From IMG/VR virus record IMGVR_UViG_3300045911_000167, positions 1 through 35,363 of that record: a stretch of DNA of 35,363 bases; one strand, given 5' to 3'. Each line of letters opens with the position of its first letter. Positions within the stretch are counted from its first letter, which is position 1. The notes below the pieces were generated by a model, which was not told where the DNA came from, did not search any database, and saw only the letters and a program-made list of their open reading frames with translations. Origin of the DNA: a virus. The translations under genes were made by a program, and so were the position numbers. Positions 1-35,363 of this stretch are shown in pieces.

Positions 1-1075
1 GTCCGGCACCAATAGCTACATGATGGTCTACAAGCCACTGCTCGGTCGGACTGTCGCACAGGCGACTGAGCCGCTGCAGTGGTCAACCGGTGGTTACACG
101 CTGGTCACGGGCGACACGATCCTCACCGGCAGCATTCAGGCTGCCAACATTGCCGCCAACGCGATCAGTGCCGACAAGATTGCCACCGCGGCTGTAACGG
201 CCGTCAAGATCGACGCAGGCGCGGTGACTACAGCCAAGTTGGCCGCCGGGGCTGTCACCGCCGATACTATTGCAGCCAACGCAATTACCACTCCGAAAAT
301 CGAAGCCGGGGCAATTACAACAAGCAAAATCGCGACGCAAGCTATCACGGCCGAGAAGATCGCAGCGGACTCAATCACGGCAGGGCAGATCGCAGCAGGA
401 GCGATTTCGACCTCAGAACTGGCCGCCGGAGCGGTAAACGCCGACAAGCTCGCGGCCAATGCCGTGACCGCAGACAAGATCGCGGCGAATGCGATCACCG
501 CAGGCAAGATCGCGACAGATGCAGTCACGTCGGACAAGATTGCGGCAAATTCGATCACGTCGAACAAGATTGCCGCCAACGCGATTACGGCCGGTCTGAT
601 CGCTGCCGGGGCTATCAACACGACGGAACTCATCGTTGACGGGGCGGTCTCTCGCAGGGTCTATGCCCGTGGGTCAAACGTCACACTCACAACCAGCTTG
701 CAACAGGTCGTCAGCAAGACATTCGGCTCCGGCTCTTTCTCCGCTTTCCAAGGGCCTTCAGGCGACCGCAGCAACCCCATTCTGCTCAATCTGGATTTTG
801 AAATTACGATCTACAGCGGCGGAACGGGATGGCACAAACTGACAATCCAGGCCGGATTGAATGTTAATGGAACATGGCAGTCTGATTTTCTTGTGCAGGA
901 TTTCACAGTTCCACTTGATGCGGGATTTGGCGGTTTTCAGTATACCAAGTCATACGTTATAGACTCCGGTTCTTGGTCTACTGCATCTGCCATGCGTGTG
1001 CGCATTAAAAAGGACGCCACTTCCGTACGTATCGACGCCAGTGGCGATTACATGCTGACGCAAATATCTGTCTGA
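1..1075 (+). CDS. Tail-tip / host-specificity protein, C-terminal part (5' truncated by window edge)
   Basis: The frame is open from base 2 (reading SGTNSYMM) to the stop at 1073-1075, 357 codons, with no credible start, so this is the 3' end of a longer gene. Two parts are visible. Bases 119-628 encode tandem decapeptides of the type IAANAITADK, as in fibrous stalks of phage tail fibres and tips. The last ~140 residues are a non-repetitive, Gly/Ser/Thr-rich, probably beta-sandwich domain that could be the receptor-binding tip. The same decapeptides end the gene at 32324-35363, so both pieces very likely belong to one protein. Fused directly, the frames do not match: one extra base (or 3n+1) is needed between 35363 and 1. 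The role in host recognition is inferred from position and family; the tip domain itself is not recognised. Confidence 0.8.
   Translation, partial: SGTNSYMMVYKPLLGRTVAQATEPLQWSTGGYTLVTGDTILTGSIQAANIAANAISADKIATAAVTAVKIDAGAVTTAKLAAGAVTADTIAANAITTPKIEAGAITTSKIATQAITAEKIAADSITAGQIAAGAISTSELAAGAVNADKLAANAVTADKIAANAITAGKIATDAVTSDKIAANSITSNKIAANAITAGLIAAGAINTTELIVDGAVSRRVYARGSNVTLTTSLQQVVSKTFGSGSFSAFQGPSGDRSNPILLNLDFEITIYSGGTGWHKLTIQAGLNVNGTWQSDFLVQDFTVPLDAGFGGFQYTKSYVIDSGSWSTASAMRVRIKKDATSVRIDASGDYMLTQISV
119..628 (+). repeat. Tandem 30-bp repeats encoding decapeptides (17 units)
   Basis: Seventeen consecutive 10-residue units follow the pattern [IL]-A-A-[NG]-[AS]-[IV]-[TS]-x-x-[KE], starting with ILTGSIQAAN and ending with IAAGAINTTE. 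Spacing is exactly 30 bp with no indels. Codons diverge between units, so selection seems to keep the protein pattern rather than the DNA. The period suggests a trimeric fibrous fold. Three further units occur at 35251-35340. Confidence 0.85.
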
Positions 1076-1078
1076 AAC

Positions 1079-1465
1079 ATGCGATTGCTGGTGATTTTGA
1101 TCTTCGCCCTCGTGGCGGGGCCTTTGGTCGCGCAGGATCGCGTGGCGTTCCTCATGGGATCGCACCATGTTGGAGCTGGCGAAAACCAATTTGAAGAGGT
1201 CAATCCCGGCCTGTTCCTGACATGGGACAACTGGTCGGTCGGGGCGTACCGCAACAGCTATGGCGGCCTCAGCCTCGCGCTAACCCATGAATGGGCGCTC
1301 ACCGATCACGTCGCGGTATTCGCCGGTGTCGCCACCTATGACGGTCTGATGCCCATCGCGGGCCTGCAGTTCACAGTCGGTCCCGTCTTCGTTCAGGTCA
1401 TTCCCTCGGACGGCCGGGCGACGGACGCAATCATCTCTTTTGGTCTCATCGTCGCGCAGCAGTAG
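1079..1465 (+). CDS. Exported small beta-barrel-like outer-membrane protein
   Basis: This 128-residue protein starts with a clear signal peptide (MRLLVILIFALVAGPLVAQ, cleavage after the AQ region). The mature part alternates polar and hydrophobic residues, as in outer-membrane beta-strands. A stretch reading NPGLFLTW...VGAYRNSYGG resembles, from memory, a family of small predicted outer-membrane proteins with an NPGl-(x)n-GvYrNSyg signature. The ATG lies 3 nt after the tail gene stop, with no strong ribosome binding site, so translation is probably coupled. A phage-encoded outer-membrane protein next to the receptor-binding gene could alter the cell surface (superinfection exclusion) or act at lysis; both are inference. 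No catalytic residues were recognised. Confidence 0.65.
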   Translation: MRLLVILIFALVAGPLVAQDRVAFLMGSHHVGAGENQFEEVNPGLFLTWDNWSVGAYRNSYGGLSLALTHEWALTDHVAVFAGVATYDGLMPIAGLQFTVGPVFVQVIPSDGRATDAIISFGLIVAQQ

Positions 1466-1488
1466 CAAAGCTAGAAAGGAGCAATCTA

Positions 1489-1674
1489 ATGCCGATGTAC
1501 AATATCACTCTGGTCGGCGGCACTCAAATGCAGGTGGAGGCGGCACGAATGGAGGTCGACGGCTCCGGCCTGCGCCTTTTCGACGAAAACGACGTTCCCG
1601 TGGCGTTCTGGTCGAGCGGCGTGGTCGAGTCCTGCTATCCCGCCGCCCCACAGGCGGAACCGGCGGCGGAATAA
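1489..1674 (+). CDS. Small hypothetical protein (61 aa)
   Basis: It begins MPMYNITLVGGTQMQVEAAR behind a strong ribosome binding site (AAAGGAG, 8 nt before the ATG). It is soluble, with alternating hydrophobic residues that suggest a small beta-sheet fold and an Ala/Pro/Glu-rich tail (PQAEPAAE). No signal peptide or membrane segment is seen. It lies between the exported barrel-like protein and the membrane protein at 1735, in the tail-to-lysis interval. Family not recognised; no function is proposed. Confidence 0.6.
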   Translation: MPMYNITLVGGTQMQVEAARMEVDGSGLRLFDENDVPVAFWSSGVVESCYPAAPQAEPAAE

Positions 1675-1696
1675 CACAGGCAAGCGGAGGACGGAA

Positions 1697-1732
1697 ATGA
1701 ACGAGACCCCCGAGCGGCGGGCGGCGGCGTAA
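1697..1732 (+). CDS. Possible 11-residue leader peptide or remnant
   Basis: ATG behind a good ribosome binding site (GGAGG, 1687-1691) opens a frame MNETPERRAAA that stops at once with TAA at 1730-1732. The next gene starts 2 nt later without its own ribosome binding site. This fits either a coupling leader or the stub of a gene truncated by frameshift. Confidence 0.3.
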   Translation: MNETPERRAAA

Positions 1733-1734
1733 TC

Positions 1735-2328
1735 ATGGCACCGTCCGATCTTCGCGAGAAATCGCAACCCTGGGCGACGTGGCTGCGCGACGTGCTTGTC
1801 GTCGGCTCGGCCATTGCGGGCGTGAGCCTGTTCATGGTGACTGTCATCATGGCGGGTCTGATGTCCCTTTACGGCCAGGCGCTTCGGTCTGCCGCGCAGG
1901 AATGGCTCGGCATCACGGCGATCTACACGCGCATCACTGAGCTGGCTGGCGAGGATCGCGTCATCACGCAGCCGTATGGGATGTCCTACGTCCGGACGCC
2001 GGTCGTCCAGGGCGAGTCTATCGAGCTGGTCCTGGTCGTGGGCCGGACGCAGAAAGGCACTGATTGCATCCTCCGAGAGATCATTCCGCTTTTCACGGAC
2101 GACACCGGCAACAGCATCGCTGGGCGGCCTCGCGAGCCTGCATCGCAACTGTCGCCTGAGATCACACGACGCGAGCTCGTGATCGACTATCCGAGCCGCC
2201 TGAGACCTGGGCGCGCCAGCTTGCAGCTGCAACTGGAATACGACTGCGACGGGAAGACCGTCTTCGACATGACATACCCCACGCCCTTCGACGTGCTTCC
2301 GCGTCCTCATTCGGAGATTGTGCCATGA
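1735..2328 (+). CDS. Single-span membrane protein of unknown function
   Basis: This 197-residue protein has a short polar N-terminus, one strong membrane segment (around residues 21-45, VLVVGSAIAGVSLFMVTVIM) and a long, probably periplasmic domain of mixed beta character with two Cys. The start has no ribosome binding site and follows the micro-ORF 1697-1732 by 2 nt, so it is probably translated by coupling. It overlaps the endolysin start by 4 nt (ATGA). Position next to the endolysin and the anchor-plus-periplasmic-domain layout would be compatible with a spanin-like or lysis-modulating role, but no coiled coil is seen, so it is left unassigned. Confidence 0.7.
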   Translation: MAPSDLREKSQPWATWLRDVLVVGSAIAGVSLFMVTVIMAGLMSLYGQALRSAAQEWLGITAIYTRITELAGEDRVITQPYGMSYVRTPVVQGESIELVLVVGRTQKGTDCILREIIPLFTDDTGNSIAGRPREPASQLSPEITRRELVIDYPSRLRPGRASLQLQLEYDCDGKTVFDMTYPTPFDVLPRPHSEIVP

Positions 2329-2948
2329 CTTACGCCGTTCGGACTTTGCAGGCCCGCTGCGCCGCGCTCGGATTCTGGCCGGGGCCGATTGACGGCGTGA
2401 TGGGCAGCCGCACACAGGCCGCGGAGGCTGCGGCGCGCGCGTCGCAGGCGGCGAAGGGCCTGCCCTTCGTCCATCCGTCCGGGGTGACGCGGGTGCACAT
2501 GCACTGGACGGCAGGCGGGCACATGGCGAACGAAACGGACAGGAAATCGTATCACCGGCTCATCGAGGGCGACGGCATTGTGGTGCGGGTGGCGGAGCCT
2601 TGGGAACGCCGTTCGCATACGCTCAACGCCAACGGCGGCGCTGTCGGTGTGGCCATGTGCTGCATGGCGGGGGCCGTGGAGCGGCCTTTCTCGTGGGGCA
2701 GCGCGCCGATAACGACGAAGCAGCTGCACGCTATGTGCGAGGAGGTCGCGCGGCTCTGCATCGCCTACGACATCCCCGTCTCGCGGTGGTCGGTTCTCAG
2801 TCATGCCGAGGTGCAACCGACGCTTGGCATCAAGCAACGGCAGAAATGGGATATCTGCGTCCTGCCCGGCATGGAGAGACCCGGCGATCCCATCGCGGTC
2901 GGCGACCGTATCCGCGAGATCGTGCGGGCCAAGGTGCAATCCGCCTGA
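2325..2948 (+). CDS. Endolysin: peptidoglycan-binding domain plus N-acetylmuramoyl-L-alanine amidase
   Basis: The 207-residue lysin is predicted to cut the amide bond between N-acetylmuramic acid and L-Ala in peptidoglycan. Residues ~5-35 look like a peptidoglycan-binding repeat (LQARCAALGFWPGPIDGVMG). Residues ~48-190 fit the Amidase_2/PGRP fold: the first zinc-ligand His is in RVHMHWTAGG, the second in LSHAEV, and the third ligand region is near KWDICVLPG. No signal peptide is present, so release would need the holin at 2990. The start overlaps the upstream stop by 4 nt, and the gene sits in a normal lysis cassette. Confidence 0.9.
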   Translation: MTYAVRTLQARCAALGFWPGPIDGVMGSRTQAAEAAARASQAAKGLPFVHPSGVTRVHMHWTAGGHMANETDRKSYHRLIEGDGIVVRVAEPWERRSHTLNANGGAVGVAMCCMAGAVERPFSWGSAPITTKQLHAMCEEVARLCIAYDIPVSRWSVLSHAEVQPTLGIKQRQKWDICVLPGMERPGDPIAVGDRIREIVRAKVQSA

Positions 2949-2989
2949 CCCACCAAACTCCCACCATTTTCCCCACCGGAGGCACACCA

Positions 2990-3196
2990 ATGAGCGATCT
3001 CGTCAAACAACCGACTCCTGCCCCGACGCGGAAGGTGTCCGCCGTCGGCATCGCGGGCGCGCTTACCGCCGCGCTCATCGCAGGCGTCAACGCCATCTGG
3101 CCTGGTGTCGGCGACCAGATCGGCCCCATCGCGGGGCCGATCATCACGGCAGCCGTCGCGTTCGTCGCCGGGTACATGACCAAGGAGCGTGCCTGA
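2990..3196 (+). CDS. Holin-like small membrane protein (68 aa)
   Basis: It has a charged/Pro-rich N-terminus (MSDLVKQPTPAPTRK), two hydrophobic segments (about residues 16-38, SAVGIAGALTAALIAGVNAI, and 45-63, GPIITAAVAFVAGYM) and a short positive tail (TKERA). That is the layout of a two-span class II holin. The ATG is chosen by the GGAGG at 2978-2982, 7 nt upstream. It follows the amidase endolysin directly. Holin assignment rests on size, topology and position; the family itself was not identified. Confidence 0.8.
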   Translation: MSDLVKQPTPAPTRKVSAVGIAGALTAALIAGVNAIWPGVGDQIGPIAGPIITAAVAFVAGYMTKERA

Positions 3197-3297
3197 TGCC
3201 TGCATCGACTCGCACCGTGACCGGCCACGTCGCCACGCTCACCGGGGGGCGCGCGTCGGGATGTCGGCGGCGATCTGTTCAGGGGTGCGGATGGTGA
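3196..3297 (+). CDS. Very short ORF after the holin (33 aa), possible gene remnant
   Basis: An ATG overlapping the holin stop (TGATG) opens MPASTRTVTGHVATLTGGRA and runs to a stop at 3295. The first residues look protein-like, but the rest is Arg/Gly/Cys-rich and unconvincing. It is the last frame before the presumed attP region and could be the truncated head of a gene cut when the integration module was acquired. Confidence 0.3.
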   Translation: MPASTRTVTGHVATLTGGRASGCRRRSVQGCGW

Positions 3298-3534
3298 TCA
3301 TTTGCGTCTCGCCTCATGTTTCGGGTTCGCCTCGCAGGATAACCCTGCCCCGTCCAAGCCTTTGAATTTCTTTCGCCGGGGATAACACCGTAATCCATGC
3401 GCAAGTATTTGACATTGCAAGATGATTTCCTTCCTCTCCAGTCCGCCAATCCCCTCGCAAGATGCTGTAATCGCTGCGATTTTCCGCAGATAACACAGGA
3501 AGGGCAGGCGAGATAACCCCAGGCCGTTCCCGGT
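3298..3534. other. Presumed attP region with four GATAAC repeats
   Basis: This gene-free stretch lies directly beyond the integrase 3' end, where attP is usual. It is less GC-rich than its surroundings. The hexamer GATAAC followed by A/C-C occurs four times in the same orientation: 3338-3343, 3381-3386, 3489-3494 and 3512-3517. Such short direct repeats around a core are typical of integrase arm-type sites or excisionase sites. A pair of CAAGATG motifs (near 3419 and 3458) lies between the inner copies. No tRNA-like 3' end was recognised, so the crossover core is unknown. Confidence 0.45.
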
Positions 3535-4569
3535 TCACCCCATGACCGCTTTGCGGCGGTCGACGGCCGCGGTGTAGTCCGTCACTTCCTTGAGCGTCGT
3601 GTGTCCTGTCCAGGCCGCGATCTGATGCGGCGTGGCTCCGGCCTGCGCCAATGCAACCGCACGGGCCTTGCGCAGCCCATGGGCCGATTTGGCAACCCCC
3701 GCCGCCTGCGCTGCCTCCCTGATCATCGTCCCGAGCGCCTTGTCGGATCGGCCCCGCCCCTGCGCCGTGGCCAGAAACGTCATGTGTTCCCCCGGCATCG
3801 CGGCAAGCGCGGCGTGCATCATGTCTCGGTCGGCGTGCATCGTGACGGCATAGGCGGGCAAGGCGCAGGCCCACGGCACATAGGCGGGCTTGCCGGTCTT
3901 CTGTTGCCGGAACGAAAGCACGCCGTCTGTAGCCACATTCCCCCGGCCTAGCCTCACGCCGTCGCTGATGCGCGCCCCCGTCCAGAACAACAGTTCCATT
4001 GCAGCGCGCGGTGCCGTGCCGATCGGCCAGCGGGCGCGGAAGGCTGCGATGTCATTGGCCGTCCATGGCGCATGGCCGTTCGTCGGCCTGGCGTTGGGCC
4101 TGACGGCGCGCGTCGGATCGTGCGGCAGGAGCGGCCCCAGGAACCGCCATGCCTTCAACCGCAGCCCCGGATTGGCAGCCTTGTCCACATCGCGAGCGAC
4201 GTGCCGCGCTTCCATCTTCGCCAGCGGCAGGCCGTCGTAGGCGTCGATCAGCATGTCCCATTCTCGACGCAGGCTGCGCCTGTAGGACGCGGACAGGCGC
4301 TTGTATCGCTGCGAGGCAATCGCATCACGCACGATGGCGGCCAAGCCGCCTTTTGCCGGTTTCGGCGGCTCGGGGGCGGTTGCCTTCATCGCGGCGGCGT
4401 AGGCTGCGAGGAATTCCGGGTCATCGTGCGGCAGATCGGGCAGGGCGATATAGGTGGCCCCGTTCTTGCCCTTGCGCCGGACATACCAGCGCGGGCGTCC
4501 ATCGGCGCGGGGTTTGCCCGTCCATAGGCAGGGCAGCGTCACGGTTCGATCCCTACTGCCTTGTCCCAT
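3535..4569 (-). CDS. int: Tyrosine-family site-specific integrase
   Basis: This 344-residue recombinase would integrate the phage at the host attB and, with a directionality factor, excise it. An N-terminal arm-binding region (RWYVRRKGKNGATYIALPDL) is followed by a SAM-like core-binding domain (about 75-165) and the catalytic domain. Catalytic residues visible are Arg in TGARISDG (~198), Lys in QQKTGK, His and Arg in SAHGLRKA (~297), the second His in WTGHTTLKE and the nucleophile Tyr in VTDYT (~332). All are present, so it looks active. Its start overlaps the 65-aa gene upstream by about 30 nt. It reads leftward at the end of the leftward operon, with attP-like sequence at its 3' side. Confidence 0.93.
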   Translation of the reverse strand: MGQGSRDRTVTLPCLWTGKPRADGRPRWYVRRKGKNGATYIALPDLPHDDPEFLAAYAAAMKATAPEPPKPAKGGLAAIVRDAIASQRYKRLSASYRRSLRREWDMLIDAYDGLPLAKMEARHVARDVDKAANPGLRLKAWRFLGPLLPHDPTRAVRPNARPTNGHAPWTANDIAAFRARWPIGTAPRAAMELLFWTGARISDGVRLGRGNVATDGVLSFRQQKTGKPAYVPWACALPAYAVTMHADRDMMHAALAAMPGEHMTFLATAQGRGRSDKALGTMIREAAQAAGVAKSAHGLRKARAVALAQAGATPHQIAAWTGHTTLKEVTDYTAAVDRRKAVMG

Positions 4570-4736
4570 TCGTTCTCTTCGGCATCCGGGGAGGGTAGGA
4601 CGGCTTGCCCGCCGTTGGCAACGATGGTGATGCGCACGCCCCGCTTGATGTCCTCGATCACCGCCGCCGCGCCCGTGCCTTGCAGCCCCGTGGCGACACG
4701 GTGAACGAGGGCAGAGGAAATGCGGGGCGCGGGCAT
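4539..4736 (-). CDS. Small protein upstream of integrase (65 aa), possible directionality factor
   Basis: It begins MPAPRISSALVHRVATGLQG behind a good ribosome binding site (AAGGGGAAC) and has a basic N-terminal half with a short helix-like region (AAAVIEDIKRGVRITIV) and an acidic tail (EENEWDK). It overlaps the integrase start, so the two are co-translated. Position immediately before int and small size are compatible with an excisionase or regulator, but no winged-helix or HTH motif is evident. Function is therefore open. Confidence 0.6.
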   Translation of the reverse strand: MPAPRISSALVHRVATGLQGTGAAAVIEDIKRGVRITIVANGGQAVLPSPDAEENEWDKAVGIEP

Positions 4737-4766
4737 TAGTTCCCCTTGCTTTTCATCTTGGGCCGA

Positions 4767-4856
4767 TCATTGCGCTGGACGCTTCCGCGCAACTTTCCAT
4801 CGCTTGGTGCTGCGCGAGATATGCGAGAAAGGGGGGCGTGTGATGTCGTATCTCAT
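4767..4856 (-). CDS. Very short basic ORF (29 aa)
   Basis: ATG at 4856, 8 nt after the stop of the 226-aa gene, opens MRYDITRPPFSHISRSTKRW and continues in basic residues to a stop at 4767. It would be a small, highly basic peptide in the same leftward operon. The ribosome binding site is weak. Composition looks more protein-like than chance, but nothing else supports it. Confidence 0.35.
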   Translation of the reverse strand: MRYDITRPPFSHISRSTKRWKVARKRPAQ

Positions 4857-4865
4857 TGTCTGCGG

Positions 4866-5546
4866 TTAGGCGGGCGTGCCATAGTTGTCAGGCCGGGGCG
4901 GGATGTCGTCGGGGCTGGAAAAACCGAACGTGGGCAAGTAGAAAAACCGGTTTCCGTCCCGGCGCAGGATGTCGGCGCCTTGGATTTCATAGGTTGCTCT
5001 TGCGGCATACCACTCGGCTGTCCGAGAGGCGTGCCGTGTTATGTCGCCCACAAAACTTCGTTTCCTCTCTCCTACAACGGCATCTGCGGCGTTTATTGCC
5101 GCGTTCGTTGCGTTTTCCCTTAACTGGATGTTTCTCTCGATGGAGATGTTCACGGAGTTCGATACGGCGTCCCAATCTTCCGGCGTCAGGCTGTGTAGAG
5201 CCCACCAGAAGTCAAGCACCTTTGACCACTGATCGCCCATAACTTTGCCGGGGTCGGTCAAGACGACAGAAGGATCACCGTCTATCTGCCAATTAACGTG
5301 GCGCAAGAGAATTGCGTGAGCCCGACTGATGTTGAGCAATTTGGCAACCGCCAAATCCCCTCCAGCCTGGTCCATACGCTTGAGCTGAGTCGGTTTCCAT
5401 CCGGCTTCAAAAAGCAGTTGCCCTTGCGCGGACATGCAGCCGAGGTCGGAAGGATCGGCCAGATAGGTCTCCCAGTCGATCAGGTCGCCTTTGAATGGCT
5501 TGCCCTTGTCGGTGGCCCAGCGGGCCAGAAGCGCGGTCAGGTTCAC
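4866..5546 (-). CDS. Phage protein of unknown function (226 aa)
   Basis: It is read from a GTG at 5546, chosen because the AAAGGAG lies 8 nt upstream and the GTG overlaps the previous stop (GTGA); an in-frame GTG at 5555 sits too close to the ribosome binding site. It starts MNLTALLARWATDKGKPFKG and has a Trp-rich first half (LIDWETYLADPSDLGC). Its middle is helical and Asn/Ala-rich (about residues 125-190), and it ends in an Arg/Phe/Pro-rich tail (FFYLPTFGF). From memory it resembles a family in alphaproteobacterial phages whose middle is made of Ala-rich repeats, with similar ends (GKPF.GDLIDWET and FGF.SP.DIP.RP). No catalytic motif or membrane segment is seen. Confidence 0.75.
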   Translation of the reverse strand: MNLTALLARWATDKGKPFKGDLIDWETYLADPSDLGCMSAQGQLLFEAGWKPTQLKRMDQAGGDLAVAKLLNISRAHAILLRHVNWQIDGDPSVVLTDPGKVMGDQWSKVLDFWWALHSLTPEDWDAVSNSVNISIERNIQLRENATNAAINAADAVVGERKRSFVGDITRHASRTAEWYAARATYEIQGADILRRDGNRFFYLPTFGFSSPDDIPPRPDNYGTPA

Positions 5547-5764
5547 GTTGTCCACTCCTTTCTGAGTTTGCGATTATCGCACGGCGACACTTCCATCAGA
5601 GACGGGTGGGTGGCAATGGCTTCGGCGCGGGCGCGGATGGCGGCTTGAACCTGACCGGCACCGCGTCGCCATTCGGAGCTATACATTCGCGGATCACCAG
5701 CGACCGACGCTGCCAGCTTCTCTGCGTCCTCCAGCCCCCGGAGGTAGGCTTCAAGCGGCGTCAT
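5543..5764 (-). CDS. Small hypothetical protein (73 aa)
   Basis: It starts MTPLEAYLRGLEDAEKLAAS at the ATG 5764, 6 nt after AAAGGAG; upstream in-frame starts lack such a site. It is mostly helical with an Ala/Arg-rich middle (AAIRARAEAIATHP). The pattern of an N-terminal helix, a Met-Tyr-Ser-Ser linker and a second helix is common in small phage proteins of unknown role. Its stop overlaps the GTG start of the 226-aa gene. Not recognised as a family. Confidence 0.65.
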   Translation of the reverse strand: MTPLEAYLRGLEDAEKLAASVAGDPRMYSSEWRRGAGQVQAAIRARAEAIATHPSLMEVSPCDNRKLRKEWTT

Positions 5765-5835
5765 TTCCTGTCTCCTTTCAGGATCGCGACCTCGGCTTCC
5801 ACGAGAGCGAGCGTCAGTCATCATCTTGGCTCCCA

Positions 5836-5907
5836 TCACCCGCGAATGAGGAGCGCGCCGTAGAGCATGACGAACAACGCGGCGACGGAGAGAGCGTCAC
5901 GGATCAC
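5836..5907 (-). CDS. Possible membrane micro-protein (23 aa)
   Basis: A GTG overlapping the upstream stop (GTGA) opens VIRDALSVAALFVMLYGALL, a single hydrophobic span, ending in IRG. It is below usual annotation size, but it continues the chain of overlapping genes and is coupled on both sides. There is no independent ribosome binding site. Confidence 0.4.
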   Translation of the reverse strand: MIRDALSVAALFVMLYGALLIRG

Positions 5908-6041
5908 ATCAGCACCCACGCGGCGAGCGCCGTCCAAAGCAGCGCCGCAACGATGACGGCGACGGGCACCCAGCCGCCCTCAGGATAGCGGCGGTTGCGC
6001 GCCGTCAAATGGCGGCGGGGAAAGCCGGGGTCATGTGTCAT
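5904..6041 (-). CDS. Small single-span membrane protein (45 aa)
   Basis: It begins MTHDPGFPRRHLTARNRRYP, a basic cytoplasmic head, and ends in one strong membrane segment (VPVAVIVAALLWTALAAWVL). By the positive-inside rule the C-terminus would be outside. The ATG overlaps the 3' end of the preceding gene, with a GGAG just upstream. Basic head plus one span is a layout shared by several accessory phage membrane peptides. No function is proposed. Confidence 0.6.
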   Translation of the reverse strand: MTHDPGFPRRHLTARNRRYPEGGWVPVAVIVAALLWTALAAWVLM

Positions 6042-6300
6042 CATTCATCTCCATCTTCGTGCCGCCATCTTCGGCGTATGCGCGCACGGCTTCCGCTGTC
6101 GGCCCGTCGAAATACTCGGAAATCGCGTCCAGCCATTTGCCGCGCTCAGCGTTTCGCGCGTTGGCGGCGGCTTCGCAGATCACCATGGCCAGAAAGCGCG
6201 CGGCGGCGTCCTCGATGATGCTGCCACTCACGAGGGTCTTTGCCGCGTCGTGCAAATCGCGCTGCTTGGCGCGCGACAGGCGCTCCCAACTCGTGCTCAT
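6031..6300 (-). CDS. Hypothetical helical protein (89 aa)
   Basis: The start at 6300 (MSTSWERLSRAKQRDLHDAA) is chosen by GGAGAG a few bases upstream and the ATGA overlap with the methyltransferase-like gene. The protein is helical and soluble, with an acidic C-terminus (EDGGTKMEMNDDT). It is probably co-translated with the methyltransferase-like protein, which suggests but does not prove a joint role. Family not recognised. Confidence 0.65.
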   Translation of the reverse strand: MSTSWERLSRAKQRDLHDAAKTLVSGSIIEDAAARFLAMVICEAAANARNAERGKWLDAISEYFDGPTAEAVRAYAEDGGTKMEMNDDT

Positions 6301-6962
6301 GCGTGTCTCTCCTTCTCCGCAGCAGCCCATCCTCCCCATTGATCGGCGGCGGCTTCGGCCAAGCCGGGGAATGTGCGGCTGCGCTGCTTCCAGCGGTCGG
6401 GGCCGGGCGAGGCGCGATGCACCGCAGACCAGGCCTTGTGCTCGTCTGTGCCGGGCTTGGGAGGGGTCAGCCTGTTCGTCGGCACCAGATCGGGCAGACC
6501 GCGCAGGTAGAAGCCGGTCGCCTTGAAGAACGGATCGCCGAACCACCACGGCTGCACGATCTGCGGACGGGGGAGATCGGAGGGCAGGCGCGCGCGGGCG
6601 TGCTTGTGCATCACGGGGTTCTCGATGGCCACGCGCGCAATCGGGGCCTGCCAGCAAGCGGCGAAGAGCACCGCGCCTGCGTCGAGTTCGGCCCACATCT
6701 GGGCGCGGGTGCGCCCCGGCGGCGGGACGTGCAGCCACCGCACCCCGGAATTGCAGAGGCGGGTGCAGGGCGGATGCATCACGGCCAGCAAGTCCCATCC
6801 GTCGTGCAGGTGATCGCGCACATCGCCGACGATGTGGCGGTTGCTGCCGTCTTCGGCCGGAAGCAGGTCCACGGACCAGACGTCATAACCACGGGCGGCA
6901 AAGGCGCGGCGCATCCGGCCCGAGGTCTCGCATCCGATGAGCACCTTGAGCGCGTCAGCCAT
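6297..6962 (-). CDS. Cytosine-methyltransferase-like protein without evident target-recognition domain
   Basis: This 221-residue protein has features of the C5-cytosine methyltransferase fold: an AdoMet-site-like start (LIGCETSGRMRRAF...VWSVDLLP, about 8-34), a PPC-type motif IV (MHPPCTRLCNSGVRW, about 62-76) and an ENV-like motif VI (VAIENPVMH, about 112). It is much shorter than typical Dcm enzymes, and nothing after residue ~125 resembles a target-recognition domain. In the canonical PPC motif Cys is the nucleophile, and it is present. It could methylate or otherwise modify phage DNA, or have lost activity. ATG 6962 is preferred over an upstream TTG. It overlaps the genes on both sides. 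Confidence 0.75.
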   Translation of the reverse strand: MADALKVLIGCETSGRMRRAFAARGYDVWSVDLLPAEDGSNRHIVGDVRDHLHDGWDLLAVMHPPCTRLCNSGVRWLHVPPPGRTRAQMWAELDAGAVLFAACWQAPIARVAIENPVMHKHARARLPSDLPRPQIVQPWWFGDPFFKATGFYLRGLPDLVPTNRLTPPKPGTDEHKAWSAVHRASPGPDRWKQRSRTFPGLAEAAADQWGGWAAAEKERHA

Positions 6963-7080
6963 GGCGCGCCCTGTCAATCACATTGTCTGCTCTCCCCTCG
7001 GCCGTCAGCAAGTCGTAGTCGTCGGGGTTCACCGCGCGCTTGATGTCTGCGACGACGTTCCCTTGGCGGCGCGCGGTCAT
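6955..7080 (-). CDS. Small protein (41 aa) sharing its N-terminus with the 225-aa late-region protein
   Basis: It starts MTARRQGNVVADIKRAVNPD and overlaps the genes on either side (ATGA with the upstream stop). The first 12 residues match the start of the protein at 18796 (MTARRAGNVVAD) at 11 of 12 positions, although the two genes are 11 kb apart on opposite strands and otherwise differ. This argues that the frame is real and that the N-terminus is a shared module. Function unknown. Confidence 0.6.
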   Translation of the reverse strand: MTARRQGNVVADIKRAVNPDDYDLLTAEGRADNVIDRARHG

Positions 7081-7217
7081 TCGAACAGATCCACAACCCA
7101 GCCAAACGACCCGGCGATGACAGCAATCACTACGGCGAGCATGACCATGAACGCGCCCGCCGCCATAAAGCCCGCGCCGACCCATGTCAGCAGCATCAAG
7201 CCGGTCGTGAAGGTCAT
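7077..7217 (-). CDS. Small two-segment hydrophobic membrane protein (46 aa)
   Basis: It begins MTFTTGLMLLTWVGAGFMAA and is hydrophobic nearly throughout, with two short or one long membrane segment separated by GAFMV, then an amphipathic end (GWVVDLFE). It overlaps both neighbours by ATGA. A role in membrane-level lysogenic exclusion would fit the genomic place but is speculation. Confidence 0.6.
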   Translation of the reverse strand: MTFTTGLMLLTWVGAGFMAAGAFMVMLAVVIAVIAGSFGWVVDLFE

Positions 7218-7498
7218 GGCGTGTCCTCGATCTGGGCGCGGCGTGCGCGGATGCGGGGGATGACGCGCGCGCGGGCGGCGTCGATCTGCTCGACCAGCGT
7301 CATCTGGCGCGGGGCGGGCGGCAGGAGACGGTGCATCTGGTGCAGGCGGTCGAGATCGACGGTCTGGCCGCGCGCCTCCTTGAGAAAGCACCAGTGCGAT
7401 TGGCGAATTGCCGGGTGGCCGCGATGGGCGGCCGGGTCGGTGAGCGTGCGCATCGCGTCGGCCATGTCATAAGGCGGGGGTGCGGTCAGGCGGGTCAT
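7214..7498 (-). CDS. Hypothetical protein (94 aa)
   Basis: It begins MTRLTAPPPYDMADAMRTLT and is a soluble, Arg/His/Pro-rich protein ending in a basic amphipathic helix (QIDAARARVIPRIRARRAQI). It overlaps the upstream stop and the downstream start, as do most genes of this leftward operon. No family or motif recognised. Confidence 0.65.
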   Translation of the reverse strand: MTRLTAPPPYDMADAMRTLTDPAAHRGHPAIRQSHWCFLKEARGQTVDLDRLHQMHRLLPPAPRQMTLVEQIDAARARVIPRIRARRAQIEDTP

Positions 7499-7746
7499 GC
7501 GACCGACCTCGCGGCATCGCTGGCGTCGATCGGCACGGGGCGCGGCACGACCTGCAGCCCGTAGGCATCGAGCAGCCTGTCGAAGGCATCGCTCGCCTGC
7601 TTGCGGGCGCGCAGGGACAGCTGGGGCGCCTCGTCGGCTGCGTAGAAGGCCAGACGCAGCGCCGTGGCAAGTTCATGGGCGGCGGTCATGGCCGCGCATT
7701 CCTCGGCCATCTCCATCGCCGGGCGGGGGGTGAGGATGCCGACCAT
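7495..7746 (-). CDS. Hypothetical protein (83 aa)
   Basis: It begins MVGILTPRPAMEMAEECAAM and is Ala-rich and largely helical. The ATG at 7746 lies in the GTGATGG junction with the acidic protein upstream; that 18-bp junction recurs at 8033-8050. No domain recognised. It is probably translated by coupling. Confidence 0.6.
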   Translation of the reverse strand: MVGILTPRPAMEMAEECAAMTAAHELATALRLAFYAADEAPQLSLRARKQASDAFDRLLDAYGLQVVPRPVPIDASDAARSVA

Positions 7747-7760
7747 CACGCCACCCCCTC
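7743..7760. repeat. 18-bp gene-junction repeat (copy 1; copy 2 at 8033-8050)
   Basis: CCATCACGCCACCCCCTC occurs identically at 7743-7760 and 8033-8050. On the leftward strand it encodes the end of one gene (EGVA then TGA) and the ATGG start of the next. The two upstream proteins are otherwise unrelated (acidic protein and acyl carrier protein). The repeat therefore covers only the stop/start junction. Confidence 0.8.
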
Positions 7761-8036
7761 AGGATTGGAGTCATCCTCCGAATCTTCAACGTCGATCTCG
7801 CGTTCGTCGTCAGATTCGTCGAACAAGAAAATTGTGAACTCATCGTCTTCAAGGTCAAACTCTTGCAGCAAATCCTTGATCATGCTCATGTCACCGCCGC
7901 GTTCGAGCTCACACAGAGCCATGTGCAGCGTGAAAGCCTGCGCAAACTGAGCGCGCTGGCCATAGAAATCCAACGCCTGTTCCATGTACTGCATCAGCCG
8001 ATAGGCGCGAACCCGAGTGTCCATAAGGGCTTCCAT
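7746..8036 (-). CDS. Hypothetical protein with very acidic C-terminus (96 aa)
   Basis: It starts MEALMDTRVRAYRLMQYMEQ at ATG 8036. The first ~55 residues are helical (FAQAFTLHMALCELERGGDM) and the last ~35 are dominated by Asp/Glu (DESDDEREIDVEDSEDD). Such acidic tails occur in DNA-mimic and chaperone-like proteins, so an anti-host or inhibitor role is conceivable but not shown. It follows the acyl carrier protein with a one-base overlap. Confidence 0.65.
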   Translation of the reverse strand: MEALMDTRVRAYRLMQYMEQALDFYGQRAQFAQAFTLHMALCELERGGDMSMIKDLLQEFDLEDDEFTIFLFDESDDEREIDVEDSEDDSNPEGVA

Positions 8037-8353
8037 CACGCCACCCCCTCGGCAACCGGGCGACCGGCGGAGGCCAGAGCGGCGATCACGGCGTCGGTTG
8101 CATCGCCAAGGGTGACGATGGTTGCCATGGCCGCATCGGTCAGTTCGATGTCGAAGCTCGTCTCAAGGTCGATGACGCATGCGACGATGTCGAGCGAGTC
8201 GAGACCGAGGTCGTCGGTCAGCGAGGCGGTTTCGGTCATCCGGTCGACCGGCATGTCCATCTTCATCTCGGTGCGGATGACGGCGCGCACGCGGTCGGCG
8301 ACCTGGTCGCGTGTCAGAGGGAGCGTCCGAGCGCTGGTCAGGATGTCGGCCAT
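8036..8353 (-). CDS. Phage-encoded acyl carrier protein
   Basis: This 105-residue protein is a close match to the carrier-protein fold. It shows a TASLTDDLGLDSLDIVACV stretch holding the DSL motif, whose Ser53 would take the 4'-phosphopantetheine arm, followed by helix II/III features (IDLETSFDIELTDAAMATI) and a TLGDATDAVIAAL helix as in bacterial AcpP. About 17 extra residues precede helix I, and a short tail (GRPVAEGVA) follows helix IV. It is acidic, as usual. No synthase, acyltransferase or phosphopantetheinyl transferase gene is seen here, so it would depend on host enzymes. It lies in the operon directly after a lipoprotein gene. Confidence 0.87.
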   Translation of the reverse strand: MADILTSARTLPLTRDQVADRVRAVIRTEMKMDMPVDRMTETASLTDDLGLDSLDIVACVIDLETSFDIELTDAAMATIVTLGDATDAVIAALASAGRPVAEGVA

Positions 8354-8354
8354 C

Positions 8355-8696
8355 TCAGCACCCCCGCGCGGTGGCGGCGGCTTGCAGCGCCTCGGCCTCG
8401 CCGCGCAGGCGGGCCAGTTCGGGGCTCTGGTCGTCGTTGCCGATCAGGAACAGCGCGGGCCAGAAGATGAAGGCAGCGACAAAGGCATTGGCAGCGTCGG
8501 CGGCGGCGGCGTCCTGCTGCTGGCCGGTGACGGTGGCGATCCTGGCGTTGAGGCGCGTGGCCTCGGCGGCGAGGGCGCGGCAGTCGAGGCCTGCATAAGC
8601 GACAGGGCTGACATAGGCCGGGGCCACGGTCGCGGGGTCGGCCGCACAGGCCGCCAGCGTGAACGCGGCGGCCGTGGCGAGGTGGAAGGGTTTCAT
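8355..8696 (-). CDS. Small lipoprotein (113 aa), first gene of the leftward operon
   Basis: The start MKPFHLATAAAFTLAACAAD carries a lipobox (LAAC), so the mature lipoprotein begins at Cys17. The middle is helical with a QQQDAAAADAANAF run leading into a hydrophobic stretch FVAAFIFWPALFLIGNDD, then a second helix ending in Cys. From memory this resembles conserved bacterial lipoproteins with an FWPa.F motif between two helices. It is the first gene after the predicted leftward early promoter (8733-8761). A role in the cell envelope of the infected or lysogenic host is inferred. Confidence 0.75.
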   Translation of the reverse strand: MKPFHLATAAAFTLAACAADPATVAPAYVSPVAYAGLDCRALAAEATRLNARIATVTGQQQDAAAADAANAFVAAFIFWPALFLIGNDDQSPELARLRGEAEALQAAATARGC

Positions 8697-8732
8697 CAGT
8701 GTGCTCTCCATCGGCGGGGTCGATGGAGACCG

Positions 8733-8761
8733 CATTTAGTCCATAAAAAATGAACCGTCAA
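8733..8761 (-). promoter_or_regulatory. Predicted leftward early promoter
   Basis: On the minus strand TTGACG (8761-8756) and TAAATG (8738-8733) are separated by exactly 17 bp, a good sigma70-type layout. It lies 37 nt before the lipoprotein gene and should drive the leftward operon to the integrase. The spacer contains the operator-like sequence 8740-8754. Confidence 0.6.
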
Positions 8762-8784
8762 CAAAAATGTTCATAAATTATGGA
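8740..8784. promoter_or_regulatory. Left operator pair (repressor sites A and B)
   Basis: Site A, TCCATAAAAAATGAA at 8740-8754, lies between the -35 and -10 of the leftward promoter. Site B, TTCATAAATTATGGA at 8770-8784, is the same motif inverted (TCCATAATTTATGAA), just upstream of the -35. With sites C and D near 9938-9991 they give the consensus TCCATRAWWWRTGRA. The presumed ligand is the repressor at 9547-9918 or the Cro-like protein. Confidence 0.6.
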
Positions 8785-8842
8785 TCGACCCTTGCGCTCG
8801 CCGTAGAATCAAGCTGCGATGCGGGGGTCTTGTTTGCGACGC

Positions 8843-9004
8843 CTACGCGCCGCGTCCCGGCTTGATGACCAAAACGGCAAGGAGGGCGAATACGCCGAAG
8901 ATACAGCCCAGGACGCCCCAGAGAACGGCGCTGTGTCCGCGTGCTCCTGCCGCGACCGCAGTGACGACACCGAAGGCTAGCCATATGAATATCCAGACTT
9001 CCAT
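8843..9004 (-). CDS. Small two-span membrane protein (53 aa)
   Basis: It begins MEVWIFIWLAFGVVTAVAAG, with two hydrophobic segments (about 3-20 and 27-47) joined by a short polar loop (ARGHSA) and a basic tail (KPGRGA). It lies downstream of the lipoprotein and repressor on the same strand, so it may be expressed in the lysogen. Two-span proteins in this position often act in superinfection exclusion, but there is no motif to prove it. Confidence 0.65.
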   Translation of the reverse strand: MEVWIFIWLAFGVVTAVAAGARGHSAVLWGVLGCIFGVFALLAVLVIKPGRGA

Positions 9005-9026
9005 AGCGATCTCAGGTTCTGGTGCT

Positions 9027-9434
9027 TCACTGCGTGCCGGGATAAGGCATGGTCTGGGATGCCGTCGCACCGCCAAACGCTTGCTCGAACGTAAGGTTGC
9101 CGTAAACAAATCGCGCCTCGGTCCCGTCGCTTAGCCGACCGATAGCGGTCCCGCCGCCCGTCATTGTGTTGCGCGCAACGATCAGGGTGCCGGTACGCCC
9201 ATCGTTGCAGGTGGCCGGAATAGTTATCGAGGGGCTGGTGTCCAGAGAGTCGTAGGTGCCGGAACAGACCAGACCATCGAGCGTACTTGCCGTGAAATCG
9301 CCCTGTCCGCTCAGTCGTGCCGTCGTCTGCCCAATCGCAGGTTCGTTGCCGATAAAGCCGGTTACGGGCACTGACAGTTCTGTTGCACATCCGGCAAGGA
9401 CCATGATCGGAAACAGTTTTGTGACGATGTGCAT
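9027..9434 (-). CDS. Lipoprotein, candidate lysogenic-conversion gene
   Basis: The start MHIVTKLFPIMVLAGCATEL carries a lipobox (LAGC), cleaved before Cys15. The mature ~120 residues are rich in Gly, Thr and Ser with regular hydrophobic spacing (TARLSGQGDFTAS, CSGTYDSLD, GRTGTLIVAR), suggesting a small beta-barrel or beta-sandwich. One mature Cys pair could form a disulphide. The gene stands alone behind the repressor. An ATGGTTAA motif (9463-9470, reading TTAACCAT leftward, like a CtrA half-site) lies about 30 nt upstream. Expression in the lysogen and a surface-exclusion role are inferences. Confidence 0.75.
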   Translation of the reverse strand: MHIVTKLFPIMVLAGCATELSVPVTGFIGNEPAIGQTTARLSGQGDFTASTLDGLVCSGTYDSLDTSPSITIPATCNDGRTGTLIVARNTMTGGGTAIGRLSDGTEARFVYGNLTFEQAFGGATASQTMPYPGTQ

Positions 9435-9546
9435 GGCCTGATGTCTCCGGTTGCAATGCAAAATGGTTAACGCAACTTTGCGGTGTGCGCAGGGCCTTCA
9501 TGGCCGATGCAAGAACATGAGGTGTTGATGAATGTGACAGTCCTGA

Positions 9547-9918
9547 TCATTGTGGCTTGGCTCGCGCGGCGGTGTGGGATGAACTTGAATTTTCTCTTCG
9601 ATCCCACTCATACGCTGCGCCTGGCAAGGCATCGAAAAGACCCTGCTGAACGTCCGCCGGTAGCTGAGCGAAATCCCCGTGCAGGATGAAGTTGAAGTCG
9701 ATCCGATGGGCTCGGTACAGATACCGCATGACCTCCCGTGAAGGGAACGAGCGTCCGGTTTCCATGTTTGCATAGGTGGTCTTCTTGACCCCGGCAGCCT
9801 GGGCGAACTCCTGTTGCATCATGCCGGTCACCAGCCTTGCGGCGTGGAGCCTGATCGAGCAGGCCTTGAGGCTCATGTCTGCCTGAAGTGCGAGGCGGGT
9901 TTTTTCATCAATATTCAT
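9547..9918 (-). CDS. XRE-family repressor (CI-like, short form)
   Basis: The 123-residue protein from ATG 9918 (MNIDEKTRLALQADMSLKAC) contains a canonical helix-turn-helix at about 26-66: LHAARLVTGMMQQEFAQAAG, then VKKTTYANMETGRSFPSREV, with the Q-F-A-x-x-A-G turn and Y-x-x-x-E-x-G-R-S recognition helix. The rest (YLYRAHRIDFNFILHG) is a short dimerisation-type tail. There is no LexA/CI-type protease domain, so induction would not be by RecA-stimulated self-cleavage of a C-terminal domain. The gene diverges from the Cro-like gene, and four operator-like sites flank it. Confidence 0.85.
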   Translation of the reverse strand: MNIDEKTRLALQADMSLKACSIRLHAARLVTGMMQQEFAQAAGVKKTTYANMETGRSFPSREVMRYLYRAHRIDFNFILHGDFAQLPADVQQGLFDALPGAAYEWDRRENSSSSHTAARAKPQ

Positions 9919-9924
9919 GACCTT

Positions 9925-9952
9925 ACCATAGCCAAGGTCCATAATTTGTGAA
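9925..9952 (-). promoter_or_regulatory. Predicted repressor promoter, with operator site C over its -35
   Basis: On the minus strand TTCACA (9952-9947) and TATGGT (9930-9925) are 16 bp apart. The predicted start of transcription falls at or next to the repressor ATG (9918), so the message may be leaderless. Operator-like site C (TCCATAATTTGTGAA, 9938-9952) covers the -35 and part of the spacer, which would allow autoregulation. Confidence 0.45.
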
Positions 9953-9991
9953 TTTCTGAGTGATGGACCTTGTCGATCCATGAAAAATGGA
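9938..9991. promoter_or_regulatory. Right operator pair (repressor sites C and D)
   Basis: Site C is TCCATAATTTGTGAA (9938-9952). Site D is TCCATGAAAAATGGA (9977-9991), a perfect TCCAT/ATGGA palindrome. An additional 9-bp inverted repeat, AAGGTCCAT (9934-9942) and ATGGACCTT (9963-9971), overlaps site C. These sites lie between the divergent repressor and Cro-like genes. Confidence 0.6.
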
Positions 9992-9998
9992 TTACAGC
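9970..9998 (+). promoter_or_regulatory. Predicted rightward early promoter
   Basis: TTGTCG (9970-9975) and TACAGC (9993-9998) are 17 bp apart, and operator site D fills the spacer exactly as site A does in the leftward promoter. The -10 is weak by sequence; the mirrored architecture is the main support. The Cro-like ATG follows at 10007. Confidence 0.5.
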
Positions 9999-10006
9999 AA
10001 GGCATC

Positions 10007-10270
10007 ATGATCACTGCATCCGACATCTGTGACGCGTTGGGTCGCCGCAACATGGCGCAGAGGCTTGGCGTCAGTAAGACCGCCATCAGCAACGCTGCCG
10101 TCGACGGTACGTTTCCGGCGCGATGGTACCTGGTGCTCTCGACGATGTGCGACGAGAGGGGCGTTCCTTGTCCCAAGGAGTTGTTTTCGTTCTCCGAAGA
10201 CAAGGTTTCGAACAATCCCGCGCACAGCGCCGATCATCCCACCACGCCGCTTGCGGAGGATGCCGCATGA
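10007..10270 (+). CDS. Cro-like HTH protein (87 aa)
   Basis: It starts MITASDICDALGRRNMAQRL, with a helix-turn-helix in the first 45 residues (NMAQRLGVSKTAISNAAVDG). The start is set by CAAGG five bases upstream. It is the first gene from the rightward early promoter, divergent from the repressor, the position of cro in lambdoid phages. Its C-terminus (SADHPTTPLAEDAA) recurs in the next gene, where the matching 45-bp DNA also spans the following start codon. It overlaps that gene by ATGA. Confidence 0.75.
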   Translation: MITASDICDALGRRNMAQRLGVSKTAISNAAVDGTFPARWYLVLSTMCDERGVPCPKELFSFSEDKVSNNPAHSADHPTTPLAEDAA

Positions 10271-10273
10271 GCG
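10229..10273 (+). repeat. 45-bp gene-junction repeat (copy 1; copy 2 at 10597-10641)
   Basis: The segments 10229-10273 and 10597-10641 align without gaps at about 38 of 45 positions. Each encodes a C-terminus ADHPTT..(L/I)AEDAA, the stop and the next gene's ATGAGCG start. A weaker third version (NPANSADHAT) opens the gene at 11163. Confidence 0.75.
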
Positions 10274-10638
10274 CGACCGCTGATCGTCCGAACTGGACGC
10301 GCGAAAAGATCGCTGCTGGTTTGGTCGACCGCAGTCTGCCGATCCCGGAGGCGGTTGCGATGCTGACTTTGCTCGACATATGGGAAAACCGTGGTGGCAG
10401 TACTCCTGCGAACACAGTCTTTCGACCCGAGATCGACCGTATCGAGGCGCGGCTGAAGGCCGCGGGGCAGAGCGTGTCCGCGATGTGCGTGGAGGCGGGC
10501 CTGGCGCGGTCGACGTGGGATCGCTGGAAACGGGAAGAGACGCAGCCGAACCTCAAGAGCTGGCGGGCCGTCAATGACGCCGTCGCGCGCCTGCTGGCCG
10601 ATCACCCCACCACCCTTATTGCAGAGGATGCAGCATGA
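10267..10638 (+). CDS. HTH regulator (123 aa), possible CII-type role
   Basis: It begins MSATADRPNWTREKIAAGLV. A long N-terminal helical region precedes a helix-turn-helix at about 68-105 (AAGQSVSAMCVEAGLARSTW, DRWKREETQPNLKSWRAVND). It ends LADHPTTLIAEDAA, like its upstream neighbour. Being second in the rightward operon after a Cro-like gene makes a CII-like activator or second repressor plausible, but the fold was not matched to CII. It overlaps both neighbours. Confidence 0.7.
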   Translation: MSATADRPNWTREKIAAGLVDRSLPIPEAVAMLTLLDIWENRGGSTPANTVFRPEIDRIEARLKAAGQSVSAMCVEAGLARSTWDRWKREETQPNLKSWRAVNDAVARLLADHPTTLIAEDAA

Positions 10639-10748
10639 GCGTTGACGAGCGCAAAGCCCTGCTTGCGGCGCAGCTTCACCGCGCCGCCGCGCGTTTTGAG
10701 CAGGCAGTCGAACGGCTGCGGGCCGAGGTGGTGAAGCAGGATGCGTGA
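10635..10748 (+). CDS. Small coiled-coil-like protein (37 aa)
   Basis: It begins MSVDERKALLAAQLHRAAAR and is one continuous amphipathic, charged helix (FEQAVERLRAEVVKQDA). Its start overlaps the upstream stop. It is too short for a domain but is positioned in the operon with a repeated junction before it. It may be a helical adaptor; unknown function. Confidence 0.5.
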   Translation: MSVDERKALLAAQLHRAAARFEQAVERLRAEVVKQDA

Positions 10749-10754
10749 GCGCCG

Positions 10755-11018
10755 CTATCCTCTGCTGAAGCCTCGCACCATTTCGGCTGCATGGAACAGC
10801 TCGTCGTCGTCCAGCCCGTCGGCGATCTCGTCGAGCTGGCGGCGCATGGCGTTTGCCTGCTGGGGCGGCAGCGTGGCGATCACGAGCCGCATCATCAGCA
10901 TGGTGGCCATGTGCTTTTCGTACCAAGCCGTCTGCAGGTTGCGCATGGCCTGTTCCCGCACAGCAGGTGATGCCTGCGCTTCGGTCATCATGGCGATGTC
11001 TTCGTGGACGTCTTCCAT
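10755..11018 (-). CDS. Antisense-oriented helical protein inside the rightward operon (87 aa)
   Basis: It starts MEDVHEDIAMMTEAQASPAV at ATG 11018 with AGAGG upstream, and is rich in Met and helical (AMRNLQTAWYEKHMATMLMM). The opposite strand also has an open frame, but that translation is Ser/Arg low-complexity, so this strand is chosen. It is the only leftward gene between 9918 and 18361 and runs against the early transcript. Its upstream region holds an inverted repeat GTTCGGT/ACCGAAC (11033-11039 and 11065-11071). Family unknown. Confidence 0.65.
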   Translation of the reverse strand: MEDVHEDIAMMTEAQASPAVREQAMRNLQTAWYEKHMATMLMMRLVIATLPPQQANAMRRQLDEIADGLDDDELFHAAEMVRGFSRG

Positions 11019-11162
11019 TGGTATCCTCTCGCGTTCGGTGTTTCTGATTCGCACCCCGAGGATAACCGAACATGAGCGGGGGGCCGCATGACCGCGACCC
11101 CCCGTCATCCTTTCCTCGCTTCATCGACATTCCCTGCACAGGACCAGGATGGAGCGAAACGC

Positions 11163-11426
11163 ATGAAAAATCCTGCCAATTCGGCAGATCACGCCACGGC
11201 CTCGCGCCGGTGGTTCGCGGCGCTGCTCTGGCGGGCGTTCCCGTCGCGTTCGGAGGGCGATCTCGCGGTGAAGGCGGCGCGCGTGCTCGATGTATCGCCG
11301 CGGCAGGTGCGCAACTGGCTGCGCTGCGAACATGACGCGAGCCTGCGCTACGTGACGGCGGTCATGGCGATTGCCGGGGCCGAGGTCGTCTTCGGACTGG
11401 TGGAGGGGCGCGGATGCGGGCGCTGA
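11163..11426 (+). CDS. Small HTH protein (87 aa)
   Basis: It begins MKNPANSADHATASRRWFAA and carries a helix-turn-helix (LAVKAARVLDVSPRQVRNWL, about 34-53) followed by CEHDASLRYVTAVMAIAG. The ATG is chosen by GGAG about 10 nt upstream; an earlier start at 11088 lacks one. Its opening residues resemble the C-terminus of the Cro-like protein (NPAHSADHPT). Likely a DNA-binding regulator of the early region. Confidence 0.7.
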   Translation: MKNPANSADHATASRRWFAALLWRAFPSRSEGDLAVKAARVLDVSPRQVRNWLRCEHDASLRYVTAVMAIAGAEVVFGLVEGRGCGR

Positions 11427-11542
11427 CCTATATCGCGGCCCGCTGGTACGAGGCTCGCGCCGCGCGGGCGCTGCGGTCCTATCTCGCGCTGACCCGAAAG
11501 GCGGAAAAATTCTTCCGGCGGCTGGACGGGGGGCGCGGATGA
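11414..11542 (+). CDS. Very basic small protein (42 aa)
   Basis: It begins MRALTYIAARWYEARAARAL and is Arg/Ala-rich and helical (RSYLALTRKAEKFFRRLDGG). It overlaps both the HTH gene and the next gene (ATGA). Such basic peptides can bind RNA or DNA, but nothing specific is seen. Confidence 0.5.
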   Translation: MRALTYIAARWYEARAARALRSYLALTRKAEKFFRRLDGGRG

Positions 11543-11865
11543 TCCGGCTTGCGGCAGTCCTGGCCCTGATGGCGATGCCCGTGTCGGCGGAGACCTACAC
11601 CTTCGGCGGCGCGTCGATCGAGTGGACGGGCCGCGAGGTCATCTTTCGCAACGGGCTGACCGATGCCCACGATTTCCCCGCCGACTTTCACCGCGACATG
11701 ACGCAGGGCTTCACCGTCCGCGTCGTGATCATGCAGGGGGGCGGTCTCGCGCCCGACATGATGATGGTCATTCCTCCGGCGGGTTACGTCGCCGTGCCGG
11801 AGGTCGTCACCGTCGAAGAGCACGAGCGGGGCGTGATTGTCGTCTTTCGCGAGGGCCTGTCATGA
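11539..11865 (+). CDS. Exported protein of unknown function (108 aa)
   Basis: The start MIRLAAVLALMAMPVSAETY shows a clear signal peptide with cleavage after VSA. The mature ~91 residues are beta-rich (FGGASIEWTGREVIFRN, VIVVFREGLS) with a Met-rich patch (LAPDMMMVIPPAGY). A periplasmic protein in the early region is unusual and suggests action on the host envelope. It is the last gene before the terminator at 11917. Confidence 0.7.
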   Translation: MIRLAAVLALMAMPVSAETYTFGGASIEWTGREVIFRNGLTDAHDFPADFHRDMTQGFTVRVVIMQGGGLAPDMMMVIPPAGYVAVPEVVTVEEHERGVIVVFREGLS

Positions 11866-11916
11866 CCGGCCCGGCAAGGTCTCTCCCTGGATGCTGCAGC
11901 ACTGCCGCAGCCACCT

Positions 11917-11961
11917 CCCCGGCGGATGTCGCGCATGTCGCCGCCGGGGCTTTTTCTTTTT
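11917..11961 (+). terminator. Rho-independent terminator
   Basis: A 9-bp perfect stem, CCCCGGCGG (11917-11925) and CCGCCGGGG (11941-11949), with a 15-nt loop, is followed by CTTTTTCTTTTT. This should stop much of the early rightward transcript after the exported protein, so downstream replication genes need read-through, antitermination or their own promoter. Confidence 0.8.
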
Positions 11962-11964
11962 GTT

Positions 11965-12030
11965 CCGGCTGTCCTCCTCTCCGCAGCCGGTGCCGGCGGT
12001 CGCCGTCATCCTCCTCCCGGCGGCGACCGC
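11965..12030 (+). ncRNA. Candidate CcsR/Cuckoo-type RNA: two hairpins with anti-Shine-Dalgarno loops
   Basis: Directly after the terminator's T-tract lie two perfect hairpins. The first has stem CCGGCTG/CAGCCGG (11965-11971, 11984-11990) and loop TCCTCCTCTCCG. The second has stem GCGGTCGCCG/CGGCGACCGC (11996-12005, 12021-12030) and loop TCATCCTCCTCCCGG. Both loops expose CCUCCU-type sequence, and the second has the full CCUCCUCCC. Two hairpins with this loop motif are the hallmark of the Rhodobacter CcsR and rhizobial Cuckoo RNA families, which base-pair with mRNA leaders. The loop is also complementary to the AGGAGG (12056-12061) of the next gene. A free RNA versus a cis-acting leader cannot be told from sequence. 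Confidence 0.55.
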
Positions 12031-12068
12031 TTCGATCCGATCAATCATCGCCAGCAGGAGGTGCGGTC

Positions 12069-12167
12069 ATGAACAAGCCGATCCAGCGATTGCCTGTCAT
12101 CGCGGCCTTGCCCTTGGCGCACATGACGCTGCGGGCCGTCGCCGACGTGATTGAGGCGCAGGCATGA
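12069..12167 (+). CDS. Small protein (32 aa) behind a strong ribosome binding site
   Basis: It begins MNKPIQRLPVIAALPLAHMT and continues to a short helix ending EAQA. AGGAGG (12056-12061) lies 7 nt upstream, the best ribosome binding site in the area, and is complementary to the CCUCCU loops just before it. The stop overlaps the GcrA-like start (ATGA). It might mainly serve translational coupling of the following genes. No domain. Confidence 0.5.
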   Translation: MNKPIQRLPVIAALPLAHMTLRAVADVIEAQA

Positions 12168-12391
12168 GCGCGTCCGTTCCGCAGCGCAAGGGCTGGCCCG
12201 AGGAGGCGATCCTCGAAGCGCTGGAGATGCGCGATCACGACGGGATGACCTACGGCCAGATCGCCCGGCGCATCGGTCGCACGCGCAACGCGGTGATCGC
12301 CACGCTGCGCCACGTCGATGCGCAGGCCGACAAGCACGATCCAACCGGCTGTCGGAACGGCACGATGCCGCGGGGCTGGTGGCGCAGATGA
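12164..12391 (+). CDS. Small GcrA-like DNA-binding protein (75 aa)
   Basis: It begins MSASVPQRKGWPEEAILEAL and has a helix-turn-helix (MTYGQIARRIGRTRNAVIAT, about 28-47) whose TRNAVI recognition helix matches the signature of GcrA, the alphaproteobacterial cell-cycle regulator that reads methylated GANTC. The rest of GcrA (the sigma70-binding tail) is absent; the protein ends in a basic, Trp-rich tail (PRGWWRR). It could affect host promoters or phage replication timing; the family link rests on a short motif. Overlaps both neighbours. Confidence 0.6.
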   Translation: MSASVPQRKGWPEEAILEALEMRDHDGMTYGQIARRIGRTRNAVIATLRHVDAQADKHDPTGCRNGTMPRGWWRR

Positions 12392-13236
12392 CCTATCGCA
12401 CGATCGACATCGGCGACCGGGAGGTGCGGCCTCGCGGGATCGAAGCCAAGCCCGAGCTGCAATGGCTGCGGATCGCGGACCTCGTGATCGACGAGGATTA
12501 TCAGCGCCCGCTCAAGGCCGCGAGCTGGCGGCAGATCGAGAAGATCGCCGCGGCCTTCACCTGGTCGCATTTCTCGCCGGTGCTGGTCGCGCCGGTGGGC
12601 GAGCGGTTCGCCATCATCGACGGCCAGCACAGGACGCATGCCGCCAAGCTGGTTGGCCTGTCCGAAGTGCCCTGCATGGTCATAGACCTGGACGAGAGCG
12701 CGCAGGCGCGCGCCTTTGCGGCGGTCAACGGCGTGGTGACCGCGGTCAATCCGGGCCATGTCTACAAGGCCGCGCTGCAGGCAGGCGAGCCATGGGCGCT
12801 GGCCGCCAAGGCCGCGGTCGAGAATGCCGGAGCCAGGTTGGTGCCCTATACACCCTCAGGCGGCGACAAGCGACCGGGCGAGGTCTATTGCGTGGCCTAT
12901 ATCCGCCACCAGGTCGAGCTTGGGCGTGCGAACCTTCTGACCCTGTCGCTCTCCGCGATCAATCGGTGCTCGTCAAGTGGAGACCTGTTCGTCTGGCAAT
13001 ATCCCTTCCTGCGCGCGCTGATCACGGTGCTGCAGAAAGTGCCGCGCGCGCAGAAACGTGATCTCGTGGCGTTTCTGGACGCGCATCCTCCGGCCCGGCT
13101 CGATCACGGCGTGCATCTGCTGCGGCTATCGGCCGATGCCGACCCCGACCTGCGCACGAAATCGCACGCGGCGATCTTCGCCGAGGCGCTGCAGGCGCAG
13201 ATGGAGCGCTGGGTGGCGGCAGAGGGCGGCAGATGA
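12388..13236 (+). CDS. ParB-like N-terminal-domain protein (DUF6551-like)
   Basis: The 282-residue protein begins MTYRTIDIGDREVRPRGIEA. Residues ~25-110 fit the ParB/Srx fold: LRIADLVIDEDYQRP, then a helix IEKIAAAFTWSHFSPVLVAP and the IIDGQHR box (~76-82), which in ParB is the CTP/NTP-binding signature region, followed by VPCMVI. The C-terminal ~170 residues are helical and not recognised. No centromere-binding HTH is obvious, so partition is unlikely; such proteins in phages have been annotated as nucleases or regulators. It lies in the early operon before the primase. Confidence 0.75.
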   Translation: MTYRTIDIGDREVRPRGIEAKPELQWLRIADLVIDEDYQRPLKAASWRQIEKIAAAFTWSHFSPVLVAPVGERFAIIDGQHRTHAAKLVGLSEVPCMVIDLDESAQARAFAAVNGVVTAVNPGHVYKAALQAGEPWALAAKAAVENAGARLVPYTPSGGDKRPGEVYCVAYIRHQVELGRANLLTLSLSAINRCSSSGDLFVWQYPFLRALITVLQKVPRAQKRDLVAFLDAHPPARLDHGVHLLRLSADADPDLRTKSHAAIFAEALQAQMERWVAAEGGR

Positions 13237-13841
13237 CGGGTCTTCTCGACGCTCTTGAACGGGTCAGCTTGGCGGCCCCGCCGGTCGCCAGGCAGCGGGG
13301 CATCCTTGCCGCGCTCGATGCTGTCATGCCTCCGCCGAAGCGCGCGGGGGCGTCGATCGCCGAGCCTGCCGAGCCCCGTGACGAGCCGCCGTTGCGGGGT
13401 CCGGCGTTGCGGGCCGCGCTCCTGCGTCTGCGGGATGTGGAGCCCGATCGCGCGCCCTGGCCGGAGGAATGGTGGACGCGGAACGATCCGGCCGATGGCG
13501 TGCGCTGCCAGCGCATGTGGAGCGAGTGTCTGCGGCTGGCGCTCATCGAGGTGTGCGATGCCTATTGCAAGGACCTCGACCTGCGCGAGGCCTGGGACGC
13601 CAAGCCCGCGGCGCTTCGCCGCGGCAGGCGCCCCGATGTGCGGCCGAGCTGGATCGGCTCGCCGGATTTCCATGAGGTCTGCGCGCTGGCCGGTCTTGAT
13701 GGAGAGGCCGTCGCTCAGCGTGCCCGCGCGCAGCTTGTTTCGCGCGAGGGGGCGGCGGCGATGGGGTGGGCCCTGTCCGCGGCGGTCACCGGCGATGGTT
13801 ACAAGGTGAGGCGGTCGTTCGGCGAGGGTGATCATGAGTGA
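13233..13841 (+). CDS. Hypothetical early protein (202 aa)
   Basis: It begins MTGLLDALERVSLAAPPVAR. The first 60 residues are Pro/Ala-rich and probably disordered; the rest has conserved-looking Trp/Cys stretches (APWPEEWWTRND, CQRMWSECLRLALIEVCDAY, RPSWIGSPDFHEVCALAGLD). The C-terminal SPDFHEVCALAGL resembles DNA-binding-type motifs in regulators but is not assigned. It overlaps the ParB-like gene and precedes two small hypothetical genes. Confidence 0.7.
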   Translation: MTGLLDALERVSLAAPPVARQRGILAALDAVMPPPKRAGASIAEPAEPRDEPPLRGPALRAALLRLRDVEPDRAPWPEEWWTRNDPADGVRCQRMWSECLRLALIEVCDAYCKDLDLREAWDAKPAALRRGRRPDVRPSWIGSPDFHEVCALAGLDGEAVAQRARAQLVSREGAAAMGWALSAAVTGDGYKVRRSFGEGDHE

Positions 13842-14163
13842 CCGCAGGCCGCAGCTCCGCCGCGCGATCCTGTCGACATCGGTCGCCTTTGTCGCGCTGC
13901 ATCATGGCAGCCGCGCAAAGGCGATCCTGTTCGAGCGGTTGCGGCAGCTGCTGCACGTGCACGCACAGGAGGCCGCACCTGCCGATCTGACGGAATCCGA
14001 TGACCTCGGCCCCGTGATCGCCGCGGCCTCGCGCCTGTGCGGGCTGTGCGGGGAAAGGGCGGCAACCCTGGGCGATCCGGAGTTCTATCTGCGAACGACC
14101 ATCGGGGGGTACTTCGCCAAACAGTCGGAAGGCCTTGCCGCCAATCTCGGGGTGGCGGCATGA
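13834..14163 (+). CDS. Hypothetical protein (109 aa)
   Basis: ATG 13834 (MSDRRPQLRRAILSTSVAFV) follows GAGGG and lies within the upstream gene's end. It is helical with a basic N-terminus and a CGLCGE pair of cysteines that could be metal-binding but lacks a second pair. Function unknown. The next gene overlaps its stop by ATGA. Confidence 0.65.
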   Translation: MSDRRPQLRRAILSTSVAFVALHHGSRAKAILFERLRQLLHVHAQEAAPADLTESDDLGPVIAAASRLCGLCGERAATLGDPEFYLRTTIGGYFAKQSEGLAANLGVAA

Positions 14164-14522
14164 AGAATAGAGCCGAATTCGCTTCTCTGTGCACATATAT
14201 CAGAGCGCTTGCGATGCTTTGTCACCCGAAAGCCTTTGAGGGTAAGCGCCATCTGAACGACCTGATGTTTGGTATCGAAGAAGTCTACTGGCAAAAATTG
14301 AAGGCCGTCTGTGGGAAGCTGGACGCCATCGATTTTGAGGGGGTCTTGTCTGCCGACTTGGCGGTAGCAGGCGAGATCGTAGATCTCGTCCACTTCAGCC
14401 AATCACCGGATTGGCAAATCGCGTCTGAGTGTGCCCGGCTTGTGCGTTCGTACCAGTTTAACGCCGCCAGAGAGTATGTCGACAACTTCAGGAAACCGTG
14501 GCCGATGAAGGATTGGTCATGA
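14160..14522 (+). CDS. Hypothetical protein of lower GC (120 aa), possible late arrival
   Basis: It begins MKNRAEFASLCTYIRALAML and is helical with several aromatic and Cys residues (FGIEEVYWQKLKAVCGKL). Its codon choice is visibly less GC-biased than that of its neighbours (more A/T third positions), hinting at more recent acquisition. It still overlaps both neighbours by ATGA, so it has been fitted into the operon. No family recognised. Confidence 0.65.
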   Translation: MKNRAEFASLCTYIRALAMLCHPKAFEGKRHLNDLMFGIEEVYWQKLKAVCGKLDAIDFEGVLSADLAVAGEIVDLVHFSQSPDWQIASECARLVRSYQFNAAREYVDNFRKPWPMKDWS

Positions 14523-14710
14523 AACACTGGTCGGACGAAACCCGTTGGCAACCCCTGGCCGATGTCGTCGCGCGGATCAAGGCGCGGGCCGAGGCGGTCC
14601 ATCGTGCCGGTGCGGATGATGCGGCCGAGGCGGCACTCGACGAACATGACGATCCGGTCGCCGCCGAGCACCGGCAGCGCATGGCGGAGCGGAGGCGGCG
14701 TGATGCGTGA
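14519..14710 (+). CDS. Hypothetical charged helical protein (63 aa)
   Basis: It begins MKHWSDETRWQPLADVVARI and is a long, highly charged, Ala/Arg/Glu-rich helix ending in RMAERRRRDA. The amphipathic pattern suggests a coiled coil. It overlaps the upstream stop and the primase start. A primase accessory role is possible from position only. Confidence 0.6.
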   Translation: MKHWSDETRWQPLADVVARIKARAEAVHRAGADDAAEAALDEHDDPVAAEHRQRMAERRRRDA

Positions 14711-15836
14711 CGATCCCCTTCTTGCCGAAGCCAAGCTGGTGCCGATCATGGACATCGCGGATCGGCTCGGGCTCTCCGACCTCAAGCGCGCGGGGCGGGA
14801 ATGGGTCGGGCCGTGCCCGGTCTGCGGCGGGCGGGATCGGTTCGGGATCAATCCGGACAAGGGCGCCTGGAACTGCCGCCACTGCGGCGGCGGCGACGGG
14901 ATCGGCCTGATCCGTCATGTCCTGTCCTGCGACTTCAAGGCGGCGCTCGCCTGGCTGATGGGCGAGGCTGGCGTCGATCTCGATCCGGTCGAGGCGGCGC
15001 GGCGCAAGGCCGAGGCTGCGCGGAAGGAGGCTGCGCGTCTGGCCTCCTCCGAGAAGGCCCGCGCCCGTGCCATCGCCCAGGCGCGCGCCATCTGGAATTC
15101 CTGCCGACCCGCCGCCGGGACGGCGGTCGGCCATTACCTGCGCCTGCGCGGACTGCCCGACTGGATCGCGGATGCGCCGCCGGACGCGCTGCGGTTTCAT
15201 CCTGCGCTGCCCTACATGGTCCCCTCCGCGGCTGGCCGGGACTGGATCGAAATCCATCGCGGCCCCGCCATGGTCGCGGGATGTCTCGGCAGCGACGGTC
15301 GGCTGACCGCCGTGCATCGGACCTGGCTCGACCTTACCCGTGCCAAAGGCAAGGCGAAGATCGTCCACAACGGCGAGATCATGCCCGCGAAGAAGATTTG
15401 GGGGTCCAAGAAGGGCACCGCGATCCGCCTGACGCATGTGCGCGGCGATGCGTTCGACACGCTGGTGATGGGCGAGGGGATCGAGACGACACTGACGGCT
15501 CGCGCGGCGGACGCCTATCCGGCGGCGGCCTATTGGGCCGGGGTCGATCTGGGCAACATGTCGGGCCAGCGCATCATCCGCGGCGACGGCGGAAGGTTTG
15601 CCGGAATCCCCGACCTGCACGACAAGGACGCCTTCCTGCCGCCGCCCTGGGTCCGGTGGCTCATCTTCGTGCAGGACGGGGATTCCGAGCCGCGCCTCAC
15701 GCGGGCCAAGCTCCTGGCGGGGCTGCGGCGGGCGAAAGCCATGTCGCGCCGTCTGGAGCGCATCAGCATCGTCCACGCGGGCGAAGGACGCGACCTGAAC
15801 GACCTGATCATGGAGGAGGTGAGCGATGCGGCGTGA
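14703..15836 (+). CDS. DNA primase (zinc finger plus Toprim)
   Basis: The 377-residue protein begins MRDDPLLAEAKLVPIMDIAD. A CHC2-like zinc finger (CPVCGGRDRFGIN then CRHCGGGDGIG, about 38-63) binds the template. A charged linker (Ala/Lys-rich helix, ~95-125) leads to the catalytic part with a Toprim-type core: LVMGEGIETTLTA (~252-264, catalytic Glu) and FVQDGDSEP (~324, metal-binding Asp pair). The layout matches short primases of phages and plasmids that work with a separate helicase, here the SF3 protein at 16484. It would make RNA primers on phage DNA. ATG 14703 overlaps the upstream gene. Confidence 0.87.
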   Translation: MRDDPLLAEAKLVPIMDIADRLGLSDLKRAGREWVGPCPVCGGRDRFGINPDKGAWNCRHCGGGDGIGLIRHVLSCDFKAALAWLMGEAGVDLDPVEAARRKAEAARKEAARLASSEKARARAIAQARAIWNSCRPAAGTAVGHYLRLRGLPDWIADAPPDALRFHPALPYMVPSAAGRDWIEIHRGPAMVAGCLGSDGRLTAVHRTWLDLTRAKGKAKIVHNGEIMPAKKIWGSKKGTAIRLTHVRGDAFDTLVMGEGIETTLTARAADAYPAAAYWAGVDLGNMSGQRIIRGDGGRFAGIPDLHDKDAFLPPPWVRWLIFVQDGDSEPRLTRAKLLAGLRRAKAMSRRLERISIVHAGEGRDLNDLIMEEVSDAA

Positions 15837-16005
15837 GGATCGCGATCCCTTTCGGCGCCTGTCGGCCAAGGAAGTGCCGTCCTCGGCCAGATGGTCGGCG
15901 TCCGGTCGTCACATGACCGAGGACGAGGCGCGCCACGCGCAGCGGCGGGCTGTCTCGATCCAGCACAGCCTGCGTGCCAAGGGCAAGGAGAAGGACCGCA
16001 GATGA
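15826..16005 (+). CDS. Small basic protein (59 aa)
   Basis: It begins MRREDRDPFRRLSAKEVPSS and is very rich in Arg, with a helical centre (TEDEARHAQRRAVSIQHSLR) and a Lys/Arg tail. It follows a strong AGGAGG at 15813-15818. It overlaps the primase end and the HD-protein start (ATGA). It may bind nucleic acid; family unknown. Confidence 0.6.
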   Translation: MRREDRDPFRRLSAKEVPSSARWSASGRHMTEDEARHAQRRAVSIQHSLRAKGKEKDRR

Positions 16006-16487
16006 GCATCATTGCCGCCTGGGAGGCGACGTTCACCCGTCGCTGGCACCGTCATGCCCACCTTGCCGACACGCATGATCCCATTGCCGCCCATCAGGGC
16101 CGGGTCGCGCTGCTGGCGCTGATCCTCTTTCCGCGCGAGCATGCGCTGCACCGCGCGGCGATCATTCACGATATGGGCGAGGCCGCCGTGGGCGATGTGC
16201 CCAATCCGGTCAAGGACCGCAACCCGGACCTCAAGGCCGCGCTGGACCGGATCGAGGCGGAGGCAATGGCCGAGATGCAGTTGCCGCCCGTCTCGATGGA
16301 CGACCGCGACCGCGACATGCTGCGGCTTTGCGACAAGCTCGATGCGATACTCTGGGCGCGGCACCATCGACCCGAGCTGATGGACGACCCCGAATGGAAG
16401 GCCGACGTGCAGAAGGTCCGCGGCCTGATGTGGCGGCTGGGTGTGGCCGACCGCGTGAGCCCCGTTCTGGGATGGGTGCTGCGATGA
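16002..16487 (+). CDS. HD-domain hydrolase (YfbR-like)
   Basis: The 161-residue protein begins MSIIAAWEATFTRRWHRHAH. It has the metal ligands of an HD phosphohydrolase: H in HQGRVALLAL (~29), the HD pair in AAIIHDMGEAAVGDVPNPVK (~55), and the terminal D in LRLCDKLDA (~111). Relatives such as YfbR remove phosphate from deoxynucleoside monophosphates. In a phage it could adjust nucleotide pools or remove inhibitory nucleotides during replication. It sits between primase and helicase genes, overlapping both neighbours. Confidence 0.8.
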   Translation: MSIIAAWEATFTRRWHRHAHLADTHDPIAAHQGRVALLALILFPREHALHRAAIIHDMGEAAVGDVPNPVKDRNPDLKAALDRIEAEAMAEMQLPPVSMDDRDRDMLRLCDKLDAILWARHHRPELMDDPEWKADVQKVRGLMWRLGVADRVSPVLGWVLR

Positions 16488-18361
16488 GCGATCCGCTCGA
16501 TCAGGTCCGCCGTGTGATGGCCGCGCCCGAGGATGTCGACATGGGCGGCGTGCCGTCGGCGGATGACTTCCCCGATGAGGGTGGTGACCCGGGGCCTGAC
16601 ATTGGCGACGGATGGGGGCCCGATGTCGAGCCCCCGGAAGGTCCGCCGAGAGACCCGCCAGAGGGCGTTGATCTTGATCGCCACATCGAGGCGGCGGCCT
16701 TCCCGCTTAATGACATCGGGAACGGCAAGCGCTTCTGCACGTATTTCGGCGAGGACGTCATGTTCGTGCCGCGCGTGGGTTGGTTCGCATGGGACGGCTG
16801 CCGATGGGCCAAGGATTCCGACGAGCTGGTCGTGCGGGGCAAGGCACAGAAGGTCAGCGAGCTGATGCTGCGCGAAATCGAGCACATGGCAGTCGAGCCA
16901 TGGGAAAAGAAGCGCCTGGACGAACTGCCTGCGGCGATCGCAGCGGCAAAGGGTCTGGAGGCGCAAACGCGGACGCCCGAGCAGGATGCCGAGCTGGACA
17001 AGCTGTGGGCCAAGGTCCGTGCGGGCGAGGCTCTCAAGAAAGAGGTCTTGCGCCGAAAGGGGGAATACCGGCGTTTTGCCAAGTCTACAGGCAACACCGG
17101 CAAGATCGACGCCATGAAGACCGAAGCGGCCATCGGCCTGGCGCAACAGGTCGAAGCTCTCGATTCCGACCCGCTGGCGGTCAACACACTGACAGGCACG
17201 CTCAAGTTTTCCGTCAGCGAGCCGACCGGGGAGGGCGATACGCGGGTCGCGTCGTTTGTGCTTCATCGCCATGACAGGGCTGATCGGCTGACCAAATGCA
17301 TGACGGTCGCATATGATCCACATGCGCAGGCGCCGCGTTTCGAGGCGTTCATGCAGCGGATCATGCCGGATGCGGAGATCAGGCGCTTCCTGCAGCGGTC
17401 CTTCGGTCTCGCCATGACGGCCCGGATGGAACAGCGCATCTGGTTCCTTTACGGCCACGGCGCGAACGGCAAGTCCTCCCTGATCGACCTGATGGCCAAA
17501 ATCCTCGGTGACTATTCCGCCACGGCGAAGATCGAAACCCTGACTGGTCAGACAAAGCGTGGCGGAGCCGATGCCACTCCGGACCTGATACCCCTGATGG
17601 GCGCCCGCATGGTGCGCGCGTCGGAGCCAGAACAAGGCGAGCGGTTGAAGGAAGGACTGATCAAGGAAATGACGGGCGGCGAAGCCATGCTGATCCGCGC
17701 GCTACATTCTGACTTCATCGAGGTCAGGCCGGTCTTCAAGCTGTTCATTTCCGGCAACCACAAACCGGAAATCCGGGGTACCGACGACGGCATCTGGCGG
17801 CGCGTGCTCATGGTGCCGTTCAAGGAACAGATTCCGGAGAAGGAGCGCGACATCCACTTCGGCGAGAAGCTCTACAAGGCCGAGGCGGCGGGCATCCTCA
17901 ACTGGATGATCGATGGGCTGATCAGCTATCTCGAAAATGGCCTGCAGGTGCCGAAGGCGGTGGCCGAGGCGACCCAAGCCTATCGCGAGGAGAACGACCC
18001 GATCGGCATCTTCCTCGATGCATGCTGCGAGGTAAGAGGGGACGCCGGCACATTCACCAGATCGAGCGATCTGACCGACGCCTTCAACTTCTACCAGGCC
18101 GAACTTGGCAGCTCGCAATGGACCGGGCGACAGTTTCAGCTGCGCCTGAAGGACAAGGCCGAGCGATGGCGCGATCCACGCACAGGGCTGACCTTCATGG
18201 CCGCCAAGCGGTCCGTCGCTGGATATCAGGGCATCGCACTCACCGATGTCTTCCGACGGCGGATGGATGACGCGGTGGCGGCCGGGAAATGGAAGCGTGG
18301 CGTCGCGACATCAACTGGGAGCGCTGCGAGCGGTGCGGGCGATGATCAGCATGATTTCTGA
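16484..18361 (+). CDS. SF3 helicase (P4/D5-type, phage replication)
   Basis: The 625-residue protein begins MSDPLDQVRRVMAAPEDVDM. A Pro/Gly/Asp-rich linker (~20-65) is followed by a D5_N-like region (~90-300), then the SF3 ATPase core: Walker A GHGANGKSSLID (~324), the acidic/sensor stretch ARMVRASEPEQGERL (~374) and sensor segment FKLFISGNHKPEIRGTDDGIWRR (~418-440). The C-terminal part carries the SF3 tail (YREENDPIGIFLD). It is expected to unwind phage DNA at the origin, loading near the primase. The candidate origin begins right after its stop. The frame is intact and no frameshift is seen. Confidence 0.9.
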   Translation: MSDPLDQVRRVMAAPEDVDMGGVPSADDFPDEGGDPGPDIGDGWGPDVEPPEGPPRDPPEGVDLDRHIEAAAFPLNDIGNGKRFCTYFGEDVMFVPRVGWFAWDGCRWAKDSDELVVRGKAQKVSELMLREIEHMAVEPWEKKRLDELPAAIAAAKGLEAQTRTPEQDAELDKLWAKVRAGEALKKEVLRRKGEYRRFAKSTGNTGKIDAMKTEAAIGLAQQVEALDSDPLAVNTLTGTLKFSVSEPTGEGDTRVASFVLHRHDRADRLTKCMTVAYDPHAQAPRFEAFMQRIMPDAEIRRFLQRSFGLAMTARMEQRIWFLYGHGANGKSSLIDLMAKILGDYSATAKIETLTGQTKRGGADATPDLIPLMGARMVRASEPEQGERLKEGLIKEMTGGEAMLIRALHSDFIEVRPVFKLFISGNHKPEIRGTDDGIWRRVLMVPFKEQIPEKERDIHFGEKLYKAEAAGILNWMIDGLISYLENGLQVPKAVAEATQAYREENDPIGIFLDACCEVRGDAGTFTRSSDLTDAFNFYQAELGSSQWTGRQFQLRLKDKAERWRDPRTGLTFMAAKRSVAGYQGIALTDVFRRRMDDAVAAGKWKRGVATSTGSAASGAGDDQHDF

Positions 18362-18795
18362 TGGCCTGCCCCGCACCCCATTTTCGGTCTCTGTGAGGGA
18401 GTTTCGGACGGTAGTCTCAGCCATCGGTGGGAGGATGTCGGCCTCGGGGTCAGGGGGGCTGGCATAGACAAATCAAGGACTTGGCCCGCTTTTGGGAGCA
18501 TGGGGACCATAGGGAGCAAATTCGACAGGTAATGCGCGCGCGCGTGATGTCCGGGGTCAGGGGGTAGTGACTCTGTTTTACGCGTTACCCTTCAATTTCA
18601 CTCCCTATGCTCCCTGACCTCCCTCTTATTCAAGATAATGATTTAAAAACAAAGGTTTATGGAAATTGCAGGGCAGTCGCAAAAGGGAGGTAGTGCGGGA
18701 GGTACTCCAATCTGCGGGAGGTTCGGCAGATGCGTAATCCAAGATACTGCGGCAAGCGTGACGGAACACACAACATATAGAGAAAGGCAGGCAAA
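18362..18795. other. Gene-poor, repeat-rich candidate replication origin
   Basis: No convincing gene lies here (a 41-residue frame at 18342-18467, MISMISDGLPRTPFSVSVRE, is weak). GGGAGGT occurs at 18685-18691, 18697-18703 and 18716-18722 and inverted (ACCTCCC) at 18617-18623. A related GGGAGCAT motif occurs at 18494-18501 and inverted near 18606-18613, within an inverted repeat of GGGAGCA/ATAGGGAG. An AT-rich stretch (18626-18668) lies between the repeat groups, like a melting element. This layout right after the helicase gene fits a theta origin with iterons. Alternatives: regulatory leader of the gene at 18796, or an RNA structure. Confidence 0.45.
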
Positions 18796-19473
18796 ATGAC
18801 GGCAAGACGAGCGGGCAACGTGGTGGCTGACTGGCTGGCGGCCGAGGACGCGGCCGTCGAGGCGGTCAAGGCGCAGGCTGCGCCGCCCAGGACGGCAAGC
18901 CCGAACATCATCCCCGCCCCGGCGCGCGGGCCGCAGCTGGTGGCGCCGCAGTTCGAGACGGTGCAGACGCCTTCTGGGCCCCGCACCCGCCGCGCCACGC
19001 AGGACGGGTTCCATCCGGTCAGGCAGGCGGATGCGTTCGATGTCATGGCGCTTCAGCACAAGCGGGCCGGGGGCAAGGGCGCGCTCTTTACCGTGGCGCA
19101 GGTCGAGGCGGGCCGGGCCTATGCGGCGCTGGCCGAGCGCTGTGCCTCCCAAGGGCTGCGCTGTACGTCGCCGGAAGGGCGTGTGCAGGGCCAGGGCCAG
19201 AACCGCGACTGGATCGAGGGTGTGATTGCCCGGTCGAAGAGGCTGGCGCGCATGCAGGCCGCCATCGGCAACGGTGTGGCGATGGAGCCGGATGGCGCCG
19301 AAGGCAAGCGCCGCGCCGTGCCGGTGCGGCGGCTCGTCGATGGCGTCTGCATCAAGGGGTGGACCCTAGGCCGCATCCTGCGGATGCATGGCTGGCACCC
19401 GCGTGGCTCTGGTCTGGCAGTGCTGCACGACGAGCTGAAGCGCGCGCTCGACCGGCTGCATGACGTGACCTAG
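18796..19473 (+). CDS. Hypothetical protein (225 aa), possible late regulator
   Basis: It begins MTARRAGNVVADWLAAEDAA. The first 75 residues are Ala/Pro/Thr-rich and probably disordered; the C-terminal half is helical and basic (DWIEGVIARSKRLARMQAAI, CIKGWTLGRILRMHGWHPRG), resembling helix-turn-helix late regulators by position. Its first 12 residues match the small protein at 6955-7080. It lies alone between origin and HNH/terminase genes, the usual place of a late-gene activator. That role is inference only. Confidence 0.65.
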   Translation: MTARRAGNVVADWLAAEDAAVEAVKAQAAPPRTASPNIIPAPARGPQLVAPQFETVQTPSGPRTRRATQDGFHPVRQADAFDVMALQHKRAGGKGALFTVAQVEAGRAYAALAERCASQGLRCTSPEGRVQGQGQNRDWIEGVIARSKRLARMQAAIGNGVAMEPDGAEGKRRAVPVRRLVDGVCIKGWTLGRILRMHGWHPRGSGLAVLHDELKRALDRLHDVT

Positions 19474-19582
19474 CAATTTAGGGTATTGACAAACGGACGA
19501 GCCGAACTTTCAACAGACGCCATGATCCAGAGATGCGCCCGGCGGGGGAGACCCTGACCGGGCGCTGTCGTTCCGGAGACCC

Positions 19583-19936
19583 ATGGCAAAGCTCAAGCGC
19601 CTCGCCCCTTCTCTGCAACCGCTTCGGCACCGGGTGCGCTACCTCGACACCGACCAGCATCGGGAGCGCGCCAGTCGCAACGCGGGCCGGGACTGGTACA
19701 AGACGGCGCGCTGGCAGCGGCTGCGCTGGTCGATCCTGGTTCGTGACAGGTTCACCTGCCAGTGGCCGGGATGCGGAAGGCTCGAAGCGGATACGTCGCA
19801 GTTGGTGGCCGATCATGTCGTCCCGCATCGCGGCGACGAGCGGCTGTTCTGGGATGCCGCGAACCTTCAGTGCCTCTGCAAGCCGTGTCACGACCGGCGC
19901 AAGCAGCGGGTCGAGGCGACCGGCGCCCTAGGCTGA
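19583..19936 (+). CDS. HNH endonuclease
   Basis: The 117-residue protein begins MAKLKRLAPSLQPLRHRVRY and follows GGAGA. Its HNH core is complete: CQWPGCG and CLCKPCH supply the paired zinc-ligand cysteines, and ADHVVPHRGD gives the catalytic His region, with DAANLQ providing the Asn. HNH genes directly before terS/terL are common in cos-type HK97-like phages, where they nick DNA with the terminase. A hairpin GCGCCCGG/CCGGGCGC (19535-19542, 19558-19565) and a TTGACA (19486-19491) lie in the 109-nt gap upstream. Confidence 0.88.
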   Translation: MAKLKRLAPSLQPLRHRVRYLDTDQHRERASRNAGRDWYKTARWQRLRWSILVRDRFTCQWPGCGRLEADTSQLVADHVVPHRGDERLFWDAANLQCLCKPCHDRRKQRVEATGALG

Positions 19937-20010
19937 CCCGACCCGGGCGGGAAGGGGGGGGTGCGAAAGTCTGGAGGCCCCGGCGCGTTAGACCGGGCTG
20001 GCACTCATTC
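19937..20010. other. Candidate cos region
   Basis: The gap between the HNH nuclease and terS holds a G-run (GGGGGGG, about 19956) in GGGAAGGGGGGGTGCGAAAG followed by CTGGAGGCCCCGGC. Similar G-rich segments are common before terS in HNH-type cos phages. This is position-based and unproven. Confidence 0.3.
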
Positions 20011-20023
20011 GGAGGTTTTTTTC

Positions 20024-20470
20024 TTGGCTGAGGCAGTTCCTGAGGCCGATACGGTCGACCTTGACCTGTTCGGCCAACCCAAGCAGCCGATCCGCGATCC
20101 TCGCGGGCGACCGGCATACGCAAAAAACAAAGAAAATCAGATGCTTGTCATGATTCTAAGGGCGCGCGAATGGACGCAGGCGCAGATCGCTGTCTTCATG
20201 GGCTGCGACGAGAAGACGCTGCGCAAGCATTTTTCCCGTGAGCTCGAACATGGAGCGCTGTTCATGGAGGGGATCGCGATGCAGGCGCTCGTGCGGAAGA
20301 TGCAGGAAGGCCATGTCGGCGCGACGAAGGAAGTTCTCGCAATCACCAAGGCTGCGGTCGCGCCATCGGTGCTGGACAAGCGCAAGCCCGCAGCGCCGCG
20401 CGGCAAGAAGGAACAGTTGGCCAGCGATGCTAGGACGCCTCCGGCAAGCTGGGGCGAGCTGATCAACTAA
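20024..20470 (+). CDS. terS: Terminase small subunit (TTG start)
   Basis: The 148-residue protein is read from a TTG: GGAGG (20011-20015) lies 8 nt upstream and no ATG or GTG fits it. It begins MAEAVPEADTVDLDLFGQPK. The DNA-binding part is a helix-turn-helix (WTQAQIAVFMGCDEKTLRKH, about 48-67) that would bind the packaging site. An oligomerisation helix follows (ALVRKMQEGHVGATKEVLAI). It lies between HNH nuclease and terL, which confirms the role. Confidence 0.85.
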   Translation: MAEAVPEADTVDLDLFGQPKQPIRDPRGRPAYAKNKENQMLVMILRAREWTQAQIAVFMGCDEKTLRKHFSRELEHGALFMEGIAMQALVRKMQEGHVGATKEVLAITKAAVAPSVLDKRKPAAPRGKKEQLASDARTPPASWGELIN

Positions 20471-20471
20471 G

Positions 20472-22181
20472 ATGACCTTCGAGTTTGCCTGTCCGGACTG
20501 GGCCGAGAAGCTGTCCCGTGGGGAGACGCCCATTGCTGCCTTGCCGCTCGACGACGAGGCGGCGGAGCGGGCGGTGCGCATCTTCAACAAGCTCCGCCTG
20601 CCGGACGTGATCGGCCAGCCGTCCATCGGGGAGGCAGGCGCGGAGTGGACGCGGGACATCGTTCGCGCGGCCTTTGGGTCGATGCGGACGGACGCCGCAG
20701 GTCATGAGGCGCGCCAGGTGGGCGAGATTTTCATCCTGGTGCCGAAGAAGAACGGCAAGACGACCGTTTCGGCGGCGATGGCCCTGACGTTCATGCTGCT
20801 CAACAGGCGCCGCAACGCGGACCTCCTGATCATCGGCCCGACGCAGAAAATCAGCGACGTGGCCTATGAGCAGGCGCGCGGCATGATCGAGGCGGACCCC
20901 GAAGGCTTCCTGCAGAAGCGATTCCACGTGCAGGACCACAGGAAGACCATCCGTTGCCGTGTCACCGGCGCGCGGCTGATGATCCGCACGTTCGGCATGG
21001 ATGTCCTGACCGGCTCGAAGCCGATCTTCGCGCTCATCGACGAGGTGCATGTGCTGGGATCGGTGCCCTACGCGGCAGATGTCATTCGGCAGATCAGAGG
21101 CGGCATGTTGCCGTTTCCGGAATCGCTTCTGGTGATGATCACGACGCAGTCGGACCATCCGCCGCAGGGTGTGTTCCGCTCGGAGCTCGACTATGCGCGC
21201 GGCGTCCGGGACGGAAAGATCACGGAGCGGGTTCGGCTCTTGCCGGTCCTCTATGAATTCCCAGAGGCGATCCAGCGCAGCAAGACGCAAGACTGGGCGG
21301 ATGTCAGCCTTTGGCACATGGTGACACCCTCTCTCGGGTGCCCCTTGACCATCGATGGCATGCGCGACGGTTACGAGCGCGCCAAGGCCGACGGTCAGGC
21401 CGAAGCCGTCGCCTGGGCCACGCAGCACCTCAACATCGAGGTCGGCGTCGGCCTCCGGGCGACGAGCTGGATCGGCGCGACCTTCTGGGAGGCCGCTGTC
21501 GACGCCAAGCTGGCCGACCTCGGTGCGCTCATGGAGCGGTCGGAGGTGGCGACGGTCGGTATCGACGGCGGCGGGCTCGACGACCTCCTCGGCTTGGCCG
21601 TCATCGGCCGTGAGAGGGAGACGCGCCGCTGGCTCTTGTGGACACATGCCTGGGCGCACCCTGAAGTCCTCGACCAGCGCAAGGAGATTGCGGGGCTCCT
21701 GCGCCAGTTCGAGAAGGACGGCGATCTGACGATCCTCGGTCACGACGACAAGACCGGCGACGTGGTGGGAGTGGCGGATGTGGTCGAGCGCCTGCTGCGT
21801 GCCGGGCTTCTGCCTGACGAACACGCAGTCGGCCTCGATCCCTACGGCGTCAGCGCGATCGTGGATGAGCTGGCGTTCCGGGGCCTCGGCGACGAGCAGC
21901 TTGTCGCGATCGGCCAAGGCGCGCGGCTGTCGCCTGCAATCTGGGGCATGGAGCGCAAGCTCAAGGATGGCACGCTGGTTCATGCAGGCCGCCCGATGAT
22001 GGCCTGGGTCTTGGGCAATGCGAAAACCGAACAGCGGGGAAGCGCGGTCATGATCACCAAGGAGACGGCGGGGAAAGCGAAGATCGACCCGCTCGTCGCG
22101 GCCTTCGACGCTTTCATGCTGATGAAGCGGAATCCGGAAGCACCGGCTGGGACGGCTCCGCGTATCCGGGTGCTTGCGTGA
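20472..22181 (+). CDS. terL: Terminase large subunit
   Basis: The 569-residue protein begins MTFEFACPDWAEKLSRGETP. Its ATPase part shows Walker A VPKKNGKTTV (~90-99), Walker B ALIDEVH (~186-192) and a TTQSDHPPQG coupling stretch. The nuclease (RNase H-like) part starts near IDGGGLDDLLGLA (~361), with a HDDK-type acidic region later. This is the HK97/lambdoid-type Terminase_1 packaging motor, which cuts and pumps DNA into the procapsid. It starts 1 nt after the terS stop and is followed by the portal. Confidence 0.93.
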   Translation: MTFEFACPDWAEKLSRGETPIAALPLDDEAAERAVRIFNKLRLPDVIGQPSIGEAGAEWTRDIVRAAFGSMRTDAAGHEARQVGEIFILVPKKNGKTTVSAAMALTFMLLNRRRNADLLIIGPTQKISDVAYEQARGMIEADPEGFLQKRFHVQDHRKTIRCRVTGARLMIRTFGMDVLTGSKPIFALIDEVHVLGSVPYAADVIRQIRGGMLPFPESLLVMITTQSDHPPQGVFRSELDYARGVRDGKITERVRLLPVLYEFPEAIQRSKTQDWADVSLWHMVTPSLGCPLTIDGMRDGYERAKADGQAEAVAWATQHLNIEVGVGLRATSWIGATFWEAAVDAKLADLGALMERSEVATVGIDGGGLDDLLGLAVIGRERETRRWLLWTHAWAHPEVLDQRKEIAGLLRQFEKDGDLTILGHDDKTGDVVGVADVVERLLRAGLLPDEHAVGLDPYGVSAIVDELAFRGLGDEQLVAIGQGARLSPAIWGMERKLKDGTLVHAGRPMMAWVLGNAKTEQRGSAVMITKETAGKAKIDPLVAAFDAFMLMKRNPEAPAGTAPRIRVLA

Positions 22182-23434
22182 TGCTGAAGGCCATGTGGCA
22201 TCGGCTGTTCGGGCCAAGGGATCAGGCGGTAGACAGCGCGCAGGTGCGCAAGGGCGATGGCGTCTGGGAGGCGTTTGTCGGCACGTCCCATGGCGCGCCG
22301 ACCGAGCGCGAGGCGCTGTCGGTCTCGGCGGTCTATGGTTGCGTGACGCTGATCGCCGGGGCGATTTCCGCCTTGCCGATGCACATCTATCGGCAGGACA
22401 TCGATCTCGACCGGACGCGGGACACGGTGTCTCCGCTCTGGTGGGTGCTCAACGAGGAATTCGCGCCGCGCTGGACGGCAGCGGCGGGCTGGTCTTTCCT
22501 CGCTGGCTCGCGCCTGCTGCACGGTGACGCATTCGCGGAGATCGTGCGCACCCGCGCCGGTGCTGTCCGCTACATCGTGCCGCTTCACCCCGACAGGGTG
22601 CGCGTGATCGCCTCGCCGGACGGCATGCGGCTCGTCTACGAGGTCCAGCCGGATCGGACGATCGAGGCGCCATCGTCGGAGGCCAGCCGCATTCGGGTCC
22701 TCGACCAAGACGATGTGCTGCATGTGCCTGGTTTCGGCTTCAATGGTCTGCGGGGCATGTCGCCGCTGCGATATGCGCTGCGCAGCGCCGGGCGACTGGC
22801 CATCAATGCGCAGGACTTCTCGGCATCGTTCCTGCGGAACATGGGCCGCCCGGATTACGTCCTGGAGACGGACAAGGCGCTGTCCGACGACCAGTTCGAG
22901 CGGCTGCGGCAACAGATGGACGAGCACAAGGGGCCGATCAACGCGGGCAAGCCGATCATCCTGGAAGGCGGGTTGAAAGTGCACGCGCTGACCATGCCGC
23001 TTGAAGAAATGCAGTTGCTTGAGACGCGGAAATGGCAGGTGGAGGAGATCGCGCGGATCTATGGCGTGCCGCCGTTCATGATCGGGCATCAGGAAAAGTC
23101 GTCTTCCTGGGGCACGGGGATCGAGGCGATGGGCGCGGGGTTCGTGCGGTACACCTTGAGGGATCACCTGAACGCCTTTCAGAACGAGATCAACCGGAAG
23201 TTTTTCCGCACGGCGCGCACGGTGGCGGAGTTCGACACGACAGAGCTCGAACGCGCCAACACGGCAGAGCTTTTCAGCGCCATGCGCCTGGCCCTCGGTC
23301 GCGCGGGCGAGCCTGCTTTCATGTCGATCGAAGAGGTGCGGCAGAAGCTGAACCTCCCGCGCAAGATGAACGGGACGACGCCCATACCGAAACCGGACGA
23401 GACCGAAGCGCCGGATGAGGAGATAGACGAATGA
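22181..23434 (+). CDS. Portal protein (HK97 family)
   Basis: The 417-residue protein starts MLKAMWHRLFGPRDQAVDSA. Typical HK97 portal features include ALSVSAVYGCVTLIAGAISA (~46), SFLAGSRLLHGDAFAEIVRT, the middle FGFNGLRGMSPLRYALRS and a C-terminal stem region with SSSWGTGIEAMGAGFVRYTL (~306). ATG 22181 overlaps the terL stop; an in-frame GTG at 22178 is the alternative. It forms the dodecameric DNA channel. The end EAPDEEIDE overlaps the protease. Confidence 0.92.
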   Translation: MLKAMWHRLFGPRDQAVDSAQVRKGDGVWEAFVGTSHGAPTEREALSVSAVYGCVTLIAGAISALPMHIYRQDIDLDRTRDTVSPLWWVLNEEFAPRWTAAAGWSFLAGSRLLHGDAFAEIVRTRAGAVRYIVPLHPDRVRVIASPDGMRLVYEVQPDRTIEAPSSEASRIRVLDQDDVLHVPGFGFNGLRGMSPLRYALRSAGRLAINAQDFSASFLRNMGRPDYVLETDKALSDDQFERLRQQMDEHKGPINAGKPIILEGGLKVHALTMPLEEMQLLETRKWQVEEIARIYGVPPFMIGHQEKSSSWGTGIEAMGAGFVRYTLRDHLNAFQNEINRKFFRTARTVAEFDTTELERANTAELFSAMRLALGRAGEPAFMSIEEVRQKLNLPRKMNGTTPIPKPDETEAPDEEIDE

Positions 23435-24138
23435 CGCCCTATGTGAAGATGCGCCTTGCCAACCGCGACAAGGGGCAGTTCCGCGCGCAGGATGACACGA
23501 TCTGGCTCTATGACGTGATCGCCGCGGATGACGACGAGGCGTCCTGGTGGGGCGGCATCAGCCCGCGCGCGTTCATCGAGGCGCTGGCGGCGACGAGTGG
23601 GCCGGTGACGTTGCGGATCAATTCGCCGGGCGGGAGCGTGTTCGGCGCGCAGGCAATGGTCGCGGCGATGCGGGCGCATGGTCAGCCGATCACGGCGCGG
23701 ATCGACAGCTTGGCGGCTTCGGCGGCGTCGGTCATCGCGGCGGAAGCGGCCCGCACCGAGATCGTCTCGGGCGCAATGATGATGATCCACAAGGCCTGGG
23801 GCCTGGCGCTCGGCAACGAGGACGACATGCGCGCGACGGCCGACCTGCTTGCCAAGATCGACGACCAGATCGCGGCAACCTATGCGCGGCGCGGTCAGAC
23901 CTCAGAGGAGGAATGGCTCGACCGGATGCGCGCGGAGACGTGGTTTGCGGCTGACGAGGCTGTCGCGGCCGGACTGGCCGATGCGGTCATCACGGAGAAC
24001 ACACAGCGGCCTGCCGCGCAATGGGACCTGTCGGCTTTTGCCGCCGTCCCGCAGATCGAACAGCCGGAGCCGGTGGTTGCGCCGGGTCCGACCGTCCAGC
24101 AGCGCCTGAAGGCTGAGCTGCTGATCAGAGGAATCTAG
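23431..24138 (+). CDS. ClpP-like prohead maturation protease
   Basis: The 235-residue protein begins MTPYVKMRLANRDKGQFRAQ. It matches the S14/ClpP fold used as head protease: LRINSPGGSVFGAQAM (~67-82), the serine-bearing IDSLAASAASVIAAEA (~91-106), the His in AMMMIHKAWG (~119) and an Asp further on. It would cleave the N-terminal delta domain of the capsid protein during maturation. It overlaps the portal and precedes the capsid gene, as usual. Confidence 0.92.
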   Translation: MTPYVKMRLANRDKGQFRAQDDTIWLYDVIAADDDEASWWGGISPRAFIEALAATSGPVTLRINSPGGSVFGAQAMVAAMRAHGQPITARIDSLAASAASVIAAEAARTEIVSGAMMMIHKAWGLALGNEDDMRATADLLAKIDDQIAATYARRGQTSEEEWLDRMRAETWFAADEAVAAGLADAVITENTQRPAAQWDLSAFAAVPQIEQPEPVVAPGPTVQQRLKAELLIRGI

Positions 24139-24194
24139 GCGCGCCGCGCCAGATCAACCCGCCGCACCTGCGGCTTTCATGAAAGGAACGACAC

Positions 24195-25403
24195 ATGTCG
24201 CTTCAAGCTCTGCGAGAGCAGCGCGCGGCGAAGGCCAAGGCGCTGCAAGAATTGGTGAACAAGACTGACTGGAACGCCGAAACGGATCAGGCGGTCTACG
24301 ATGAGACCATGGCCGAGATCGACGACATCGATGCGCGGATCGAGCGCATCGTTGCGGCGAATGCCAAACTGGCCGAGGACACCCGCACCGACGAGGTGAT
24401 CGAGGCGACCAATCGCGTCAAGCGCGACAAGGGCGCTGATACCTCGATCTTCGACAAATGGCTGCGGGGTGGCGACAACGCGCTCAACGCCGACGACTGG
24501 GCCTATGTGCGCAACGCGATGTCGACGTCCGTCGGATCGGAAGGCGGCTTCACCGTCGATACCGAAGTGGCGCAGACCGTGATCAACGCGCTCAAGGCCT
24601 TCGGCGGAATGCGCGAGGTCGCCACGATCATTACCACGAGCGGTGTCGGGCTCCTGTCGTTCCCCACGTCGAACGGCACGTCCGAAGTGGGCGAGATCGT
24701 CGCAGAGAACGCGACGGCCACCGACCTCGATCCCTCCTTCGGCACGGTCGGGCTGCCGGCCTACCCGTTTTCGTCGAAGGTCGTCACGGTGCCGATCGCG
24801 CTTCTGCAGGACAGCAAGGTGGACATCGAGGGCTTCGTGCGCGACCGTCTGGTCGAGCGGATCGGCCGCATCACCAACCAGCTGTTCACCACCGGAACCG
24901 GCTCGTCGGAGCCAAACGGGATCGTCACGGCGGCAACCGTGGGCGTGACTGCGGCCAACGGCACGTCGCAGGTGACCGCGATCACCTACGACAGCCTCGT
25001 GGCGACCCAGCATTCCGTCGATCCGGCCTATCGCCGGGCTGCGGGGTGGATGTTCAACGACAATACGCTGATGAAGATCAGGCAGATGAAGGACAGCCAG
25101 TCGCGGCCGCTCTTCGTTCCCGGATACGAGACGGGCGTGCCGGGCGGCATTCCCGATACGCTTCTGGGGGCGCGCGTGACCATCAACCAGGACATGGCGA
25201 ACATGGCGGCGAACGCGCGGTCGATCCTCTTCGGCGATTTCTCGGGCTACTACATCCGCGATGTCATGGCGCTGGAAATGTTCCGTTTCACGGACTCGTA
25301 CTTCATGAAGAAAGGGCAGGTGGGCTTCATGGCCTGGATGCGCACCGGCGGCAACCTCGTGGACACCAACAAGGTCCGCGTGTTCGTCAACGCTGCGTCG
25401 TGA
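24195..25403 (+). CDS. Major capsid protein (HK97 fold)
   Basis: The 402-residue protein begins MSLQALREQRAAKAKALQEL after a strong AAAGGAA. Residues ~1-100 form a coiled-coil delta (scaffold) domain. The mature coat follows from about the STSVGSEGGFTVDTEVAQTV stretch (~110), with fold motifs TSVGSEGGF..., GTSEVGEIVAENATAT, FTTGTGSSEPNGIV and VPGGIPDTLLGARVTIN. The C-terminus FMAWMRTGGNLVDTNKVRVF is standard. A small hairpin GCCGC/GCGGC (24161-24174) lies 20 nt upstream. Confidence 0.94.
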   Translation: MSLQALREQRAAKAKALQELVNKTDWNAETDQAVYDETMAEIDDIDARIERIVAANAKLAEDTRTDEVIEATNRVKRDKGADTSIFDKWLRGGDNALNADDWAYVRNAMSTSVGSEGGFTVDTEVAQTVINALKAFGGMREVATIITTSGVGLLSFPTSNGTSEVGEIVAENATATDLDPSFGTVGLPAYPFSSKVVTVPIALLQDSKVDIEGFVRDRLVERIGRITNQLFTTGTGSSEPNGIVTAATVGVTAANGTSQVTAITYDSLVATQHSVDPAYRRAAGWMFNDNTLMKIRQMKDSQSRPLFVPGYETGVPGGIPDTLLGARVTINQDMANMAANARSILFGDFSGYYIRDVMALEMFRFTDSYFMKKGQVGFMAWMRTGGNLVDTNKVRVFVNAAS

Positions 25404-25465
25404 TGCATGTCCCTGTGGCGGTGGTGCTTCACGGCATCGCCGCCGCGTGCTGACAGGAGATCGAG

Positions 25466-25642
25466 ATGACCCAGAAGAATGCGCATCGCGCTCAGGAAGA
25501 AGCTCAGGAAGAGAAGGCAAGAGTTCGGCTGTCCTGCACCTATTCGGGTGACGGCATCGCATGGGGGCCGGGTGAGGTGATCGAAGTCGATGCGGCGGAG
25601 GCAGCGCGGCTCATCGATCTGGGCGTGGCCGAGGCTGTCTGA
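25466..25642 (+). CDS. Small post-capsid protein (58 aa)
   Basis: It begins MTQKNAHRAQEEAQEEKARV behind AGGAGA. After a charged helix it has a small beta domain (SCTYSGDGIAWGPGEVIEVD) ending AARLIDLGVAEAV, a pattern common in small head-associated proteins of HK97-like phages (GPGEVIEV...A..LI..G.AE.V). Its role could be head decoration or neck assembly. Placed between capsid and connector genes. Confidence 0.7.
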   Translation: MTQKNAHRAQEEAQEEKARVRLSCTYSGDGIAWGPGEVIEVDAAEAARLIDLGVAEAV

Positions 25643-25644
25643 TC

Positions 25645-26184
25645 ATGGATGTCTATCGCCCGCGCGGCAGGATCGTGACGGTGACGGCGGCGACCACGCC
25701 CGTCGTCTCGCTCGCGGACATGAAGGCGCAATTGAATGTCCTGCACGCGGACGATGACACCAAGATCACCAAGATCGAAGCTGCGACGGTGGCTTGGGTC
25801 GAGCGCTACCTGCAGCGGCTTCTGACCGTGCGGCAGGTGATCATGCGGCTGCCAAGTCTGCCGTCCGGCAAGGTTCCGGTCGAGCTCTACGGCGGTCGCG
25901 TGGCATCCATTACGAGCGTCATCGCGGATGGAACGGCGATCACCGGCACCACGACGGTCGGTGACAGCCCGGCGCTTCTGTTGCCAACGGACGACTGGCC
26001 GGCCGTGACGGGCGAAGGTTTGCCTGTGACGATCACCTACACTGCGGGGTTCGCGACCATCCCGGAGGATATCGTCACGGCCGTCAAGCTGGCGGGCGAG
26101 GCGCTGCACGACAATGACGAACGTGGGCCGATGACCCCTGCCGTCGAGGCGCTCCTGTCGCGGTATCGGATCAGGGCGCTGTGA
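25645..26184 (+). CDS. Head-tail connector (gp6-like)
   Basis: The 179-residue protein begins MDVYRPRGRIVTVTAATTPV. It fits the Phage_connect_1 type: VSLADMKAQLNVLHADDDTK, IEAATVAWVERYLQRLLTVR, then a beta part (VPVELYGGRVASITSVI, LPVTITYTAGFATIPEDIVT) and a helical end (AVKLAGEALHDNDERG). Gp6-like proteins dock under the portal. Neighbours are the small post-capsid protein and the head-closure protein, which supports the call. Confidence 0.85.
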   Translation: MDVYRPRGRIVTVTAATTPVVSLADMKAQLNVLHADDDTKITKIEAATVAWVERYLQRLLTVRQVIMRLPSLPSGKVPVELYGGRVASITSVIADGTAITGTTTVGDSPALLLPTDDWPAVTGEGLPVTITYTAGFATIPEDIVTAVKLAGEALHDNDERGPMTPAVEALLSRYRIRAL

Positions 26185-26519
26185 TGCGGCGGGCAAGACT
26201 CAAGGAGCGCGTCTTCTTGCAGAAACCGACGGCCACGGCGGACGGCATGGGCGGCACCGAGGCCGGATGGGAGGATGTGTTCGAGACGCGGGCGCATTTC
26301 CGGTATTTGCGCGGCAGCGAGAGCGTGATGGCGGGGCGGCTGCAAGGCCGCCTGACGATCGTGGCCACGATCCCGACGCATGATGATGCGCGCGATGTGA
26401 CGACTGACTGGCGGATGCGCGACGCACGCTCCGGCACGATCTGGAATGTCCGGTCGGTCATTCCGTCGGATGAACGGCATTTCCTCGAGCTCACCTGCGA
26501 AAGCGGAGTGGCGACATGA
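26184..26519 (+). CDS. Head-closure / head-tail joining protein (SPP1 gp16-like)
   Basis: The 111-residue protein begins MRRARLKERVFLQKPTATAD. It shows the joining-protein pattern: L.ERV..Q then DGMGGTEAGWEDVFETRAHF, RGSESVMAGRLQGRLTIVAT and MRDARSGTIWNVRSVIPSDE. It would seal the capsid and accept the tail. ATG 26184 overlaps the connector end. Confidence 0.85.
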   Translation: MRRARLKERVFLQKPTATADGMGGTEAGWEDVFETRAHFRYLRGSESVMAGRLQGRLTIVATIPTHDDARDVTTDWRMRDARSGTIWNVRSVIPSDERHFLELTCESGVAT

Positions 26520-26917
26520 GCGCTTCCGCTGACCTGCAGAAGCTCATCTTCGACCGACTGGTTGCGGACGCTGGGGTGCATGCGATTATAGGGGATCGCA
26601 TCTACGACAACCGGCCGAATACGGCCCAGTTCCCGTGCGTCACCTTCGGGCCGTCTGACGTCGTGGAGGACGATGCCGAGGGCATCACCGGGCGGGTGGA
26701 GACGATCCAGCTCGACTGCTGGGCGCGCGGCAACGGGCGTATCGGCGCGGTCAAGCCGTTGGTCGATGCGGTCAAGGCGGCGTTGCACCTGTTCCACGTC
26801 AATCCGCCGAATAGCGCGCTGGTCGAGATGCGCGTGACGGGCACGCGGGCATTCATGGAGCCGGACGGGCTGACGGCGCACGGGGTCGTCACGGTTCAGG
26901 CGATCATGGAGGAGTGA
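26516..26917 (+). CDS. Tail completion protein (DUF3168-like)
   Basis: The 133-residue protein begins MSASADLQKLIFDRLVADAG. It matches DUF3168 tail terminators: a start helix, IIGDRIYDNRPNTAQFPCVT, then beta strands (RVETIQLDCWARGNGRIG) and AVKAALHLFHVNPPNSALVE. It probably caps the tail tube at the head end. It overlaps the head-closure gene by ATGA. In many HK97-like genomes the gp10-like gene comes first; here it follows. Confidence 0.82.
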   Translation: MSASADLQKLIFDRLVADAGVHAIIGDRIYDNRPNTAQFPCVTFGPSDVVEDDAEGITGRVETIQLDCWARGNGRIGAVKPLVDAVKAALHLFHVNPPNSALVEMRVTGTRAFMEPDGLTAHGVVTVQAIMEE

Positions 26918-27339
26918 TGCAAGGCGAAGCGGCGCTGAGAGCAAGATTTGAGGCGATCCCGCGGAAAATCCGCGATGAGCTCGCGCGCGAGATGGAGGCG
27001 CAAGCAGCCAAGGTTGTGGCGGATATGAAGCGGTTGGTCCCTGTCGATACGGGCGCGTTGCGCGACAGCATCGGCTGGACCTGGGGCAATGCGCCGGCGG
27101 GATCGGTCTCTATCGGCACGGTGAAGGGGCGGCAATTCGGAAAGATAGCCATCACGATCTTTGCGGGCACGCGGGACAAGAGCTTAGGCGAAAGAGACGC
27201 ATTCTATGCGCATTTCGTAGAGTTCGGGGCGGTTAAAAGGCCTGCCCAACCCTTTTTTTTTCCGGCCTGGCGCGCAAACAAGACCCGCGTGAACGCCGCG
27301 CTCAAGAGGGCGGTAAATCGGGCGGTGAAGCGGGCCTAG
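26917..27339 (+). CDS. HK97 gp10-like neck/tail protein
   Basis: The 140-residue protein begins MQGEAALRARFEAIPRKIRD. It shows the gp10 pattern LVPVDTGALRDSIGW (~47-61), then YAHFVEFGAVKRPAQPFFFP (~97-116), the conserved H..E.G....A.PF.RPA type box, and a basic C-terminal helix (AALKRAVNRAVKRA). It likely takes part in head-tail joining. ATG 26917 is preferred over GTG 26914. Confidence 0.85.
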   Translation: MQGEAALRARFEAIPRKIRDELAREMEAQAAKVVADMKRLVPVDTGALRDSIGWTWGNAPAGSVSIGTVKGRQFGKIAITIFAGTRDKSLGERDAFYAHFVEFGAVKRPAQPFFFPAWRANKTRVNAALKRAVNRAVKRA

Positions 27340-27370
27340 AGAAAAAAGCAATGGAGGCGAGGCAGCAACC

Positions 27371-27562
27371 ATGAAGGCAATCTTCCACAAGCAGATCGGC
27401 ATCGTGATCGGGAACATGAGCTGGGTGATCGAGGCATCGCCGGTTCCGCAGACCCTGCCGCGCGCTGTCATCGAGGAAGCCGTCGCCAAGGGCGCGGCAA
27501 CCATCGTGCCGCCCCAGCGGACGCAACCGAATTCACGTCAACCGGGCGACGAGCCCACCTGA
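27371..27562 (+). CDS. Small hypothetical morphogenesis-region protein (63 aa)
   Basis: It begins MKAIFHKQIGIVIGNMSWVI behind GGAGG (27353-27357), and has a short beta part followed by PQTLPRAVIEEAVAKGAATI, a pattern typical of small head/neck proteins. The tail is Pro/Gln-rich. It lies between the gp10-like and tail tube genes. No known function. Confidence 0.65.
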   Translation: MKAIFHKQIGIVIGNMSWVIEASPVPQTLPRAVIEEAVAKGAATIVPPQRTQPNSRQPGDEPT

Positions 27563-27575
27563 AAGGAGCCAAGAC

Positions 27576-28019
27576 ATGCCTCTCGCCACGACAGCCAAAT
27601 TTTCGGAAATGGCATTGCATTGGGAAACGTCGCCACCGAATACCTATGCCGCCATCTGCGGCCTGATCGGCGTCGAGTTCACGTTCACTAACGAGACCGC
27701 CGAGGCGCTGATCCCCGACTGCGGGAACGATTCCGCGCCGCTGCAGATTGAGCGCGAAGTCGTCTCGACGGACTGGTCGGCGTCGGCGACCGGCGTGTGG
27801 GCGCAGGAATCGCACGAAGCGCTTTTGCAATGGGCGCTCACCGGCGCGATCAAAAACGTGCGCTTCGTCTATACCAAGGCGGCGGTGGGCGACGTGGAAT
27901 TCATCACCGGCCCGGCAATTCTCACGTCGCTCAGCCATTCGCGCGAGAAGGGCCAGCGCGTGATGGCGTCGTTGCAGATCGTCAAGGCGGGGGCTGTCAC
28001 CACGACGGACCAGACCTGA
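27576..28019 (+). CDS. Major tail tube protein
   Basis: The 147-residue protein begins MPLATTAKFSEMALHWETSP behind AAAGGAG. It is beta-rich, with tube-type stretches (LIGVEFTFTNETAEALIPDC, REVVSTDWSASATGVW, VEFITGPAILTSLSHSREKG). Position right before the tail chaperone and tape measure, and the size, identify it as the repeating tail tube subunit. Family match is by fold and context rather than a specific motif. Confidence 0.8.
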   Translation: MPLATTAKFSEMALHWETSPPNTYAAICGLIGVEFTFTNETAEALIPDCGNDSAPLQIEREVVSTDWSASATGVWAQESHEALLQWALTGAIKNVRFVYTKAAVGDVEFITGPAILTSLSHSREKGQRVMASLQIVKAGAVTTTDQT

Positions 28020-28402
28020 TGAAGATCACCTTGACGTGGCCTGGCGGTGAGCACGATTTCCTGTTGCGCATCGGTGAAATCCGGGCGCTGCAGGCTGCGT
28101 GCGATGCCGGGCCGGAAGAGATTTTCCACCGGCTGGGTGGCACGGGATGGCGGATCGATGATGCGTTTCACACGCTTCGGCTTGGCCTGATCGGCGGCGG
28201 AATGAAAGACCGCGAAGCCGCCGATCTGGTTGCGCGGATGTTCGAATCGCATCCGTTCAAGGTGTTTTGCCCGCCTGCGCGTCTGGTCCTCCTTGCTGCT
28301 CTTGTCGGCGATCCGGACGACCCCGTGGGGGAGGTGCCGGGGGAGACCGCCCCCCCGGAAAATGGCGGTTCAGCGAGATCTACGGAACGGGAGCTGTCAT
28401 AG
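28019..28402 (+). CDS. Tail assembly chaperone, short form (GTA gp10-like)
   Basis: The 127-residue protein begins MKITLTWPGGEHDFLLRIGE. It is related to chaperones in the gene-transfer-agent family (IRALQAACDAGPEEIFHRLG, DAFHTLRLGLIGGGMKDREA). It ends in ENGGSARSTERELS after a run of seven C. A -1 shift at the run would extend it (see next entry). The chaperone guides tape measure and tube assembly and is absent from virions. Confidence 0.85.
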   Translation: MKITLTWPGGEHDFLLRIGEIRALQAACDAGPEEIFHRLGGTGWRIDDAFHTLRLGLIGGGMKDREAADLVARMFESHPFKVFCPPARLVLLAALVGDPDDPVGEVPGETAPPENGGSARSTERELS

Positions 28403-28554
28403 GCTTTTCGCCTGTGGACGTGGACCTAATGACAATGTGGCAATTTTCGGCGGCGGTGCGCGGATGGCTGGCGGCAAACGGACAAGGCCAGAAGGGCAGC
28501 GGCGGCGATATAAGCGATGATCGCCTGCGCGAAATGGGGATTGAGGGGTTCTGA
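28019..28554 (+). CDS. Tail assembly chaperone, -1 frameshift long form
   Basis: At 28351-28357 the sequence CCCCCCG fits X-XXY-YYZ in the reading frame of the short form (codons CCC CCG). A -1 slip continues as PPGKWRFSEIYGTGAVIGFS and on through PVDVDLMTMWQFSAAVRGWL to ISDDRLREMGIEGF, stopping at 28554. The frame after the site is protein-like and the new stop overlaps the tape measure start (TGATG). This matches the gpG/gpGT arrangement of siphoviruses. An alternative is a sequencing indel in the C-run fusing both frames. Confidence 0.75.
28351..28357 (+). other. Slippery heptamer for -1 frameshift
   Basis: CCCCCCG within a run of seven C (28350-28356). In frame 0 it reads C CCC CCG; after slipping, CCC CCC. 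The downstream G/A-rich sequence (GGAAAATGG) is short of an obvious pseudoknot. Confidence 0.65.
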
Positions 28555-30677
28555 TGGCTGAATCCGAAGGCGATCTCATCCTTCAATTGGGCCTGACCAT
28601 GACGCGGCTCAACCGTCAGTTGGCGGCGGCGGAGCAGCGGTTCAGCCGTGCCGCGGAGAAGATCGAACGCGGCTTCAATGCCAGCAACACCCGCGCGATT
28701 GAAGCCACGATTGCCCAGACATCCCGCCTCGAAACGGCGTTTCAACGGGTTGGCCGCGTGGCGGGGACTGTTCTGGGTGTCGTCATTGGTCAAGGCCTGT
28801 TGCAAATTGCAACACGCGCGCGAACGGTGATTTCGGCGTTGGACGAGATTGCCAAGACGGCGGATCGTGTCGGTGTCGGCTTGGAAGAATTTCAGGCTCT
28901 GCAATTCGGTTTCGGACTTGAAGGGGTTTCAGAACAAGACTTTTCCAAGGCATTGGAGACGTTTTCTCTGCGTATCGGCGAGGCGGCGGAGGGCAGCGGC
29001 GAGCTTTACAAGAGGCTGCGAGATAACGGGATCGCAATTCGCGATGCGTCGGGCGAGATCAGGCCGCTCAACGTCCTGCTGCGAGAATATGCGGACCTTG
29101 TTGCCCGCACCGGCAGCGAAGCGGCGCAGATGGCGCTGATCACCGATGCCTTTGGGCGCGGCGGGCGAGACTTGGCAAACGCGCTGCGCGGCGGCGCGGA
29201 AGGGATGGACGAGATGATCGCGGCTGCGCGTGAGGCTGGCGTCGTTCTTGAAGAAAGCGTGTTGCGCCGCGCGGAAGCGCTGGATGACCAGTTTTCGACG
29301 CTCACCGCGCAGATGTCCGTCTACCTGAAACAGGTCGCAGTCTTTGGCGGCGAAGCTGTTCTCGGTTGGAAAATGATGATGGACGATTTGCTTGCGCTAT
29401 TTAATGACGGGCGAGAAATTGATGCCATTCTTCAAGGAAATGCAAACGCAGCGGCCGTTCTTGGCGAAAGCACCATAGCGGCCATGGACAACGCGGGAGA
29501 CGCAACCGAGGCGCAGGCAATTGCCGCGCAGCAGCTGATTTCAATTTATAATCAACTGTCGGGGCAGGTTACAAATCTTGCGGAAGAATTGGACATTGCC
29601 GCTGCGAGCGCCGATGCCTTGGGCCGGACGGAAGCGGCTGAGGCGTTGCGAAAACTTGGCGAGTACGCCCGCGTTGTGGATGAAGCGTTTCAGGCCGGGT
29701 CAATGTCTGCAGACGAATTCAGCGGTCATCTGTCGCGAATTGCAGAGTTGGCAACAAATGTGCTCATTCCTCTGCAAAGCATTGACAACATCAGCTTTGA
29801 CAGTGCGATCTATCAGGTGAAGCGCTTGGCAATCGCGCTATACGATGCAGCGGTGCAAGCCGCGACGCTTCGGAGCGAGCTTCCGGGCACTGCGCCGTTC
29901 ATGCCGGTTGGCGGGCCGGGCACGTTTCCGGTTGGCGACAATAGCGATGCGTTCAATAGTCCGACGCCAACTGCGCCGCGAAACGTGCCTCGTCCGCCAA
30001 GACGCCCGGCAGACATCGACTTCGGCTATACTCCGGCAACAGGCGGAGGCAGATCGTCTGGTGGCAGCGGTGCGACGGTCAATCAGGGCCTTTCGCCGTG
30101 GTTTGACGAAGCGCAAGAGCAGCAGATTCTTGACGCAGTAAAGGCGCTGACGGAGGCCCAAGAGAAATACAACGATGCGGTGGAACGGGGCGCAAACACT
30201 GTCGCCGACTTCTTCACCTCCATCGTGGACGGGTCGAAGAGCGCCAAGGAAGCGCTTGCCGATTTGCTGATACAACTGGCTCAGGTGCAGTTTCAGAAGG
30301 CGTTTCTCGGGCTGGCAAGTGGTGGCGGGACGGTCGGCAACATCTTCGGTGCGCTTGGCAATGCGTTGACGGTGCCGAAGACGGTGCCGAACTACGACGG
30401 CGGCGGTTACACCGGCGGCGGCGCGCGGACGGGGGGCATCGACGGCAAGGGCGGCTTCCCGGCGCTTCTGCACCCGAATGAAACGGTGATCGATCATACC
30501 AAACCCGGCAACGCCGGGGGTGGGCAGGTGTCGGTGGTGGTGCGCATGGATGGCGGCAACCTCGTGCCGGTGATTGAGAGCGTGAGCGGGAATGTCACGG
30601 CCAAGGCCATGGCGAGCTATGACCGGCAGCTCAACGCGCGCATCCGGCAGGCCAATGGCGACCGGAGGGCTCTCTGA
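28554..30677 (+). CDS. Tail tape measure protein
   Basis: The 707-residue protein begins MAESEGDLILQLGLTMTRLN. It has coiled-coil-rich N-terminal segments (RQLAAAEQRFSRAAEKIERG), a hydrophobic helix (VAGTVLGVVIGQGLLQIATR), long helical middle regions (EELDIAAASADALGRTEAAE), a Gly/Thr-rich stretch and the typical end GFPALLHPNETVIDHTKPGN. With about 1.5 angstrom per residue this predicts a tail near 100 nm. It follows the chaperone and precedes the tail-tip genes. Confidence 0.9.
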   Translation: MAESEGDLILQLGLTMTRLNRQLAAAEQRFSRAAEKIERGFNASNTRAIEATIAQTSRLETAFQRVGRVAGTVLGVVIGQGLLQIATRARTVISALDEIAKTADRVGVGLEEFQALQFGFGLEGVSEQDFSKALETFSLRIGEAAEGSGELYKRLRDNGIAIRDASGEIRPLNVLLREYADLVARTGSEAAQMALITDAFGRGGRDLANALRGGAEGMDEMIAAAREAGVVLEESVLRRAEALDDQFSTLTAQMSVYLKQVAVFGGEAVLGWKMMMDDLLALFNDGREIDAILQGNANAAAVLGESTIAAMDNAGDATEAQAIAAQQLISIYNQLSGQVTNLAEELDIAAASADALGRTEAAEALRKLGEYARVVDEAFQAGSMSADEFSGHLSRIAELATNVLIPLQSIDNISFDSAIYQVKRLAIALYDAAVQAATLRSELPGTAPFMPVGGPGTFPVGDNSDAFNSPTPTAPRNVPRPPRRPADIDFGYTPATGGGRSSGGSGATVNQGLSPWFDEAQEQQILDAVKALTEAQEKYNDAVERGANTVADFFTSIVDGSKSAKEALADLLIQLAQVQFQKAFLGLASGGGTVGNIFGALGNALTVPKTVPNYDGGGYTGGGARTGGIDGKGGFPALLHPNETVIDHTKPGNAGGGQVSVVVRMDGGNLVPVIESVSGNVTAKAMASYDRQLNARIRQANGDRRAL

Positions 30678-31327
30678 TGCCGCTGTCGTTCCCGTTGGAC
30701 CTGCCGCAGTTCTTTGAGACGTTCTGCCCGATCTCGACGACATTTGAGCTGGGTGAGGCAGTGCTAATAAACGAAACCGGCGGCGGCGAGGTGATTCCAT
30801 CGGATTACGGCACGCGGCTGTGGTATGGCACCGTGACGCTGGCGTCGAGGAAGCCCGTTAGTGTCGAGAGCATCAAGGCGCTGATCCGGCCCTTGCAGGA
30901 TGGCCGCGCGTCCTTCCTGCTCTATCCGCGCCACAAGCGTCGGGCCACGGGCGGTGGATCGCTGGCGGAGCCTATCGGACAGATCAACAGCCTGCCCACA
31001 AACAAGCGATTGATCTCGTTGAAACAGCTTCCCGCGAATTATGTCATCACGCGCGGGGATTTCTTCTCGTTCATCTACAGCAGCAACCCGTCCCGATACG
31101 CTTTCCATCAGGTCGTCGAAAGCATCACGGCGAACAATTCCGGCGTTACGGGGCAGTTTGAAGTCATTCCTCCAATCCGCCCCGGCGCAACTGTTGACAC
31201 AGGCGTGCAGTTCAACCGTCCGCGCCTGAAAGCCAAGATGGTGCCCGGCTCGCTCACGATCACGGAACTGCCGCGTCGGGGTTATGCGGCGGGTGCGACA
31301 TTTGCGTGGAGGCAGACGCTGCGATGA
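30677..31327 (+). CDS. Distal tail / tail-tip assembly protein (216 aa)
   Basis: It begins MPLSFPLDLPQFFETFCPIS. Beta-rich, with a YGTRLWYGTVTLASRKPVSV strand pair followed by FLLYPRHKRRATGGGS and RPRLKAKMVPGSLTITELPR. It fills the slot of the distal tail (Dit-like) protein directly after the tape measure. The exact family was not recognised. Overlaps the next gene by ATGA. Confidence 0.7.
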   Translation: MPLSFPLDLPQFFETFCPISTTFELGEAVLINETGGGEVIPSDYGTRLWYGTVTLASRKPVSVESIKALIRPLQDGRASFLLYPRHKRRATGGGSLAEPIGQINSLPTNKRLISLKQLPANYVITRGDFFSFIYSSNPSRYAFHQVVESITANNSGVTGQFEVIPPIRPGATVDTGVQFNRPRLKAKMVPGSLTITELPRRGYAAGATFAWRQTLR

Positions 31328-31920
31328 GCTGGTCCGTCGATGCGCAGAACCACCTGCTGGCCCGTGCCGCCGTCATGCCGCGCTGGCTCCTGTGGATCAA
31401 GGCGAAGAACTTCGGCTCGCTGACGCCTGCGCCGGTTGGCCTCTGGAACGGCGAGGACAATCTGACGTTCAACATCAACGGGACGAATCGCGTGTATCAG
31501 GGTGCCCTGTCGCGGTTCGAGGTGGAGCCGATCACCTACGCGGCGGGGCTTGATGTGCGGAGCCTGCAGATCACGATGGCGGCCAACGCCCCGGAGACCG
31601 AGGACGTGGTGCGCGGGTTCGTGATCCGGTTGGCGGAGGTGGAATTGCACCTGGCACTCCTGGACCCCGACACGACGAACCTGATCGACGTGGAGCCGAT
31701 GTTCCGTGGCTTCATCAACCGCGCGCCTTTGACCACGCCTGCCCAAGGCGGCGGGGATACGGTGACGTTCGAGATGGTGAGCCGGATGCGGGTTCTGGCG
31801 CTGCCCGGCCCGTCGCTGCGCAAGACCGACCAGGCCATGCGACTGCGAAACAGCGGAGACGCGTTCCGGCAGTATGGGTCCATTGCGTCCGAGGTGCAGA
31901 CGGAATGGGTGAAGAAGTGA
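31324..31920 (+). CDS. Tail-tip protein (198 aa), possible hub component
   Basis: It begins MSWSVDAQNHLLARAAVMPR. Beta-rich, with FGSLTPAPVGLWNGEDNLTF, a FEVEPITYAAGLDVRSLQIT strand pair and MFRGFINRAPLTTPAQGGGD. By order it sits where gene-transfer-agent and related siphoviruses encode a DUF2163-type hub protein before the NlpC/P60 peptidase, but sequence identity with that family is not clear. Call by position. Confidence 0.65.
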   Translation: MSWSVDAQNHLLARAAVMPRWLLWIKAKNFGSLTPAPVGLWNGEDNLTFNINGTNRVYQGALSRFEVEPITYAAGLDVRSLQITMAANAPETEDVVRGFVIRLAEVELHLALLDPDTTNLIDVEPMFRGFINRAPLTTPAQGGGDTVTFEMVSRMRVLALPGPSLRKTDQAMRLRNSGDAFRQYGSIASEVQTEWVKK

Positions 31921-32327
31921 CCGACAACCCCGCAGGACGAAAATTGCCGGGCTGGCGGACCCGGCTCACCGATTTCCTGCGCGAGAACCACCGGCGGCCC
32001 TTCGAGCCGGGCCAATGGGACTGTGCGATCTGGGCGGCAGGGGCCGTCGAGGCGATGACGGGAGAGGACTACCTGCGGGGCTTCCGGGGCTATCGGACGA
32101 TTGCCGAGGGCAAACGGAAGCTGCAAGCCAAGGGGTTCGAGGATCACATCGCCTATGTGGCCAGCCTCTTCCCCGAGGTGTCGCCCGCTTTCGCCCAGCC
32201 GGGCGACGTGGCCGTGATCGACGGCCAGAGCCTTGGGATCGTGCAGGGCGCCAACGTCTATTTCTTTGGCATCAACGGCTTCGGCACGCTGCCCTTCACC
32301 GTGATCGAACGGGCCTTCCGAGTATGA
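31905..32327 (+). CDS. Tail-associated peptidase-like protein (DUF6950-like)
   Basis: The 140-residue protein begins MGEEVTDNPAGRKLPGWRTR. It fits DUF6950, a NlpC/P60-type fold: PFEPGQWDCAIWAAGAVEAM holds the candidate catalytic Cys (~40), then LRGFRGYRTIAEGKRKL and QPGDVAVIDGQSLGIVQGAN. It may locally open peptidoglycan during DNA entry. A His partner is not clear here, so activity is uncertain. ATG 31905 and GTG 31917 are both possible starts. Confidence 0.75.
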   Translation: MGEEVTDNPAGRKLPGWRTRLTDFLRENHRRPFEPGQWDCAIWAAGAVEAMTGEDYLRGFRGYRTIAEGKRKLQAKGFEDHIAYVASLFPEVSPAFAQPGDVAVIDGQSLGIVQGANVYFFGINGFGTLPFTVIERAFRV

Positions 32328-35300
32328 AATCCATCGACCGCATTCTCCTCACGCTGTGCCTGATCGGCGCGGCGGGACCAGCGCTGGCCGATCCTGCCAC
32401 GCTCATCATCTCGGCGCTTGGAGCATCTGCGACCGGCTGGACGGCGTTTGCCGTGCGCGTGGGGGTGGGACTGGCCTATTCTGCGCTGGCAAGCGCCCTG
32501 TCCAGCCCGGCCAATGCCAATGGTGCGCCGAAGGGGATCGTCCTGCGGTCGACCACGGCGGGCGAGCAGGTGCCGCAGTCGTTCATCCTTGGCCGCTACG
32601 TCACGGCCGGGAACCTGGCCGCGCCGGAGATGAGCCACGGCACGGGCGGGGACACCCGCTATCTGACGCGCGTGATCGACCTGTCCGACGTGCAAGTCGA
32701 CAGCCTGGAGAGCCTCATCATCAACGGCGTGCGGTGCGAATTGGCGACAGGATCGCCTGCCACGCTGACGATGACGCATGGCGACGGCACGACGCCCGCG
32801 ATCCACCCCGACTACGGCCCGACGGTGAACAAGGGGGATTTCATCGGCTTCGCTTGGTGTCGGTTCCGGAACGGGTCCCAGAACACCGTCGATCCGATGC
32901 TGTCGGCGAAATACGGCAACTACCCTGAGCGCCCGTGGACCTCCAACATGGTCGGGCGGGGCGTGGCGCAGGCGATCATGACCTTCCTTTGGCGCGACAG
33001 CCCGCAGGTCTGGCAGGGGCGGCCCGATGTGCGCTTTGTCGTCAAGGGCATCCGTCTCTACGATCCTCGCCTCGACAGCACGGCCGGAGGCTCGGGGCCG
33101 CATCGCTACGACAACACCGCCACACACGCCTGGTCCGAGAACCCGGTCGTGATGATCTACAACATCCTGCGCGGCATTCAGATTCTGGGCGGGCACAAGT
33201 TCGGGGGCGGCTTTACGGCGGCAGACCTGCCTTACGCCAACTGGGCCGCGGCGATGAATGCTTGCGACGTGATGATCGGCGACCGCAAGACCTATGTGGC
33301 GGGCCTCGAAGTGTTCATGGGCGGATCGGACGCGGGGGGATCGTCGCCCGCAGACGCGATCGAGGAGCTCCTGAAAGCCTGCTCCGGCCAGATCGCCGAC
33401 GTTGGCGGCACGCTCTACATCCGTGTCGGCGCGCCCGGCCTGCCCGTGAAGTTCATCACCGACGACGACGTTCTGGTGAGCCAGCCGCAGGAGCTGGACC
33501 CGTTCCCCGGCGCGCAGGACAGCTACAATATCGTGCACGCCACATGGATGAGCCCCGGCAACCTCTGGACACCGCACGAGGCCACGCCGCGCCGGGACGA
33601 AGACGCGATCACGGCAGACGGGCAGGAACTCCCGGCGCATCTGTCATTGCCTGCGGTGACGGTGCCGGGCCAGGTGCAGCAGCAGATGGCCGCGTGGCTC
33701 AAGGATGCGCAGCGCTACCGTCGCCAGACGATCACCCTGCCGCCCGAGGGCATCCTGCTCAAGCCGCTCGACGTGATCGACTGGACATCCACCCGCAACG
33801 GCTACAGCGGCAAGGATTTCGAGATCGGGCAGGTGGCCATCGACCCGCTGACGCTCTGCACGACGCTTGCGATGCGAGAGGTGGACCCCGACGATTACGA
33901 CTGGCAGGTCGGCGACGACATTGCCGTCACGGCGCCGTCTATCGAGCCGGTCGTGCCGAGTCCGGTCACGGTGCCGGGTTTCACCGCCATCGCGACGACA
34001 ATCAAGGACGGCACGGGGACGGATCGACGGCCAGCTATCAGGCTGCAATGGAATATTCCTTTGCCGGGTGTCTCCAGCATCCGATTCCAAATTCGCGTTC
34101 TGAGCGGTGCGACGGTCGCTGTCGAAGGCAGTACGGCCAATGTTGACGTGGGCTATCACGTCGTCTCAGAAGGCATAGTGTCCAACGTCCAGTATCAGGC
34201 CCGCGCGCGACTGGTCGGGCCGAAGACGACTGAATGGACGGCTTGGGTCACGGTTACCGCCCCAAATGTCGGGATCACCGAAGACGACTTCCAAGGCAGC
34301 ATCGAGGAGGTTTTCCTCAACGCCGGTCTGGTACCTATCGAGATTGTCGATTCGCTTCCGCAAACCGGCAACTTTGTAGGTCGCACGGTCTACCTGACGA
34401 CAGACAACAAACTGTATCGCTGGGACGGCACCCAATGGACCGCCGCCGTTGAGACCGTCGACCTCGTGGGCCAGATCGTGGCGGACCAGGTGGCGGACGG
34501 GGCAATCAACACCGCAAAGTTCGCGACGGGCATCGCCCCTGTGGAGATCGTGAACGCACTACCCGAGACGGGCAATTTCGAGGGGCGCACCGTCTACCTG
34601 ACGACGGACAACAAACTGTATCGCCACACCGGAAGCCCGTCTGGCGCTGCGGGTTTCACCGCCGCCGTACCTGCTGTGGATGTCACCGGCCAACTGACCG
34701 ACGCCCAGATCGCGGATATTGCGGCGGCCAAGCTCACCGGGCAGATCACTGGTCCGCAAATCGCAGATTTGGCGGTGACGGCCGACAAGATCGCCGACCA
34801 AGCCATCAACACCGCAAAGTTCGCCAGCGGCATCGCCCCGGTGGAGATTGTGACCGCCCTACCCAACACAGGGAACTTCGAGGGGCGCACGGTCTATCTG
34901 ACGACGGACGACAAGCTCTATCGCCACACGGGGTCACCGTCTGGGAGCGCGGGTTTCACCGCCGCCGTACCTGCTGTTGACGTGACTGGCCAACTCACCA
35001 ACGCGCAGATCGCTGATCTGGCGGCGGCCAAGCTCACAGGGCAGATCACGGCAAGTCAGATCGCGGACGGAGCCATCAACACCGCAAAGTTCGCGACAGG
35101 CATCGCCCCGGTGGAGATTGTGACCGCCCTACCCAATACCGGCAACTTCGAGGGGCGCACGGTCTACCTGACGACGGACGACAAGCTCTATCGCCATACC
35201 GGAAGCCCGGCCGGCTCTGCGGGGTTTACGCGGTCGACGGACGGGGCTGACATCCTGGCGAATTCGATCACCGCAGGCAAGATCGCGGCAGGGGCGATTT

Positions 35301-35363
35301 CCGCCACAGAGATCGCGTCCGGGGCGATCACGACTGACAAGTTGGCCGTCGGCTCGGGGACCA
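32324..35363 (+). CDS. Tail-tip / host-specificity protein, N-terminal part (3' truncated by window edge)
   Basis: The frame is open for 1013 codons from ATG 32324 to the window end. It begins MKSIDRILLTLCLIGAAGPA, a signal-like hydrophobic segment followed by a second hydrophobic stretch (~20-60), as in several J-like tip proteins of this host group. The next ~500 residues form a globular central tail hub (VPQSFILGRYVTAGNLAAPE, DAQRYRRQTITLPPEGILLK). After about residue 545 come fibronectin-III-like (VSSIRFQIRVLSGATVAVEG) and repeat regions (34334-35220), then the first decapeptides. The gene very likely continues at base 1. Confidence 0.85.
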   Translation, partial: MKSIDRILLTLCLIGAAGPALADPATLIISALGASATGWTAFAVRVGVGLAYSALASALSSPANANGAPKGIVLRSTTAGEQVPQSFILGRYVTAGNLAAPEMSHGTGGDTRYLTRVIDLSDVQVDSLESLIINGVRCELATGSPATLTMTHGDGTTPAIHPDYGPTVNKGDFIGFAWCRFRNGSQNTVDPMLSAKYGNYPERPWTSNMVGRGVAQAIMTFLWRDSPQVWQGRPDVRFVVKGIRLYDPRLDSTAGGSGPHRYDNTATHAWSENPVVMIYNILRGIQILGGHKFGGGFTAADLPYANWAAAMNACDVMIGDRKTYVAGLEVFMGGSDAGGSSPADAIEELLKACSGQIADVGGTLYIRVGAPGLPVKFITDDDVLVSQPQELDPFPGAQDSYNIVHATWMSPGNLWTPHEATPRRDEDAITADGQELPAHLSLPAVTVPGQVQQQMAAWLKDAQRYRRQTITLPPEGILLKPLDVIDWTSTRNGYSGKDFEIGQVAIDPLTLCTTLAMREVDPDDYDWQVGDDIAVTAPSIEPVVPSPVTVPGFTAIATTIKDGTGTDRRPAIRLQWNIPLPGVSSIRFQIRVLSGATVAVEGSTANVDVGYHVVSEGIVSNVQYQARARLVGPKTTEWTAWVTVTAPNVGITEDDFQGSIEEVFLNAGLVPIEIVDSLPQTGNFVGRTVYLTTDNKLYRWDGTQWTAAVETVDLVGQIVADQVADGAINTAKFATGIAPVEIVNALPETGNFEGRTVYLTTDNKLYRHTGSPSGAAGFTAAVPAVDVTGQLTDAQIADIAAAKLTGQITGPQIADLAVTADKIADQAINTAKFASGIAPVEIVTALPNTGNFEGRTVYLTTDDKLYRHTGSPSGSAGFTAAVPAVDVTGQLTNAQIADLAAAKLTGQITASQIADGAINTAKFATGIAPVEIVTALPNTGNFEGRTVYLTTDDKLYRHTGSPAGSAGFTRSTDGADILANSITAGKIAAGAISATEIASGAITTDKLAVGSGT
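34334..35220 (+). repeat. Modular repeats in the tail-tip gene (four units)
   Basis: Four copies of a module P(V/I)EIV..LP.TGNF.GRTVYL followed by TTD(N/D)KLYR start at 34334, 34538, 34838 and 35108 (spacing 204, 300 and 270 bp). Copies 3 and 4 are nearly identical over ~100 bp. Between modules the linker varies in the number of QIAD/KL(T/A) units. Such duplications allow recombination within the gene and collapse in assembly. Confidence 0.85.

Follow-up and report, generated by a model that had tools for sequence, protein, structure and literature searches.

We describe a structured RNA element with an anti-Shine-Dalgarno (anti-SD) loop in the leader of a phage replication operon, and the element is not peculiar to one phage but occurs in dozens of related proviruses. 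Judged from the pattern of substitutions among relatives, its core, hairpin 2, is a selected RNA structure, and in this form the suggestion of a preliminary description that the phage carries an RNA structure with anti-SD loops in its early or replication operon is supported. We observed the structure itself, covariation in its stem, conservation of its loop, a consistent position, orientation in the sense of the transcript, and CcsR-like arrays in the host genomes. The interpretation that we rank first, as a tentative one, is a leader-embedded, CcsR-like anti-SD RNA element that acts generically or in trans.

The window, that is the whole stretch of 35,363 nucleotides analysed, is a 35 kb viral contig that probably derives from a temperate phage of Rhodobacter-type bacteria. 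Its genes include an integrase, a CI-like repressor, two primase/helicase proteins, terminase, portal, capsid and tail genes. The element sits on a rightward operon that diverges from the repressor gene and leads to the primases, a placement analogous to that of lambda tR1, which lies between cro and the replication genes. The features referred to below are as follows.

9547-10215, minus strand: CI-like repressor, divergent from the operon bearing the element
11917-11963, plus strand: terminator-like hairpin (arms 11917-11925 and 11941-11949) with U-rich tail
11965-11990, plus strand: hairpin 1, 8 bp, loop CCUCCUCUCC at 11973-11982
11995-12031, plus strand: hairpin 2, 13 bp, loop AUCCUCCUCCC at 12008-12018, the conserved core of the element
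12056-12061, plus strand: Shine-Dalgarno (SD) sequence AGGAGG, 25 nt 3' of hairpin 2, a possible cis partner of the loops
12069-12167, plus strand: first ORF 3' of the element, 32 aa, N-terminus conserved in the relative L205
12164-12391, plus strand: small HTH protein, GcrA/sigma-region-4-like (weak matches)
12388-13061, plus strand: ParB_N-like protein, just below the Pfam cut-off
14562-15836, plus strand: DNA primase, the query for relatives, conserved part from about 14694
16328-18361, plus strand: second primase/helicase protein of the replication operon

The ORF upstream of the leader (11371-11865) has no Pfam match. The GcrA-like and ParB_N-like genes head the replication operon, and phage handling of a host cell-cycle regulator is possible. 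Elsewhere in the window, an ORF adjoining a tail-fibre gene (1079-1465, plus strand) matches PHROG 3600, a PagP-like lipid A acylation/antimicrobial peptide resistance protein. A near-identical contig (L002/L004) aligns with the window at 11021-13866 and from 14669 but not between, which suggests that the gene block just upstream of the primase has been replaced between the two; this contig is invariant over the element and hence uninformative on its conservation.

Within the leader (11880-12069) the order is terminator-like hairpin, hairpin 1, hairpin 2, SD sequence and start codon, and the start codon at 12069 is probably real because of the N-terminal conservation in L205. CUUUUUCUUUUUG stands directly 3' of the terminator-like hairpin (11917-11949), whose U-rich tail abuts hairpin 1. 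Two perfect stems in tandem, after a terminator-like hairpin and before the ribosome-binding site of the replication operon, had been proposed earlier; hairpins and position were both recovered, with stem lengths corrected from 7 and 10 to 8 and 13 bp. The double-hairpin fold has an energy of -39.3 kcal/mol (z = -4.8 against dinucleotide shuffles). Of the 17 CCTCCT sites on both strands of the window, only two lie in loops of stems with at least seven perfect pairs, and these are the sites of hairpins 1 and 2. A tandem pair of anti-SD hairpins appeared in 0/300 shuffled windows, and the motif pair CCTCCTC-N25..55-CCTCCTCCC, which occurs once in the window, in none of 100 shuffles. In the window leader no promoter was found in the interval that separates hairpin 1 from the terminator, nor any terminator 3' of hairpin 2, so that a discrete small RNA would need processing. 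In the window the 3' arms of the terminator and of hairpin 2 are complementary at 12/12 positions, and the attenuator reading suggested by this was given no weight.

A nucleotide search of phages and plasmids with the leader returned no homologue of the element. The primase search led to phages RcapNL, Pthi1, Pan4 and Mel-JY03, to 80 viral contigs and to 75 bacterial genome loci, most of them from Rhodobacteraceae; the contigs and the loci overlap in part (some stem from the same strains) and are not fully independent. Upstream of the primase, hairpins with a CCUCC-type loop were found in 41 distinct forms, homologous or analogous, in phages and prophages mainly of Rhodobacteraceae; an SD and a start codon follow closely in 35 of them, and most elements lie 15-60 nt before the start codon. 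When all hairpins of at least 11 bp on the sense strand upstream of the primase were taken regardless of motif, the commonest loop 5-mers in both sets were CCTCC, CTCCC and TCCTC, with CCTCC in loops in 12/185 and 24/257 cases against 0/163 and 0/216 downstream of the primase on the same strand (counts that ignore relatedness). In the leftward operons of L143, L171 and L184 the motif is on the minus strand, and this favours an RNA function because it follows the sense of those transcripts. The element is not universal, being absent from the regions read of phages 16-3, RR1-A, AmM-1 and RcRhea. The leftward operon of L143 also has, at about 1464-1510 on the minus strand, a double hairpin (loops CUCUCCUCCC and ACCUCCUCCC) with a T run 3' of its second hairpin; the whole looks like a complete small-RNA gene. 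In Paracoccus phage Shpa (L010, about 1617) a hairpin with a CCCUCCC loop lies just 5' of the Erf annealing-protein gene.

Comparison of close relatives reveals how hairpin 2 evolves. The leaders of L159 and L168 are nearly alike, and their second hairpins differ by 3/15 pairs changed on both sides (T-A to G-C, C-G to G-C and C-G to A-T) plus one broken pair, around identical loops (ACCUCCUCCC); between L206 and L207 a single pair has changed with compensation, G-C to T-A. Between the window and L205 the flanks are about 74% identical, the hairpin-2 stem has been replaced and the loop UCCUCCC kept. Pairs were counted on a homologous set, and no covariance model of our own was built, because the stems share too little sequence; a MAFFT alignment of all hairpins together misaligned the stems and was left out of the counts. 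In the eleven alignable leaders 88.7% of cells pair, a figure that leans towards the reference structure, itself one of the eleven rows, and 10/20 pairs have changes on both sides. The doubly changed cells, which are the stronger evidence, number 27, where shuffles gave 9.0 +/- 2.2 and slid controls 5-10. G-U pairs are present in these stems. The UCCUCCUCCC-type loop thus stays while the stems of hairpin 2 turn over with compensatory changes, and the conservation of loop and stem structure in relatives left the earlier proposal standing. Some hairpin-2 loops drift, to CCCCCUCUCCC in L154, to CUGCUCCUUCC in L151 and to a form with a G in L258, so that some elements may do without strict SD pairing.

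The earlier view of a conserved unit of two hairpins, both with CCUCCU loops, did not hold, as only hairpin 2 is conserved. The stem of hairpin 1 is present in many relatives, its anti-SD loop is not conserved in most of them, and the loop is usually only C-rich (ACUACUCCCUG in L205, the nearest distinct relative, and UCCCUCA in L250), with L159 and L163 as exceptions. The terminator-like hairpin recurs in L205, L147, L192, L250 and others, and its T run is missing in some relatives. An extra short hairpin with an ACCUCCC loop precedes the terminator-like hairpin in L205 (3130-3155), giving three C-rich hairpins in that leader.

The preliminary description had likened the element to CcsR and cuckoo RNAs, a comparison that survives for the anti-SD loops and for a significant match to the CcsR1 covariance model and fails for membership of the CcsR family, which the gene context denies. 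At gathering thresholds Rfam gave no match in the window. Below them, the models of CcsR1 (RF02791; 27.8 bits, E 5e-5, threshold 65.3 bits), ar14 (RF02344; 30.4 bits, E 4e-4, threshold 58.8) and 6C RNA (RF01066; 33.5 bits, E 0.007, threshold 47) each align across both hairpins. All nine genomes examined of hosts with the phage element carry chromosomal arrays of CcsR1-model matches; since these arrays likewise score only 29-47 bits, the CcsR1 gathering score discriminates poorly here. The arrays at all six loci read contain 9-12 CCTCCTCCC motifs, and a DUF1127-like ORF (YRQT-REL-LT-RDL-DLGI, identified by eye) lies just upstream in five of the six, none being recovered in L344. Host arrays with this ORF match ccaF1-CcsR of Rhodobacter sphaeroides, in which CcaF1 is an RNA-binding DUF1127 protein (PMC8625941, PMC10253847).

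Like CcsR1-4, the window element has two stable hairpins within about 80 nt, in tandem and both with CCUCCUCCC-type loops (that of hairpin 1 being CCUCCUCUCC), stems that have diverged around kept loops, and a location inside an mRNA, and its score is just under those of the host copies. CcsR1-4 (RF02791) are made from the 3' UTR of ccaF1, in a tandem array with a terminator; the phage element, in contrast, lies in an early leader ahead of replication genes, outside any tandem array, with no DUF1127/ccaF1 gene found next to it, no terminator following hairpin 2 and a hairpin-1 loop that is usually degenerate. CcsR RNAs are induced by stress in an RpoH-dependent manner and matured by RNase E.

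Other families are more distant. The ar14/NfeR1/SmelA075 or 'cuckoo RNA' family of rhizobia has ultraconserved CCUCCUCCC anti-SD loops on highly divergent stems, a pattern shared by the phage hairpin 2 alone of the two hairpins and with some drift (PMC10746234, PMC3927594). The described ar14/cuckoo RNAs are sRNAs that are encoded on the chromosome and act in trans, each with three or four anti-SD hairpins and a promoter and terminator of its own; the window has two hairpins and neither signal. 6C RNAs of Actinobacteria have C-only loops, whereas the phage loops are of the CCUCC type. Betaproteobacteria toxic small RNAs (RF02278), for which toxicity on cloning in E. coli has been reported (PMC4603805) and pairing with ribosome-binding sites has been suggested (PMC7011215), belong to another host class and have no Rfam match in the window. 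Caulobacter SisA-D (alpha-r8 family), chromosomal trans sRNAs with a 10-mer whose anti-SD signature is common to alphaproteobacterial sRNAs (PMC12559287), resemble the phage element in that signature. AsxR and AgvB, as cited in PMC12559287, are phage-encoded sRNA sponges acting on host post-transcriptional regulation; they antagonise host sRNAs, whereas the loop of the phage element is in the sense of the host sRNA itself.

Similar double hairpins occur in early leaders of unrelated proviruses. By scanning viral contigs for pairs of TCCTCCTC-type motifs at a spacing of 22-45 nt, with the reversed motif as control, we found at least 103 distinct sites; both motifs lie in hairpin loops in 50/103 of the matches listed against 1/46 for the reversed motif. 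Of the double hairpins in IMG/VR proviruses, many (in L011 and L012, among others) resemble chromosomal ar14/cuckoo genes located in the flanks of the provirus; these were left out of the tally of phage elements. In one provirus family (L021, L030, L085, L102, L107 and L120) a repressor gene is followed by double anti-SD hairpins; L021, L030 and L107 have two such hairpins after that gene, then an SD and, about 40 nt further, an ORF. Just before the hairpins of L030 a TTGACA-17-TATTGT-like promoter can be read by eye, and it looks repressor-controlled. Other leader-type sites lie before a queE gene (L092), near a CII-like gene (L025) and near a single-strand annealing protein gene (L016).

We propose that the element would be a conserved structured RNA that temperate phages of Alphaproteobacteria carry in the leader of their replication (delayed-early) operon. 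Transcription that starts early in the repressor-controlled region would read through the terminator-like hairpin, and the presumably untranslated leader would fold into one or two hairpins, the second offering its UCCUCCUCCC-type loop for base-pairing with SD sequences in the manner of CcsR/cuckoo loops. The leader would probably be cut by RNase E or RNase III, host CcsR precursors being cut by RNase E. Its targets are most likely the SDs of several host and phage mRNAs, and it may overlap with the host CcsR RNAs in targets or protein partners. It is possible, and we suggest it with reserve, that early leaders of alphaproteobacterial temperate phages widely mimic host CcsR/cuckoo anti-SD hairpins, acting in trans on host translation or the CcsR network at the lytic switch.

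The main alternative, ranked second and in our view rather unlikely, is a cis translational operator, in which the loop would pair with the downstream SD of the same mRNA as an H-type pseudoknot and keep the first gene of the replication operon silent until the SD is released by ribosomes, a protein or RNA cleavage. The proximity of SD and start codon in most forms is consistent with such an operator, as are the sense orientation, the lack of an independent terminator and the feasibility of loop-SD duplexes (about -9 kcal/mol); however, any intergenic element of a compact phage has a start codon close by, a local SD needs less than the full decamer, and the downstream genes differ. Cis-specific coevolution left no sign in two comparisons: the duplex of a loop with its own SD (-9.58) was no better than with SDs of other phages (-9.37 +/- 0.27, P = 0.21), nor did it surpass the duplexes with other SDs at its locus (P = 0.58), and the anti-SD function therefore looks generic, cis pairing with a generic SD being still compatible with both comparisons. 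Doubtful in our judgement is a protein-recruiting or processing signal, third in rank, in which a C-rich loop on a long stem would be bound by a host protein that handles CcsR (CcaF1, RNase E/III or another) and would determine how stable the early mRNA is or how it is cleaved, so that anti-SD pairing would be incidental. It would account for loops that stay C-rich as they drift and for their identity with host CcsR-like loops adjoining a DUF1127-like protein (PMC8625941, PMC10253847), but the focus of loop conservation is a sequence ideal for pairing with GGAGG. A DNA-level signal, namely a single-stranded-DNA hairpin at which the phage primase would recognise a start site of replication, would suit the location upstream of primase genes in this phage group; we consider it very improbable and rejected it on orientation and gene context, given the transcript-sense placement in leftward operons, the occurrence near repressor, CII, annealing-protein or queE genes in proviruses chosen regardless of primase, the G-U pairs and a loop known from CcsR RNAs. 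Although stable hairpins are numerous in GC-rich genomes, functionless chance hairpins are the least credible reading in view of the shuffled windows, the loop 5-mer enrichment upstream of the primase, the stem covariation and the viral-contig scan, so that a chance origin of hairpin 2 as a class is refuted, and only the hairpin-1 loop of the window phage could be partly chance.

In the literature searched we found no description of phage or prophage anti-SD RNAs, and the founding cuckoo and CcsR accounts may mention phage copies. Anti-SD hairpin RNAs of the CcsR/cuckoo type have been described as chromosomal stress sRNAs; here the same loop is found under selection in the early leaders of numerous temperate phages, with CcsR-like arrays in their hosts. 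The element would provide a well-defined and testable instance in which a phage uses or imitates a translational regulator of its host, and a compact system for studying how a generic anti-SD loop gains specificity.
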